Below the pieces are notes generated by a model that did no database searches, had not been told where the DNA came from, and saw nothing but the letters and a program-made list of their open reading frames with translations. DNA of 48,256 bases from a virus, in IMG/VR virus record IMGVR_UViG_3300027770_000086, positions 1 through 48,256 of that record. One strand, written 5' to 3'. A program made the position numbers and the translations under genes. Below are positions 1 through 48,256 of this stretch, piece after piece. How positions within the stretch are numbered: position 1 is the stretch's first letter; each line of letters starts with the position of its first letter.

Positions 1-2
1 AC

Positions 3-359
3 CTTGAGTTTGGTATTCGTAACATTCTGGAAGAATTTTTACAGGAAAAAGACTATGACCTGAATCCAGAATCAAAATCAAAAGTTTTAGTTGAAATTGT
101 CTATTTAGACGTTCTCAAAACAAAATCTAATCTTTCAGTTTTTCACAAAAACAAAGAATCGGTTGTTATCCGATTGAAAGGCATTCTAAAAGTTGATGGT
201 AAAAAAATTAAAGAAGTAATCGTTGAGGAAGAATCCTCTGAGATTTCCATGTCAACACTTGCGGTTGATAATGGTGGCCAATTTAACCAACAATCACTTA
301 GTAATGCAATCAAAAAAGCTTGTGAGAAGTTGGCGGATAAATTATTTGAGACAAAATAA
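3..359 (+). CDS. CsgG/YajG-like protein, 5' end cut by the window
   Basis: The reading frame is open from the left edge and ends with TAA at 357-359, so only the C-terminal 118 residues are seen. The tail (FNQQSLSNAIKKACEKLADK) aligns by eye with the C-terminus of the CsgG-like protein at 4133-4852 (FNQSTISISTKKALDIACAN), so I infer a CsgG- or YajG-type periplasm-facing domain. A TTG at 174 lies inside this frame and is not a credible start. The gene is 2 bases upstream of the secreted cohesin-like gene, which suggests one operon. The N-terminal signal or lipobox lies outside the window. Confidence 0.6.
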   Translation, partial: LEFGIRNILEEFLQEKDYDLNPESKSKVLVEIVYLDVLKTKSNLSVFHKNKESVVIRLKGILKVDGKKIKEVIVEEESSEISMSTLAVDNGGQFNQQSLSNAIKKACEKLADKLFETK

Positions 360-361
360 AT

Positions 362-2473
362 ATGAAAAAATTTTTAATTCTAGGGTTTTTAATGATGTCC
401 CTAACATCATTTAGTCAAATTAAATTTAAGTTTCCTGACACAAGAGTTCTTACCGATATAAACGGTGGTGTTATTGATAGAGGAGACCAATTTGACGTTA
501 TAGTTCATGCAAATGGTAATAGTGATGCAGTAACAAGACAGTTAATGTTTGATTTCCAATATGACCAAACAAACTTTGAGGTAATTTCAATCAACCATAC
601 AGGTACAGGTGGAAATGGTGGAATACTTCCTGGAGGTTCAAACATACAATTATCTTGGCAGAATTATCCTGGTTATTCTTACGCAGGTAATAGTACTTTT
701 ACAAATGGCACGCAAAGATATGTTTCTAACGCAACTTACGTATATAACGGAAATGGGTCTAATGCAATTATTAGAGCGACTATAACTTGGGCAACAACAT
801 CAGCAATGCCATACACATCTTATGATAGAATGTTGATTGTAAGATTTAGATTAAAGGCCGCATCCACTGCAAATTCATTTAATCCTGTTAAATTAAATTT
901 TGTGGCTGGATGGAATGCTCAAGGTGTTGGAGTTGAAACATTTATGGATACTCCATTGTCAACTGAAGTTATAATGAACCAAAACACTGGTAAATTTGTA
1001 ACTGCTAAAGTTGATGTTAATTCTAATTTACTTGCAATAAGTGACCTAAAAGTTTCTTTTAGAGATACATTAACAAACACAGGACAATTGTTTAACGTAT
1101 TGTCTAATGGTAATGTTGACATTTCTCAAGCATTATTATCTGAAAACAAAGTTTATGAAGTGTCTGTAATGCACAACATGGATAAAACAAATGCAATATA
1201 TAACGGAGCAATTACAATATCAGATTTTACAACAGCTCAAAGTGAATTTACATCAATGGGGTTAGATGGTAGTAATGGTCAAATATTAAAAACAGGACAA
1301 TCATTATACGCTGCAGATATTAATAGGAATAAAATTATTGACGGTGGAGATTTACCAAGATTGTTAGGTCAAGTTGTTGGGTTAGATACACTAACAACTG
1401 TCCCTCAAGGATATGTTATGGGTAGTAATGGATATATGAGTTTACCTACTTGGAGAACAACAGATGCAACAAGTATAGCAGGTCAAACTGAATGGTGTGT
1501 TGTCAATATTAATGGATATGGTGTAGGTCAAACAAGAGTTTATATTGATATGAGAAAATTTGCAGGATTAACAGTATTACCTGAAGATATTAAAAGTTTA
1601 CAATTATTTGATTTGTATTCAGGTCCTGTTGAATTTGTTAGTAAAGATGCGTCATGGGCTTTCTACAAAGTACCATCAAGTTTTACAAGTATATCAACAT
1701 CAACATTCGCACCTTACATTAGAACTATGGGTAATAACGATTACGGTCTTAAGGCTGAATTTTCTTTCAACCCAAATCCTTCCAATTCGTGGGGTTCAAT
1801 AACATCTTCTAATTGGAAGAATATAACATATCCTAAAACATACGTTAGAACAGGAGTTTTAGGAACAAATGAAATTGTTGATTTAAAATATCTTTTATGG
1901 GGTGATGTAAATCGTTCACATTCTTCACAAGTTGTTACTATTTTAAACGGAGTTAATACAGTACAAACAAATGCTGTGAATAGCTTAACTACTAATACAG
2001 CATTTAAAACTTTTGCAACACAGTCAACATCATTTATTAATACACCAAACGATATTTCATCTATCAATGTTAATTTATCAAACATAACTGTAACATCAGA
2101 TAACGTTGAAATACCAGTATCAATTAATACTAACGGAAATGCGGTGGGTGCATTACAGTTTGAATTTCAATACGACCCATCAAAAATTAAGTTTGAAGAA
2201 TTGAAATCAGAGGTTCCAAATTCTTGGTACATTTTTGTAAATTCAAAAGACGGTAAAGTTAAGTTTGGAGCAATTGACCAAAATAACAAAACATCAATTA
2301 ACGGTAATTTAATACCATTTAAATTGAAATTTTCAACAATTGGAAATGGAGTGGACATTTTAACTTCAGTTAAAGTTTCTCCAACAATGGACGCGAGTAA
2401 TTCTAAAGGAGTTCAATTAGGAATTGATTTGAACTCAACTCAAATAAAATTAACAGGTTATAATAATTTTTAA
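362..2473 (+). CDS. Secreted protein with two cohesin-like domains and a dockerin-like motif
   Basis: 703 residues with a clear Sec signal peptide (MKKFLILGFLMMSLTSFSQ, cleavage after about residue 19). Two beta-rich regions look like cohesin domains: about residues 28-190 (QLMFDFQYDQTNFEVISI) and 576-700 (ALQFEFQYDPSKIKFEELKS). Near residues 316-340 an acidic segment (DINRNKIIDGGDLPRLLGQ) resembles one dockerin/EF-hand calcium loop. Cohesin-dockerin pairs hold extracellular complexes together. Here both are in one chain, which could allow head-to-tail self-assembly (inference). No catalytic domain is visible. It is the first of a run of envelope genes. A surface adhesin of bacterial origin is the alternative. 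Confidence 0.7.
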   Translation: MKKFLILGFLMMSLTSFSQIKFKFPDTRVLTDINGGVIDRGDQFDVIVHANGNSDAVTRQLMFDFQYDQTNFEVISINHTGTGGNGGILPGGSNIQLSWQNYPGYSYAGNSTFTNGTQRYVSNATYVYNGNGSNAIIRATITWATTSAMPYTSYDRMLIVRFRLKAASTANSFNPVKLNFVAGWNAQGVGVETFMDTPLSTEVIMNQNTGKFVTAKVDVNSNLLAISDLKVSFRDTLTNTGQLFNVLSNGNVDISQALLSENKVYEVSVMHNMDKTNAIYNGAITISDFTTAQSEFTSMGLDGSNGQILKTGQSLYAADINRNKIIDGGDLPRLLGQVVGLDTLTTVPQGYVMGSNGYMSLPTWRTTDATSIAGQTEWCVVNINGYGVGQTRVYIDMRKFAGLTVLPEDIKSLQLFDLYSGPVEFVSKDASWAFYKVPSSFTSISTSTFAPYIRTMGNNDYGLKAEFSFNPNPSNSWGSITSSNWKNITYPKTYVRTGVLGTNEIVDLKYLLWGDVNRSHSSQVVTILNGVNTVQTNAVNSLTTNTAFKTFATQSTSFINTPNDISSINVNLSNITVTSDNVEIPVSINTNGNAVGALQFEFQYDPSKIKFEELKSEVPNSWYIFVNSKDGKVKFGAIDQNNKTSINGNLIPFKLKFSTIGNGVDILTSVKVSPTMDASNSKGVQLGIDLNSTQIKLTGYNNF

Positions 2474-2475
2474 TC

Positions 2476-2847
2476 ATGAAAAAGATAAACAAAATTTTAG
2501 GTTTAGGGGTTTTAATTACCCTTTTAATTCTGAGTTGTACGAAGATTGATGTACCACAACCACAAGTAATTGACTTAGGTGTTAAATCAACTTCAACAGC
2601 AATAAAATCAATATCTCAAACAGGTAACATTGTTACCGCTGAGTTTGAAACAACGGTAGGTTCAAAGTATTCGGTTCAAATTATACCTTTTGGTAGTGAA
2701 ATACCTTCAAAGAAAGAAGGTTTTACCGCAACAGAAGGTGTTACAAAGAAAGTATACGACTTATCGGATTTGTCAAAAAAATACTACGACGTAGTTTTCA
2801 TAGACATTAGTGGTAATGAGACAAAATATCCAATTTTAATAAAATAA
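2476..2847 (+). CDS. Small exported lipoprotein
   Basis: 123 residues. The N-terminus is a short basic stretch, a hydrophobic core and the lipobox LILSC (Cys about residue 21), followed by a TKIDVPQPQ linker: a typical Bacteroidota lipoprotein signal. The rest is a small beta-rich domain (SVQIIPFGSEIPSKKEGF) reminiscent of an Ig/fibronectin-type fold, but I cannot name a family. It starts 3 bases after the cohesin-like gene stops, so the two are probably co-translated and may act together at the outer membrane. Confidence 0.75.
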   Translation: MKKINKILGLGVLITLLILSCTKIDVPQPQVIDLGVKSTSTAIKSISQTGNIVTAEFETTVGSKYSVQIIPFGSEIPSKKEGFTATEGVTKKVYDLSDLSKKYYDVVFIDISGNETKYPILIK

Positions 2848-2865
2848 AAATAAAAAAATAAAAAA

Positions 2866-3189
2866 ATGTCAGAAGAAGAACAACAAGGTCAGGAGCATAA
2901 CGATGGTACATGGTCAGGACTTAAAAAAACAATCGTAGGTACTTTAGGTACCGTAGTTGCAGGTGGTGGTGTATTTTTAAGTACACTATTATTCGGTGGT
3001 CAAAAAGAAGAAGAAAAATCACCAGCACAACAACCGTCAATCATAATCAACAACACCCAACAGCAACAACAAGCGGCTGCGGGTGGTAAAACAGTTGTAA
3101 TAAAAGAAGCTGCAAAACCTGCACAACCAGCACCTGCTCCTAAAAAGAAAAATGGTGATGAGTTTAAGGAAGAAGCACCTAAATGGTAA
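2866..3189 (+). CDS. Small single-pass membrane protein with polar tail
   Basis: 107 residues. A polar N-terminus (MSEEEQQGQEHNDGTW) is followed by a Gly-rich hydrophobic segment at about 22-45 (TIVGTLGTVVAGGGVFLSTL) and a low-complexity tail rich in Gln, Ala, Pro and Lys. There is no signal peptidase site, so it is probably anchored with the tail on one side of the membrane. An A-rich leader precedes the ATG. Function unknown; its position among exported proteins suggests an envelope role. Confidence 0.65.
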   Translation: MSEEEQQGQEHNDGTWSGLKKTIVGTLGTVVAGGGVFLSTLLFGGQKEEEKSPAQQPSIIINNTQQQQQAAAGGKTVVIKEAAKPAQPAPAPKKKNGDEFKEEAPKW

Positions 3190-3203
3190 AAAAAGATTAA
3201 ATT

Positions 3204-3773
3204 ATGAGTACCCAATCAAGCACAGGATTCAAAGATTTACTCTTTTCAGTTATGAAAAGAAGATGGTTTATAACAGCCATCGTACTATTCACCTTTTTTG
3301 GTACAATACTTGCTATTTTTATAGCGATTTTGGCAAAGACACAAATGGCTGGTGAATGGAAAGAATTGTTATTGTTATTATTAGGAGCTTTCATTGGAAG
3401 TTATGGTAAAATTATTGATTACTGGTTTAGTGACCAGGATAAAGATAAGATGCTTGTTCAAAAAATGGACGAAGAAGATGGTATTACACTATCTAACACG
3501 GCGAACATGAAAAACCAAGAAACTCCCGCTACACCAATTATTCCTGAAATATTAATTCCAGTAGTTCCCTTACAAAAAAACCAAGTTAAACCCGTTGAAA
3601 TAGACGAGGATGGTGATGGTGTAATGGACGGTATTGATAATGACGGAGATGGGGTTATTGATGAATATTTTGAACACAGGAATTGTCACCACGTTTGGGG
3701 CGATTCAGACCATGACGGACATGAAGAATGTTTAGTATGCGGTCTATTAAAAGAAAATTTAGAACAAAACTAA
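3204..3773 (+). CDS. Two-helix membrane protein with Ca-binding repeats and Cys/His tail
   Basis: 189 residues. Two hydrophobic helices (about 22-46 and 52-70) are followed by a polar linker and an acidic repeat (DEDGDGVMDGIDNDGDGVID, about residues 133-152) typical of thrombospondin type-3 or EF-like calcium loops. The C-terminal 30 residues carry a His/Cys cluster (NCHHVWG, DHDGHEECLVCG) that could bind a metal. The layout (membrane hairpin plus divalent-cation-binding tail) suggests an envelope protein that senses or is stabilised by calcium (inference). I do not recognise a family. Confidence 0.65.
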   Translation: MSTQSSTGFKDLLFSVMKRRWFITAIVLFTFFGTILAIFIAILAKTQMAGEWKELLLLLLGAFIGSYGKIIDYWFSDQDKDKMLVQKMDEEDGITLSNTANMKNQETPATPIIPEILIPVVPLQKNQVKPVEIDEDGDGVMDGIDNDGDGVIDEYFEHRNCHHVWGDSDHDGHEECLVCGLLKENLEQN

Positions 3774-3777
3774 AACT

Positions 3778-4008
3778 ATGAAAACAATAAATTTAAACAG
3801 ATTAAGCGACCTAATAATGTTAGGATTTGTAAAACTGTGCTGCCTGTGGGTAGTATCCGCATTATGTTTTGAAATGTTTGTAATATATCTACAAGTATCT
3901 GGACAAGAACAGAGACAACAAGACATGATTAACAAAATAGAATGGAAATTTGATGGAACATTCAAAAACAGTCCTGATAACATTTGGTATGAAGAACCTA
4001 AAAAATAA
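3778..4008 (+). CDS. Small membrane protein
   Basis: 76 residues with one hydrophobic helix (about 13-40: IMLGFVKLCCLWVVSALCFE) and a polar C-terminal half (QEQRQQDMINKIEWKF). It starts 4 bases after the preceding stop codon and is in the same compact run of membrane genes. The opposite-strand frame over the same bases is less convincing because it lacks a leader and breaks the operon order. No family recognised. Confidence 0.6.
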   Translation: MKTINLNRLSDLIMLGFVKLCCLWVVSALCFEMFVIYLQVSGQEQRQQDMINKIEWKFDGTFKNSPDNIWYEEPKK

Positions 4009-4012
4009 TATT

Positions 4013-4126
4013 ATGTCTAAAACTCAAGAAATTATAAGATTTATAGGGGTATGTTGTATAGCATTATTTGGATTAGCAATTATATCTTTTGGATTCAGTA
4101 TGTTAATAACTCCTTTTTTAAAATAA
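4013..4126 (+). CDS. Very small single-pass membrane protein (37 aa)
   Basis: An ATG at 4013, 4 bases after the previous stop, opens a 37-codon frame ending at TAA 4124-4126. The product is a short polar start (MSKTQEIIRF) and one hydrophobic helix (IGVCCIALFGLAIISFGFSM) ending in PFLK. Position in the co-directional run and the 6-base gap to the CsgG-like gene support a real gene. Tiny membrane proteins like this are common in phage genomes; a holin-like or pore-regulating role is possible but unsupported. Confidence 0.55.
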   Translation: MSKTQEIIRFIGVCCIALFGLAIISFGFSMLITPFLK

Positions 4127-4132
4127 CTTAAA

Positions 4133-4852
4133 ATGAAAAAGACAATGGCTTTCTTGACAGTAATACTGTTGAGCACGGGAGCTTTTTCCCAAACAATAGG
4201 TAAAACCAAAACAGAAGATTACAAAGCTTCGTTTGAAACAAAAAGTGATATCTCACAATTTTTGGATTATGACGGACCAAAAAAGAATATTCAACTTCTG
4301 AAATGTGGTATCAATGATGAAATGTATGAGATGTATCCTGAACTAAAAGAAAAAAGAGTTGGTTTGGGTGTTACAAACATTGTACTTGAATATCTTGATA
4401 ATTTAAATCGTTTTGAATTTACAGAAGACAAAACAGAAATTAAAAACAGAATGGTAAAACAATTCCAAGCTTCTCAAGCGGGAATTTCTGAAAACAAATT
4501 AGACGGTAGAGGTAAGATTAAATTGGCTCACTACTTTGTTGAAATTGAATGTTATGACTACTCTGTTTCTGAAGATGAAACTGTTAATTTGAAAGACGGT
4601 GTAAAGAATATATTAATAACACGTATTGGTTTACAAGTTAGATTTACAGACGCTGAAAACGGTACAATCATTGCGGCATCTGGATTAGGAGAAGCAAAAA
4701 CAACAAGAGAATTGACTTTTTTATCCGATGCAACCGTTGACCCAGTTAAATTCAACCAATCTACAATTAGCATTTCAACCAAAAAAGCTTTGGATATTGC
4801 ATGTGCTAACATTTTAGGTAAAATGGTTAAAAAAGGAATATTCGTTAAATAA
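4133..4852 (+). CDS. CsgG-like secretion-channel protein
   Basis: 239 residues with a Sec signal peptide (MKKTMAFLTVILLSTGAFSQ). No lipobox is evident, unlike classical CsgG. The fold markers are CsgG-like: RVGLGVTNIVLEYLDNLNRF, a GEA-type strand after GTIIAASGLG, and the C-terminal helix FNQSTISISTKKALDIACAN. CsgG forms the outer-membrane nonamer that exports curli subunits. In a phage it could form an envelope pore or carry partner proteins out (inference). Its stop overlaps the next start (TAATG), implying coupling with the Ser/Ala-rich barrel protein. Confidence 0.8.
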   Translation: MKKTMAFLTVILLSTGAFSQTIGKTKTEDYKASFETKSDISQFLDYDGPKKNIQLLKCGINDEMYEMYPELKEKRVGLGVTNIVLEYLDNLNRFEFTEDKTEIKNRMVKQFQASQAGISENKLDGRGKIKLAHYFVEIECYDYSVSEDETVNLKDGVKNILITRIGLQVRFTDAENGTIIAASGLGEAKTTRELTFLSDATVDPVKFNQSTISISTKKALDIACANILGKMVKKGIFVK

Positions 4853-6171
4853 TGAAAAAATGGTTTGTGTTTTTATTAATATTAATGCAACTTGCTCTGA
4901 AAAGCTCAGGGCAAGTTGTTACACAAACCTATATAGACCCGTGTAGTTTAAAAACTTATGTAGTATCAATTCCAATACAATCTAACTCAGGTGTGTTAGT
5001 TATTGTTAGAGATAAAACAAAAGTGTTCACTTATTCACAGTTTGCATCGGGAGAAGTGGATACATGGATAAAAAATATTTTTGCATCACCATGTCCAACA
5101 AGTCAAGTAGTTCAACAAACGGTAACAGCAACGGTAGCTCAAGCGGCATCTCAAGCCGCATCATCTGCGGCGTCATCCGCCGCATCATCTGCAGCTTCCT
5201 CAGCTTCATCTTCAGCAGCGTCTACCGCATCTTCACCACCGCCATCAACATCATCGTCTTCATCATCTACTTCCCAATCGTCATCATCTGGTGGTTCTTC
5301 GTCTACCTCAGAGAGCAAAACAGAATCAAGCAGTTCATCAAGCGAAACAAGTTCAGAATCAAAGAGCGAGAGTAGTTCCGAAAGTAAGTCAGAAAGTAAA
5401 AGTGAAGAAAAAAAGTCAGACGAAAAAAAATCTGACGAGAAAAAAGAAGAAAAAAAGAAAGAAGAAAAGAAAAAAATTGTAGTAGCTAATCCAATGTTAT
5501 TAGCGTCAGATTTAACCTCAGCACAAGGACCTGACTACAAATACAATGTAATATTATCGTTAGGGGTTAGTAAATCATCTGCATTAGGGAATCAAAGTTG
5601 GAGTGCAACAGGATTAATTTGGAGTTCACTTAATCAATTTGCAGTCAGCGGTGGATATACCAAAATGGATTTCCAACAAGGAAAGTTAAATGCAATTCAT
5701 TCTTATTCAATGACCACAGCATATCTTACAGGAAACTGGATGACTATGGGTGGGTACACTTACATAAAACCACATCCAAAATATGGTACTTATGGATATA
5801 ATTTAGGTATCATTTCACTTTTCTTAAAGAATGAAGAAATAGTTGGAGAAGGAAAATTCGTAAAAACAAAAACTGTGTTTTACACGTCAATTACCACTTC
5901 AGCAGTTGCGTTTTGGACAAAACCATACCAATACTCACAAAAGATAACAATATCGCCACAAGTTTTTGTAATGAATTCACCAATACTTTGGAATTCAAAA
6001 ACAGGAGAAACCACAAGTGGAAGAAACTTTGGTTTTTTACTTGGAGGTTCATTTGATTACAAAATAACAAAAAGATTTGGACTCAGTTTGAACTATAAAC
6101 TTTCTGCTTCAACACAGAAAAATTCCCCAATTTTGAGTAATTTCTTAATTGGTTCAAGAGTAATACTATGA
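4852..6171 (+). CDS. Exported protein with Ser/Ala/Lys low-complexity stalk and beta-barrel-like C-terminus
   Basis: 439 residues: signal peptide (1-20), a small N-terminal domain (about 21-85) with two Cys (DPCSLK, SPCPTS), then about 85-205 of low complexity passing from Ala/Ser blocks to Ser-rich and finally charged Lys/Glu repeats, and a 230-residue C-terminal domain of alternating aromatic strands (about 215-439) ending in SNFLIGSRVIL, like an outer-membrane barrel. Start overlaps the CsgG-like stop by one base. The arrangement suggests an outer-membrane anchored stalk working with the CsgG-like channel (inference). Frames predicted across the repeat are artefacts of its composition. Confidence 0.7.
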   Translation: MKKWFVFLLILMQLALKSSGQVVTQTYIDPCSLKTYVVSIPIQSNSGVLVIVRDKTKVFTYSQFASGEVDTWIKNIFASPCPTSQVVQQTVTATVAQAASQAASSAASSAASSAASSASSSAASTASSPPPSTSSSSSSTSQSSSSGGSSSTSESKTESSSSSSETSSESKSESSSESKSESKSEEKKSDEKKSDEKKEEKKKEEKKKIVVANPMLLASDLTSAQGPDYKYNVILSLGVSKSSALGNQSWSATGLIWSSLNQFAVSGGYTKMDFQQGKLNAIHSYSMTTAYLTGNWMTMGGYTYIKPHPKYGTYGYNLGIISLFLKNEEIVGEGKFVKTKTVFYTSITTSAVAFWTKPYQYSQKITISPQVFVMNSPILWNSKTGETTSGRNFGFLLGGSFDYKITKRFGLSLNYKLSASTQKNSPILSNFLIGSRVIL

Positions 6172-6794
6172 TAAAGAAAATATTAGATATTAGACATTTT
6201 ATAATTTTGTTTTTATTAATTGCGTGTCTTCTATTACAAGACAATAAACCAAAGAAAGAAATTGTAATAAAAGAAATACCATCAAAACCTGAATTAATAC
6301 ACGATACTATTTCACAAGAAGTTCCAGTTTACTTACCTGGAAAACTAATCATAAAAGACACGACAATTTACGTAACCACAATTGAAAAAGTTGATACTTC
6401 AGCAATTCTTAGAGACTACTTAGTATTCAATAAATTTTCAGACACTCTGAAATTATCAAACAATCAAGGATTTGTTTATTTGAACCAAACGGTTAATGAA
6501 AACAAAATAGTTGATAGAAAATTCTCCGCAACAATCAAACCAAAGATTGTAAGAGAAACACCGCCACCCCCACCTCCAACACGAAACCAAGTATTTTTTG
6601 GTATCAACGGTGCTGTAAGCAAAGAGGATTGGGTTAACTCAATCGGCTTGGGATTGATACTCAAAACAAAAGAAAACCATTTATATCAGGTTAATCTTGG
6701 TGTGGCTAACAGAACTGTAGATGGAACAACTGGCGAACTAAAACCGTATGTTGGGGTGGGGGTTTATTGGAAAGTGAAAGTTAAAAAGGAGTAG
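6168..6794 (+). CDS. Membrane-anchored protein with Pro hinge and beta-rich C-terminus
   Basis: 208 residues. ATG overlaps the preceding stop by 4 bases (ATGA). One N-terminal hydrophobic helix (HFIILFLLIACLLL) is followed by a long periplasmic-looking region, a poly-proline hinge (TPPPPPPTR, about 133-141) and a terminal domain of four likely strands (VFFGINGAV, IGLGLILKT, YQVNLGVAN, PYVGVGVYWKV). An anchor plus Pro-rich hinge crossing the periplasm is also seen in spanin-type lysis proteins, but no spanin family is recognised. It closes the envelope operon. Confidence 0.6.
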   Translation: MIKKILDIRHFIILFLLIACLLLQDNKPKKEIVIKEIPSKPELIHDTISQEVPVYLPGKLIIKDTTIYVTTIEKVDTSAILRDYLVFNKFSDTLKLSNNQGFVYLNQTVNENKIVDRKFSATIKPKIVRETPPPPPPTRNQVFFGINGAVSKEDWVNSIGLGLILKTKENHLYQVNLGVANRTVDGTTGELKPYVGVGVYWKVKVKKE

Positions 6795-6796
6795 AC

Positions 6797-6804
6797 TATT
6801 TATA
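6797..6804 (+). promoter_or_regulatory. TATTTATA motif, putative late promoter
   Basis: Exact TATTTATA on the coding strand, 13 bases before the ATG at 6818. The same motif sits near the starts of about a dozen genes in this window; it is the reverse complement of the T4 late box. Confidence 0.45.
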
Positions 6805-6817
6805 ATAAAACAGTCAC

Positions 6818-7363
6818 ATGGGTTTACGTGAATTAATTAAAGAATCTTTAGAATCACAATTAGATAAGTCTCTTATTTTGAAAGAAAATTCTAATATTTC
6901 AGATGATTTAAAATATCACATAGATAATGGTCTAACATTAACTAATAATATATTCAGGGTTTATTCTGAAAGTTACTTTGACTTGGTAAACGAGGTTAGA
7001 GAATTGTTTAATGAAGGTAAAATTGACCTTAATGAGGAGGATACTTTAATGGTTGAATCCGATTTGGGTATCAAAGTTAAAGTTGGTAAGGAATATATCT
7101 ATTTGGATGCTCCTTATATCTCTGAAACAGAAGAAGGTGGTTTAACTGAATCTAAAACTCCAAGAGGACATAAGAAATTTACTGTTTATACTAAGGGTAA
7201 AAATGGAGGGATTAAGAAAATAACTTTTGGTAACTCTAACTTAATAGTTAAAGAGAGCCGAGAGTGTTTTCAAAAAACAGATAGAACAACCGCAGGATAT
7301 TGGTCTTGTAATCTTGGTAGATATTCTAAACAATTAGGTCTTTCATCTTCAAATTCTCAATAA
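6818..7363 (+). CDS. Probable virion protein with conserved Cys-containing C-terminal motif
   Basis: 181 residues, starting MGLRELIKESLESQLDKSL, a leader like those of other probable packaged proteins here. The middle is acidic. The C-terminal half (RGHKKFTVYTKGKNGGIKK, then ECFQKTDRTTAGYWSCNLGR) resembles a domain I recall from hypothetical or structural proteins of T4-like marine phages, where a KKD(K/R)T.A.YW.C motif recurs; this is from memory and unverified. The two Cys could bind metal. The stop overlaps the next start (TAATG). Upstream TATTTATA supports late expression. Confidence 0.6.
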   Translation: MGLRELIKESLESQLDKSLILKENSNISDDLKYHIDNGLTLTNNIFRVYSESYFDLVNEVRELFNEGKIDLNEEDTLMVESDLGIKVKVGKEYIYLDAPYISETEEGGLTESKTPRGHKKFTVYTKGKNGGIKKITFGNSNLIVKESRECFQKTDRTTAGYWSCNLGRYSKQLGLSSSNSQ

Positions 7364-7698
7364 TGGAAATAGAAAAACTTGAAAAATATTTACAGACTTA
7401 TTTGGATGATGTAATTTCACGGTACATAAATAAAGAATTGGTTGGGGAAGAAGATGAACCAATCAAGTTGAATCTTTTTCAGATTATAGGAGGGAGTTAT
7501 CTACCACGAATATACCATATTTTTATTGATATAGAACCAAATTGGGAAGGAAGTTATCGTAAAAAAATGGAAAATGATATTAGTGACTTTATGAAAATTC
7601 TTTCTATTAATAGCAAAATAAAAGTTCATTGGAACAAACGACCTGCATTCAAGGGTCCTGAAACTCCAAAACCTTTTTACGGAACCCAAGAAAAATAA
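7363..7698 (+). CDS. Hypothetical protein
   Basis: 111 residues, no recognised family. The start overlaps the preceding stop by one base (TAATG), so translation is probably coupled. Features seen: an N-terminal helix (IEKLEKYLQTYLDDVISRYI), a beta-rich centre (LPRIYHIFIDIEPNW) and a basic Pro-rich C-terminus (WNKRPAFKGPETPKPFYG). The opposite-strand frame is rejected because it has no start context and would break the unit. Confidence 0.6.
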   Translation: MEIEKLEKYLQTYLDDVISRYINKELVGEEDEPIKLNLFQIIGGSYLPRIYHIFIDIEPNWEGSYRKKMENDISDFMKILSINSKIKVHWNKRPAFKGPETPKPFYGTQEK

Positions 7699-7699
7699 T

Positions 7700-7951
7700 A
7701 TGAATAATTTTTTGCCGAACAAATTGTCAATTGCCGAACAAGTTTTAATTTCCAAATTTAATTATAGTCATAAAGATATTGGGTATTTCAAATACAAATC
7801 ACATACTCCTACAATTGTAGATTGTATAAAAGAATATCCTATCACGGAGTTTATTTTAGAAAAAATTAAGAAAAAAGAATTGGTTTGGGAATTTGAAATG
7901 GAAGAAGAAAAACCAAAGTTATACAACGGAAAATTAATTGTTCTAATATAA
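7700..7951 (+). CDS. Hypothetical protein
   Basis: 83 residues, starting one base after the previous stop. Alternating charged and aromatic residues; ends KPKLYNGKLIVLI. Its last 9 bases overlap the 3' end of the convergent reductase gene. No family recognised. Confidence 0.55.
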   Translation: MNNFLPNKLSIAEQVLISKFNYSHKDIGYFKYKSHTPTIVDCIKEYPITEFILEKIKKKELVWEFEMEEEKPKLYNGKLIVLI

Positions 7952-8713
7952 TTTAGTAAGGTCAAATTTCTTAACGAAGGCAGGAAATGCTTCTTTATAA
8001 GACTCTTCAGATTCGTCAGTAACCTTGTTTGTAAACTGCCAATTCCAATAAAACTTATCGTTAGGTTTAAAACCATAGAATGTGTGTACTCTTTTCTGAG
8101 TATCAACGACATCCATACCTTTCCAGTTTTGTCCCGAACAAATAAATCCACTTTGAATACCCTCAATAATATTTGGTTCACCCAAAGTTTCATGTCTGTT
8201 CTCAATCCAAGTTAATCTTTCAATTAATTTTTGGTAGAACATATTGGCTTGACCCCACCTTACAGAGGTAAAAAATATAACAGCATTTGATTCAAACAAT
8301 TCTTTAGATATTTTCCAAAGTTCATCATCTTTGTCATTTAAACTTGCCCAACATCTGTGATATCCTGTAGGGTTTTTGTCTTTGTCTTTAAGTTTTGCTT
8401 TCATTACTCCACAAGAGTTACCATCTTTTCTTGATACATTACCCTCACAAGGTACAATGTTTAATTCAGGGACATCAATCAAAACTGATTTGTCATTTAG
8501 ATATTCATTGATAACCATTCCAAGAATTGTTGATTTAGGTATATCAACATCGTTTGGGTCCCAATTGTATCTGTTTGAGCATGTTAATAGTAATACCTTA
8601 TCCAACTTTTGTAGTTCAGATATTGTCTTTTCAAGTTTTTTCAAATTACCCGTAGAGTTGTTCTTTTCGGTAACATTGTACTTATCAAATATTTCTTGTA
8701 ATCTATTATCCAT
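7943..8713 (-). CDS. NAD(P)H-dependent FMN reductase-like flavodoxin-fold protein
   Basis: 256 residues. After a helical N-terminus, a Rossmann-like strand (DKVLLLTCSNRYNW, about 37-50), a conserved block (GNSCGVMKAKL) and the segment ISKELFESNAVIFFTSVRWG with QKLIERLTWIENRH match the flavodoxin-like NADPH-dependent FMN reductase family, in which this region binds FMN and contacts the dimer partner. Predicted to move electrons from NAD(P)H to a flavin in the cytoplasm; the acceptor is unknown. Slight tail-to-tail overlap with the preceding gene. A TATTTATA motif lies 4 bases before its ATG and a hairpin terminator lies further upstream. Confidence 0.75.
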   Translation of the reverse strand: MDNRLQEIFDKYNVTEKNNSTGNLKKLEKTISELQKLDKVLLLTCSNRYNWDPNDVDIPKSTILGMVINEYLNDKSVLIDVPELNIVPCEGNVSRKDGNSCGVMKAKLKDKDKNPTGYHRCWASLNDKDDELWKISKELFESNAVIFFTSVRWGQANMFYQKLIERLTWIENRHETLGEPNIIEGIQSGFICSGQNWKGMDVVDTQKRVHTFYGFKPNDKFYWNWQFTNKVTDESEESYKEAFPAFVKKFDLTKLY

Positions 8714-8717
8714 TCAA

Positions 8718-8725
8718 TATAAATA
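8718..8725 (-). promoter_or_regulatory. TATTTATA motif (minus strand), putative late promoter
   Basis: TATTTATA in the direction of the reductase gene, only 4 bases from its ATG. If it is a -10 element, the transcript would be essentially leaderless; a further ATTTATAAAG copy lies about 10 bases upstream. Confidence 0.35.
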
Positions 8726-8744
8726 CTTTATAAATCGTAATAAA

Positions 8745-8767
8745 AAACCCACCTTTGTGGTGGGTTT
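8745..8767. terminator. Hairpin terminator between co-directional genes
   Basis: Stem AAACCCACC / GGTGGGTTT with a 5-base loop, A-run on the left and T-run on the right, so it could work in both directions. It lies directly after the stop of the minus-strand gene 8772-9773. Confidence 0.8.
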
Positions 8768-8771
8768 ATGT

Positions 8772-9773
8772 TTAAGCTCTCATTGTTGGAACACGACCAC
8801 CAATTTCCTCGGTCATATCCATATCATTGATTAATTCACGTATTGTGTTTATTTCTCTTTGATAATTAGGTGTATCTGGTTGTTCCGTTGATACTTCCGT
8901 TGGTTGTTCCATATGTTCATTAACAAATTCAACTCTCATTTTTTCATATCCTGTTAAACATTCGTTATGAACTTGTTCTTGAATTTCGTCCGAACATAAA
9001 TTCTTATTTGTTTGCTCTGATTTGAAAATTCTTCTAACAATTGGAAATAAATAATCATCAGCATCAACCTCAAGATAGTCTGTTCTGTTATCCTCGGCGT
9101 TCCAAAAACTAAATTCTGAATCACCTTCTAACCCTTTATACCCCGCAAATTTATAACCCGTCTGTTTGTTGATGAAGTAAACTAAAACACCTCTTCTCCA
9201 ATATTTCTCAAAATAGTTTTTTTCTTTTTGATATGTTGTACACCATCTTGTTGATGCACCATATTTTGCGGATGCTGAAAATGTTAAAGGTCTAACAACA
9301 ACCCACTTTTCATCTTCATATTCTTTAATAACCTGACCCTCAAGGTCTTTAGTTAATTCTTTCATTGAAGCTAAGGTTACCGCACCTCTAATATCCTCAA
9401 GGTCTTTATAGGTAGATACGTCCTTATTTTCAATTTGGTCTTTCTCCATATAATCCATAAATTCTTTTAGAGTTTGGTAGGTATCCATACTGAAATGTTC
9501 TGTAAAGTAATTTGCAATATAATACATTTGACCATCTGTAAGATTATCAGTTGAAATTGATTTATTCATTAAAATCGCTTGAATTTCCAACATACCTGAT
9601 GAATAATCATTTTTATTTTGCCAGAATTTTTTTGGATTTAATTTTTGACCAAATATTTTACACAATAATGGGAGATATTTGTAAGACTTGGAAGTATCTA
9701 ATCTTGTCATCATATCAAACATGGTGACATTTAATTCAGGATATTGTTTTTTTAATTCATCTATACGAGACAT
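8772..9773 (-). CDS. Phage protein with YG-x2-T-x-WC domain
   Basis: 333 residues. A helical N-terminus (MSRIDELKKQYPEL) leads to a central domain at about 155-235: WVVVRPLTFSASAKYG, then STRWCTTY, YFEKYWRRGVLVYFI and FWNAEDN. The same pattern (V-x-P-x-T-x2-AS-x-KYG-x2-T-x-WC, F-x2-Y, YFI-x-K, W-x2-D) recurs in the 42786-44279 protein, so the two share a domain. I recall it from unknown proteins of large phages; its activity is unknown to me. The C-terminus is acidic with a Glu/Pro-rich stretch. Upstream sequence contains TATATTTTATAAAAAG. Hairpin terminator follows its stop. Confidence 0.7.
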   Translation of the reverse strand: MSRIDELKKQYPELNVTMFDMMTRLDTSKSYKYLPLLCKIFGQKLNPKKFWQNKNDYSSGMLEIQAILMNKSISTDNLTDGQMYYIANYFTEHFSMDTYQTLKEFMDYMEKDQIENKDVSTYKDLEDIRGAVTLASMKELTKDLEGQVIKEYEDEKWVVVRPLTFSASAKYGASTRWCTTYQKEKNYFEKYWRRGVLVYFINKQTGYKFAGYKGLEGDSEFSFWNAEDNRTDYLEVDADDYLFPIVRRIFKSEQTNKNLCSDEIQEQVHNECLTGYEKMRVEFVNEHMEQPTEVSTEQPDTPNYQREINTIRELINDMDMTEEIGGRVPTMRA

Positions 9774-9822
9774 ATTTTTACTTTTTATAAAATATAGGTG
9801 AAATAAAAGTTTGAGTCAAAAA

Positions 9823-9846
9823 AAATCCCTCATTTCTGAAGGATTT
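9823..9846 (-). terminator. Terminator of the minus-strand tRNA-Ser / tRNA-like transcript
   Basis: Read on the minus strand, AAATCC...GGATTT with extra TC/GA pairing closes a hairpin followed by a run of eight T. It lies 5 bases beyond the tRNA-like RNA. Confidence 0.7.
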
Positions 9847-9851
9847 TAAAG

Positions 9852-10023
9852 CTGTTAGAGCAGGAGTCGAACCTACAAACGGAGATTCAATAAGTAACAT
9901 AAGTGCTTGCAAGCAGGTGGTCTACCCCAGTATTACTTATCTATTTCTTTATCCGTACCCTCGGGACTGGAGGGTGTGTTTGCCAAGGTCATAACAGAGA
10001 CAACCTAATTTCACCATCTAACA
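9852..10023 (-). ncRNA. 172-base tRNA-like RNA with an expanded core
   Basis: Read on the minus strand, a perfect 7-bp acceptor pair (TGTTAGA at 10023-10017, TCTAACA ending at 9853), TGGTGAAATT after the 5' strand as in tRNA-Leu D-arms, and a standard T-arm (GTAGG-TTCGACT-CCTGC) next to the 3' acceptor. The discriminator G is followed by C, as in the other tRNA genes here. No normal anticodon arm is found; instead about 110 bases hold an ACCCTC/GAGGGT hairpin, an 8-bp ATAAGTAA/TTACTTAT pair and a palindrome TGCTTGCAAGCA. It could be an interrupted tRNA-Leu or a stable tRNA-like RNA. Too short for a normal group I intron. Confidence 0.6.
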
Positions 10024-10028
10024 ATTTG

Positions 10029-10114
10029 CGGAGAGAGTAGGATTCGAACCCACGGACCTGTTATAGTCTACAGTTTTCAAGACTGTCGCGATAGACCAAC
10101 TCTGCCATCTCTCC
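10029..10114 (-). tRNA. tRNA-Ser(UGA)
   Basis: Class II tRNA: acceptor GGAGAGA/TCTCTCC, anticodon stem ACAGT/ACTGT with loop CTTGAAA (anticodon TGA), long variable arm and T-arm GTGGGTTCGAATCC. CCA is not encoded; the discriminator G is followed by CAA. Confidence 0.93.
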
Positions 10115-10121
10115 AATTTTT

Positions 10122-10152
10122 TTTGTAATCTGTTACAAAAGTAGTATATTTG
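10122..10152 (+). promoter_or_regulatory. Bacteroidota-type promoter (-33 TTTG, -7 TATATTTG)
   Basis: TTTG at 10122-10125 and TATATTTG at 10145-10152 are 19 bases apart, matching the Bacteroidota primary-sigma consensus. A TGTAA-n4-TTACA inverted repeat (10124-10137) sits between them and could be an operator. The ATG follows only 4 bases later. Confidence 0.7.
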
Positions 10153-10156
10153 ACTC

Positions 10157-10591
10157 ATGAAAACAATAATTATCTCAATATTTTTACTTTCTATGGGTTT
10201 ATCCGTAAAAAGTCAGACAACTGATTTGATGTATGTACCTGACCAAAAAAGTTTGGTTGTTACATACAATAGTAATTATTCACCGATTGGTTTTTATGTT
10301 GGAGGATATTATACAAGTCATTTTCCGCAACCTTACATCTATACTACACCATTATCTATTATGAATAGAATTGGAATAAGTTTTTCTAACGGACAAGTTG
10401 GTTTAATGGTTGGTGCACAAGTAAAATCATATGTTGATAGTTTGGCGTTAGGACCAGATATATGGTTTAAAGTTTATCCGTTAAGATTATTAACAAAAAC
10501 CAAAAGAGGACCTGATTTTACTGTTGGTATTAATTGTGGTGATAAAGTTAGATATGGTGTTGGATTATCAATACCTTTTGGTATTTATTGA
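10157..10591 (+). CDS. Small exported beta-rich protein
   Basis: 144 residues: signal peptide (MKTIIISIFLLSMGLSVKSQ) and a beta-rich body with glycine/aromatic strands (PIGFYVGGYYTSHF, GQVGLMVGAQVKS, VRYGVGLSIPFGIY). The final strand ends in an aromatic residue, as in outer-membrane barrels, although the protein is very small. It has its own host-type promoter with almost no leader, so it could be made early in infection and alter the cell surface (inference). No family recognised. Confidence 0.7.
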   Translation: MKTIIISIFLLSMGLSVKSQTTDLMYVPDQKSLVVTYNSNYSPIGFYVGGYYTSHFPQPYIYTTPLSIMNRIGISFSNGQVGLMVGAQVKSYVDSLALGPDIWFKVYPLRLLTKTKRGPDFTVGINCGDKVRYGVGLSIPFGIY

Positions 10592-10593
10592 TA

Positions 10594-11583
10594 ATGAGTG
10601 AACTTGATGAAATAAGACAGGGTATAGTATCTGCCAACAAATTTTTGAAGAATCATGTATTTGAAATGTATTATCTTGCGGATTCTGAAGGAAATTTAGA
10701 AATCCCAACAAACGTTAAGGTAAAATTAACAGGTATGAAACATTACCTTAATATGGGAGAGTCCAAACCGTTTGTTCAATTCACGGCATATATTTTACCA
10801 ACAAACAAAAATTCTGACAAATTTAACTCCATATTAAGTGCACAACTTGGACGAGAAACTGAAATTAAAACATTTGATAATAATGCTTATTTGAATTTTG
10901 AGTGGGTTATGAGTAAAAAATTGTCAGAGTTTTTAAAGTATTTTTCATTACCAAACGCAATGTTAACTAAAGTAGTAAATGAAGTAGAACCAATGAAGTT
11001 AAATGAAAGTTTAATCAAAGAAGCCAGATTTGATAATGCTGTTAGAACCGTTGTCCAAGATATTATTGCATTTTTCAAACATCAAAGAGAAGGTGATTTT
11101 GGATTACCTGAAGATTTGAGAGACGATGAGTTAACGTATAAGTTTCCTGATATGGAAACTGAATTTTCAATATTTTTAGACTTACAATTAGATGATACTG
11201 TTCAAGGTGTTGATGTTGATGCCGATTATTATAGAGACGATGATTTAATTTATCTTACAATCATTTCAAACCCAAAGGATGGATATACAAATCTGAAAGA
11301 ATTAACGAGTGAATTAAATGAGATTCTTAGACATGAATTTGAACATATAAAGCAATTTGAACAAGGATATAAGTTTCCTAAAAAAGAACCTAAAGACCCA
11401 TATAAGTATTATACTCAGCCACATGAGTTAGAAGCTCAAAGAGCTGGATTCAGAAGAAGAGCAAAGGGTGAAAGAGTTGATTTTGAAACATTGGTTAGAA
11501 ATTGGTTTGTCAAAAATCCACACAAACATAATTTAAATCCTGACCAACAAGAAAAGGTGATACAAAAAATTATTCAGAAATAA
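10594..11583 (+). CDS. HEFEH zinc-metalloprotease-like phage protein
   Basis: 329 residues. Start set at ATG 10594; the TTG six bases earlier overlaps the previous stop and is less likely. Two parts: an N-terminal domain (about 1-130, FVQFTAYILPTN, YLNFEWVMSKKLSEFL) ending in a LNESLIKEAR motif like other leader sequences here, and a C-terminal domain with LNEILRHEFEHIKQFEQGY (HExxH at about 247-251) and downstream HELEAQRAG, whose His/Glu could complete a zinc site. Substrate unknown. It may be a virion-associated protease. Its stop overlaps the next ATG by one base. Confidence 0.65.
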   Translation: MSELDEIRQGIVSANKFLKNHVFEMYYLADSEGNLEIPTNVKVKLTGMKHYLNMGESKPFVQFTAYILPTNKNSDKFNSILSAQLGRETEIKTFDNNAYLNFEWVMSKKLSEFLKYFSLPNAMLTKVVNEVEPMKLNESLIKEARFDNAVRTVVQDIIAFFKHQREGDFGLPEDLRDDELTYKFPDMETEFSIFLDLQLDDTVQGVDVDADYYRDDDLIYLTIISNPKDGYTNLKELTSELNEILRHEFEHIKQFEQGYKFPKKEPKDPYKYYTQPHELEAQRAGFRRRAKGERVDFETLVRNWFVKNPHKHNLNPDQQEKVIQKIIQK

Positions 11584-12329
11584 TGAATACTGAACTAAAA
11601 GATACTGAGTTAAAAATATTTCGTAAGGTATTGATGGACCATTCTTTTAATAAGGATGGTTATGAATATTACTTTTTATCAATAGAACCAGATGAAAAAG
11701 GGTGGAGTTTTGATATTGTGGTTAATGTTGTTTTACCTGTTAAGGGTCAATCATATGCAACACCAGTGTTCAGTGGACATATTCACGACATTCTTAGTAA
11801 TATATGGAAATACGTTGGTAGTTCTTTTTCCTATTCAGAAAAAATATTAGTTGATGGGAAAGAACCAATTAAGGGAGGTGTTTTTATTTCCCATGAGAAA
11901 CAAAGAGAAGTGTTATTTGCGATGAGAAGAGAAGTTAAAGAAGTAACTTTAAAAACAGCAATAGGCCCATTGACTTTTGATGTATATTGGAGACCAATGG
12001 GAGAATTCTACGAGTTAAATGACGTGTACATTGATTTCAACTTTGATATTGAAATATCTCACTTCTTATTAGATAGTCATTATGCGGTACCTAATTTGAA
12101 AATTGCCGATGACGTTGCTGGTGCTATTTTGAACGTGATGTATGATACTGATTACTTGAGAGATAAAATTAATAATGTAATCTATGATGTAATGGGTAAT
12201 GAGATTGATATTATGGGTATTGATGATTTATATTATCAAGCAAGATTCTTTATCATAAAAATAGATGGGTTCGAGGTTGACAATAAGTGGGGTAATCACT
12301 ATGATTTAGAAGATGGAATGTTTACTTAA
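11583..12329 (+). CDS. Hypothetical protein
   Basis: 248 residues, translationally coupled to the HEFEH protein (TAATG overlap). Alternating strands and helices (WSFDIVVNVVLPVKG, PLTFDVYWRPMG, YIDFNFDIEISHFLL) and an acidic C-terminus. The first 100 residues resemble the N-terminal domain of the upstream protein in layout but I cannot confirm homology by eye. 3' end overlaps the convergent gene by 8 bases. No family recognised. Confidence 0.6.
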   Translation: MNTELKDTELKIFRKVLMDHSFNKDGYEYYFLSIEPDEKGWSFDIVVNVVLPVKGQSYATPVFSGHIHDILSNIWKYVGSSFSYSEKILVDGKEPIKGGVFISHEKQREVLFAMRREVKEVTLKTAIGPLTFDVYWRPMGEFYELNDVYIDFNFDIEISHFLLDSHYAVPNLKIADDVAGAILNVMYDTDYLRDKINNVIYDVMGNEIDIMGIDDLYYQARFFIIKIDGFEVDNKWGNHYDLEDGMFT

Positions 12330-12942
12330 GCTTTTTAACAATTTTTTTAAGTCCTGCACTTATTATTTCCTTACTTAAAACTACCACAGCAGAAGCTACT
12401 AATCTTTCAGTGATTAAAATTGCTGCTTCAGTTGGATTTGATGATTGAGTTGATACGGAATAGATATCCGCAATAATTGGAATTAAAAAACTATATGCAA
12501 CAGTATCCAAAACAGCTCCACTAGTTATATTACAAGATTCTAAAAATCTGGAAAAAGAATTTTTTAATTGGTCCCCTTTGGTTAAAACTTTATCAAAAAC
12601 TTCTTGAAGACCTTCTTCTTTAATTTTTTTCAAAATTGAAACAATCCCTCTTTTATTTTCAAAAAAAATTGTGAAAGCAACTCCAGCTAAAACCAACATT
12701 CTTTCTTTTTCTGATAAATTAAAACCACCTTCTTTTATAAAATTATCTAATGGCATTACTAATCCACCAACAGCAGTACCCCACGTCAACAACATTTTAA
12801 TGTTAAGTCCGTAGTTTTTAATTACTTTGTTAACCATATTGTTTGTGAACGAAAATAGTTGTTTCATATTACTTGTGAGCTTTGAGTCACTTTGTTCAAG
12901 TAATATTAGTTGTAATTGAGATTCTGTTATTAAAAAGTCCAT
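12322..12942 (-). CDS. Probable virion membrane-interacting protein with ESQL leader
   Basis: 206 residues. Starts MDFLITESQLQLILLEQSDS; E-S-Q-x-L...LLEQ leaders occur in several proteins here that look capsid-packaged. The body has hydrophobic helices at about 52-70, 80-98, 143-162 and 175-195, and a Lys-rich C-terminus (KKIVKKLK). A helical membrane-active protein carried in the virion would fit genome delivery (inference). A TATTTATA motif sits 6 bases upstream of the ATG, divergent from the motif of the next gene. Confidence 0.55.
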   Translation of the reverse strand: MDFLITESQLQLILLEQSDSKLTSNMKQLFSFTNNMVNKVIKNYGLNIKMLLTWGTAVGGLVMPLDNFIKEGGFNLSEKERMLVLAGVAFTIFFENKRGIVSILKKIKEEGLQEVFDKVLTKGDQLKNSFSRFLESCNITSGAVLDTVAYSFLIPIIADIYSVSTQSSNPTEAAILITERLVASAVVVLSKEIISAGLKKIVKKLK

Positions 12943-12948
12943 ATGTAA

Positions 12949-12956
12949 TATAAATA
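12949..12956 (-). promoter_or_regulatory. TATTTATA motif (minus strand)
   Basis: Exact motif in the direction of gene 12322-12942, 6 bases before its ATG. Forms a divergent pair with the near-copy at 12966-12973. Confidence 0.4.
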
Positions 12957-12965
12957 CTTATAATA

Positions 12966-12973
12966 TATTTATT
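12966..12973 (+). promoter_or_regulatory. TATTTATT motif, one mismatch
   Basis: TATTTATT in the direction of gene 12977, with 3 bases to the ATG. Confidence 0.35.
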
Positions 12974-12976
12974 GTT

Positions 12977-13594
12977 ATGAAAGGTCAATTAAATCCTGAG
13001 TTAAAAGTTGGTGATAGAGTAATGTGTTTCCATATGGAAGGGGAAACTGGTGTTCCTCCAGGTACGTTGGGGACGGTTGCAAGAATAACAAGAGACCCGT
13101 TTGAGTCTGAAAATGATAGTCTTATTAACGTTAAGTGGGACAACGGGAGTAGTCTTGCTCTAATAACATCAACAGATGCTTGGAAATTAGCGCCACAAGA
13201 AATTCAAGAACACGCAAGTGGTTCTCCTGAATATGATTTTTTTAGTAAAAATCCTGAGGTGTTTGAAAATTTTGATTATAAATTTTTGAAAAAATTTTTA
13301 CAAAAAGTTAGAGATTCTGGGGTTATTAACATGTTTCAGTCGGCACCTTTTTTATATTCAGGTAAAGAATGGATAGACAGATATCATGGAGAACATGAGG
13401 AAGATAACGAATCATTCCAAGAAGTATTGGAAATGGCTGATGAAGCTAAAAACAAAATGATTCAAGGACTTTTAAAGTATATGGAATCAAAAAACCTTGA
13501 TTTTGAAGATATGGGTAGAGTTAATAGTTTGATACATAAATTTGCAATGAAAATTAACCAACTTTATGTGACTTTTCCTTTATCAAACAATTAA
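12977..13594 (+). CDS. Hypothetical protein with SH3/KOW-like N-terminal domain
   Basis: 205 residues. Residues 8-65 (LKVGDRVMCFHMEGETGVPP, then GTLGTVARITRDP and INVKWDNGSSLAL) have the VGD-x-V...G..GTV......V.WDNG pattern of SH3-like or KOW-type barrels found in phage and transcription-related proteins. The rest is helical and charged. Function unknown; the barrel suggests nucleic-acid or protein binding. Convergent 12-base overlap with the next gene. Confidence 0.65.
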   Translation: MKGQLNPELKVGDRVMCFHMEGETGVPPGTLGTVARITRDPFESENDSLINVKWDNGSSLALITSTDAWKLAPQEIQEHASGSPEYDFFSKNPEVFENFDYKFLKKFLQKVRDSGVINMFQSAPFLYSGKEWIDRYHGEHEEDNESFQEVLEMADEAKNKMIQGLLKYMESKNLDFEDMGRVNSLIHKFAMKINQLYVTFPLSNN

Positions 13595-13804
13595 TTTAAG
13601 TATGGTTTTGGTTTCTTCTTTTATTATTTTATAATCTTTTAAATAACGATTGTCCAAATATATTGCATATTTTTTTAAACTGATAATTGTTTTATCAATG
13701 TTTTCTCCTCTAATATTTCCTGTAATTGATTGAGGTTCAAAATCAATTCCAATATTTTGCCATTCATCTCCAATTATTTCTGGCAGTATTATTTGGTATT
13801 CCAT
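13583..13804 (-). CDS. Hypothetical protein
   Basis: 73 residues (MEYQIILPEIIGDEWQNIGI...). A small alpha/beta protein of no recognised family. It is last in a long minus-strand unit with thymidylate synthase, 4 bases after the preceding gene, and overlaps the convergent SH3-like gene by 12 bases. Confidence 0.55.
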   Translation of the reverse strand: MEYQIILPEIIGDEWQNIGIDFEPQSITGNIRGENIDKTIISLKKYAIYLDNRYLKDYKIIKEETKTILKLIV

Positions 13805-13808
13805 TATT

Positions 13809-13994
13809 TTAATTAGCCTTTTGAATTTTTTCTATTGTTCCGTCTTTCCAATGTTTTACAATCCAACCATCTTCATCTAAATAAACCATTGGTTTATCTT
13901 TACCCCACGTTTCTTCCTCAACCCTTTTTCTGAAAGATTCTTTGAATTTTTTGGACCTTAGGGCTTTTGATATTTTATCTTCTTCTTTGTCCAT
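13809..13994 (-). CDS. Small charged hypothetical protein
   Basis: 61 residues, very charged, with a helical first half (KISKALRSKKFKESFRKRVE) and a C-terminal WIVKHWKDGTIEKI strand pair. Starts one base after the thymidylate synthase stop. No family recognised. Confidence 0.55.
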   Translation of the reverse strand: MDKEEDKISKALRSKKFKESFRKRVEEETWGKDKPMVYLDEDGWIVKHWKDGTIEKIQKAN

Positions 13995-13995
13995 G

Positions 13996-15009
13996 TTAGT
14001 TGCTCAACGGAGCTTTAATTTTTGGGTGTGATTCATATCCGATTAATTCAAAACAATCAGGTCTATAACTTTTAAGTTTTTCATCAAGAGTTTTTTCACC
14101 TAAATGTTCTTTAACTGCCTCATGCATGTACCAATTACGTTCAGTTATTTTAACTGTTGGTAGTTCGTATGGAGTTCTTCCAATCTGTTCTTTTGCCTGT
14201 TCAATATGATTTAGGTATAAATGAACATCACCAAGATTTCCAATAAGTTGGTCAGGAACCATATTCACTTCTTTGGCGATTATTTCCAATAACAAACCAT
14301 AAGATGCAATGTTGAATGGTAATCCTAAAAATGTATCTACTGAACGTTGATTCCACATTAAAGAAAGGTAACGTTGTCCATTATTTTCTCTCGTATAAAC
14401 TTGAAATCCATAATGACAAGGGGGTAATACCATTTGGTCTAATTCACCCACATTCCATGCGTTAACCATCAATCTTCTACTATCGGGATTTGTTTTTAGC
14501 TCGTTGATTAGGTTTTGGATTTGGTCTATTGATTTTGATTCTTCTTCGTAGTGATTCTTTCCGTCATACCATTCATTCTTTTGGTATTTCCAACTTCTCC
14601 ATTGCTTACCATAGATTGGTCCTAATTCACCCCACTTATTACGAAACTCTTCATTATTTTTAATTCGTTCAATGAATTGATTCATATCTAAATGAGGTTC
14701 CCATGGTTGAACATTACTTGAATAATTCTTATAAGCATCACCATCCCAAATATGACAATCGTAATCCAATAAAAACTTGATATTAGTCTCTCCACGAAGG
14801 AACCACAATAGTTCAACTACCATAGTTTTCCATGCCATCTTCTTTGTTGTGAGTAATGGAAATCCATCAGACATATTATGTCTGAACTGAATTCCAAACA
14901 ATGATTTGGTTCCTGTCCCTGTTCTATCTGATTTGTTAAAACTTTGGTCTTTACTCACTAGTAATGATAGTAAAGCTTGATACCATTCGTCTAAATAATT
15001 GCTATTCAT
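13996..15009 (-). CDS. thyA: Thymidylate synthase
   Basis: Makes dTMP from dUMP with methylene-tetrahydrofolate. Diagnostic motifs: DRTGTGTKSLFGIQFRHN (about 28-45), FPLLTTKKMAWKTMVVELLW, LGPIYGKQWR, the catalytic LPPCHYGFQ (Cys about 198), SLMWNQRSVDTFLGLPFNIA and LGDVHLYLNHIEQ. At 337 residues it is longer than the roughly 264 of E. coli ThyA because of an insert near 141-165, as in many non-enterobacterial forms. Phages carry it to supply dTTP. It sits in a run of accessory genes; no dihydrofolate reductase is seen in the window. Confidence 0.97.
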   Translation of the reverse strand: MNSNYLDEWYQALLSLLVSKDQSFNKSDRTGTGTKSLFGIQFRHNMSDGFPLLTTKKMAWKTMVVELLWFLRGETNIKFLLDYDCHIWDGDAYKNYSSNVQPWEPHLDMNQFIERIKNNEEFRNKWGELGPIYGKQWRSWKYQKNEWYDGKNHYEEESKSIDQIQNLINELKTNPDSRRLMVNAWNVGELDQMVLPPCHYGFQVYTRENNGQRYLSLMWNQRSVDTFLGLPFNIASYGLLLEIIAKEVNMVPDQLIGNLGDVHLYLNHIEQAKEQIGRTPYELPTVKITERNWYMHEAVKEHLGEKTLDEKLKSYRPDCFELIGYESHPKIKAPLSN

Positions 15010-15010
15010 A

Positions 15011-15199
15011 TCAATATCCTTTTTGTATTGTAATGCCGTAGGCCCAACTTATCCAACTAATTTGTAATCCAAATGCTGGTGATGTAACACCTGTTTCTAA
15101 AAAATATTCTTTATCGTACCAAAGACTTATACATGGAATAATCCAGTATTTGCCTCGGATACGATAAAAATTATTGTGTTCAATAAACCATTTTTTCAT
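15011..15199 (-). CDS. Hypothetical protein next to thyA
   Basis: 62 residues from ATG 15199 (MKKWFIEHNNFYRIRGKYWI). A TTG eight codons upstream would also keep the frame, but ATG forms an ATGA overlap with the preceding stop and is preferred. Aromatic-rich; no family recognised. Confidence 0.55.
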   Translation of the reverse strand: MKKWFIEHNNFYRIRGKYWIIPCISLWYDKEYFLETGVTSPAFGLQISWISWAYGITIQKGY

Positions 15200-15441
15200 A
15201 ATAATCCTGCTTCTTTTTTCCAATCTTCTTCCATTTGGTTTCTACCTGAATTGTATTTACCGTAGTCACCCCAATACTCCAAAAGGTCTAAAAATGTTTT
15301 TTTTAATTGATTATAATTCTCAATATTCTCGTCTTTACCTAACATATAAGATTGATACATGCAACTATCTATAGCACTCTTTGATAAAAAGGACGAATGT
15401 GGTATAGTATTGTGATATATTTCATTTAATTTGTCTTTCAT
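15196..15441 (-). CDS. Hypothetical protein
   Basis: 81 residues (MKDKLNEIYHNTIPHSSFLS...), mostly helical with a charged C-terminus (NQMEEDWKKEAGLL). Stops in an ATGA overlap with the next gene and begins 2 bases after the preceding one. No family recognised. Confidence 0.55.
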   Translation of the reverse strand: MKDKLNEIYHNTIPHSSFLSKSAIDSCMYQSYMLGKDENIENYNQLKKTFLDLLEYWGDYGKYNSGRNQMEEDWKKEAGLL

Positions 15442-15443
15442 TG

Positions 15444-15665
15444 TTACTTCTTAATTAACATGTTGGTATTCGCGATTGGGATACGAGCAACGGGAACTCT
15501 TGTTTCTTCCGCTGATGTCTTGTCTATTTGCATTACTTGATAATAACCGTCTTCAATTTTTACGGTTGGTACGTCGCTATAAGTGTATAGGACTTCTGAA
15601 TCTTCCGCTTTACCATCATAAAGCTTTGCTGATTTTGTTGATGTGTTGAATACTAATGTCTGCAT
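15444..15665 (-). CDS. Hypothetical beta-rich protein
   Basis: 73 residues from ATG 15665 (MQTLVFNTSTKSAKLYDGK). A TTG 11 codons upstream is in frame but overlaps the previous gene; the ATG has an A-rich leader typical of this genome. Alternating strands (VLYTYSDVPTVKIEDGYYQV, VPVARIPIANTNMLI). Resembles small phage head-tail or metabolism-adjacent hypotheticals, with no named family. Confidence 0.6.
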   Translation of the reverse strand: MQTLVFNTSTKSAKLYDGKAEDSEVLYTYSDVPTVKIEDGYYQVMQIDKTSAEETRVPVARIPIANTNMLIKK

Positions 15666-15684
15666 GTGTTTGTTTTTTTTTAAT

Positions 15685-15918
15685 TTATAATTTTTCAAAA
15701 TTTATTGTGTCATCTTTACTAATATCGTCAAAATTACTCCAATTTCCAAATTTTCCGTTAATTCTTGGAAGAAGATGGTGTTCTCTATGTCCACACCATT
15801 TACATTCTCTTACGACTACACGAATGAATTCTCGGTTATTTGGGTGCCCCTCAACTTTATGTTTTTCTCTACTGTATTCCCAATTATGTGCTCCTATATA
15901 ACAAAAAGGATTTTTCAT
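15685..15918 (-). CDS. Zinc-ribbon-like DUF1660-type protein
   Basis: 77 residues. Starts MKNPFCYIGAHNWEYSREKH and carries CKWCGHREHH (about 39-48). The C-x4-H-x-W opening plus a later CxxCG knuckle matches the small phage DUF1660-type pattern, where a Cys/His and a CxxC pair bind one zinc. Likely a nucleic-acid or protein adaptor. The downstream gene's TTG alternative start overlaps it. Confidence 0.6.
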   Translation of the reverse strand: MKNPFCYIGAHNWEYSREKHKVEGHPNNREFIRVVVRECKWCGHREHHLLPRINGKFGNWSNFDDISKDDTINFEKL

Positions 15919-15924
15919 CTTCTA

Positions 15925-16251
15925 TCAATTTTCTATTATGTTATTATCTATATTCCAAATATTAAAAAAATCAAATTCATTTTCTTTTTCCCACCCATAC
16001 ATTCTCATACTAATTTCGTTTCGGGTCTCCAAAGATAATGCTTTTGAGATAAATTGTCTACTAACTGGATGAATCATTTGTACCATCATCACAAAATCAC
16101 AACCTTCATTTTTTAAACTTTTTATTCTACCAATTTTTTCATCAACATATTCAACCTCATCAAAAGTCCTCCAAAAACGAATGCAAATTGTTCGTAATTC
16201 CTCAAAGTATTCGTCTTTTGGAGGAGTATAAAATAATTCTACCGTTGTCAT
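15925..16251 (-). CDS. Hypothetical protein
   Basis: 108 residues (MTTVELFYTPPKDEYFEELR...). A mixed alpha/beta protein without a recognised family. Its ATG overlaps the metallophosphoesterase stop by one base (TAATG), so the two are probably coupled. Confidence 0.6.
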   Translation of the reverse strand: MTTVELFYTPPKDEYFEELRTICIRFWRTFDEVEYVDEKIGRIKSLKNEGCDFVMMVQMIHPVSRQFISKALSLETRNEISMRMYGWEKENEFDFFNIWNIDNNIIEN

Positions 16252-16922
16252 TACTTATCCGAATTTAATAATCTTTCTAAGTGGTGGTCAGCTGGCATCT
16301 CAGATAATTGTTCTCTGTGCCTTAACAAAGGTACGACTTCTCTGTATAAGTTGTACGGTCTAAATTCAGGGTGACCATCCATACCAACATCCATTCTTTG
16401 ACCTTTACCAAACCTCATGTGGGTTGGAAGGTGACAGTGACCGTGTAAGTGCATTACACCCTTATTAAGACCATCCCAAGAACTTATGGGGTAGTGCATC
16501 AAACGGAATTTAAATTGTCCCATTTCAAGTGTATTGTAGTGAGAAACAGATTTAAATAACCCTTGAGACCCATCTCTATTATTTTCTATGTGGTGGTCGT
16601 GGTTTCCGAGTATCAAATGTATGTTTTTACATATAAGTCTATTCCAAAATTCACGTATTTGGTCAAATCCACCAAACGACCAGTCACCAAGGTGAATTAA
16701 TATATCATCTTGCCCAACATATTCGTTAATGTTATTAACAATTGTGGCATTCATTTTTTCTATTGTGGAAAAGTCACGAGTTTGGGATATAGGTGTTTCA
16801 CCTTCTTGGGTTCTCCAAGCTGTAACCCCCCTACATATATTCTTGTGAGAATAGTGGGTGTCAGAAGTAATCCATACATTAACTTCTGGTATATTTTTGG
16901 TATCTACAGGTATTTTTATCAT
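16251..16922 (-). CDS. Calcineurin-like metallophosphoesterase
   Basis: 223 residues with all metal-binding motifs: ITSDTHYSH (D21, H23), HLGDWSFGG (D80), LGNHDHH (N107, H108), MHYP and MHLHGHCH (about 157-164). Members hydrolyse phosphodiester or phosphomonoester bonds with two metal ions; the phage versions have uncertain substrates, possibly nucleotides or nucleic-acid ends. Its promoter TATCTTTG lies 4 bases before the ATG. Confidence 0.9.
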   Translation of the reverse strand: MIKIPVDTKNIPEVNVWITSDTHYSHKNICRGVTAWRTQEGETPISQTRDFSTIEKMNATIVNNINEYVGQDDILIHLGDWSFGGFDQIREFWNRLICKNIHLILGNHDHHIENNRDGSQGLFKSVSHYNTLEMGQFKFRLMHYPISSWDGLNKGVMHLHGHCHLPTHMRFGKGQRMDVGMDGHPEFRPYNLYREVVPLLRHREQLSEMPADHHLERLLNSDK

Positions 16923-16926
16923 AACA

Positions 16927-16934
16927 CAAAGATA
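16927..16934 (-). promoter_or_regulatory. TATCTTTG -7 element, near-leaderless
   Basis: TAnnTTTG box on the minus strand, 4 bases before the metallophosphoesterase ATG. Confidence 0.6.
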
Positions 16935-16939
16935 AGAAA

Positions 16940-17194
16940 TTATTCTGAAATTAAAAAAACTGGATTTTGGTCTGCAGCGAATAAACCTAAAATGTTGTAT
17001 TCGTAGAATTCAACAGCTTCAATAGAGGACATCCCGTCTCTCTCTTCAAGAATATGAAGAACTTTGTTTTTGGAGTATAAGATTCTCGGTCCATTACCGA
17101 ATTCTTCAACAATACCGATAATTGCATCATCCAAACCGTCCAAAATAACGGCTCCTTCGGCAAATTCGTGTATATCGTAGTTGTTGGTTATCAT
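16940..17194 (-). CDS. Conserved small phage protein
   Basis: 84 residues. The pattern IIGIVEEFGNGPRILYSKNK...ILEERDGMSSIEAVEFYEYN matches a short protein I have seen in many unrelated phages (D..I.G.....G.......YD...VI..L....GM...EA.EF...N), always of unknown function. It lies at the head of the minus-strand accessory block. Confidence 0.7.
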   Translation of the reverse strand: MITNNYDIHEFAEGAVILDGLDDAIIGIVEEFGNGPRILYSKNKVLHILEERDGMSSIEAVEFYEYNILGLFAADQNPVFLISE

Positions 17195-17210
17195 TTAAAG
17201 AAAAAAAAGA

Positions 17211-17281
17211 AAGTGGGATTCCTATTCAAGGCGAAAGTAAATTACCAAGATACTATTCAAATGAATTGGAGAACCCCACTT
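17211..17281. ncRNA. Candidate structured RNA
   Basis: AAGTGGG (17211-17217) pairs perfectly with CCCACTT (17275-17281), closing a 57-base interior that includes ATTC-AAAT-GAAT and a repeated TATTCAA. No coding frame. It lies in the divergent gap between 17194 and 17365. Strand unknown. Confidence 0.4.
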
Positions 17282-17343
17282 ATTTTACAAATCTATAGAA
17301 TAAGTTCAGATTAGTCAATTAAAAAATTTAAAATATTTTGAAG

Positions 17344-17351
17344 TATTTATA
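17344..17351 (+). promoter_or_regulatory. TATTTATA motif, putative late promoter
   Basis: AAGTATTTATATAA context, 13 bases before the ATG at 17365. Confidence 0.45.
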
Positions 17352-17364
17352 TAAAAATAAGTTT

Positions 17365-18672
17365 ATGAACGGATATTTCGCAGCAGGTAGAATGTCAGAA
17401 GAAGAAAAAAATGATATTCTAAAATTACACACCAGTGTTTACAATGGTTACAGAACTATGCAGCCAGAAGTTAAAAATGAACAGCCTTTATATGTTTACG
17501 ACCCAGCACAAGATAAAGTTGGTGTGGTTATGAACAACAAAGGAGTAATAAAACCATATACTAATTTTGGAATTAACGAATCAACAGAACAAAAAGAAGT
17601 TTGCGATGAGTGTGGTTCAATGATGATGGAGGGAGAATGTTCTGAATGTGGTTGGAAAGGTGAAGTTGGTGATATGGACGAACAATGGCAAGCGGCAATC
17701 GCACCAGCACTTGAAAGAATGGCTGTAGGATATGTTGCGGACAAAGCAATGGACAAGGTTTCTGACATGTTTTCAAGTAACGAAGGTGAAATGGAAGAAT
17801 CTCATCCACACAAAACACATAGAAAAAATGGTAAATTTAAAAAACATCAATATACTGAGGAGGAAGTTTCAGAATACGAAACAGGTCATTTAGATGACAT
17901 TTATGATGAGAGTGATTTAAATCCAAATGCAGAATTTGATTATGTTAAAGGAGCGTCAAATAAGACAAATGCTTTCCACATGAAAGAACAATCTGACGAT
18001 TATATTGATAATTTTGAAGACCCAGATAACGAAGATGATGGATTTGAAGATATTAATTCATCAGAGGTAACAGATGAGATTGAAGAACAAGGTTACACAG
18101 GTGGTGGAAATGCACCTGATATGGACCTTAGTAATATAGACCCAGCTTATGACTTTGTAAGTGATGGACCAATGGCTGGTGGTGATGTTTATCCTACTGA
18201 AGGTGAAATGGATGAAGAGGAATGTGATGAATGTTGGGAAAAGATGGAATCAGCTTGGTCTGAGGAAATTGATGAAACAGATGTTTCAGGTGTACAAGGA
18301 ATTTACGGAGCAATGGAACCAGCATTTGATTTTGATAGTGAAGGACCTGGTAAAGCGGGACCTTATCAACACAGTCAATATAATGAAGGTTCATATGTTA
18401 TTGGTTCTGACGGAGAACCAAGAGATATGAAACCAGGTGAAAAGTTTAGTGCTTTTTCACCAGAAGATTTTGATGATGACGATGATTTTGACGAAGATGA
18501 GTTGGAAGTTGATTTTGATGAATTTGACCCAAGAGACAAATCGTGGGAAGAAATCACGGCTCACACAGGAGATGATGAGTTTGGAGGTGTAGACGAAGAC
18601 ATTAAAGAGTCTTTAATCTTACAGAAAAACAGAATCATGGAAATGATGAACAGAATGAAAGTATTTAAATAA
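17365..18672 (+). CDS. Acidic probable capsid-packaged protein with zinc ribbon and internal repeats
   Basis: 435 residues from ATG 17365; the upstream TTG at 17338 lies inside the promoter region. A conserved N-terminus (QPLYVYDPAQDKVGVVMNNK) is followed by a four-Cys ribbon (CDECG, eight residues, CSECG; about 75-92), a hydrophobic patch, and a very acidic body. Two similar units occur: DPAYDFVSDGPMAGGDVY and EPAFDFDSEGPGKAGPYQ. The C-terminus ESLILQKNRIMEMMNRMKVF resembles leader or targeting helices of T4-type head proteins. I infer a head or core component rather than an enzyme. Strong terminator directly after the stop. Confidence 0.6.
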   Translation: MNGYFAAGRMSEEEKNDILKLHTSVYNGYRTMQPEVKNEQPLYVYDPAQDKVGVVMNNKGVIKPYTNFGINESTEQKEVCDECGSMMMEGECSECGWKGEVGDMDEQWQAAIAPALERMAVGYVADKAMDKVSDMFSSNEGEMEESHPHKTHRKNGKFKKHQYTEEEVSEYETGHLDDIYDESDLNPNAEFDYVKGASNKTNAFHMKEQSDDYIDNFEDPDNEDDGFEDINSSEVTDEIEEQGYTGGGNAPDMDLSNIDPAYDFVSDGPMAGGDVYPTEGEMDEEECDECWEKMESAWSEEIDETDVSGVQGIYGAMEPAFDFDSEGPGKAGPYQHSQYNEGSYVIGSDGEPRDMKPGEKFSAFSPEDFDDDDDFDEDELEVDFDEFDPRDKSWEEITAHTGDDEFGGVDEDIKESLILQKNRIMEMMNRMKVFK

Positions 18673-18676
18673 AAAA

Positions 18677-18696
18677 AACCCCTCTTAGGAGGGGTT
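18677..18696. terminator. Bidirectional terminator between convergent genes
   Basis: AACCCCTC-TTAG-GAGGGGTT hairpin with A-run on one side; it overlaps the 3' end of the convergent GT17-like gene. Confidence 0.85.
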
Positions 18697-19725
18697 AATT
18701 ATTTCTGAGAACTTTTGATTTTTGAATTTTTCCCATAGTCCCACAACATCATCAAATCCTTTATAAATTATTCTTATGCTGTCTTGGTCTTGAGGAAATA
18801 CCGTTTCAATAATTTTTTTAATTTCATTTTTCTTATAATCATCGTGAAAATCTTTTAAAGGTTTTTCACCATATAAAACATTTGTAGGAAGATGAAGAAT
18901 ACTTTTATAAACTGATTCTCCAATATTTTCAGCAATAACCTCGTTCAGTTTGTCCGAAAATTCAATTATAGATACCGTATCATATAATTTACTAACCTCA
19001 TTAAGGTTAACCGTATTACTTGATTCTACTAAAAATAAATGCTTTTTCATATAATCTCTACCAATTTTATTATAAGCTAAGATACCGACATTTTTTGGTA
19101 ATTCAAAATCTGAAGGTGTTTTTATTACTTTATAAGTAGTTGCGGAATTATAATTAACACTAGGTAGAAGGTTTTCTCTAGCAAAAACCTCATCCTCAGT
19201 TGGTTCATGAAAGTTCAAAAATTTCCAACCGTTTTTTATTTCTTTAAAGTTAGATTCATTTTTTCCAAAAAATCTTTTAAAAATATTTTTGTGAGTTAAA
19301 AATTTTGAGAAGGTAAAAACATATGCCCCAAAAAAAGTATCTTTTATAAGATAATCAGTATTCCAACACAATGTTGTGTGTTCAATAAAAACATTCCTAA
19401 TTTTTGTTTCATTAATGATTTCATCAATATTATTAAAATCAGGAATTTCATTTTCTTTTGATATAAAAATTAAATCATCAAAACTTTCATAATTCGTACT
19501 TAAGAATTCTTTTAATAAATCATAAAAATGAGTTTCGTTTTTAAATGTTTCAAAAAGTATGACCCTGTCTTTGACTCTTATGTCAATCTCACATTTAACC
19601 TCATCCGATAATGGAACAAGGATGAAAAAATCAACAATATTATAGAATTCAGAAAATCTAAGATTTAATAAATCTTTATTACCTTCAAATAAGATAATAT
19701 CAAAAATTTTAAAGTTTTTTTTCAT
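18685..19725 (-). CDS. GT17-like glycosyltransferase
   Basis: 346 residues. The N-terminus (KIFDIILFEGNKDLLNLRFS, EFYNIVDFFILV) closely follows the opening of glycosyltransferase family 17 (beta-1,4-mannosyl-glycoprotein N-acetylglucosaminyltransferase type: hYD.hhF..EhdhLeiRl.EL...VD.FVhvE). Further family-like blocks: DDLIFISKENEIPDF (in place of the DxD-type region), and FIEHTTLCWNTDY. The C-terminal half (about 190-346) is unassigned. Predicted to add a sugar to host surface glycan or a virion component. It is convergent with the acidic capsid-like gene. Confidence 0.65.
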   Translation of the reverse strand: MKKNFKIFDIILFEGNKDLLNLRFSEFYNIVDFFILVPLSDEVKCEIDIRVKDRVILFETFKNETHFYDLLKEFLSTNYESFDDLIFISKENEIPDFNNIDEIINETKIRNVFIEHTTLCWNTDYLIKDTFFGAYVFTFSKFLTHKNIFKRFFGKNESNFKEIKNGWKFLNFHEPTEDEVFARENLLPSVNYNSATTYKVIKTPSDFELPKNVGILAYNKIGRDYMKKHLFLVESSNTVNLNEVSKLYDTVSIIEFSDKLNEVIAENIGESVYKSILHLPTNVLYGEKPLKDFHDDYKKNEIKKIIETVFPQDQDSIRIIYKGFDDVVGLWEKFKNQKFSEIINPS

Positions 19726-19781
19726 TTATATTGAAATAACATTTACGTTAGATTACTATTAGTATAACTAAATTCAACGCA

Positions 19782-20372
19782 ATGTCAAAACAATTTTTAG
19801 CAAACGAAAGAAATAACGTTAATCATTTTAACTATTACTATTTTACCAACGCATTCACACCTGAAGAATTGGATACGATAAAAACAATTGGAAACTCATA
19901 TCCTAAACAATTAGCTGAAGTCGGAGGAGGAGATGATTCTCAAGTAAGTGATTATCGTAAAAGTGAAATTTCTTGGATTCCAGAAGAACCCAATAATCAA
20001 TGGCTTTACGATAAAATATCTCAATATGCTATTTCTGCAAATAAAGAGATGTGGAATTTTGACATTTGGGGTTACCACGATTCTCTTCAATTTACAAATT
20101 ATTATGGTGATGGTGGTCATTATGATTGGCACGCAGATTTAGGTCCTGGAATTTCTAATAGAAAGTTATCGGTTGTTCTACAATTATCTGACCCTAAAGA
20201 TTACGTGGGAGGAGAATTACAAATGAATACTGGCGGAGGAATTACATCGGTCGCAAAAGAATATAATTCATTATGTTTTTTCCCATCATTTGTATTACAC
20301 AGAGTAACCCCTCTAACTTCAGGAACAAGAACTTCTTTAGTTACTTGGTTATGTGGTGCAAATCTTAGATAA
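19782..20372 (+). CDS. 2-oxoglutarate/Fe(II) dioxygenase (PKHD-type hydroxylase)
   Basis: 196 residues. Iron ligands H117 and D119 (HYDWHADLGPG) and distal H173 (SFVLHRVTPLTSGTR), with R183 likely binding 2-oxoglutarate; GGELQMNTGGG lies between them. This is the double-stranded beta-helix of PiuC-like hydroxylases, which oxidise prolyl or other side chains. Such enzymes are common in T4-like marine phages and their target is generally unknown. Its stop overlaps the next ATG (TAATG). Confidence 0.9.
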   Translation: MSKQFLANERNNVNHFNYYYFTNAFTPEELDTIKTIGNSYPKQLAEVGGGDDSQVSDYRKSEISWIPEEPNNQWLYDKISQYAISANKEMWNFDIWGYHDSLQFTNYYGDGGHYDWHADLGPGISNRKLSVVLQLSDPKDYVGGELQMNTGGGITSVAKEYNSLCFFPSFVLHRVTPLTSGTRTSLVTWLCGANLR

Positions 20373-20770
20373 TGGTTAGAGAAAGAATAACAGTAAATGA
20401 TTTTGAAAGGATAACAAAAGAAAATGAGTATTTTATTTGGCATTTTGTTAATCCAAATAGTGCGACGCAATTAAAATCAATATTTCAGATAGACAACCCA
20501 TTTAATCCGAACCCATTTATTCCAATTTTAAAGTCAATATCAGTACCATATTTTGAATCTGACAGTCAAGAAAGCTATGATTTTTTAATAAATTTAGATA
20601 CTCCATTTATAGTTAATGCACATAAAAATAATACCTATAATCCTGTAGTAATTTCGTTTAATAGAAAAAGAATGGTAAACCACACTTTTGGACCATATTG
20701 TTATTGTATTGAAGGGGTGATAGAATTAATTGGGGAACTTAATCCCCAATTTATATTAGATATTAATTAG
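20372..20770 (+). CDS. Hypothetical protein coupled to the dioxygenase
   Basis: 132 residues (MVRERITVNDFERITKENEY...), beta-rich with several aromatic positions and a Cys pair (YCYC, about 109-112). Start overlaps the dioxygenase stop. May be a partner or substrate of the hydroxylase (inference from coupling only). Ends 4 bases inside the convergent gene. Confidence 0.6.
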   Translation: MVRERITVNDFERITKENEYFIWHFVNPNSATQLKSIFQIDNPFNPNPFIPILKSISVPYFESDSQESYDFLINLDTPFIVNAHKNNTYNPVVISFNRKRMVNHTFGPYCYCIEGVIELIGELNPQFILDIN

Positions 20771-21348
20771 CGTTCAGTGTTAAAGAAAAACACTTGGAAC
20801 AATCTTCCATCATACATATCTTTTCCAAAATAGTCTAATGATACATGATAATTGTCCGCTCTGTACATGATTAGACGATTAAAAATATTACCGACTCTAT
20901 CAACCATATCCCATTTTGTGTAGTCTTGCATATCATCACCTGAAGGTGCTGATTCTTTATATCCAGCTTCATTTTCTCTTTTGTAATTGTAATGCATCCA
21001 ACCAGTTTCTTTATGTTTAAAGATTCCTGTTCCAGCACTAATAGGTGCGTTAGGTGTTAAATAACAAACAGCGGCCCAATCTGTTGTTGAGTCTGCATGA
21101 ATCCAAGACCTATCTTTTGCTGTTGTATATTGGAACGAGCCAGTATAGTCACCACCCCACCAAGTTACTTCACCAGCAAATGGGTAAAGAATATCTCTAA
21201 GTTTTTGTCTAATAGAATCGTTTAAGAAGGATTCGGTTCTTAATCCAGGGTAGTTACCTCTTACCTTAAATTCTTGTTTTAGTGCAAATTCTCTAACCTC
21301 CATTGGGTTTGAATAAAAGTCGTCAATTGTTAAAGAGTTAAATCTCAT
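20767..21348 (-). CDS. DUF6445-type, 2OG-Fe(II) oxygenase-like protein
   Basis: 193 residues. SWIHADSTTDWAAVCYLTP (H84, D86), a GTGIFKHKETG segment and MYRADNYHVSLDYFGKD (H168) followed by GRLFQVFFFN match the DUF6445 family, whose H-x-D...H layout is that of Fe(II)/2-oxoglutarate oxygenases. Substrate unknown. It faces the PKHD-type hydroxylase across one short gene, so two such enzymes lie within 1.6 kb. Confidence 0.8.
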   Translation of the reverse strand: MRFNSLTIDDFYSNPMEVREFALKQEFKVRGNYPGLRTESFLNDSIRQKLRDILYPFAGEVTWWGGDYTGSFQYTTAKDRSWIHADSTTDWAAVCYLTPNAPISAGTGIFKHKETGWMHYNYKRENEAGYKESAPSGDDMQDYTKWDMVDRVGNIFNRLIMYRADNYHVSLDYFGKDMYDGRLFQVFFFNTER

Positions 21349-21464
21349 ATTAAAAGTTTTATAAACAAGTATAAGAATAAAATGCTCTAAAAAAAATGAT
21401 GTTTAATAATAATTTATATGACTTTTGCTTCTTTTTGTAATATTTCTTTATAAATTGTTTTATT

Positions 21465-21764
21465 ATGGAGATAAAAGAAATCGTATCATATTTTTTGAAT
21501 GCAGAAACAAACATTTTAGAAGTTTCATTCAGAACTATAGATGACAATGAAGAAGTTTTAAGAAACGACAATATTGATTATACAATTGTTGGAGATTATG
21601 GATTTGATTTAGTTACAGAATCTTTTGATTTTTTTGGTGAGGAGTTTGAAGATGAATTGTTTGAGGAAGAAAAAGTTGAACTTGATGAGGATGAGTTAGT
21701 GATTTTCTTAAATGAATATTACACAATAAATCCTGATACTTTACCAAGAGCGGAATTCTATTAA
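21465..21764 (+). CDS. Small very acidic protein
   Basis: 99 residues, with a third of the chain Asp or Glu (DNEEVLRNDN, FDFFGEEFEDELFEEEKVEL). It could mimic DNA or bind basic proteins, as many phage inhibitors do, but composition alone is weak evidence. The opposite-strand frame is rejected because this one has an ATG, an AT-rich leader and consistent codon use. Confidence 0.6.
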   Translation: MEIKEIVSYFLNAETNILEVSFRTIDDNEEVLRNDNIDYTIVGDYGFDLVTESFDFFGEEFEDELFEEEKVELDEDELVIFLNEYYTINPDTLPRAEFY

Positions 21765-22294
21765 GGTCCGACACGAGTAAGGTACAATGTCATTACTTGT
21801 TTTTCACCAAATTTACCTTTAAACCAAGCACCCGAACTTTTTAATTGAAGTGATTCAAATCCGTCATCTTCAATCAAAAATGTCATAGTCCGATTTGATT
21901 CACCCGTAAAATAAGTAAATTGAACGAATCCATTGTTGTAAGCATTATTACTTAAGATTTTGTAATATATGAATCCATGTGGTTGGTTCGGTAGTGGGTA
22001 TTTCCAAATATCTCCACTGGCATTAATTCCAATACAATCAATTTTTACTACCGAATAATCAAAATGAATGTAAAATCTATTGATAACAATAGAATCAAAA
22101 GGAGTGGGTAATAAATGATTTACATATTTTTGTCCCAAAGTATATAATGAGTCACGACTTTCAGTTTGGTCTACGTTTGTTATATCTAATTTAGAGACAA
22201 CGTACTTTCCACTTAAAGTTACGTCACTATTATTTAATACAAATTTTTCACAACTTGTTAGACATAGTAGTATAAATAAAAGATATTTTTTCAT
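21761..22294 (-). CDS. Exported lipoprotein
   Basis: 177 residues from ATG 22294 (MKKYLLFILLCLTSCEKFVL), with a lipobox LTSC at Cys 15. The 11-codon upstream extension has no ATG and overlaps the promoter. Body beta-rich (FVQFTYFTGESNRTMTFLI, MTLYLTRVGP), lipocalin-like in style but unassigned. A TATCTTTG promoter 4 bases upstream suggests early expression; a surface lipoprotein could block superinfection (inference). Confidence 0.7.
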   Translation of the reverse strand: MKKYLLFILLCLTSCEKFVLNNSDVTLSGKYVVSKLDITNVDQTESRDSLYTLGQKYVNHLLPTPFDSIVINRFYIHFDYSVVKIDCIGINASGDIWKYPLPNQPHGFIYYKILSNNAYNNGFVQFTYFTGESNRTMTFLIEDDGFESLQLKSSGAWFKGKFGEKQVMTLYLTRVGP

Positions 22295-22298
22295 TTTG

Positions 22299-22306
22299 CA
22301 AAGATA
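22299..22306 (-). promoter_or_regulatory. TATCTTTG -7 element, near-leaderless
   Basis: Minus-strand TAnnTTTG, 4 bases before the lipoprotein ATG at 22294. Confidence 0.6.
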
Positions 22307-22330
22307 TGAAACTTTATTCAAAATCAAAAA

Positions 22331-22338
22331 TATTTATA
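22331..22338 (+). promoter_or_regulatory. TATTTATA motif, putative late promoter
   Basis: Exact motif, 4 bases before the ATG at 22343, starting a co-directional run of probable virion genes. Confidence 0.45.
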
Positions 22339-22342
22339 TCAT

Positions 22343-22591
22343 ATGATTTTAGACGTAGATTTTTTAATTAATTTTTTTGACAAATATTCAGGTAAATCTG
22401 GTAAAGGAGAAATGGGTGAACAAGACGATGCTGCGGCATCATCTGCACCATCATCGGGTGGTTCTGGAAAAGGAGTTCCAAAATGGGCGGATTCTTATTC
22501 TTTGAAAAGAGGAAAGGCAAATATGTTGAGTAAAGGTGGTGAAAAATGGGAAACAGGTCTTACAAGGGGAGCAGCAAATCAAATTTGGTAA
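22343..22591 (+). CDS. Small probable virion protein
   Basis: 82 residues: a short hydrophobic start (MILDVDFLINFFDKY), a Ser/Gly/Ala linker and a basic C-terminus (KWADSYSLKRGKANMLSKGG, WETGLTRGAANQIW). The ...RGKAN...W...GLTRG.AN pattern resembles small structural proteins of T4-like marine phages (memory only). First gene of the 22.3-25.2 kb unit. Confidence 0.55.
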   Translation: MILDVDFLINFFDKYSGKSGKGEMGEQDDAAASSAPSSGGSGKGVPKWADSYSLKRGKANMLSKGGEKWETGLTRGAANQIW

Positions 22592-22599
22592 TTTAAATA

Positions 22600-22607
22600 T
22601 ATTTATA
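22600..22607 (+). promoter_or_regulatory. TATTTATA motif, putative late promoter
   Basis: Exact motif, 12 bases before the ATG at 22620. Confidence 0.45.
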
Positions 22608-22619
22608 AAGAAAAGTAAT

Positions 22620-23588
22620 ATGGTACAACCTAAATACAGCCCTGAAGAAGCTCTACAAAGAGCCAAATTAATGATGGGGTATGACACAAGAAAAACTCTT
22701 AAAGAGAATAAAGAAACAATTTTTGAACAAGTTAACCCTACCAGTGCTACTTTAGGTACTATTGGAGCGGGAACAGGATTTGTTGCTGGTACTTCATTGG
22801 CCGCAGGAGCTGCAGCTGGTACTACTGTATTTCCTATAGTAGGAACAGCAATTGGTGCGTTAGTTGGACTAGGACTTGGCGCGTTAGGTTATTGGATGGA
22901 TAATGCGGATAAGGGTAAAGAATCTTTTGCTGAATTAATGAATGCGTGTAAAGCTCCTGGTGCTTCTAAATTAGTTCCTAAAATGTCAAAAAGTGACATA
23001 CGAAATATAGCTTATTCAATAGAAGATGCTAAAGGTGATTGGAATGACGATGAAGATGCAATTGTAGCTGCGTTACAAAAAGTAGAGTCAATTGCTGACC
23101 TTTGTGCTTTAGATAAAAAAGTAACTGGTGGTTTATTTAAATTTTTGGACGATTTAACTGATAGCCCTGATGAATGGAAAATGTTTACTAGACCAATTGC
23201 AGGAATGATTGAAGATAGTGAAATAGTATTAACTCCTGAAGAACAAGGTAAAAAAGATAACGGTAAATCAGGAGGAGCATCTGGTGGTGCGGTTGTTAAA
23301 GGAGGAACTAAATCAACATATACACCTTGTACACCAGGAAAATATGTTAGAGGTTGTAAGTCTGAAGTTGTTAAAAAAGTTCAAGTTTGTTTAAAACAAG
23401 CTCCAAAACATCAAACAGGTAACTTTGGTCCAATTACACAAGCAAACTTACAAAAACTTGGAAAAGGGTTTGAAAATGGATTTACAGATGCAGATGTTGC
23501 AACTATATGTCAAACTGAAGTTAAACCTGAAGTTAAAGCAGTTGTTACCCCTGGAGAACAAGGTGTTGAAGATGTAAATAATGTTTAA
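22620..23588 (+). CDS. Gly-zipper membrane and peptidoglycan-binding-like virion protein
   Basis: 322 residues from ATG 22620; the frame extends upstream into the previous gene but without an ATG. Parts: helical leader (SPEEALQRAKLMMGYDTRKT, ENKETIFEQV), a Gly/Ala-rich hydrophobic stretch at about 45-98 (GAGTGFVAGTSLAAGAAAG, IGALVGLGLGALGYWM) like glycine-zipper pores, a helical domain with DEDAIVAALQKVESIADL, and a C-terminal domain (about 250-300, CKSEVVKKVQVCLK...GNFGPITQANLQKL) fitting the peptidoglycan_binding_1 pattern. I infer a virion protein that crosses the envelope during DNA entry. Confidence 0.65.
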   Translation: MVQPKYSPEEALQRAKLMMGYDTRKTLKENKETIFEQVNPTSATLGTIGAGTGFVAGTSLAAGAAAGTTVFPIVGTAIGALVGLGLGALGYWMDNADKGKESFAELMNACKAPGASKLVPKMSKSDIRNIAYSIEDAKGDWNDDEDAIVAALQKVESIADLCALDKKVTGGLFKFLDDLTDSPDEWKMFTRPIAGMIEDSEIVLTPEEQGKKDNGKSGGASGGAVVKGGTKSTYTPCTPGKYVRGCKSEVVKKVQVCLKQAPKHQTGNFGPITQANLQKLGKGFENGFTDADVATICQTEVKPEVKAVVTPGEQGVEDVNNV

Positions 23589-23599
23589 AAAAAAATAAA

Positions 23600-24493
23600 A
23601 TGAAAACAAAATATATCACAGAAACTAAAGAAGTACAAAGAATTTTGTCTCTTCATGAGAGATACAAAAAAACTTTAATGAATGAGCAAGTAATTTCCGC
23701 CACAAATAAAAAAAATAGACAAGAACTAATACAGTTTTTTGCTAGTGCAAAAGCCTATGGTTGTTTGACTGACCAAAATTTGGTGTATGATGCCCCTTTT
23801 AGACTTGCCTCCGAAGAAAGAGGTTATATTAAAGGTCCATCAGGTTCAATGAAAGGTAAAGATAAAAGAGTTTATGATGATTTCACATACGCTGTTGTTG
23901 AGCCTGCAACAGGTGTTGTTTTAAAACAAGGACTATGGACTTGTACACAATTACAACCAAAAACACCAGAACCTAAAAAAGAAACACCTAAACCATTGAG
24001 TTCAACTCAAAATAAAGTTTTAGAGTTGATTAAACCATCAGGATGGTTCCATGAACCAGCTCCAACAGATGTTGAAGTTGACCAAAAATTATTTCAAAAA
24101 GTGAATTTAACATCAGATGCTGTAAATGATGGTTTGAAGGATATAGAGGGAGGAGTAGATTTGGTAAGTAATTATTCAAAGTATTTTCCGAGAACAGATT
24201 TTAAAGAATTTTTTATATACAAAAAAACTAACCCTGGAACACCTATCGTTCAAAGAAAGGCTGGATTAACTGTAACTTCTGAATCTTGTAAAATCGCTAT
24301 TGAGACTCTCTGGGATAGTGTTAAAAATCCGAACAGTTATTCACTAACTGACCAAGAAGTTTCCGATTACAAAAGAACTACTGAAATATGCGCTCAACCA
24401 GAAAATTCAGAGAAGTTTTTATTAAGATTTAGATTGAAAGATAAATTGAAAGATTTAGTTAATTCTAAGTATAGAATAAATTCAAGATTATAA
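23600..24493 (+). CDS. Probable virion protein with EQ-type leader
   Basis: 297 residues. Leader KYITETKEVQRILSLHERYK...LMNEQ parallels the upstream protein. Central Pro/Lys linker (KTPEPKKETPKPLSSTQNK) separates an N-terminal domain with two Cys (YGCLTDQN, LWTCTQL) from a helical C-terminal domain. No catalytic motif. Probably packaged together with its neighbours. Confidence 0.55.
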   Translation: MKTKYITETKEVQRILSLHERYKKTLMNEQVISATNKKNRQELIQFFASAKAYGCLTDQNLVYDAPFRLASEERGYIKGPSGSMKGKDKRVYDDFTYAVVEPATGVVLKQGLWTCTQLQPKTPEPKKETPKPLSSTQNKVLELIKPSGWFHEPAPTDVEVDQKLFQKVNLTSDAVNDGLKDIEGGVDLVSNYSKYFPRTDFKEFFIYKKTNPGTPIVQRKAGLTVTSESCKIAIETLWDSVKNPNSYSLTDQEVSDYKRTTEICAQPENSEKFLLRFRLKDKLKDLVNSKYRINSRL

Positions 24494-24501
24494 TATAACA
24501 A

Positions 24502-25164
24502 ATGAAAAAAGAAATAAGAAAGGCTTTAGTTGAAGCCAAAGAACAAAAAGAAAGACGTTTGATTAAAGAATCGTTAATCAAAAGTAAAATCATGATGATT
24601 TGTGAGTCTGAAGAGAATATCAAAAATTTTGATTCTTTAACAAAAACTAAACAAAGAAAAATTGCTAACGCAATATTAACAGAAATTATTTTAAGTGATG
24701 ACGAATTACTTAATGAAGGATTATGGGATGCTATTACTTCTTTATTTGGTAGTTCTTTTTCAGGATTATTACAAATGATTGGTGAACCTATTGTCAACTC
24801 TATTTTAGGTGCTTTAGGAATGGAAGACGGATACTTTAAAAGTGTGATGATTTCATTCTTCACTAAGAATTGGGGTAGATTGGCAAAAGCTCTAAGAGGT
24901 GACTGTAAAGAACTTACGGGATTAGTTGCGGAGTCGTTAGTTGAGGGAATGGTAATCCAATTATCAAACTCAAAAGGAATGACAGGTGCGGGATATACAT
25001 TCTTAAGAAATACTCTTGAAGACGCAATACACAGTACAAGTTTTATCCAAGGTTTAGAAAATTCTTTAGAGTCAACAGTTTGTGGACTACTTAATAAATT
25101 TACAAGTAAGGCAACTGAAGTTGCTTCAAATTTAAAGGCTAAGCCAGCGTTGGCGGCCTCATAA
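24502..25164 (+). CDS. Probable virion protein, helical
   Basis: 220 residues. Charged leader (MKKEIRKALVEAKEQKERRL, IKESLIKSKIMMICESEE) and LLNEGLWDAITSLFG, then amphipathic helices (SGLLQMIGEPIVNSILGALG) with two Cys, ending Ala-rich (KAKPALAAS-like). The NEGLWD motif after a leader recurs in this phage type (memory). Last gene before the terminator at 25203. Confidence 0.55.
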   Translation: MKKEIRKALVEAKEQKERRLIKESLIKSKIMMICESEENIKNFDSLTKTKQRKIANAILTEIILSDDELLNEGLWDAITSLFGSSFSGLLQMIGEPIVNSILGALGMEDGYFKSVMISFFTKNWGRLAKALRGDCKELTGLVAESLVEGMVIQLSNSKGMTGAGYTFLRNTLEDAIHSTSFIQGLENSLESTVCGLLNKFTSKATEVASNLKAKPALAAS

Positions 25165-25202
25165 AGAATAAAAACAAAAAGGGGGTGTTTTAAATTCTAA
25201 AA

Positions 25203-25229
25203 AAAAGAAGGGTTATTTACCCTTCTTTT
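25203..25229. terminator. Bidirectional terminator
   Basis: AAAAGAAGGGT-TATTT-ACCCTTCTTTT, 11-bp stem with T-run on both sides, at the junction of the convergent virion-like unit and clpP. Confidence 0.9.
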
Positions 25230-25893
25230 TTGTTTTAACAATCTCATCAATTATTCCGTACTCTAAAGCTTGTTCACTATCAAGCCATAAATCTCTTGAA
25301 GCATCATTTTTAACAACTTCAGCCTCTTTACCACAATACTCACCCAATAATTCAAATAAAGTATTGTTGATTTTTTCCCACTCAAGAAACGAAATTCTTG
25401 CGTCTTGGATGTTACCTCCAGCACCTCCCGATGATTGATGTAGCATTGTTCGTGAAAATCTTAAAGAACTTCTTTTACCTTTTGTTCCCGCGCCTAATAA
25501 AATTGAACCCATTGATGCTGCCATACCCGTATTTACTGTTCTAATATCACAGGAGATATAATTCATTACATCAACCATAGATAATCCTGATTTAACACTT
25601 CCACCAGGAGAATCAATATGCATTGTGATATCGGTCTTATCTGATGAATCTAAGAACATTAACTGAGCTTGAACCACAGTTGACATACGGTCATCAACAG
25701 GACCTGCAACCCATAAAAGACGGTCTCTCATTAAACGAGAGAAGATGTCCATTTGAGTCACTCTCATCTCCCTTTCTTCTAAAATGTAGGGAGTCATTGA
25801 TGACTCAATTTGGTTTTCATAATAATGAAGGTCCAAAGAACCTTTACCTAAATGTTTTGTGTAATAATTTTTGAAATCTTGACCAATATTCAT
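25213..25893 (-). CDS. clpP: ClpP-like serine protease
   Basis: 226 residues. Catalytic triad visible: S127 in GMAASMGSILL, H152 in MLHQSSGG, D201 in SRDLWLDSEQALEYGIID; substrate strand IDSPGGSVKSGL. ClpP forms a 14-subunit chamber that degrades proteins fed by AAA+ partners; no phage ClpX/A is seen here, so it may use host unfoldases or act in capsid maturation, as ClpP-fold proteases do in other phages. Longer N-terminus (about 45 residues) than the mature host enzyme. Confidence 0.95.
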   Translation of the reverse strand: MNIGQDFKNYYTKHLGKGSLDLHYYENQIESSMTPYILEEREMRVTQMDIFSRLMRDRLLWVAGPVDDRMSTVVQAQLMFLDSSDKTDITMHIDSPGGSVKSGLSMVDVMNYISCDIRTVNTGMAASMGSILLGAGTKGKRSSLRFSRTMLHQSSGGAGGNIQDARISFLEWEKINNTLFELLGEYCGKEAEVVKNDASRDLWLDSEQALEYGIIDEIVKTKKKGK

Positions 25894-25923
25894 ATTTGAT
25901 AATTTTTATAAAGGTATGTAAAA

Positions 25924-26571
25924 TTATTCAATACACAAAATATCATTAATAATTTCTTTGCTAGAAAGTGAAGTCCAACATCTTGGATGTTGATATGACC
26001 AAAAAGTTTTCCAATAACCAAACCATAATACTCCTTCTTTTCTTGGGTCTATAGTTCTCCAGTCGTTAGATGATTTAGGGTATCTACCAATATTATATAT
26101 TCTATAAAAATCAATATCTTTAGCTAGATATTTTGTATTGAAAGTGTTGTTTAATACATCAAATTTTGATTCAACAACAATTTTACAATTATGTATTGAT
26201 TGGTATTTTTTAATTTGTTCAATCCATATTTCCGCCTCTTCAAAATTTGAAGTATCTAAAACAAATTTTAATAATTTACCATTATCATTATATCTGTGAG
26301 AAAATATTTTTTGTAATCCTGAATCTTCGTTGAATCGGTAAACATTAACTTCAAAATCAAAATAAAATTCTATTGGTAAATTAAAGTATGAATTTTTCCC
26401 TTTACCCGATTTAGTTGTTATATGGTATGATTCTACAAATACAGGAGAATCACTATTTTTTTTAAATTCGTTAATTTCAACTAAATAATATGTTTCAGGA
26501 CCATCAACATAAACTTTAATACCTGACTGAAAATTTAGTCTAATTTTTTCATTATTTATTTGTGTAAACAT
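25924..26571 (-). CDS. Hypothetical protein downstream of carbamoyltransferases
   Basis: 215 residues from ATG 26571 (MFTQINNEKIRLNFQSGIKV); the longer TTG start is unlikely. It overlaps the 3' end of the carbamoyltransferase gene by 20 bases, so it is in the same operon. N-terminal half beta-rich (FYFDFEVNVYRFNEDSG); C-terminal half has NIGRYPKSSNDWRTIDPRK and WFGYWKTFWSYQHPRCW. I do not recognise a family. Context suggests a partner or acceptor of carbamoylation, or a tail-associated protein. Confidence 0.6.
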   Translation of the reverse strand: MFTQINNEKIRLNFQSGIKVYVDGPETYYLVEINEFKKNSDSPVFVESYHITTKSGKGKNSYFNLPIEFYFDFEVNVYRFNEDSGLQKIFSHRYNDNGKLLKFVLDTSNFEEAEIWIEQIKKYQSIHNCKIVVESKFDVLNNTFNTKYLAKDIDFYRIYNIGRYPKSSNDWRTIDPRKEGVLWFGYWKTFWSYQHPRCWTSLSSKEIINDILCIE

Positions 26572-28144
26572 AATTTTCAATAACAAGTTTATCTATTATA
26601 CCATTTTGTAAACTAATAAAAGCGTCTTTGGGATTATCAATGATTGGCTGATTATGTGAATTGAATGACGTATTTAAAAGAATTGGTATTTTTGAAAGTT
26701 TATAATATTCATTTAGAATATTCCAAAATTTTGGACTATTATCTTTTTTAACTAATTGTGGTCTCGCTGTTTTATCTGATTTTTGAATCACTGCGGGAAT
26801 TTTATCAATCCATTCTTCTTTGGTTGGATAACAAATTGTCATGAATTCCGCACTATATTTTGATTTATTACCCTCAAATATATCATCAAAATGTTCTTCC
26901 ATTACTATTGGTGCAAACGGCATTAACTCATATCTCTTTAGTCTTGTGTTAAGTACTTCATGAGTACCAATATCTGTTGGTCTCACTAAAATACTTCTTG
27001 CCCCAAGGGCTCTTGGCCCATATTCAAAACCATCTTGAAACCACCCAATAATTTTACCTTCATTTAAATCTTTTGCAATTTCGTTCGGTTCATAGAATTC
27101 TTTATTAAAATCAAAATTTTTTGATATATTAAAAATTTGATAGTCAGAGTATTTTAATCCAAAATATAAATTTTTTAACTTTTTTGGTTTTGTCCATTCA
27201 CCTAATTCTACTGCTTTGTAAATGCAGGCACCTAATGAAAGTCCTTCATCCCCCATTGCAGGATAAATATAAATTTCATCAATCCAGTCAAGTTCATTTA
27301 TCTTTTGATTTAATTTAACATTGGCGAATAATCCACCTGAAAAACATAATTTTTTGTATTCAGGAAACCTTGTGTGTAGGTCATTTAAAAATGACAAGAA
27401 TAAATCTTCTGTTATTTTTTGTAAATTATATGAAAAAATTTCTCTTTTTGTTTTTGTGTTAAAAAAACCTTTTTGATACATTGAATCAATAACGAGTTGG
27501 GTTTTTCCTGCGGTATTTGATGGAAAGAATTTTAAGTCTTTATAATCAATACATGAATTGAGAAACTTATAAATTTTATCGTCGTAGTGACCATTCGGAG
27601 CCATCCCCATGAGTTTACCTTCATCTTTACACATTTTCCACACACCTTCAAAAGCTGAGGTATATCCCATTATACCATTTGTACTGAAAGCCCAAAGATG
27701 TGCCAAACTTCCTGTGTTACACATATCGTAACTGTATAATAAGTTCATTTTACCATCTTCACACATATAGACTTTCATAACCGACATATCTCCACCACCA
27801 TCATAGGAAATAGTTAAAACTTTTCCGTCCATTCCACTTGTAAAATAGGAACCATAACAATGAGCGTCGTGATGACTTACTCTTTCGTAATTGTTGTTTG
27901 TAATTTGGTTCGCAAATCTATCGGTTAGGGGTTCAACAAATACCCTATGGTCAGAGTCTAATATCTTTAAATCACAATAGTCTTCCACAACTTTTGATGA
28001 TTGTTCTGCAACTGCATCAAAGTTATCTCCAGCTTTAATACGGGTGATTCTTTCTTCTTCAATACAACAAACAATTTCACCATCAATTACAAGTGATGTT
28101 GCTGGACTATGAGACCCACCAAAAAAACCATAAATTGAACTCAT
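26552..28144 (-). CDS. Carbamoyltransferase, NodU/CmcH family (copy 2)
   Basis: 530 residues, about the usual family length. Kae1-like ATPase N-terminus: GFFGGSHSPATSLVIDGEI, IEEERITRIK, HHDAHCYGSYFTSG, ISYDGGGD; C-terminal YrdC-like domain: GWFQDGFEYGPRALGARSIL, LMPFAPIV, ILLNTSFNSHNQPII. The family transfers carbamoyl from carbamoyl phosphate to hydroxyls of sugars or antibiotics (Nod factor, cephamycin, novobiocin). ATG overlaps the first copy's TGA (ATGA). Two tandem copies suggest two acceptor positions or a heteromer. Confidence 0.93.
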   Translation of the reverse strand: MSSIYGFFGGSHSPATSLVIDGEIVCCIEEERITRIKAGDNFDAVAEQSSKVVEDYCDLKILDSDHRVFVEPLTDRFANQITNNNYERVSHHDAHCYGSYFTSGMDGKVLTISYDGGGDMSVMKVYMCEDGKMNLLYSYDMCNTGSLAHLWAFSTNGIMGYTSAFEGVWKMCKDEGKLMGMAPNGHYDDKIYKFLNSCIDYKDLKFFPSNTAGKTQLVIDSMYQKGFFNTKTKREIFSYNLQKITEDLFLSFLNDLHTRFPEYKKLCFSGGLFANVKLNQKINELDWIDEIYIYPAMGDEGLSLGACIYKAVELGEWTKPKKLKNLYFGLKYSDYQIFNISKNFDFNKEFYEPNEIAKDLNEGKIIGWFQDGFEYGPRALGARSILVRPTDIGTHEVLNTRLKRYELMPFAPIVMEEHFDDIFEGNKSKYSAEFMTICYPTKEEWIDKIPAVIQKSDKTARPQLVKKDNSPKFWNILNEYYKLSKIPILLNTSFNSHNQPIIDNPKDAFISLQNGIIDKLVIENYVYTNK

Positions 28145-29814
28145 GTTGTCTTTGTAATTAAAACGTTATTTAATACTAAGAAATCTAATCCATTCTCAAT
28201 AAAACTTTTTATGGCATCTCTGGGTGTTTCTACCATTGGTTCTCTTGGACCATTAAAACTTGTGTTGAGTAATACTGGTACTCCCGTCTTTTTATGGAAT
28301 TTTTTAATTAACGAATAAAACCTGAAATTATTTTTTTCAGTTACTGATTGGTGTCTCGCGGAATAATCTATGTGAGTTACTGCGGGGATTTTATTTCTCC
28401 ATTCTTCTTTTACTGTTGTAGTTACCAACATGTATGGTGAGTAAACGTCTGATTCAAAAATTTCTGATTGATGTTCAAACAAAACAGCTGGAGCAAATGG
28501 TCTATACCATTCTCTTTTCTTAATATCTGAATTGATATGTCCCGTCATCCAAGACTTAATTGGTGATGCAAGTATTGAACGATTACCTAATGCTCTTGGA
28601 CCAATTTCAGAACCTCCTTGGAACCAACCAATTACTCTGTTTTGTGTTAACCAATAAGAAACATCTTCAATTAATTTTTCAAAGTCATCATATTTTTCAA
28701 AAACTAAATGAGGAAATTCATTTAATGTTGAATTTATTTCTTTGTCGGAATATGGTTTTCCAATATATGGGTTTAAAGGTTCAACAATATCAATATCAAT
28801 AAGTTGTTGATAAGCGTACCACGCACATCCCAATGGGATACCGCTATCATCTGCGGGAGGAAGGAAAAAGCAGTCTTCAAATAATCCTGAATTTAATATT
28901 TTTTCATTTGAATTACAGTTCAAGAATGAACCACCAGCAACACATATATTTTTAGAATCAGTTAGTGTTTTTGCCTTTTCTGCAAGCATTAAAGAAACTC
29001 TCTCTTGTTCTCTTTGATAAATTCCTGCAACACAAGCTCTTGAGAAAAAATCTGAATTGTAATTAACTCTTGGATAAATTCTTTTGTTAGGGATAAAAAT
29101 ATCTCCGTCTTTTTCAAGTATAAAATAAGGTGCTTCGTTTACAATATCTTGGTCGGCATAAGACGCAAGACCCATAAGTTTACCTGCTGGCCACGTATTA
29201 TGGTTTGGTTCAAAAATTAATTGTAATGAACCTTCAGAATATACGGTACCAACGGAAACACCATCTTCAGTTTCCAAAGGAACTGGAAATTTAATCCATT
29301 TTTTGTAAACTTCAGTATATTCATTTTTCTTAATGTGATATATTGAAATTCCTTCACTCCAATCTTGACGAGTTTCTATTTTTTCTTCATAGACATCTTT
29401 ATACCAAAGTGGTAGTTTATTGAGATGACTCAAAATACTACCAGACGCGTCGGCAACAACAACCACAGCTTCGTCAAAACCTGAGCTAAAGAAAGACGAA
29501 TATGCGTGAGCTAAATGGTGAGGTAAAAATTTCGTTTTATTTGTTAAATCAACTTTGAAATGTTTTCTCATTTGTTCGTCTATATCATCAACCATTTCGG
29601 TTGTACTATAAACAAATAAATCAATCTCTTTATAAGTTATTCCCAAATAATCTAAACAATAATTAATTGAATCATAAGGTATTGTTCCTCCTTGATATGC
29701 ACCGTCGTGTTTTATTCTTGAAAGTCTTTCTTGGGTAATACCCACGGCAACTTTTCCGTTTTCAATTATAACTGCGCCCTTATCATGGCCAACAGAAAAT
29801 CCTAATGTCCTCAT
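28141..29814 (-). CDS. Carbamoyltransferase, NodU/CmcH family (copy 1)
   Basis: 557 residues. Motifs: GFSVGHDKGAVIIENGKV, ITQERLSRIKHDG, LPHHLAHAYSSFFSSGFD, VVVADASGS, CVAGGSFLNCNSNEKI, then GWFQGGSEIGPRALGNRSIL, WYRPFAPAVL and VLLNTSFNGPREP. All are hallmarks of the two-domain carbamoyltransferase fold. It is only moderately like the following copy, so an old duplication or separate acquisition is likely. Its stop is fused to the next start. No carbamoyl-phosphate synthase is visible, so host carbamoyl phosphate must be used. Confidence 0.94.
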   Translation of the reverse strand: MRTLGFSVGHDKGAVIIENGKVAVGITQERLSRIKHDGAYQGGTIPYDSINYCLDYLGITYKEIDLFVYSTTEMVDDIDEQMRKHFKVDLTNKTKFLPHHLAHAYSSFFSSGFDEAVVVVADASGSILSHLNKLPLWYKDVYEEKIETRQDWSEGISIYHIKKNEYTEVYKKWIKFPVPLETEDGVSVGTVYSEGSLQLIFEPNHNTWPAGKLMGLASYADQDIVNEAPYFILEKDGDIFIPNKRIYPRVNYNSDFFSRACVAGIYQREQERVSLMLAEKAKTLTDSKNICVAGGSFLNCNSNEKILNSGLFEDCFFLPPADDSGIPLGCAWYAYQQLIDIDIVEPLNPYIGKPYSDKEINSTLNEFPHLVFEKYDDFEKLIEDVSYWLTQNRVIGWFQGGSEIGPRALGNRSILASPIKSWMTGHINSDIKKREWYRPFAPAVLFEHQSEIFESDVYSPYMLVTTTVKEEWRNKIPAVTHIDYSARHQSVTEKNNFRFYSLIKKFHKKTGVPVLLNTSFNGPREPMVETPRDAIKSFIENGLDFLVLNNVLITKTT

Positions 29815-29835
29815 TATTTTGATATTTTTAAAAAA

Positions 29836-30120
29836 TTATTCTTGTTCTTCCTTCGTTGCGCTTGTATCCATATTAACAGCGTTTCCTTCAGGAATGTCAT
29901 CATCACATTTGTAGATGTGAACTTGGTTTTCAAATTTGAAAACAATAACTTTTTTAACTTCTTCTCCTAATTTAATTTCTCCAACAACATCAACAACAAT
30001 TCCTTCGTTTTCTTTAAGGATTAGTCCCAATGCTCTTGCGAATATTAGAGATGCGTTTATTAAGTCTTGAGGGCCGTCTTGGTACCCTTCTTCGTTTGGT
30101 TTTAAATGATTTTCTTGCAT
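29836..30120 (-). CDS. Hypothetical protein
   Basis: 94 residues (MQENHLKPNEEGYQDGPQDL...). A small alpha/beta domain (IVVDVVGEIKLGEEVKKVIVF, QVHIYKCDDDIPEG) that looks like a phage regulator or structural accessory; no family recognised. Two bases after the preceding membrane-anchored gene. Confidence 0.6.
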   Translation of the reverse strand: MQENHLKPNEEGYQDGPQDLINASLIFARALGLILKENEGIVVDVVGEIKLGEEVKKVIVFKFENQVHIYKCDDDIPEGNAVNMDTSATKEEQE

Positions 30121-30121
30121 T

Positions 30122-30394
30122 TTATTCAGTTTGTGTACTTTTTATTTCTTCTATCTCATTAACAGCCTTTGGATTTTTTTCTTTGTAAATCTCCAAAGCA
30201 GCTTCGTATCTACCAGCTTCAATAAAATTTTCAAATGATTTGTCGTAAAGACTATCTGATAATTTTGTTAAACTATCAATTTTATTACTTTGAACTTTTA
30301 CAGTCATAATACTATTATTCCACATTACAATTGACCATAATAATGTTAAAATTGATGATACCAACCCAGCTTTTAATGTAGTTTCTATTTTCAT
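30122..30394 (-). CDS. Small membrane-anchored protein
   Basis: 90 residues with an N-terminal hydrophobic helix (LVSSILTLLWSIVMW) and a helical charged tail (AGRYEAALEIYKEKNPKAVN) that resembles a single TPR-like helical pair. Could be a membrane-tethered adaptor. No family recognised. Confidence 0.6.
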   Translation of the reverse strand: MKIETTLKAGLVSSILTLLWSIVMWNNSIMTVKVQSNKIDSLTKLSDSLYDKSFENFIEAGRYEAALEIYKEKNPKAVNEIEEIKSTQTE

Positions 30395-30418
30395 GTTATT
30401 TAAATTTAATAATTTTTT

Positions 30419-30907
30419 TTACGAAAAAAAGGATTTTTGATAATCATTCCAAACACTTTGTAATTTTTGATTTTCTCCTACCAAAGTTGGAACAAAAGGT
30501 TTTTGCGTCATTGTTAATTTCGCCTCTTCAGGGGTTTTATTTCCCTTCCTTAAATTACATTTAAAACAAGATGTGACAAGATTGGTCCATTCGTTTCCAC
30601 CACCTCTTGATTTGGGTATAACGTGGTCTAATGTTAAGTCTTTGTTAGACCCACAATACACACATTGATAATGGTCACGTTTATAAATTCTTGGTCTGCT
30701 AGCTCTAATTGTTCTTGTTTTGTGTTTGATATAATTCAATAATCTGATGATTAACGGGCGTACAAATGTCTTATACCCTGTAAAAATAGGATTCTCATCT
30801 GATTTTATAATCTCAGCTTTACCCTTGTCCACAAGTACAAATCCCCGCCTAATACTCGTCACATTTAGTGGGGTATAATCGTAATTCAAAACCAACACGT
30901 TACTCAT
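30419..30907 (-). CDS. HNH endonuclease
   Basis: 162 residues. CVYCG (C82, C85), LTLDHVIPKSRGGGNEWTNL (D94, H95, N109), CFKCNLRKG (C114, C117) form a complete beta-beta-alpha metal nuclease with a structural zinc, matching the HNH_5-type host-like enzymes common in Bacteroidota and their phages. The N-terminus (LNYDYTPLNVTSIRRGFVLV) is typical of that subfamily. It may cut DNA in packaging, recombination or homing; it stands alone with its own promoter. Confidence 0.93.
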   Translation of the reverse strand: MSNVLVLNYDYTPLNVTSIRRGFVLVDKGKAEIIKSDENPIFTGYKTFVRPLIIRLLNYIKHKTRTIRASRPRIYKRDHYQCVYCGSNKDLTLDHVIPKSRGGGNEWTNLVTSCFKCNLRKGNKTPEEAKLTMTQKPFVPTLVGENQKLQSVWNDYQKSFFS

Positions 30908-30921
30908 TATAGTAATTTTTA

Positions 30922-30929
30922 CAAATATA
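30922..30929 (-). promoter_or_regulatory. TATATTTG -7 element
   Basis: Minus-strand TAnnTTTG, 14 bases before the HNH ATG at 30907. Confidence 0.6.
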
Positions 30930-30951
30930 GTTTATTTTTTAATAGAAACAA

Positions 30952-30981
30952 AAAAGGGGACGAATGTTCTCGTCCCCTTTT
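30952..30981 (-). terminator. Terminator reading leftward
   Basis: AAAAGGGGACGA / TCGTCCCCTTTT, 12-bp stem and 6-base loop, followed on the minus strand by a T-run. It cannot serve the HNH gene, which starts further left, so it points to a minus-strand transcript from 30996-31097. Confidence 0.85.
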
Positions 30982-30995
30982 GATATACTACAGAT

Positions 30996-31097
30996 TTAGC
31001 AATAGTTTATGGTTCGAGATTGTTTAATTCTCATTACATCTACGTTCTCATACGTTGTCGTTGTTCCCAAAAGACACTGTTTATTTCTGTCTATCAT
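30996..31097 (-). CDS. Possible micro-gene (33 aa)
   Basis: ATG 31097 opens MIDRNKQCLLGTTTTYENVD... and stops at 30996-30998, 15 bases before a strong leftward terminator. A TATTTATT motif lies 3 bases before the ATG. Late-type motif plus terminator around a short frame recurs at 31944 and 35035. It could instead be a small RNA. Confidence 0.4.
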   Translation of the reverse strand: MIDRNKQCLLGTTTTYENVDVMRIKQSRTINYC

Positions 31098-31100
31098 AAT

Positions 31101-31108
31101 AATAAATA
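31101..31108 (-). promoter_or_regulatory. TATTTATT motif (minus strand)
   Basis: One mismatch from TATTTATA, next to the 33-aa frame. Confidence 0.3.
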
Positions 31109-31141
31109 TCAACAAAAATTTTGTAGAATCAAATTAATTAT

Positions 31142-31149
31142 TATCTTTG
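31142..31149 (+). promoter_or_regulatory. TATCTTTG -7 element
   Basis: TAnnTTTG 21 bases before ATG 31171; a TTTTG about 20 bases upstream (near 31118-31122) can act as the -33 element. Confidence 0.65.
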
Positions 31150-31170
31150 TGGTATATTAAAACAAATACT

Positions 31171-31908
31171 ATGAAACTTAAACAACTTTTCCTTGCGGTG
31201 ATGGTAACCGTATTAGCAATCTCTTGTACCAAACAGGATATTATTATTGATAAAAAAGAAACCTTAACTCAAGTTAATGCCACCGCATCGGTTGCATCAA
31301 CATCAACACCTGAAACAAATAATAAAGCTTACATCTTTGTTGAGCCGTATACAAAATATGTAATGGTTGCAAATTATCTTAATACGGTAACTCAATCGTT
31401 AAATAAAACACGTTTTTTAGGTTTCTTCGTTGGACCTGGCGCGTCAGTTCAACACAACTTACTTTATTACATTGATATGCCACATTGGTATGATGGAAGA
31501 TTACCATCAGTAATTGAAGCTGAAATTCCACAAGTTAGTGGAGGTACAGATTCTTTTGGAAATACTAAAATTGCATATAATTTTACAACCGTTAAAATAC
31601 CAAAAAATACTGTATCGGGTTTTGGATGGATTAACATTTTAATTCCTGTTTCTGCAATGTCTAATGATACAAAAAGACAGAAAACAATTTATACATATGA
31701 GAAGATAGGAAACACATTGGTAACCAACGGAACCGTTCAAGGAAGGTCATATAACATGAACAGTGTGATGTATTCATATACTTTCAACTATCAAGGAAAT
31801 AGAATACCAAAAGGAGTTTATCGTTTATATACAACATATCCTGACACAGGTAATAGAGCTAATTTAAACACAACAAATGATTACTACTTAAGAGGTAATG
31901 GAAATTAA
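31171..31908 (+). CDS. Exported lipoprotein
   Basis: 245 residues from ATG 31171 (MKLKQLFLAVMVTVLAISCT), with lipobox LAISC at Cys 19; the 8-codon upstream extension lies in the promoter. Body is beta-rich (FVEPYTKYVMVANYLNTVTQ, FGWINILIPVSAMSND, YTFNYQGNRIPKGVYRLYTT). It resembles a jelly-roll or Ig domain but no family is recognised. Own host-type promoter, so possibly expressed early at the host surface. Confidence 0.7.
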   Translation: MKLKQLFLAVMVTVLAISCTKQDIIIDKKETLTQVNATASVASTSTPETNNKAYIFVEPYTKYVMVANYLNTVTQSLNKTRFLGFFVGPGASVQHNLLYYIDMPHWYDGRLPSVIEAEIPQVSGGTDSFGNTKIAYNFTTVKIPKNTVSGFGWINILIPVSAMSNDTKRQKTIYTYEKIGNTLVTNGTVQGRSYNMNSVMYSYTFNYQGNRIPKGVYRLYTTYPDTGNRANLNTTNDYYLRGNGN

Positions 31909-31922
31909 TTGACTTTGGAACA

Positions 31923-31930
31923 TATTTATA
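31923..31930 (+). promoter_or_regulatory. TATTTATA motif, putative late promoter
   Basis: Exact motif, 13 bases before the 31-aa frame at 31944. Confidence 0.45.
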
Positions 31931-31943
31931 ATATTATTACACT

Positions 31944-32039
31944 ATGAGACATTTGAATTTAAATACAGGGAACACGCCGACAACACCTAATGGTGATACG
32001 GGCACTCTATGCTTAGATTCAGATACTGATGTTGGATAA
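31944..32039 (+). CDS. Micro-gene (31 aa)
   Basis: MRHLNLNTGNTPTTPNGDTG..., 31 codons, with a TATTTATA motif just upstream and a strong terminator 24 bases after the stop. The isolated promoter-frame-terminator unit supports a deliberately expressed peptide. Asn/Thr/Gly/Asp-rich, no membrane helix. No known family; a small RNA remains possible. Confidence 0.5.
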   Translation: MRHLNLNTGNTPTTPNGDTGTLCLDSDTDVG

Positions 32040-32063
32040 TTAAAAAATGAAGCCAAATATTAA

Positions 32064-32090
32064 AACCCTGAATCTTGAAAGTTCAGGGTT
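32064..32090 (+). terminator. Terminator before the tRNA array
   Basis: AACCCTGAA / TTCAGGGTT with a 9-base loop followed by seven T. Confidence 0.88.
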
Positions 32091-32107
32091 TTTTTATTAT
32101 TGGATAT

Positions 32108-32180
32108 AGAGTAGTTGACCAATAGGTAGGTCCCTTGCTTTGGGAGCAAGTGCGTGCAGGTTCGAACCCTGTCTACTCTA
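32108..32180 (+). tRNA. tRNA-Pro(UGG)
   Basis: Acceptor AGAGTAG/CTACTCT, D-stem GACC/GGTC, anticodon stem CTTGC/GCAAG with loop TTTGGGA (TGG). Discriminator A followed by CT; no CCA. Confidence 0.95.
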
Positions 32181-32182
32181 CT

Positions 32183-32314
32183 ATGAAAAAAGAAAAACAT
32201 CCATTTTGGAGTATTACGACTTTGTTTTTAGGAATAATATTTGTATTTTTGTCTCCAGTGATAGTAGGTTGGAATTTGTGGTTATTTGTAAGAGTCTCCT
32301 TAGCTCAGCGATAG
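32183..32314 (+). CDS. Small membrane protein (43 aa) overlapping tRNA-Asn
   Basis: ATG 32183, 2 bases after tRNA-Pro, opens a 43-codon frame: MKKEKHPFWSITTLFLGIIF, one long hydrophobic helix (LFLGIIFVFLSPVIVGW) and WLFVRVSLAQR. The last seven codons are the first 21 bases of tRNA-Asn. The helix is too well formed to be an accidental frame, but the overlap means full translation and tRNA maturation compete on one transcript. No family recognised. Confidence 0.5.
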   Translation: MKKEKHPFWSITTLFLGIIFVFLSPVIVGWNLWLFVRVSLAQR

Positions 32315-32365
32315 AGCGATTCGCTGTTAACGAATAAGTCCCTGGTTTGAACCCAGGAGGAGACG
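32294..32365 (+). tRNA. tRNA-Asn(GUU)
   Basis: Acceptor GTCTCCT/AGGAGAC, anticodon stem ATTCG/CGAAT with loop CTGTTAA, T-arm CCTGG-TTTGAAC-CCAGG. Discriminator G then CA. Confidence 0.95.
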
Positions 32366-32371
32366 CAAAAA

Positions 32372-32445
32372 GGATTGTTGGTGAAGTTGGTTATCATGCT
32401 ACCCTGTCACGGTAGAGTTCACGGGTTCGAGTCCCGTACGGTCCG
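32372..32445 (+). tRNA. tRNA-Asp(GUC)
   Basis: Acceptor GGATTGT/ACGGTCC (two G-U type pairs), anticodon stem CTACC/GGTAG, loop CTGTCAC. Discriminator G then CA. Confidence 0.94.
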
Positions 32446-32460
32446 CAAAGTGGGTAAAAC

Positions 32461-32496
32461 GTGTAGTAACCACAGGAATGATATCTTCCACTACAC
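32461..32496. ncRNA. Structured spacer between tRNA-Asp and tRNA-Gly
   Basis: GTGTAGT (32461-32467) pairs with ACTACAC (32490-32496); inside, GGAA/TTCC forms a second short helix around TGATATC. Fills the 55-base gap between the tRNA genes. Confidence 0.45.
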
Positions 32497-32500
32497 TCTC

Positions 32501-32572
32501 GCAGTAGTCGTATAATGGTTATTACTTCACCTTGCCAAGGTGGAGACGGAGGTCCGATTCCTCTCTACTGCT
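32501..32572 (+). tRNA. tRNA-Gly(GCC)
   Basis: Acceptor GCAGTAG/CTACTGC, anticodon stem TCACC/GGTGG, loop TTGCCAA. Discriminator T then CA. Confidence 0.95.
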
Positions 32573-32578
32573 CAATAA

Positions 32579-32652
32579 GCGGATTTCGCCTAGTTGGTAT
32601 GGCATCACACTTCCAATGTGAAATAGGGTCGGTTCGAGCCCGATAATCCGCT
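32579..32652 (+). tRNA. tRNA-Gly(UCC)
   Basis: Acceptor GCGGATT/AATCCGC, anticodon stem TCACA/TGTGA, loop CTTCCAA. Discriminator T then CA. Confidence 0.95.
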
Positions 32653-32661
32653 CAAGGGGTG

Positions 32662-32700
32662 TGTGGGAACCCATGAATATGTGATGAGCATATACCCACA
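32662..32700. ncRNA. Structured spacer between tRNA-Gly and tRNA-Thr
   Basis: TGTGGG (32662-32667) pairs with CCCACA (32695-32700) and ATATG (32677-32681) with CATAT (32689-32693), a two-step hairpin filling the gap. Confidence 0.45.
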
Positions 32701-32704
32701 AATT

Positions 32705-32777
32705 GCCTCCTTAGCTCAGCTGGTAGAGCGTATCATTTGTAATGATAATGTCGTTGGTTCGATTCCGACAGGAGGCT
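32705..32777 (+). tRNA. tRNA-Thr(UGU)
   Basis: Acceptor GCCTCCT/AGGAGGC, anticodon stem TATCA/TGATA, loop TTTGTAA. Discriminator T then CA. A long frame starting at 32663 only translates through this tRNA. Confidence 0.95.
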
Positions 32778-32791
32778 CAAAATTTATATTT

Positions 32792-33025
32792 ATGAGTATT
32801 TTTATTGGATACTACCTTGTATGTGTAGTATATTGTTTTTATCAGTTGTTTAAAAACCTTAATAACAGGTATAGTGATGACCCCACAGGTGGTTCACCTG
32901 AATTAGACACCATTATGGTTATGGTGATGGCTTGGTTATTGGCACCAATTGATGTATCTTTAACTTGGATTAGATGGTACAAAGAAGCGGAAATTGTTAG
33001 AAGGAGACAAACAAAAATATTTTAA
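32792..33025 (+). CDS. Small membrane protein
   Basis: 77 residues from ATG 32792 (MSIFIGYYLVCVVYCFYQLF); the longer frame upstream is a translated tRNA. Two hydrophobic segments (1-20 and 45-65, TIMVMVMAWLLAPIDVSLTW) and a basic tail. A TATATTTATG sequence overlaps its ATG. Stop overlaps the sulfotransferase start by one base. No family recognised. Confidence 0.6.
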   Translation: MSIFIGYYLVCVVYCFYQLFKNLNNRYSDDPTGGSPELDTIMVMVMAWLLAPIDVSLTWIRWYKEAEIVRRRQTKIF

Positions 33026-33624
33026 TGCCATATTCAGATAATTTAAAAGTTTTTTGGTTTACACCTATGAGGGCGGCAACTCGTTCATGCGACATTATAA
33101 TGCGACATTTAGACTTTACAGATTTATCACACAGGTTTTTAGAAGACAAATTACATGAACAATATTATTGTGTGTCTAATATTAGAAATCCGTATTCTAG
33201 ATTAGTTTCAATCTATCACATATATTGTCATCATCAAAAAAGAGAACCAAATGATTTTAGGAATTGGGTAATCAAAAAATTGCGAGAAGAGGTTGAGTTC
33301 CCAATTCAAACTTTAAATTATCAGATTAATTTATCAAAAATATATTCTTCTTGTAATAGATTTCCTGATTATTTAATAAGACAAGAATTTCTTGAAGAGG
33401 ATATTAGAAATTTATGGTTTATAAAAGAAAATATGTCTGAAGAATTAGAAATTATAATTCAAGATAACATTGTAAATAACGGGTATTTAACTGAATTTGG
33501 AAAAAGGAACCCTTGGCAAGAATATTATAATAATTCATTGTCAAACTACGTTTATAACTTTTTAGAAAAAGATTTTCAATTATTTGGATACGACAAAAAC
33601 TCTTGGAAAAATGGCACACCCTAA
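33025..33624 (+). CDS. Sulfotransferase-like protein (copy 1)
   Basis: 199 residues. FWFTPMRAATRSCDIIM (about 10-26) is the PAPS 5'-phosphosulfate loop, and YCVSNIRNPYSRLVSIYH (about 48-65) the 3'-phosphate (R-x-P-x2-R-x2-S) motif of the sulfotransferase_2 type. Ends YVYNFLEKDFQLFGYDKNSW, matching FDLFGYER in the second copy at 41889. Predicted to move sulfate from PAPS to a sugar or peptide hydroxyl. It lies in the tRNA array, coupled to a membrane protein. Confidence 0.8.
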   Translation: MPYSDNLKVFWFTPMRAATRSCDIIMRHLDFTDLSHRFLEDKLHEQYYCVSNIRNPYSRLVSIYHIYCHHQKREPNDFRNWVIKKLREEVEFPIQTLNYQINLSKIYSSCNRFPDYLIRQEFLEEDIRNLWFIKENMSEELEIIIQDNIVNNGYLTEFGKRNPWQEYYNNSLSNYVYNFLEKDFQLFGYDKNSWKNGTP

Positions 33625-33958
33625 TGTACATGCAAAATCATCCGCCAAAAAATTTGGTGGAAAACCAGAAGATTACATCCATTTACATGAATGGTTAGAT
33701 GAGACCAAAGGATGGTTTGGAGATTCTTTACACAGAATGTTTAGACATCATAGTGAAGGTATTTTTGAGATGGAAAAACGTTTTGGTACTGAATTCCTTA
33801 ATAGTGATGGTAAAATAGTTTACACCAGATATGTTGGAGAACAACATGTTAAAGAAGATTGTAACAACTATATTCCGTCAGCTAAAGAATGGGTTAATAA
33901 CATATCAACCAACCAAAGACCTCAATGGATGACCAGAACACTTAAACTTGAAGACTAA
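33611..33958 (+). CDS. DUF6915-type protein
   Basis: 115 residues from ATG 33611 (MAHPNVHAKSSAKKFGGKPE). The sequence DYIHLHEWLDETKGWFGDSL, HRMFRHHSEGIFEMEKRFG and EQHVKEDCNNYIPSAKEWV follows the small DUF6915 pattern (HP..HA..SA.KFGG...DY...H.W.D.TK......HR...HH..GIF......G...........R...EQHV.ED.......P....W). It overlaps the sulfotransferase end by 14 bases. Many His residues suggest metal binding. Function unknown. Confidence 0.82.
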   Translation: MAHPNVHAKSSAKKFGGKPEDYIHLHEWLDETKGWFGDSLHRMFRHHSEGIFEMEKRFGTEFLNSDGKIVYTRYVGEQHVKEDCNNYIPSAKEWVNNISTNQRPQWMTRTLKLED

Positions 33959-33966
33959 TATTTATT
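33959..33966 (+). promoter_or_regulatory. TATTTATT motif
   Basis: One mismatch from TATTTATA, 3 bases before ATG 33970. Confidence 0.3.
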
Positions 33967-33969
33967 ATT

Positions 33970-34713
33970 ATGAAAAGAAAAAAAGTGAATTCATTTAATA
34001 TATTAACCCCTGAGGATAAACAATACCTTAGAAGAGTTTGTAGATACCTCGCATCACTTGGAATGCAAGACGGAAGTATTGAGATGGATATTGACAATAG
34101 CGCCGATTTTGATTTTAATGACATAGATTGGGAACATGAGGGTAGTCATTTTTCAAACAATTATAGTGCCGAAGTACCTGATGGTTTAGTACCAATATTG
34201 AAAAAAATAGGAGATTATATTCAAGAAAATGGAATATTCCAAGTACCTGATGAAGAAGATTTAAATTACGAAAGAATTGATTTTGATATTGATTGTGAAA
34301 AATCAGAAATATCAGTAAATCATTGGTGGACATTTTATCAAAGAGGTGATGGTAATAGTGTTGAATGGGATAGTGAAGAAGGAAAAGATATTTTTGAGGA
34401 ATGGGAAAAAGATGGAGTTCTTGATGACCTTGAGGTTCCAAATGACGGCATATTAACTGTAAAATATAATGGTTCAGGTGACTCAGGATATATTGAAAGT
34501 AGTTTTGAAGAAAACGGTGATGGAGTACCTACTTCAATAGAGGATTGGTGTTATAGACAACTTGAAAATAACTTTGGTGGGTGGGAAATTAATGAAGGTT
34601 CAGATGGCGAATTTATATTTAACTTCCATGAAATGACGATTGAATTAAATCACACCTATAATGTAGAGGAAAACGCTCACGATACCATCTACGAAGAAAG
34701 TTTTGCAGAGTAA
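33970..34713 (+). CDS. Acidic hypothetical protein
   Basis: 247 residues, strongly acidic (DNSADFDFNDIDWEHEGS, WDSEEGKDIFEEWEKDG). Alternating strand-like stretches suggest one alpha/beta domain. Basic N-terminus (MKRKKVNSFNILTPEDKQYL). No family recognised. A host-type promoter for the next tRNAs begins just after its stop. Confidence 0.6.
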   Translation: MKRKKVNSFNILTPEDKQYLRRVCRYLASLGMQDGSIEMDIDNSADFDFNDIDWEHEGSHFSNNYSAEVPDGLVPILKKIGDYIQENGIFQVPDEEDLNYERIDFDIDCEKSEISVNHWWTFYQRGDGNSVEWDSEEGKDIFEEWEKDGVLDDLEVPNDGILTVKYNGSGDSGYIESSFEENGDGVPTSIEDWCYRQLENNFGGWEINEGSDGEFIFNFHEMTIELNHTYNVEENAHDTIYEESFAE

Positions 34714-34732
34714 CTTTTTTTTATTATCTTTG
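34702..34732 (+). promoter_or_regulatory. Host-type promoter driving the tRNA-Arg end of the array
   Basis: TTTG at 34702-34705 and TATCTTTG at 34725-34732, 19 bases apart, 9 bases before tRNA-Arg(UCU). Confidence 0.7.
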
Positions 34733-34741
34733 TAATATATT

Positions 34742-34815
34742 GGTTCGGTAGCTCAGCTGGATAGAGCACAAACCTTCTAAGTTTGGGGTCAAAGGTTCGA
34801 ATCCTTTCCGAATCA
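34742..34815 (+). tRNA. tRNA-Arg(UCU)
   Basis: Acceptor GGTTCGG/CCGAATC, anticodon stem CAAAC/GTTTG, loop CTTCTAA. Discriminator A then CA. Confidence 0.95.
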
Positions 34816-34820
34816 CAAGG

Positions 34821-34909
34821 TCATATCTTCAGGTACCCATACAGCGGTGAGATGGGTTAAATAAGATACAATTTCTCGGCGCTGGAAGTAGAATGCCTGT
34901 CTGATGTGA
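34821..34909 (+). ncRNA. Multi-helix structured RNA between tRNA-Arg and tRNA-Leu
   Basis: TCATATC (34821-34827) pairs with GATGTGA (34903-34909, one G-U), then CAGG (34830-34833) with CCTG (34896-34899), and CCCAT (34836-34840) with ATGGG (34852-34856). The two outer helices stack across 2-3 base internal loops, giving a closed domain about 89 bases long with no reading frame. Confidence 0.55.
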
Positions 34910-34913
34910 TTAT

Positions 34914-34994
34914 GCCCCGATGGTGAAATGGTAGACACTCAAGTCTTAGGAACTTGTGACGTAAGTCGTGTCGGTTCGAGTCCGACTTGGGGTA
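34914..34994 (+). tRNA. tRNA-Leu(UAG)
   Basis: Class II; acceptor GCCCCGA/TTGGGGT with wobble ends, D-arm TGGTGAAATGGTAGACAC, anticodon stem CAAGT/ACTTG, loop CTTAGGA. Discriminator A then CA. Confidence 0.93.
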
Positions 34995-35021
34995 CACTTG
35001 ATACTTTAATAAAAAGGTATA

Positions 35022-35029
35022 TATTTATA
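35022..35029 (+). promoter_or_regulatory. TATTTATA motif, putative late promoter
   Basis: Exact motif, 5 bases before the 28-aa frame at 35035. Confidence 0.45.
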
Positions 35030-35034
35030 ATAAC

Positions 35035-35121
35035 ATGAACACTACAATGCGTCATATAGTCTTTAGTAAACAACAAGAAATTTGTTGGTATGAGATTATG
35101 CCTTGTAGTTCAGACGTGTAA
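35035..35121 (+). CDS. Micro-gene (28 aa)
   Basis: MNTTMRHIVFSKQQEICWYE... ends SSDV. A TATTTATA motif is 5 bases upstream and a strong terminator 37 bases after the stop, the same unit layout as 31944. Contains two Cys and two Trp/Tyr. May be a small RNA instead. Confidence 0.45.
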   Translation: MNTTMRHIVFSKQQEICWYEIMPCSSDV

Positions 35122-35158
35122 ATGATTTGGTAATTCCTGAAGAGAGTTATATATACAG

Positions 35159-35188
35159 ACCCTGAACGACAGAAATGAAGTTCGGGGT
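35159..35188 (+). terminator. Terminator
   Basis: ACCCTGAAC / GTTCGGGGT, 9-bp stem with 12-base loop, followed by eight T. Closely similar in sequence to the terminator at 32064. Confidence 0.85.
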
Positions 35189-35221
35189 TTTTTTATTTTT
35201 GGTTCTTTGAAATATTGGTTG

Positions 35222-35229
35222 TAAATTTG
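35222..35229 (+). promoter_or_regulatory. TAAATTTG -7 element
   Basis: TAnnTTTG 6 bases before tRNA-Glu; restarts transcription after the terminator at 35159. Confidence 0.55.
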
Positions 35230-35235
35230 CTAAAT

Positions 35236-35307
35236 GCTCGGTTCGACTATCGGTTAGGTCATCAGGTTTTCATCCTGAAAAGACGGGTTCGATTCCCGTA
35301 CCGAGTA
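35236..35307 (+). tRNA. tRNA-Glu(UUC)
   Basis: Acceptor GCTCGGT/ACCGAGT, anticodon stem TCAGG/CCTGA, loop TTTTCAT. Discriminator A then CA. Confidence 0.93.
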
Positions 35308-35310
35308 CAA

Positions 35311-35400
35311 GATGATGGCATAAGAGAGGACGAATTCCGAAAGGATAAGGTTACTAATCCCTGCCGTAAACGCATTGAGAGAGTCAATGGTGTCATCATT
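35311..35400 (+). ncRNA. Multi-helix structured RNA between tRNA-Glu and tRNA-Val
   Basis: GATGATGGCA (35311-35320) pairs with TGTCATCATT (35391-35400), 10 bp with two G-U pairs. CATTGA (35373-35378) / TCAATG (35384-35389) and TTCC-GAAA-GGA form hairpins inside. Ends 3 bases before tRNA-Val. Confidence 0.6.
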
Positions 35401-35403
35401 TAT

Positions 35404-35476
35404 AGTCCTTTAGCTCAGTTGGAAGAGCACTTGGTTTACATCCAAGGTGTCGTAGGTTCGATTCCTACAGGGACTA
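35404..35476 (+). tRNA. tRNA-Val(UAC)
   Basis: Acceptor AGTCCTT/AGGGACT, anticodon stem CTTGG/CCAAG, loop TTTACAT. Discriminator A then CA. Confidence 0.95.
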
Positions 35477-35486
35477 CAAAAAATGA

Positions 35487-35546
35487 CAAAGTCGGAAGTA
35501 AAACCCGTCCAAAGTCGGAAGTAAAAACAAGACAAAATCGGAAGTT
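35487..35546 (+). repeat. 23-bp tandem repeat, about 2.6 copies
   Basis: Copies begin at 35487, 35510 and 35533 with core AAAGTCGGAAGTAAAA (third copy AAAATCGGAAGTTATG). Exact 23-base spacing. It leads directly into the ATG at 35547. Confidence 0.75.
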
Positions 35547-35762
35547 ATGAAATATATTTTTAGAGGTCATATTGTGTTTGAGTACAAACCAGATGAAAAA
35601 AGAGATAAAGTGGTTCAAGGTAAGATTCATGATGCAATTCCTGCATTTGATTTTTGTCATATGATTCCTGAGGATTATAGATTGTTAGGAGAGTTTTTTA
35701 ACACAGTTTATAGGCATACTCAAGGAGAAGATGTACCTTTGGAAGATATTGAAGTGAATTAA
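35547..35762 (+). CDS. Hypothetical protein
   Basis: 71 residues (MKYIFRGHIVFEYKPDEKRD...), small alpha/beta protein between tRNA-Val and tRNA-Phe, starting inside the last repeat unit. Ends with an acidic EDVPLEDIEVN. No family recognised. Confidence 0.6.
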   Translation: MKYIFRGHIVFEYKPDEKRDKVVQGKIHDAIPAFDFCHMIPEDYRLLGEFFNTVYRHTQGEDVPLEDIEVN

Positions 35763-35763
35763 T

Positions 35764-35836
35764 GGTGACGTAGCTCAGTTGGTAGAGCACTTGCCTGAAG
35801 AGCAAGGTGTCGTCAGTTCGATTCTGACCGTTACCA
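35764..35836 (+). tRNA. tRNA-Phe(GAA)
   Basis: Acceptor GGTGACG/CGTTACC, anticodon stem CTTGC/GCAAG, loop CTGAAGA. One base after the preceding stop codon. Discriminator A then CA. Confidence 0.95.
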
Positions 35837-35841
35837 CAACA

Positions 35842-35914
35842 GACCTTGTAGCTCAGTTGGTAGAGCACTAAACTTTTAATTTAGGAGTCCCGAGTTCGAG
35901 TCTCGGCGGGGTCA
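35842..35914 (+). tRNA. tRNA-Lys(UUU)
   Basis: Acceptor GACCTTG/CGGGGTC, anticodon stem CTAAA/TTTAG, loop CTTTTAA. Discriminator A then CA. Confidence 0.95.
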
Positions 35915-35929
35915 CAAAAAATGTATATT

Positions 35930-36163
35930 ATGAAAGCAATACTTGAATTTAACTTACCTGATGACCAACAAGATTTTGATTTGGCAAATAGTGGTCTCAA
36001 ATTTTGGAGTGTACTATGGGAATTGGACCAGTCTTTGAGGTCTAAGACAAAATACGCGTCTGATGATTTACCAAAAGATAAGTATGATGCTTATCAAGAA
36101 ATAAGGGAAGAACTCCGTGAACTAATGTCAAACAATAACATCAGTTTTGACATGGTTCATTAG
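35930..36163 (+). CDS. Conserved small phage protein
   Basis: 77 residues from ATG 35930; an ATG three codons earlier is possible. MKAILEFNLPDDQQDFDLAN...FWSVLWELDQSLRSKTKY matches a short protein seen in many phages (MKA.LEFNLP.D..E...A..G......LW.LDQ.LR...K). Function unknown. Between tRNA-Lys and the next gene. Confidence 0.75.
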   Translation: MKAILEFNLPDDQQDFDLANSGLKFWSVLWELDQSLRSKTKYASDDLPKDKYDAYQEIREELRELMSNNNISFDMVH

Positions 36164-36188
36164 AAAAATATAATAAATAATTAAAATT

Positions 36189-36521
36189 ATGGCAACATTA
36201 GAAACACAATATAAAAACTTTCTTTTAGATAATCCTGATTCAAAGTTTACCTTTGAGGAATGGAAAGAATGGTTTGGAAAACAACTGGTAGAATCCATTA
36301 AAAATATGGAAAGAACATTTAATAGTGATGACTTGTCTTGGATTGCATTCAGTTTATTAGAATATAGTCGCTCAATGGATTATGAAGGTGATTTAAGTGA
36401 TTGTGGTAATGAAATTGGGAATATGGTTGGGAGTAAATATAAAAATATGACTGAGGGTGAGATTGAAGATTTTATCACAGGAATAAGACATGGGATTTCA
36501 TTAACAAATGGAACCCATTAA
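36189..36521 (+). CDS. Hypothetical protein
   Basis: 110 residues, mostly helical (TFEEWKEWFGKQLVESIKNM, WIAFSLLEYSRSMDYEG). No family recognised. A TAATAAATAATT leader precedes it; tRNA-Cys follows 5 bases after its stop. Confidence 0.6.
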   Translation: MATLETQYKNFLLDNPDSKFTFEEWKEWFGKQLVESIKNMERTFNSDDLSWIAFSLLEYSRSMDYEGDLSDCGNEIGNMVGSKYKNMTEGEIEDFITGIRHGISLTNGTH

Positions 36522-36526
36522 AATAA

Positions 36527-36598
36527 GGTCAGTTGGCCGAGTGGCTTAGGCGATAGTCTGCAAAACTATTTACACAGGTTCGAATCCTGTACTGACCT
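36527..36598 (+). tRNA. tRNA-Cys(GCA)
   Basis: Acceptor GGTCAGT/ACTGACC, anticodon stem ATAGT/ACTAT, loop CTGCAAA. Discriminator T then CA; that A is the first base of the next ATG. Confidence 0.94.
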
Positions 36599-36599
36599 C

Positions 36600-36719
36600 A
36601 TGAGAAAAAAACAAATAGACCAAATGGTCAAGGCAATTAAAAAGGTGACGAAGAAAGCCTGTAAGAATAAGAAATCTGCTCGTAAGTTTCTTGTTAAGGC
36701 TGGAATTATAAAAAAATAA
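36600..36719 (+). CDS. Small basic protein (39 aa)
   Basis: ATG one base after tRNA-Cys. MRKKQIDQMVKAIKKVTKKA, then KNKKSARKFLVKAGIIKK. The ...A.KFLV.AGI.. ending is typical of small conserved phage proteins. 13 of 39 residues are Lys, so nucleic-acid binding is plausible. Stops 1 base before tRNA-Trp. Confidence 0.65.
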   Translation: MRKKQIDQMVKAIKKVTKKACKNKKSARKFLVKAGIIKK

Positions 36720-36720
36720 T

Positions 36721-36793
36721 GCGTGTGTAGCTCAATTGGTAGAGCACTAGTCTCCAAAACTAGGAGTTTCAGGTTCGAGTCCTGACATGCGTG
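36721..36793 (+). tRNA. tRNA-Trp(CCA)
   Basis: Acceptor GCGTGTG/CATGCGT with wobble pairs, anticodon stem CTAGT/ACTAG, loop CTCCAAA. Discriminator G then CA. Confidence 0.93.
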
Positions 36794-36801
36794 CAGAGGT
36801 T

Positions 36802-36894
36802 GATTGGGGAATGATACAGGTTAGCCTGTTGGTGGAGCTCAAAAAGCATTGGCCGACTGTATCGGAGTTGAAACCAACGTTAGTAATGCCAATC
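36802..36894 (+). ncRNA. Multi-helix structured RNA between tRNA-Trp and tRNA-Tyr
   Basis: GATTGG (36802-36807) closes with CCAATC (36889-36894). Inside, GATACAG (36813-36819) pairs with CTGTATC (36857-36863) and GTTG (36867-36870) with CAAC (36875-36878). Nested helices and no open frame other than the translated-tRNA artefact. Confidence 0.6.
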
Positions 36895-36897
36895 ATA

Positions 36898-36940
36898 AAA
36901 GGAGTTGTCCACTCGACCATCTTCTCCTTTCCTGTTTTTT
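36898..36940 (+). terminator. Terminator-like hairpin before tRNA-Tyr
   Basis: AAAGGAG (36898-36904) / CTCCTTT (36924-36930), GTC/GAC inside, then CCTGTTTTTT. May end the structured RNA, or act as a processing signal. Confidence 0.5.
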
Positions 36941-37022
36941 GGGAGTATTGCCTAGTGGCAATGGCAGGACACTGTAAATGTCCCCTCTTTTGAGTTCGTT
37001 GGTTCGAGTCCAGCTACTCCCA
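36941..37022 (+). tRNA. tRNA-Tyr(GUA)
   Basis: Class II; acceptor GGGAGTA/TACTCCC, anticodon stem GGACA/TGTCC, loop CTGTAAA, extra arm CCTCTTTTGAG. Discriminator A then CA. Confidence 0.94.
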
Positions 37023-37023
37023 C

Positions 37024-37128
37024 AAAACTTACCTCAGGCGGTGAAACCGTGTGATGGCCGATGAATGAAAGTGACGCACTTAATGGCCGTGGCCCGTAAG
37101 GGGATAAAACATTCATATGGTAGGTTTT
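37024..37128 (+). ncRNA. Multi-helix structured RNA between tRNA-Tyr and tRNA-Met
   Basis: AAAACTTACC (37024-37033) pairs with GGTAGGTTTT (37119-37128), 10 bp with one G-U. Next ATGAATG (37061-37067) / CATTCAT (37110-37116). Hairpins GCGGT-GAA-ACCGT and CCC-GTAA-GGG lie in the branches. The element fills the whole gap, 1 base from tRNA-Tyr and 2 from the next tRNA. Confidence 0.65.
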
Positions 37129-37130
37129 TG

Positions 37131-37204
37131 GGACCCTTAGCTCAGTCGGTTAGAGCAAATGACTCATAATCATTAGGTCCACGGTTCGAGCCCGTGAGGG
37201 TCCA
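37131..37204 (+). tRNA. tRNA with CAU anticodon (Ile2 or Met)
   Basis: Acceptor GGACCCT/AGGGTCC, anticodon stem AATGA/TCATT, loop CTCATAA. The acceptor and D-arm resemble bacterial tRNA-Ile(CAU), which is converted to lysidine to read AUA, more than elongator Met. Discriminator A then CA. Confidence 0.9.
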
Positions 37205-37210
37205 CAATTT

Positions 37211-37281
37211 TATCCTCTGGTGTAACGGTAACACAATTGGTTTTGGTCCAATTATTTAAGGTTCGAATCCTTAGGGGATAA
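37211..37281 (+). tRNA. tRNA-Gln(UUG)
   Basis: Acceptor TATCCTC/GGGGATA, anticodon stem ATTGG/CCAAT, loop TTTTGGT. Discriminator A then CT. Confidence 0.92.
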
Positions 37282-37285
37282 CTTC

Positions 37286-37357
37286 GGTTCCATAGTTTAA
37301 TGGAAAAACATTTCGCTACGGACGAAAAGAGTTGGGGTTCGAATCCCTATGGGACCT
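37286..37357 (+). tRNA. tRNA-Arg(ACG)
   Basis: Acceptor GGTTCCA/TGGGACC, anticodon stem TTTCG/CGAAA, loop CTACGGA. ACG would be deaminated to ICG. Discriminator T then CA. Confidence 0.93.
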
Positions 37358-37363
37358 CAAAAT

Positions 37364-37435
37364 TGCGGTGTAGTTCAGTGGTAGAACACTTGATTCATAT
37401 CCAAGTCGTCAGAAGTTCAATTCTTCTCACCGCAA
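37364..37435 (+). tRNA. tRNA-Met(CAU)
   Basis: Acceptor TGCGGTG/CACCGCA, anticodon loop TTCATAT with stem CTTGA/CCAAG (one mismatch next to the loop), T-arm AGAAG-TTCAATT-CTTCT. Looks like an elongator type. Discriminator A then CA. Confidence 0.9.
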
Positions 37436-37440
37436 CACAT

Positions 37441-37512
37441 GGTGGCTATAGCCTAATGGTAGGGCGGAAGCTTGTGGCGCTTCATGTGAGAGTTCGATTC
37501 TCTCTAGTCACA
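37441..37512 (+). tRNA. tRNA-His(GUG)
   Basis: Acceptor GTGGCTA/TAGTCAC with an extra G at -1, anticodon stem GAAGC/GCTTC, loop TTGTGGC. Discriminator A, where most bacterial tRNA-His have C; then CA. Confidence 0.93.
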
Positions 37513-37517
37513 CAATG

Positions 37518-37634
37518 AGGTAGAGAAGGATTCAGTAGAAACTGATGCGGCCGTCGCACAATATCGGGGTTGGAGCACAGGGCTCCTATACGTGATGTAA
37601 CCCGAGGCCAAACCCCTTTTGGGTGCTTCTACCT
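37518..37634 (+). ncRNA. Multi-helix structured RNA between tRNA-His and tRNA-Ile
   Basis: AGGTAGA (37518-37524) pairs with TCTACCT (37628-37634). Inside: TCAGT-AGAA-ACTGA (37532-37545), GCGGCCGTCGC, TCGGGGTT / AACCCGA around GGAGC-ACAGG-GCTCC (37572-37586), and ACCCC-TTTT-GGGT. At least four helices in 117 bases, G/C-richer than flanking genes; no reading frame. Confidence 0.65.
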
Positions 37635-37642
37635 TATTTTAT

Positions 37643-37716
37643 TGGAGTATAGCTCAGTTGGTTAGAGCGTCATCCTGATACGGTGAATGTCGGTGGTTCG
37701 AGTCCACCTACTCCAA
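37643..37716 (+). tRNA. tRNA-Ile(GAU)
   Basis: Acceptor TGGAGTA/TACTCCA, anticodon stem TCATC/GGTGA, loop CTGATAC. Discriminator A then CA. Confidence 0.94.
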
Positions 37717-37720
37717 CAAT

Positions 37721-37808
37721 GGAGAGTTGGGAGAGAGGTTTAATCCAATAGTTTGCTAAACTGTCGTACTCCTAAAGGGTACCGCTGGTTCAAATCCAGC
37801 ACTCTCCG
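37721..37808 (+). tRNA. tRNA-Ser(GCU)
   Basis: Class II; acceptor GGAGAGT/ACTCTCC, anticodon stem ATAGT/ACTGT, loop TTGCTAA, long variable arm GTACTCCTAAAGGGTAC. Discriminator G then CA. Confidence 0.93.
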
Positions 37809-37854
37809 CAAAATAATTTAACCTATAAATTGACTAATTAGATAAGTTTTTATA

Positions 37855-37862
37855 TATTTATA
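37855..37862 (+). promoter_or_regulatory. TATTTATA motif, putative late promoter
   Basis: Exact motif 41 bases before ATG 37904, with an A-rich leader in between. Confidence 0.4.
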
Positions 37863-37903
37863 GTCTTATAAGTTATTAAACATTAACCTAAAAAAAAAAG
37901 AAC

Positions 37904-38083
37904 ATGAAAAAAATCCTAGCTATCTTGTCAATCATTGCATTGGCATCTTGCGGAACAGGAACATCAACTGAAGTAAAAACTGATTCAACTGCTGTTGTAG
38001 CTGATTCAACTAAAGTAGATTCTACAGTTATTTCTGTAGACCCAGCAAAAGCTGAAACTCCTAAGGCAGAAGAAGTTAAATAA
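37904..38083 (+). CDS. Small lipoprotein (59 aa)
   Basis: MKKILAILSIIALASCGTGT: signal with lipobox LASC (Cys 16), then a low-complexity Ser/Thr/Val/Asp/Lys tail (VVADSTKVDSTVISVDPAK). The leader ends in a long A-run, the usual translation context here. Perfect terminator 22 bases after the stop. A similar minimal lipoprotein could act as an outer-membrane o-spanin or superinfection factor, but no motif proves it. Confidence 0.75.
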   Translation: MKKILAILSIIALASCGTGTSTEVKTDSTAVVADSTKVDSTVISVDPAKAETPKAEEVK

Positions 38084-38105
38084 TATAACTTTCTGTAAAA
38101 AAATT

Positions 38106-38125
38106 AACCCACCAATTGGTGGGTT
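38106..38125. terminator. Palindromic terminator
   Basis: AACCCACCAATTGGTGGGTT, a perfect 20-base palindrome followed by T7 on the plus strand, between the lipoprotein and the convergent peptidase. Confidence 0.88.
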
Positions 38126-38128
38126 TTT

Positions 38129-40087
38129 TTATTTTAATAACTTTTTAATTTTTTCTATATTTTCATAAACTTTCTTCTTTTTTCTTTCTTCCTCTTCTTT
38201 GTTTTCTTTTCTAAATAAGTCTCCGATTTTTTTGAATGGTGCAACAATTGCATCTTTAACCCAAGGGTCAACTTTTTCACCAGTATATCCCCACCTTTTT
38301 TGTTTTAATTCACCTGTATCTTTATCATATTTGTCTTTGAATATGGTCAGTGGTGCGGTTAGAATTGCTCCCATTAATGGGTCTGAAAATGTAGGGTCTT
38401 TTGTTCTTGTTCCTTTATTATCTTTTACTTTGTCATTACCAACATAATATTCAATAGTTATTTGATTTTTACAAGAGCTATTGTATTTGGTTGTTACGAT
38501 TCCTGAAACAGGGCTTTTTATTTTTGTGTTTGAGTCCTTTGGTATCGTTAAAATACCTAAATACTCTTTGATATCTTTACCCAAATTAATATCTCCTTTT
38601 TTTAATCTAATTTTGGTTCTATTGGTGTCAAATTTACTAACTTCAACATCAGTATCGGTTTTACCTAAAAGGGTTCCATCACTTATTTGTTGTCCGTTTT
38701 TAACCGCTAATTGTGAAATATTACAGAATTGTAAATAAAATCTTTCTTTACCTTTAGTCGTTTGTTCTTTAATACCCGCCCCTGCTTGAAGTTGGGATAC
38801 TAATGGGCCTGCAATATTGTTTACAAATGTTGCATCGTTTGTTTTAAAGTCTAAATTTGCTTTTGGTGTTGATGTAGTTGTTCCTGACATTGAAGTGGAA
38901 CCCGAACCAGTAATTGTTCCACCACCACATTTTAAACTACCATCAGCATTTAAAAACTCAGTAATTTCGTGACCAGTTTCAACTCCAATGTGTACATGGT
39001 CATAATTTACGGATTTAGGTGATTTCATTACATACCCAAGAAATTGTCCACATTGAATATTATCTCCTTGTTTTACACTTACGGTTGTCAAATGAGTATA
39101 ATAAACGTCAGGAAGGTTATTTTCACTATCTACAGTAAATCCGTACCCATATAATCTCTTACCTTCAGTTTCAATAACATCTGTACCGTTATCTTTCAAA
39201 GTAATTACCTTACCTGAGGCAATTGCATAAACAGGAGTATTTGGTGCTGCCGCTATATCCCAAGCGTTTCCACTTTGCCAACCTGATTGACCAGCATGTG
39301 CTCCACTGGCAGGTATTTTTACTTGAGTTCCACCAAGTAATTCATTACTTGTTGCGGATGCTTCGTTAACAAATGACTTGTTTTCATTAAGAATTTTATC
39401 AAATGACTTAAGTATTCTTTTAACATTATTTGATTCCTCTTTGATGCCAACACTTGATTTAAGTTGAGATATAATCGGGTTGGCTATATTATTAATGAAT
39501 GTGGTATCGTTTGTTTTAAAATCTAAGTTTCCTTTTGGTGCGGTTGTACCTGACGTTGAACTTGATGTTGGAACTGATGTTGAACTTGATGTTGGAACTG
39601 GTCCTGTTAAATTAACACCCGATTTATTTATATAATCCATTGGGTCAACATATTGACCATCTTTTTTAAGAGTAAAATGTAAATGTCTTCCGTCGCTTCT
39701 ACCACGTCCTGGGTCACCTGCACCTCCACCACTAATTGCAATAACATCCCCTTGTTTAACTTGTTGACCAGAAGTAACATTTATTTTTTGTAAATGACAA
39801 AATCCTGTTCTATATCCATCGGCATGGTCAATAACAATTGTACCACCACATGGGTATTCGTCAGCGGCAACTGTTACAACAACACCATCAGCAGGCGCTT
39901 TAACTTCCGCAGCATTTGCTGCCAAATCAACACCATTATGCAATTTACCCCACCTTTGTCCAAATCCTGAACCAGCAGATGTTTGGTCTAATGGTGAATT
40001 AATGGCGGCTTCATTAACAAATGATTTATTCTCATTAAGAATTTTATCAAATGATTCAAGTATTTTTTTAATGTCTGTGCTCCTCAT
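38129..40087 (-). CDS. Multi-domain M23 (LytM) peptidase-like virion protein
   Basis: 652 residues. Leader IKKILESFDKILNENKSFV (about 6-24). M23 domain 1 (about 30-152) has all zinc ligands: HNGVD (H50, D54) and GRHLHF (H135, H137), so it should cut peptidoglycan cross-links. The leader recurs at about 222-242, followed by a second M23 domain where H is replaced (GNAWD) but DHVHIG is kept, so probably inactive and binding only. A third partial copy (about 440-490, LQFCNISQLAVKNGQQISDG) follows, then a Lys-rich tail. Ser/Thr linkers separate the parts. Likely a virion or lysis cell-wall enzyme. Confidence 0.85.
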   Translation of the reverse strand: MRSTDIKKILESFDKILNENKSFVNEAAINSPLDQTSAGSGFGQRWGKLHNGVDLAANAAEVKAPADGVVVTVAADEYPCGGTIVIDHADGYRTGFCHLQKINVTSGQQVKQGDVIAISGGGAGDPGRGRSDGRHLHFTLKKDGQYVDPMDYINKSGVNLTGPVPTSSSTSVPTSSSTSGTTAPKGNLDFKTNDTTFINNIANPIISQLKSSVGIKEESNNVKRILKSFDKILNENKSFVNEASATSNELLGGTQVKIPASGAHAGQSGWQSGNAWDIAAAPNTPVYAIASGKVITLKDNGTDVIETEGKRLYGYGFTVDSENNLPDVYYTHLTTVSVKQGDNIQCGQFLGYVMKSPKSVNYDHVHIGVETGHEITEFLNADGSLKCGGGTITGSGSTSMSGTTTSTPKANLDFKTNDATFVNNIAGPLVSQLQAGAGIKEQTTKGKERFYLQFCNISQLAVKNGQQISDGTLLGKTDTDVEVSKFDTNRTKIRLKKGDINLGKDIKEYLGILTIPKDSNTKIKSPVSGIVTTKYNSSCKNQITIEYYVGNDKVKDNKGTRTKDPTFSDPLMGAILTAPLTIFKDKYDKDTGELKQKRWGYTGEKVDPWVKDAIVAPFKKIGDLFRKENKEEEERKKKKVYENIEKIKKLLK

Positions 40088-40094
40088 ATGTTAT

Positions 40095-40102
40095 ATAAAT
40101 AC
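40095..40102 (-). promoter_or_regulatory. TATTTATA motif (minus strand), putative late promoter
   Basis: Exact motif, 7 bases before the M23 gene ATG at 40087. Confidence 0.45.
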
Positions 40103-40120
40103 AACAATTTGAAATAAAAA

Positions 40121-40140
40121 AACCGAGCGAACTCGGTTTA
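40121..40140 (-). terminator. Terminator
   Basis: AAACCGAG-CGAA-CTCGGTTT with the minus-strand T-run beyond it; its right arm includes the stop codon of gene 40138-40500. Confidence 0.85.
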
Positions 40141-40500
40141 TCTATTAGATGAATAACTTAATACTTTTTTTCCTGTAGGTTGAACTATATTTGTTGGTTC
40201 TTTACTTAATGGTTCAGGTTGAACTTCTTCTAAGACTTTAGTCTCCACTTCATTTAATTGAACTTTTTTTGGTTTGGGTTTCTTTTCCTCAACTAATCCA
40301 AATTTGAACCATTTGTACCATACCCTTTCGTGGGCGTAATATAAAAATGGTTTGAAAATTAATTCAATAAAACCAAAAGCGGTTCCAAATCTAATATCTC
40401 CTGTTGCCCACCACATGGCAAAAAATCCGATTAATGTACTGATAATTCTATAACTAATTGTTTTAGCTAAATGTCTTTTTGGTGATACTTTATAACTCAT
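40138..40500 (-). CDS. DUF2061-like membrane protein
   Basis: 120 residues from ATG 40500 (MSYKVSPKRHLAKTISYRII). AKTISYRIISTLIGFFAMWW...FGFIELIFKPFLYYAHERVW is the DUF2061 pattern (two helices and an YY.HER.W end), a small uncharacterised membrane family also found in phages. A Pro/Lys/Glu-rich C-terminal tail is extra. Its start overlaps the HAD gene's end by 11 bases. Confidence 0.82.
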   Translation of the reverse strand: MSYKVSPKRHLAKTISYRIISTLIGFFAMWWATGDIRFGTAFGFIELIFKPFLYYAHERVWYKWFKFGLVEEKKPKPKKVQLNEVETKVLEEVQPEPLSKEPTNIVQPTGKKVLSYSSNR

Positions 40501-40879
40501 ACGATTTAATATCTGGGATTCCACCTATTGGTTCAAATCCACCGTCTCTAATGAAGTTTATTCCAACAGCCCGTTGGATTGGGTTTTCAGGGTCCATATC
40601 GTTTAAAACGACTCTTGTACCTCTTCCACAGTCCATAACAATTTGATGATATTTTACACCAAGAGTTTCAAGCTCTTGTTTGGTCATCAACTCATAACTT
40701 GAAGGACGTGCTGTAGTTATAATTATCACCGACCCTGAATTGTAATGGTTATTTACGTAATCAATTACATCTTGAATGGGTGTTAATACTGCTGTGGCTA
40801 ATTCATTAAATTTACGATACTTCACAATTGTACCGTCTATATCCACAAATAATGTGGGGTTTTTTGTTACTTTACTCAT
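40490..40879 (-). CDS. HAD-family phosphatase
   Basis: 129 residues. LFVDIDGTIV (D13, D15), IITTARPSSYE (motif II) and a DCGRGTRVVLNDMDPENP region. The DxDGT nucleophile loop marks HAD phosphohydrolases; such small phage forms usually act on nucleotides or polynucleotide phosphates. Translationally overlapped with the DUF2061-like gene. Its 5' leader contains the structured RNA at 40897. Confidence 0.85.
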   Translation of the reverse strand: MSKVTKNPTLFVDIDGTIVKYRKFNELATAVLTPIQDVIDYVNNHYNSGSVIIITTARPSSYELMTKQELETLGVKYHQIVMDCGRGTRVVLNDMDPENPIQRAVGINFIRDGGFEPIGGIPDIKSYEL

Positions 40880-40896
40880 AATGCTTTTAAATTATA

Positions 40897-40969
40897 GGTC
40901 AGAGGTTGGTGGGTATTACCTAGGAGCTAGCTTCCGTTTACCACTGCAGATGGCTACACCAACTTGACC
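40897..40969. ncRNA. Strong long-helix RNA element
   Basis: GGTCA + GTTGGTG (40897-40901, 40905-40911) pair with CACCAAC + TGACC (40957-40963, 40965-40969), 12 bp with a small asymmetric bulge, enclosing GGAGCTAGCTTCC and further short helices. In the minus-strand direction it would be the leader of the HAD gene or a free 73-base RNA. Not a tRNA: there is no cloverleaf. Confidence 0.6.
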
Positions 40970-40981
40970 CTGTTTTGAAAC

Positions 40982-41167
40982 TTAAGACTTTTTACACTCT
41001 TCCATCTCAATTCTGTTTTTTAAATCTAATTCAAGAATTTTATTTTTCCACTCTTTCCAAATTTCAAAATCTTGTAAATCTTGAATTGTCTTTTCATGAA
41101 GTAGGACAAACCCCTCAGGAGCAACTCCTACATACCTTCCTTCAACTATCTTATTTATATCTATCAT
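40982..41167 (-). CDS. Small hypothetical protein
   Basis: 61 residues (MIDINKIVEGRYVGVAPEGF). A charged helical C-terminus (LDLKNRIEMEECKKS). Its start overlaps the small membrane frame upstream by 17 bases. No family recognised. Confidence 0.55.
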   Translation of the reverse strand: MIDINKIVEGRYVGVAPEGFVLLHEKTIQDLQDFEIWKEWKNKILELDLKNRIEMEECKKS

Positions 41168-41282
41168 CTTTATTCATTTTATCTCCCAACCAAAATGCGC
41201 CCCCTGCAATTGCTAAAATTATTATTACAATAGAAACAAGCCCTATTATTAAATTAAATACCTGATGTAGTATTGTCATCAT
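41151..41282 (-). CDS. Small membrane protein (43 aa)
   Basis: ATG 41282 or 41279: MMTILHQVFNLIIGLVSIVI, IILAIAGGAFWLGDKMNKDD. One hydrophobic helix with a Gly/Trp-rich end. It overlaps the end of the HAD_SAK-like gene by 29 bases and the next start by 17, both usual in this genome. Missed by length cut-offs. Confidence 0.55.
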   Translation of the reverse strand: MMTILHQVFNLIIGLVSIVIIILAIAGGAFWLGDKMNKDDRYK

Positions 41283-41868
41283 TTAATAGTTTTATGATTT
41301 TATCTTTTAATCCTGTTTGTTTAATCCCTTCACTACTTTTTGGTGTGAGTACAAAATTGGTCAAACCCCAATCCATTTCCATTTCACCCCAACTCTCGTG
41401 AGTCTGTGGTATTCCCATATTCAAATCATCTACTGCAACCCATTCTGTGACCTCTGGATGGTCTTTAAGGTATTGAAGTATCTCTAAGGACCTTGACTGT
41501 TCTAAATTCCACTGACGAGACCATGGGAAGTTTTTAGGTTCTTGAAATTGACCTAACTTTTTGGTAAATCCGATTGGTTTTTTTGAGATTCCTTGGGATA
41601 AATAATACCCACCTAATTCTTCTAAAGTTGCATGAAATCTCCAATCAGAAGATACTACAATCTCTGCTCCTGTTTCTTCTAAAATTTCATTTAAAATTTT
41701 AATAGATTTCTTATCAAAATCATCAAATCTTACATCAACTGGCGCTTCGCTGAGTAAATTACTTGACTCAGGATTTGCGGAGCGATATTTCGCCCATTTT
41801 TTTGTACGACCCCCCCAATTATTTGATAAACAGATTACTCCATCATTATCTAAAAATATGACTTTCAT
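41254..41868 (-). CDS. HAD_SAK-like phosphatase/repair-type protein
   Basis: 204 residues. MKVIFLDNDGVICLSNNWGG (DxDGV nucleophile), EIVVSSDWRFHATLEELGG, and TEWVAVDDLNMG. The DGV...SSDWR...W.A.DD pattern is that of the HAD domain found in 'Swiss army knife' RNA-repair proteins (HAD_SAK_2). As a stand-alone domain it may dephosphorylate nucleic-acid ends. TATCTTTG promoter 6 bases before the ATG. Confidence 0.78.
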   Translation of the reverse strand: MKVIFLDNDGVICLSNNWGGRTKKWAKYRSANPESSNLLSEAPVDVRFDDFDKKSIKILNEILEETGAEIVVSSDWRFHATLEELGGYYLSQGISKKPIGFTKKLGQFQEPKNFPWSRQWNLEQSRSLEILQYLKDHPEVTEWVAVDDLNMGIPQTHESWGEMEMDWGLTNFVLTPKSSEGIKQTGLKDKIIKLLNDDNTTSGI

Positions 41869-41874
41869 AGTCTA

Positions 41875-41882
41875 CAAAGATA
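41875..41882 (-). promoter_or_regulatory. TATCTTTG -7 element, near-leaderless
   Basis: Minus-strand TAnnTTTG, 6 bases before ATG 41868. Confidence 0.6.
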
Positions 41883-41888
41883 AATAAA

Positions 41889-42506
41889 TTATCTTTCATA
41901 TCCAAATAAATCAAAATGGTCCGAAGAAATATTATAAATGATTTCTTTAATATGTGGTGTTAGATACTCATCAGGGTTAAGTTGGTTATAACTTTTGTTT
42001 ATTTTTTTATCGCAAAAGTTTTTTAAAACACCAGAACTGGTTAAATCAGAATCTCTGATAAATGGTATTTTTATTATGTCGTCATATAGATTTTCAGTTC
42101 TGATTAAATAATTGGGCATTCTATCTTTAAAAAAAGATGAAAATTTGAATATAGGTAAGATAGTGTTTTTTACGATTCTTTCATCTATAAATTTTTCAAA
42201 ATTATCAACACTTAGGTTTTTTGCATCACTTTGATACTGATACAGTGATAGTGCTCTATAATAAGGATTTCTTATTGCACAGATAAATAATAATTCATCA
42301 TGATTCGGGGGAAAAATTGTATTATGTCCAAAATGAGTTGTTTGATTTGGTATTATCTTATGAATTTGATTAGTTTCTGTATCCATTACAACGGACGAAA
42401 ATTCAAAATAACCTAATACCCATGATATTAAATTAGTTGCACATTTGGGAGGTAACCACACAAATGTTTTATGTTTTTCTGATATTGTATAAGTTTGCAT
42501 TTTCAT
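41889..42506 (-). CDS. Sulfotransferase-like protein (copy 2)
   Basis: 205 residues. VWLPPKCATNLISWVL (about 16-31) corresponds to the PAPS loop and FICAIRNPYYRALSLYQYQ (about 94-112) to the R-x-P-x2-R-x2-S motif; the C-terminus IYNISSDHFDLFGYER matches copy 1 at 33025. The family moves sulfate from PAPS to sugars or tyrosines. The pair is spread over 9 kb and diverged, so each probably has its own acceptor. Stop lies 6 bases beyond the HAD_SAK promoter. Confidence 0.75.
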   Translation of the reverse strand: MKMQTYTISEKHKTFVWLPPKCATNLISWVLGYFEFSSVVMDTETNQIHKIIPNQTTHFGHNTIFPPNHDELLFICAIRNPYYRALSLYQYQSDAKNLSVDNFEKFIDERIVKNTILPIFKFSSFFKDRMPNYLIRTENLYDDIIKIPFIRDSDLTSSGVLKNFCDKKINKSYNQLNPDEYLTPHIKEIIYNISSDHFDLFGYER

Positions 42507-42574
42507 TTAAATAAGTATTTATGTTAATTAAGATAGGTCAAACGACATAAATTTTAAACGTTAAAATATGACAG

Positions 42575-42799
42575 ATGGTGACAAACAGAAAAACGTGGAG
42601 AAGAACGTTTCAAGACAATCTCTCTCAAATATTTTTAATGCTGGCATTGTTTTTCAATCCTTTTGGGTTCGATGCCGTTCAGTATTCCCTAATATTACTG
42701 ACAGGAAGTTTATGGAAAGCGAACTTCGTTTTGTATTGTATTGCGGGGCTTTTCTTTGGATTGTATATCTACTTTCGCAAATTATCTAAAGAGCTTTGA
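42575..42799 (+). CDS. Conserved small phage membrane protein
   Basis: 74 residues. RKTWRRTFQDNLSQIFLML, ALFFNPFGFDAVQYSLIL and LFFGLYIYFRKLSKEL give two or three membrane helices with conserved NPFGFD, a layout I recall from many phages. The overlapping frame from 42568 has no such pattern and is rejected. Tail-to-tail overlap of 14 bases with the next gene. Confidence 0.72.
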   Translation: MVTNRKTWRRTFQDNLSQIFLMLALFFNPFGFDAVQYSLILLTGSLWKANFVLYCIAGLFFGLYIYFRKLSKEL

Positions 42800-44279
42800 G
42801 CTCACCTGATTTGAATGCTTCAAAATTAGGACCTTTAACTAATAAGAAGTCCTTACCTACTTTTCTATAATTTAAAATTCCTGCATTTTTGGCTGCCGAA
42901 AAGAATGTTGCAAACTGACCTCTCCAATTAACCGAAGGGTAGAATTTATCACTTCCTGAATGGGAATACAATTTTTTACCGTCAACAACTTTAGAATCAA
43001 GTTTACCTATATTTTCCAAGAAATCTAACTTAGTACCGATTTCACCTTTGTCTAAATAATCAACTAATTTTTTAATTAATCCTTTGTTTTTACTAAACTT
43101 ATATCCACCGTAAGATGCATTCCAAACTTTTGATGTCCCAACGACTTTTTGTGTAAGTTTTGGATTAGTTACGATGTGGTCCAATACTCTATGTGCAATG
43201 TGTCTTCTAACACCTTCAGCGGTTTCTGCAGGAGTTTTACCAAGATAGTATGTTGAATCAATTCCCCACTCCTCAAGACCAAGGTCCTGAATGTCATCTC
43301 CTCTTATATCATCATCACCCATAAATCCTATACTAGCGATGAAATTTTTTTCATCTTTAGATTTATATGTGACAAAAATTCTATATCCATCAATTAATTT
43401 ATTCTCATTATCTGAGTCTAAAGATATGGTTAAAATACCTTCCGTATGACCAAAATCTGAATTAGATAAATTTTGAAATCCTCTAACAAGTGTTGATAAA
43501 GTATAAGTTGAATTTAAGTAGTTTTTTTTATCTGCAGAAGTTTCACCTACAGAATTAAATGCTTCTGTTAAAAACTTATCAGTCATTGACCCCGCAAATA
43601 TTCTATAATCTGCCTTTATTGCGTCAATCATTTCATCAAACGCATATTCAAATATTTCAATCTCCCTTTGACCCATTGGTGAATCTTGGGAGTCCCAATA
43701 TCTTGGTTCTCCACCATCATCAAAATGAATTGCAACTTTTGAGTACTTTTTGTTTGTGGACTTGGCTTTATTAATTATGAAATATAATCCTTGACGACCT
43801 GCGGTGTATCTATTAAAATGTCCTGAGTCTTTTGATGATACACACCATTTTGTATTTGAACCGTATTTACAAGATGCTTGCTCAGTTTTTGGTTGAATAA
43901 CTACAAAGTCACCTTTTTCGTAAATCTTTTTTGCTTGTCCTTCTAATTCTTTATCCTTGTTTTTGGTTCTTACAAAATTGACTACACTTTCAAGTTCATT
44001 TAAGGATACGTATTGATTTATATCTTTTTTAGGAAATTGACTTGAATATTTATCAAAATCTTTGACCAATTCTACAATATATTCAACATCATCATCAAAA
44101 TTTTCCGATTCAGGGTCTACATTTTTAAGTACCCAATCTGTGTATTTGTGATTAAAGTCTACCAAATCGGAAATATTCAAAATAAAGTCTAACCCAGTAC
44201 CACCCTCAAACTTGTTGGCATATTTTTTCTTTAAATCTTCTTTTCTGCCTTCTGTTAATAAGATACCCATGAATTTCAT
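42786..44279 (-). CDS. Phage protein with YG-x2-T-x-WC domain, second copy
   Basis: 497 residues from ATG 44279 (MKFMGILLTEGRKEDLKKKY). An ATG two codons earlier lies inside a TATTTATG motif, so the later one is preferred. Leader LLTEGRKEDLKKKYANKF, then at about 130-215 FVVIQPKTEQASCKYG, NTKWCVSSKDSGHFNRY, GLYFIINKAK and RYWDSQDS, the same domain as in 8772-9773. The C-terminal half (about 250-497) is unassigned. Likely a virion or core-associated protein; activity unknown. Confidence 0.7.
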   Translation of the reverse strand: MKFMGILLTEGRKEDLKKKYANKFEGGTGLDFILNISDLVDFNHKYTDWVLKNVDPESENFDDDVEYIVELVKDFDKYSSQFPKKDINQYVSLNELESVVNFVRTKNKDKELEGQAKKIYEKGDFVVIQPKTEQASCKYGSNTKWCVSSKDSGHFNRYTAGRQGLYFIINKAKSTNKKYSKVAIHFDDGGEPRYWDSQDSPMGQREIEIFEYAFDEMIDAIKADYRIFAGSMTDKFLTEAFNSVGETSADKKNYLNSTYTLSTLVRGFQNLSNSDFGHTEGILTISLDSDNENKLIDGYRIFVTYKSKDEKNFIASIGFMGDDDIRGDDIQDLGLEEWGIDSTYYLGKTPAETAEGVRRHIAHRVLDHIVTNPKLTQKVVGTSKVWNASYGGYKFSKNKGLIKKLVDYLDKGEIGTKLDFLENIGKLDSKVVDGKKLYSHSGSDKFYPSVNWRGQFATFFSAAKNAGILNYRKVGKDFLLVKGPNFEAFKSGELKAL

Positions 44280-44282
44280 ATT

Positions 44283-44290
44283 CATAAATA
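44283..44290 (-). promoter_or_regulatory. TATTTATG motif overlapping an ATG
   Basis: TATTTATG differs from TATTTATA at its last base and includes the upstream ATG, which argues that translation starts at 44279. Confidence 0.3.
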
Positions 44291-44294
44291 CCTT

Positions 44295-44645
44295 TTATTT
44301 CCAAAACAATTGGATTCCAAGAATAACAAAACTTAATAAAAGACAAACCGATGTTTTAAGGGTAACAGGTTCTTTTAACATAAACCAAGACATAATGCTA
44401 AAAACAATAACTCCAAGACAAAATCCAATGATTCTATTTGGCCAAGTTTGACCATCCCATAAATTAACCATTTGTCTGCTAGCTAAAATAACGTAATAAC
44501 TAATTGGAATACCAATCAGTGTCATCATAAATGGATTCTCTTTAATCCATTTATTCCACAAGTGTCCTTGTAATTGATAAAAAGTGAAAATTTGGGATAT
44601 TGTATATATAAAAAAAATAAATAACCCGATAAATAATTTGTTCAT
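44295..44645 (-). CDS. Four-helix membrane protein, DMT-like
   Basis: 116 residues from ATG 44645 (MNKLFIGLFIFFIYTISQIF); the 10-codon extension covers the promoter. Four hydrophobic helices, with PFMMTLIGIPISYYVILASR, PNRIIGFCLGVIVFSIMSW and LKTSVCLLLSFVILGIQLFW. The length and layout resemble half-size drug/metabolite transporters, but similarity is only of layout. TATATTTG promoter upstream. Confidence 0.65.
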   Translation of the reverse strand: MNKLFIGLFIFFIYTISQIFTFYQLQGHLWNKWIKENPFMMTLIGIPISYYVILASRQMVNLWDGQTWPNRIIGFCLGVIVFSIMSWFMLKEPVTLKTSVCLLLSFVILGIQLFWK

Positions 44646-44650
44646 TGTCA

Positions 44651-44658
44651 CAAATATA
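44651..44658 (-). promoter_or_regulatory. TATATTTG -7 element, near-leaderless
   Basis: Minus-strand TAnnTTTG, 5 bases before ATG 44645, inside a longer GTCACAAAT...ATTTGTGAC inverted repeat (about 44647-44673) that could be an operator. Confidence 0.6.
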
Positions 44659-44677
44659 GTAAAAATTTGTGACAAAA

Positions 44678-44702
44678 AAACCCCATCCGAAGATGAGGGT
44701 TT
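44678..44702 (-). terminator. Terminator
   Basis: AAACCCCATC / GATGAGGGTTT (one bulged A) with a CGAA loop, and a T-run on the minus strand beyond; ends the Cys-cluster gene. Confidence 0.8.
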
Positions 44703-44706
44703 AATA

Positions 44707-45096
44707 TTATAATGATATATTTTCCTTCAAATAGTCACACATATAGTCTTGACAAGTCTTTGGTCTAATTTCGTAAATTGAACATGCTTTGATTTGTGTA
44801 TTATAAAAAATACACGGTTTTTTCATACTTGAAAAGTTAATTTTTAAAGCAGGATATGAGTTAGGATTTTGCCAAGTTGACTTATTTGGAAAAATAGTTT
44901 TACCTTTTTCGTAACTATAAAAAATTTCATCAAATTCAAATTCACGACCAAATTTTTCATTCAATTTAGTTAAGAATTCTTCGGAATCAGCATGTGGACC
45001 AATAATGAAATCACGGTCTTCAATTGAGCAACAACTACCGTGATAGCCTGGACTACCCCAACATTTGTTACTACATATATCGCATATTTTACTCAT
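44707..45096 (-). CDS. YkgJ-like cysteine-cluster protein
   Basis: 129 residues. ICDICSNKCWGSPGY, GSCCSIEDRDF, then KKPCIFYNTQIKACSIYEIR and PKTCQDYMC. The C-x2-C...CC...PC.F......C.IYE.RP..C..F.C pattern is that of the zinc- or iron-binding YkgJ cysteine cluster. Here the first motif is longer than in most members. Role unknown; the host family has been linked to flavin or Fe-S related processes. It lies downstream of the tmRNA. Confidence 0.8.
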   Translation of the reverse strand: MSKICDICSNKCWGSPGYHGSCCSIEDRDFIIGPHADSEEFLTKLNEKFGREFEFDEIFYSYEKGKTIFPNKSTWQNPNSYPALKINFSSMKKPCIFYNTQIKACSIYEIRPKTCQDYMCDYLKENISL

Positions 45097-45110
45097 AATT
45101 TAAAAAAAAT

Positions 45111-45130
45111 GGTAATCTTTTCAGATTACC
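45111..45130 (-). terminator. tmRNA terminator
   Basis: GGTAATCT-GAAA-AGATTACC on the minus strand, then ATTTTTTTT. Starts 3 bases after the tmRNA CCA end. Confidence 0.88.
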
Positions 45131-45133
45131 AAG

Positions 45134-45531
45134 TGGTGGACCCGAGCGGAGTCGAACCGCTGTGTTTCCTGCTCAACAATAAGTGACTACATGTTTAGTA
45201 CAACATTGTTTCTCAATGTTACGAAATATCAGGTCTGATGTATGTGAGAAACCTACCTGCAAACAACTTGGTCTCAGAATTATTTTAAAGGAGCTCTGAC
45301 CTGTGACCCCTATAGTGGACTTCTGTTCCTAGGTTATATGTCCTAACCGACCCGAGACTGTTCTGTACTAATTAAGCACCAACAGTAACAGCTTCTCTAG
45401 TTAAACCTAAAGCAGCCATTTTAGCAAAAGTATTGCCATTTGAATTTTTTCACCATGGATTTAAGTCATAGATGAATTCTGACTACATGCCACCTACCCC
45501 TGACACCTGAAATCAAATCCAAGGCGGGCCC
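45134..45531 (-). ncRNA. ssrA: Transfer-messenger RNA
   Basis: 398 bases. tRNA-like ends: 5' GGGCCCG pairs with 3' CGGGTCC (one G-U), then A-CCA encoded at 45137-45134; T-arm CAGCGGTTCGACTCCGCTC. Internal tag frame on the minus strand: the first plausible resume codon is GGC at 45437 (GNTFAKMAALGLT...), continuing through REAVTVGA to TAA at 45374-45372, about 21 residues. Most tags end in LAA or a close variant; this ends VGA. Rescues stalled ribosomes with SmpB; no smpB is seen here. Pseudoknots were not modelled. Confidence 0.88.
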
Positions 45532-45550
45532 ATATTTTAAAGAACTGAAA

Positions 45551-45568
45551 CAAAGGTAAGTATAAATA
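45551..45568 (-). promoter_or_regulatory. tmRNA promoter region: TACCTTTG with TATTTATA
   Basis: On the minus strand, TATTTATA (45568-45561) is followed by TACCTTTG (45558-45551), 20 bases before the tmRNA 5' end, so both promoter types occur together. Confidence 0.5.
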
Positions 45569-45570
45569 TG

Positions 45571-46332
45571 TTATTTTCCAAACAAATGTGGGTAGTATTC
45601 CTCATAGAAAGGAAATATATCGTCATCTTTTGTGACTTCTACAACACCAATACCTAAATAAGTCCCTTTAACTGAATCATATTGGTCGGTAAATTCGTAA
45701 GTTTTTCTGTGTTTCTTTTTGATGTCATCCCATGCCATTTTTGATGGTACGGAAGATTGACTGATAATATCGTGAAATATAATATACTTGGCACCTAAAT
45801 TTAGTGCTCGTTGATAATCTTCTTTAATGCACCAATATAGGTGACATCCATCAATAAAAACACAATCAATGTGAGGTTCTGGTTTATGTATTTTTGGTCC
45901 TATATTATAAAACAAATACACGTCGTTAGAATCATTTTGTAAATAAGTGAATCTGTTTCCTGTAAATTTATTTTGATATGTATCTAATATTTCTGAGGCG
46001 TCAATAAAATCATTTGCAAATGATTCAATATATGGATTGTTTGTTCTTAGAACTTCATTCATTATTATAAAAGTCCCACCCCACCTTACACCAATCTCAA
46101 AATAAGAATTAATTTCTTTGTCCCTGAGGTATGTAATTAACTTACTTAATTGATTTGGGTATTGCCAAAACTTGATTCCCCAACCCATATTAGGTTCAAA
46201 TTCTTTCGGCATTTCAAACAACTGCTCGTCATTCATTCCAAACGTAGGCAAAATATTTTCAATCTCTTCTTGAGTTGAATTTTTCCAGTCAAAGTCTTTG
46301 ACAGACTGGATTGCCTCTTCAATTGTTTTCAT
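45571..46332 (-). CDS. Class I SAM-dependent methyltransferase
   Basis: 253 residues. Motif I-like SYFEIGVRWGGTFIIM (about 77-92), a Cys-bearing strand IDCVFIDGCHLYWCIKEDYQ (about 157-176), and KYIIFHDI (about 182-189). This matches methyltransferase_24-type enzymes, including those modifying sugars or cephalosporins (CmcI-like FIDG-x-H). Substrate probably a hydroxyl on a glycan or small molecule. It lies just upstream of the tmRNA. Confidence 0.82.
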   Translation of the reverse strand: MKTIEEAIQSVKDFDWKNSTQEEIENILPTFGMNDEQLFEMPKEFEPNMGWGIKFWQYPNQLSKLITYLRDKEINSYFEIGVRWGGTFIIMNEVLRTNNPYIESFANDFIDASEILDTYQNKFTGNRFTYLQNDSNDVYLFYNIGPKIHKPEPHIDCVFIDGCHLYWCIKEDYQRALNLGAKYIIFHDIISQSSVPSKMAWDDIKKKHRKTYEFTDQYDSVKGTYLGIGVVEVTKDDDIFPFYEEYYPHLFGK

Positions 46333-46356
46333 GTGAAAAATATAGAATATTTTAAG

Positions 46357-46364
46357 TATTTATA
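46357..46364 (+). promoter_or_regulatory. TATTTATA motif, putative late promoter
   Basis: AAGTATTTATAAAC context, 6 bases before ATG 46371; divergent from the methyltransferase gene. Confidence 0.45.
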
Positions 46365-46370
46365 AACAAT

Positions 46371-47411
46371 ATGGCATCATACGATACTTTTATGGCTTTG
46401 AAGGATTACGTTAGAGGTAAAATTCAAAAAGGGGAATTAGAAGATTCTGACTCAGACATCTATCATGTTAGAGAAGATAGGTCTAACCGTGGACAAAGTG
46501 TTGTTAAACTAGGGTTTAACGATAAGAAATTTTGGGACAGAGTAGGTTTACACGAAGATGATGTTTGGTTTATGAAAATGATTAATTCGTATTATTCAGA
46601 TTATGACTTTATTGATTCGTCTAGTGTTAAAGAGGACTTTGAAAATGGGTACATCATTTTTTATGAATTAAATGAGGACAATATTGAAAAGTTAAAACAA
46701 ATATCAAGATACATTTTCCCAAAAAAGTTTGATTTGGAAAATGATGAGTTCAGGTCAGATTTATCAAAAAAATTATTATCCTCATTTAAAAATGAAACCC
46801 AAGATATTCTTGACGATTATCATACCGAAAAAAATAGGGAAATGACCCAAGTTGCTCAAGAAAGAATTGAAAAAGAGTTAAATGACTATTTTAATGATTT
46901 TGGATTTACCTATGTTGCTGATGACGAATTTACAACAACTATTGCAAATCTTGTAATGTGGTATATTAAGGAAAATATGGTACATGTACCAATTGCGGAA
47001 TTACTACCTAAAATTTTCAGTTCAAGTAAATCTTCAATAGGTGGATGGCAAGAGAATAGTTATGAATATCAAGATTCTGAAAAATTTGATAGTGATTCAT
47101 TCAACAATTATGTTGGACGTAAATTAGATGATATAATTGAAAAGATTGAAGATGGTGGAAACGGTGATTTCAGTATGCAAGAATATCTTGATATGGTAGA
47201 TAGGGTTGGCAAGAAATTTGAAGTTGGTAAATGGCACACTTTACCTAAAAAGAAAGATGTTAGATTTTATATTGAAAATTTTGAAATGAACCCAAATAAG
47301 GTTATTGTTAAACTTTCAAAAGAGTTAAAACAAAGAACATTGAAATTGACTGAGGAGAATTTCTATTATCTACTTTATCAGCCCACATTATTTAATTTGG
47401 AAGAAATCTAA
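46371..47411 (+). CDS. Hypothetical protein, probable virion-associated
   Basis: 346 residues. Starts MASYDTFMALKDYVRGKIQK. An acidic, mixed alpha/beta protein with DEDNIEKLKQISRYIFPKK-type stretches and a helical centre (VAQERIEKELNDYFNDFGF). No catalytic motif recognised. The TATTTATA motif and gene size suggest late expression. It ends 22 bases before the next gene. Confidence 0.6.
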   Translation: MASYDTFMALKDYVRGKIQKGELEDSDSDIYHVREDRSNRGQSVVKLGFNDKKFWDRVGLHEDDVWFMKMINSYYSDYDFIDSSSVKEDFENGYIIFYELNEDNIEKLKQISRYIFPKKFDLENDEFRSDLSKKLLSSFKNETQDILDDYHTEKNREMTQVAQERIEKELNDYFNDFGFTYVADDEFTTTIANLVMWYIKENMVHVPIAELLPKIFSSSKSSIGGWQENSYEYQDSEKFDSDSFNNYVGRKLDDIIEKIEDGGNGDFSMQEYLDMVDRVGKKFEVGKWHTLPKKKDVRFYIENFEMNPNKVIVKLSKELKQRTLKLTEENFYYLLYQPTLFNLEEI

Positions 47412-47420
47412 TTTTTTCTT

Positions 47421-47428
47421 ATCTTTGT
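47421..47428 (+). promoter_or_regulatory. TATCTTTG -7 element, near-leaderless
   Basis: TAnnTTTG, 5 bases before ATG 47434; TTTG at 47396-47399 can serve as the -33 element with 21-base spacing. Confidence 0.65.
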
Positions 47429-47433
47429 GTTTA

Positions 47434-48256
47434 TGACACAAAATCTACAATTACTTAAAGACGTTCTAAGTGTTCCAACTAAAACGTATCAGGAAGACCT
47501 TATGGTTGAATTCCTAAAAAATTGGTTGACTGAAAACAATATTGAATTCTATGTTGATGAATTCAAGAACGTTTATGCCACCAAGCAGGAATCACCATTA
47601 ATTGCTCCTGACTTTTATTTCCCGTGTGTGATTTCACATACAGATACTGTTCACGAAATTGATACAATCAATATTGCGGAAGAATACCTTCCAAATGCTC
47701 AAGGAGAAACAAAGTTATCCTATAAAGCATATAATGACTTCGGTCACGCGACAGGTATTGGTGGTGATGACAAATGTGGTGTTTTTGGATGTTTAACTTT
47801 ATTGAAAGAATTACCATATTTGAAAGCGGCATTTTTCGTATCGGAAGAAACTGGTTGTCACGGGTCCAAAAAAGCTAACGAAGAATTTTTCCAAAATGTC
47901 GGTTATGCAATTCAATTTGACGCCCCTGAAAACTGGATGATTACTGAAAAATGTTTTGGTCAAATATTATTTGATAGAGATTCTGAATTCTTCAGTACTG
48001 TTGATGAAATCTTAACAGAAGGTATGGACAATGAACGTATGCAATATATGGTTCATCCGTATACTGACGTTTATTCATTAAGAGGTAAGTTTGATTTTTC
48101 TTGTATTAATTTCTCAATCGGATATTACAACTATCATACAAAAAATGAATATGTCGTTGTTGAAGATGTTTTCAACGGAATCAGTATGGGTAAAAAAATG
48201 ATTGAAAAATTAGGGTATAAATTACACTATAAAGAGGCTAAAATTTATAACCAACA
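47434..48256 (+). CDS. M20/M42-like zinc peptidase, 3' end cut by the window
   Basis: 274 codons seen, running off the right edge. LLKDVLSVPTKTYQEDLMVE, ISHTDTVHEI (metal His/Asp), GIGGDDKCGVFGCL (GxGxDD-x-G), FFVSEETGCHGS (Glu-Glu catalytic base), FDFSCINFSIGYYNYHTKNE with a late metal His. This is the co-catalytic dizinc aminopeptidase/peptidase T layout. It has a host-type promoter. Peptidases of this clan are unusual in phages; it may recycle peptides or process a cell-wall or signalling peptide. Confidence 0.85.

Follow-up and report, generated by a model that had tools for sequence, protein, structure and literature searches.

Seven spacers within the tRNA array of a large phage are very probably independent structured small-RNA genes. 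Their structures are conserved, they are oriented in the same direction as the tRNA genes, they are gained and lost as discrete units, and copies free of tRNA genes exist. The window, by which we mean the whole stretch of DNA analyzed here, is a virus record of 48,256 nt (IMGVR_UViG_3300027770_000086). It carries an array of 22 tRNA genes on the plus strand (32108-37809), detected by ARAGORN and the Rfam tRNA model, with an intrinsic terminator-like hairpin upstream on the same strand (32062-32092); outside the array lie one more tRNA (10028) and a tmRNA (45134-45531). The gaps that hold a discrete RNA start at 32447, 32654, 34817, 35309, 36795, 37024, and 37514, and their RNAs are labeled F1 to F7 in this order. 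An earlier note had reported seven gaps that close on themselves; their positions are confirmed, and the observation proves stronger than stated. Its wording that nearly every non-coding gap closes in this way holds for these seven gaps but not for the Pro-Asn gap (32182-32293), which is unstructured (z, +1.3), and its count of at least seven is an understatement, as in relatives these slots hold additional families that are unrelated to the seven.

All seven RNAs lie on the plus strand. F1 (32447-32500) occupies the Asp-Gly gap and forms a pseudoknot for which 14 relatives provide covariation; it consists of helix A (32450-32453/32470-32473), helix B (32461-32467/32490-32496), and hairpin C (32475-32478/32486-32489). 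F2 (32654-32704; 12 relatives), in the Gly-Thr gap, has the layout of F1, with helix B at 32663-32667/32695-32699, hairpin C at 32677-32681/32689-32693, and a pseudoknot helix at 32657-32660/32669-32672. F3 (34817-34913), in the Arg-Leu gap, was compared in 13 relatives and then in 41 diverse relatives. Its outer helix (34821-34827/34903-34909) encloses helices at 34830-34834/34895-34899 and 34842-34845/34881-34884 and an inner helix at 34849-34851/34875-34877, and a pseudoknot joins CCC (34836-34838) to GGG (34854-34856). F4 (35309-35403), in the Glu-Val gap, is represented by two distinct sequences and has an outer helix (35310-35321/35390-35401) and a hairpin (35373-35378/35384-35389). F5 (36797-36933), in the Trp-Tyr gap, is backed by 21 relatives of its own class and 18 of a sister class, and comprises an outer helix (P1, 36801-36807/36889-36895), a second helix (P2, 36813-36819/36857-36863) crossed by a pseudoknot (36828-36833/36873-36878), and a 3' hairpin (36898-36904/36924-36930). 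The outer helices of F6 (37024-37130; Tyr-Met gap; five sequences) and F7 (37514-37642; His-Ile gap; four distinct sequences) are found at 37024-37033/37119-37128 and 37514-37525/37627-37638, respectively, with inner hairpins in F6 and several hairpins inside F7.

Covariation is the decisive evidence for conserved folds. Relatives were collected from IMG/VR, where the array protein encoded at 33970-34713 led to five related contigs and one near-identical contig, and the alignment of two conserved array proteins led to ~150 more loci, some of them on contigs longer than 300 kb. Cells with two-sided changes were counted against two controls: in the shuffled control, the letters of the 3' side were dealt anew, and in the slid control, the partners were shifted. 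The shuffled control ignores the relatedness of the sequences, while the slid control corrects for it, and the two agree. In F1 (14 sequences), 100% of the cells are paired, and 21 two-sided changes are found versus 5.7 in the shuffled and at most 3 in the slid control. Helices B and C of F2 (12 sequences) are 100% paired, with 11 two-sided changes versus 3.1; the F2 pseudoknot helix varies as GGGT/ACCC, GGGTT/AACCC, and GGGCT/AGCCC, variants that were read by eye and stand outside the count. The 41 diverse relatives of F3 show 96.7% pairing and 109 two-sided changes, compared to 41.1 (shuffled) and at most 16 (slid), and its CCC/GGG pseudoknot pairs are nearly invariant and therefore themselves without covariation. 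For F5, the window's class (21 sequences) reaches 97.9% pairing with 65 two-sided changes versus 17.5 shuffled and at most 10 slid, and the sister class (18 relatives) reaches 99.5% with 81 versus 21.8 and at most 7. F6 (five sequences) is 97.1% paired, with six two-sided changes versus 2.0. The two distinct sequences of F4 differ by two two-sided changes, both in the hairpin, and in a distant relative (L022), F7 changes from TCAGT/ACTGA to TCTAC/GTAGA and from GGAGC/GCTCC to GGAAC/GTTCC, as read by eye. Compensatory changes are thus present in all seven RNAs, in many sequences for F1, F2, F3, and F5, in five for F6, and in thin samples for F4 and F7. Two other readings of these letters were dropped: a likeness of F3 to 16S rRNA segments, since the letters concerned covary as parts of a helix, and the F5 3' hairpin as an anti-Shine-Dalgarno mimic, since its letters change together with their partners.

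The folding energies of the gaps were compared with 200 dinucleotide shuffles each. The excess over shuffled spacers that the earlier note had proposed as a check is present for F3 (34817-34913; z, -3.3), F4 (35309-35403; -3.2), F6 (37024-37130; -3.0), and F7 (37514-37642; -4.4), but not for F1 (32447-32500; -0.4), F2 (32654-32704; -1.1), and F5 (36795-36940; -0.16). The comparative data clearly back F1, F2, and F5 as pseudoknots, which are invisible to energy folding. The energy test alone would reject these three RNAs because pseudoknots escape minimum-energy folding, and it was rejected as a test for them (the F5 cluster has a median z of -0.5). A survey of 628 inter-tRNA gaps of 25-299 nt from relatives yielded 275 unique gaps, 157 of them non-coding, and the median z of these 157 is -1.44, versus -0.12 for length-matched random stretches (p, 5e-18). 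We take the survey as supporting evidence only, because the tRNA-flanking gaps are GC-richer (0.41 versus 0.35; the shuffles preserve dinucleotide content) and because the reverse strand (median z, -1.10) and ORF-bearing gaps (-1.16) also score low. This higher GC content, together with the three gaps that lack an energy excess, is what speaks for a chance folding of GC-richer, functionless spacers. However, the two-sided changes far exceed both the shuffled and the slid controls, so that covariation refutes chance folding for F1, F2, F3, F5, and F6; F4 and F7 have few sequences, and for the set as a whole we give chance folding hardly any credence.

The RNAs behave like genes. Across phages, the gap between the same pair of tRNAs is either 1-10 nt long or as long as an RNA or an ORF; for the Tyr-Met gap, for example, 11 arrays have 4-10 nt and seven have 65-149 nt. 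F6 (107 nt) is missing in L012, where the flanks are 94-95% identical to those of the window, and it is cleanly absent from the close relatives L013 and L014 as well. F3 and F5 are both found in other tRNA slots, among them the Trp-Tyr slot for F3, where it has a different outer helix, and F5 is tandemly duplicated in four relatives (L030, L037, L041, and L110). The exchange also affects parts of the RNAs. Copies of F5 keep their ends and vary in the middle, with total lengths of 91-139 nt and interiors that look unrelated; the frame of F3 is common to the window and L012 while the interior differs; and the RNA that other phages carry at the Glu-Val site has the outer helix of F4 around a different interior. 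For 94 of 100 unique full copies of F5, the fetched stretch includes a tRNA, and all 94 are on the tRNA strand; most are no more than 10 nt from a tRNA, and F5 often starts 2-3 nt past the tRNA 3' end.

Copies away from tRNA genes are rare. F5 lies between protein genes, with no tRNA, in L179 and L198, and in L205, L252, and L291 it lies downstream of a tRNA-like gene missed by ARAGORN; in L205 and L179, a small ORF and the gene of the terminase large subunit follow it. F3 is found in a metagenome-assembled (MAG) contig, L407, in which no tRNA was found and where it follows another RNA family, here labeled F8. The F8 family is also present in array gaps. Because such copies sit outside tRNA arrays, the RNAs are independent of neighboring tRNAs and are not merely aids to tRNA processing. 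The suggestion of the earlier note that they may be tRNA-processing guides has evidence against it, given that most tRNA junctions in these arrays are 3-10 nt long and lack an RNA and that copies exist without tRNA genes. The same facts weigh on the view that the RNAs are cis-acting spacers, folded linkers whose whole purpose would be to aid the separation, cutting, or protection of the tRNA precursor. They do lie a few bases from both tRNAs, and their closing helices adjoin the tRNA ends. However, most tRNA junctions of the same arrays manage with 3-10 nt and no RNA, the pseudoknots and near-invariant bases exceed the needs of a spacer, and some copies lie among protein genes or where no tRNA is present; we therefore regard cis-acting spacers as unlikely. 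Of the other two suggestions of the earlier note, decoys are a possible role, and independent RNAs are well supported by the covariation, the clean gain and loss, the relocation between slots, and the copies outside tRNA arrays.

The distribution of the RNAs points to phages. The F5 3'-hairpin pattern occurs in at least 120 IMG/VR stretches and in none of 84,980 prokaryote species genomes, and the F3 pattern occurs in at least 120 IMG/VR stretches and in one of the 84,980 genomes (one MAG contig); these scans used exact patterns of the phage copies, so that diverged cellular relatives could be missed. Neither F5 nor F3 has a match in the cultured-phage collection INPHARED (50,697 phage records), where the conserved neighbor protein DUF6915 is found solely at <60% identity. 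A model of the sister class of F5, built without the window, recovers the window's F5 at an E-value of 3e-19 and, in 11 phage records of 73-326 kb, detects exactly one copy per record; a model of F3 finds one copy in four of these 11 records, plus the window. At the gathering threshold of Rfam 15, the seven RNAs match no family, and permissive searches yield nothing beyond tRNAs, antisense tRNA artefacts, and chance-level matches. We found nothing specific in the literature on RNAs in the tRNA arrays of such phages. Rfam 15 contains none of these families, while phage RNAs in tRNA clusters are already known as a general class. The Rfam searches also bear on whether the RNAs are tRNAs, degenerate or divergent, or tRNA-like RNAs that escaped ARAGORN. 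Their position in the array would fit this, ARAGORN does miss some phage tRNAs, and T4 rnaC bears a tRNA T-arm. However, the seven gaps have zero Rfam tRNA matches even at an E-value of 5, and their covarying helices differ from a cloverleaf with a T-arm, by which this explanation is largely refuted and very improbable.

These data lead us to favor, as the probable whole account, phage small-RNA genes that are punctuated by tRNAs, act in trans, and may encode protein binders. Bacteroidota-type promoters precede tRNA-Arg and F3 (34702-34732) and tRNA-Glu and F4 (35198-35229), both as pattern matches on the plus strand, and the pattern TTTG-N16-21-TAnnTTTG (TTTG-N-TAnnTTTG in short) is enriched in the window, with 13 occurrences versus 4.5 expected by chance. 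These promoters, our sole basis for naming a host, suggest the phylum Bacteroidota. From such promoters, the RNAs would be co-transcribed with the tRNAs. As suggested by their position and by T4 RNAs C and D, tRNA 3' processing would free the 5' end of each RNA and the RNase P cut of the next tRNA its 3' end, and the closing helix beside each cut would shield the released product, making it stable. Each RNA folds compactly, often with a pseudoknot, and would then act in trans. As to what it does there, we tentatively suggest that it binds a protein of the host or the phage and so serves as a decoy or inhibitor, either for host takeover or in counter-defence. A protein-binding role leads because the RNAs are phage-specific, come and go in the manner of accessory genes, and often keep a constant outer frame with a replaced interior, although the swapped interiors could reflect relaxed constraint instead of an arms race. 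More broadly, large phages with Bacteroidota-type promoters may possibly carry an interchangeable arsenal of many unrelated, tRNA-punctuated pseudoknotted RNA families, whose constant frames with exchangeable interiors would act as decoys or inhibitors, be it to counter host defence or to take over the host; we offer this as speculation. Phage tRNA arrays act in counter-defence through the tRNAs themselves (PMC13096335), and this makes the location in the array suggestive, although it is no proof for F1-F7. Knock-out, pull-down, and expression in a laboratory host can now address the role of phage tRNA-array RNAs, because there are covarying structures, near-identical phages that differ in the presence of an RNA, and frames that enclose alternative interiors.

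Among known systems, theta ribozymes are the nearest catalytic precedent. They are small, pseudoknotted, HDV-like RNAs at tRNA 3' ends in gut phages of Bacteroidota and Bacillota (PMC10879173), and some of the families described here might likewise be self-cleaving ribozymes that trim tRNA ends. This precedent at phage tRNA 3' ends, the frequent start of F5 only 2-3 nt after a tRNA 3' end, and the pseudoknots with near-invariant core bases are consistent with such a role. However, a home-made descriptor of the HDV-like double-pseudoknot layout (P1, P2, P3, and P4, with a cytosine in J4/2) finds none in 32001-37900, and the RNAs here have several different, unrelated folds, with some copies lying 70-134 nt from a tRNA and others away from tRNAs altogether; cleavage is thus rather unlikely, and we retain trans-acting RNAs as the preferred reading. 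GOLLD and ROOL are pseudoknot-rich phage and prophage RNAs often found near tRNA islands (PMC12286853). GOLLD members are often longer than 800 nt, whereas the RNAs here are about 50-137 nt long, and the GOLLD and ROOL covariance models were unmatched in the Rfam 15 gathering and E-value searches.

The closest likeness in anatomy, which the earlier note had pointed out, is to T4 RNAs C and D (species 1 and 2), which appear late in infection and are confirmed by Northern blot (PMC9697503). They are phage RNAs of 119-139 nt that lie a few bases from a tRNA gene in a tRNA cluster, and only 1-6 nt separate them from one another and from tRNA-Arg. The comparison holds for the position in a tRNA cluster but not for relatedness by sequence or model: no meaningful match between rnaC or rnaD and these RNAs was obtained with models R1 and R2, with blastn, or with seven nhmmer profiles, and the sole short blastn match to the T4 RNAs is the tRNA T-arm, which rnaC carries and F1-F7 lack. 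T4 RNAs C and D are therefore an analogy of position, not relatives. A far larger set in a like position is described here, with seven RNAs, plus further families in relatives, versus two in T4. This suggests that phage tRNA arrays are general small-RNA cassettes and that widespread families of phage RNAs are absent from Rfam and similar catalogues.

The 3' parts of F3, the structured RNA in the Arg-Leu gap of the tRNA array (window 34817-34913), and F5, the RNA in the Trp-Tyr gap (window 36797-36933), carry a similar motif, AGTAGAATGCC / AGTAATGCC, located in each family 5' of the outer helix's 3' strand. This likeness may reflect a contact site in common, or it may be due to chance. An additional RNA family, F8, with pairing of the GCCAC/GTGGC type, is represented in a MAG contig (L407 186-275) and in the loci L195, L267, L203, and L363; it is located in gaps of tRNA arrays and, in L407, forms a pair with F3 where no tRNA was found.

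The array tRNA genes (window 32108-37809) mostly end at the 3' side in the discriminator base and CA, and not in an encoded CCA. At three other loci, tRNA-like genes missed by ARAGORN (L205 7067-8573, L252 2286-3792, and L291 422-1928) lie immediately upstream of F5 copies, and their anticodon arm and T-arm are separated by a long additional stretch. Immediately 3' of tRNA-Val (window 35478-35546), AAAGTCGGAAGTAAAA recurs about three times as imperfect direct repeats, which are conserved in the relatives L012 and L013. The phage record also carries a complete tmRNA gene (window 45134-45531, minus strand; Rfam RF00023, 74 bits).

A gene at window 41254-41868 (minus strand) encodes a 'Swiss Army Knife RNA repair' HAD domain (Pfam PF18143) and is possibly an RNA-repair gene of the same phage. 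Inspection by eye of the Gln-Arg gap of relatives (e.g., L110 3144-3223) shows a tiny conserved ORF, MWFLIVWIVLMIIVKWDNDRD-like, between two tRNA genes. The DUF6915 protein of unknown function (window 33614-33958; Pfam E 2e-38) is strongly conserved within the array, and distant copies of it are found in Streptomyces and Gordonia phages.
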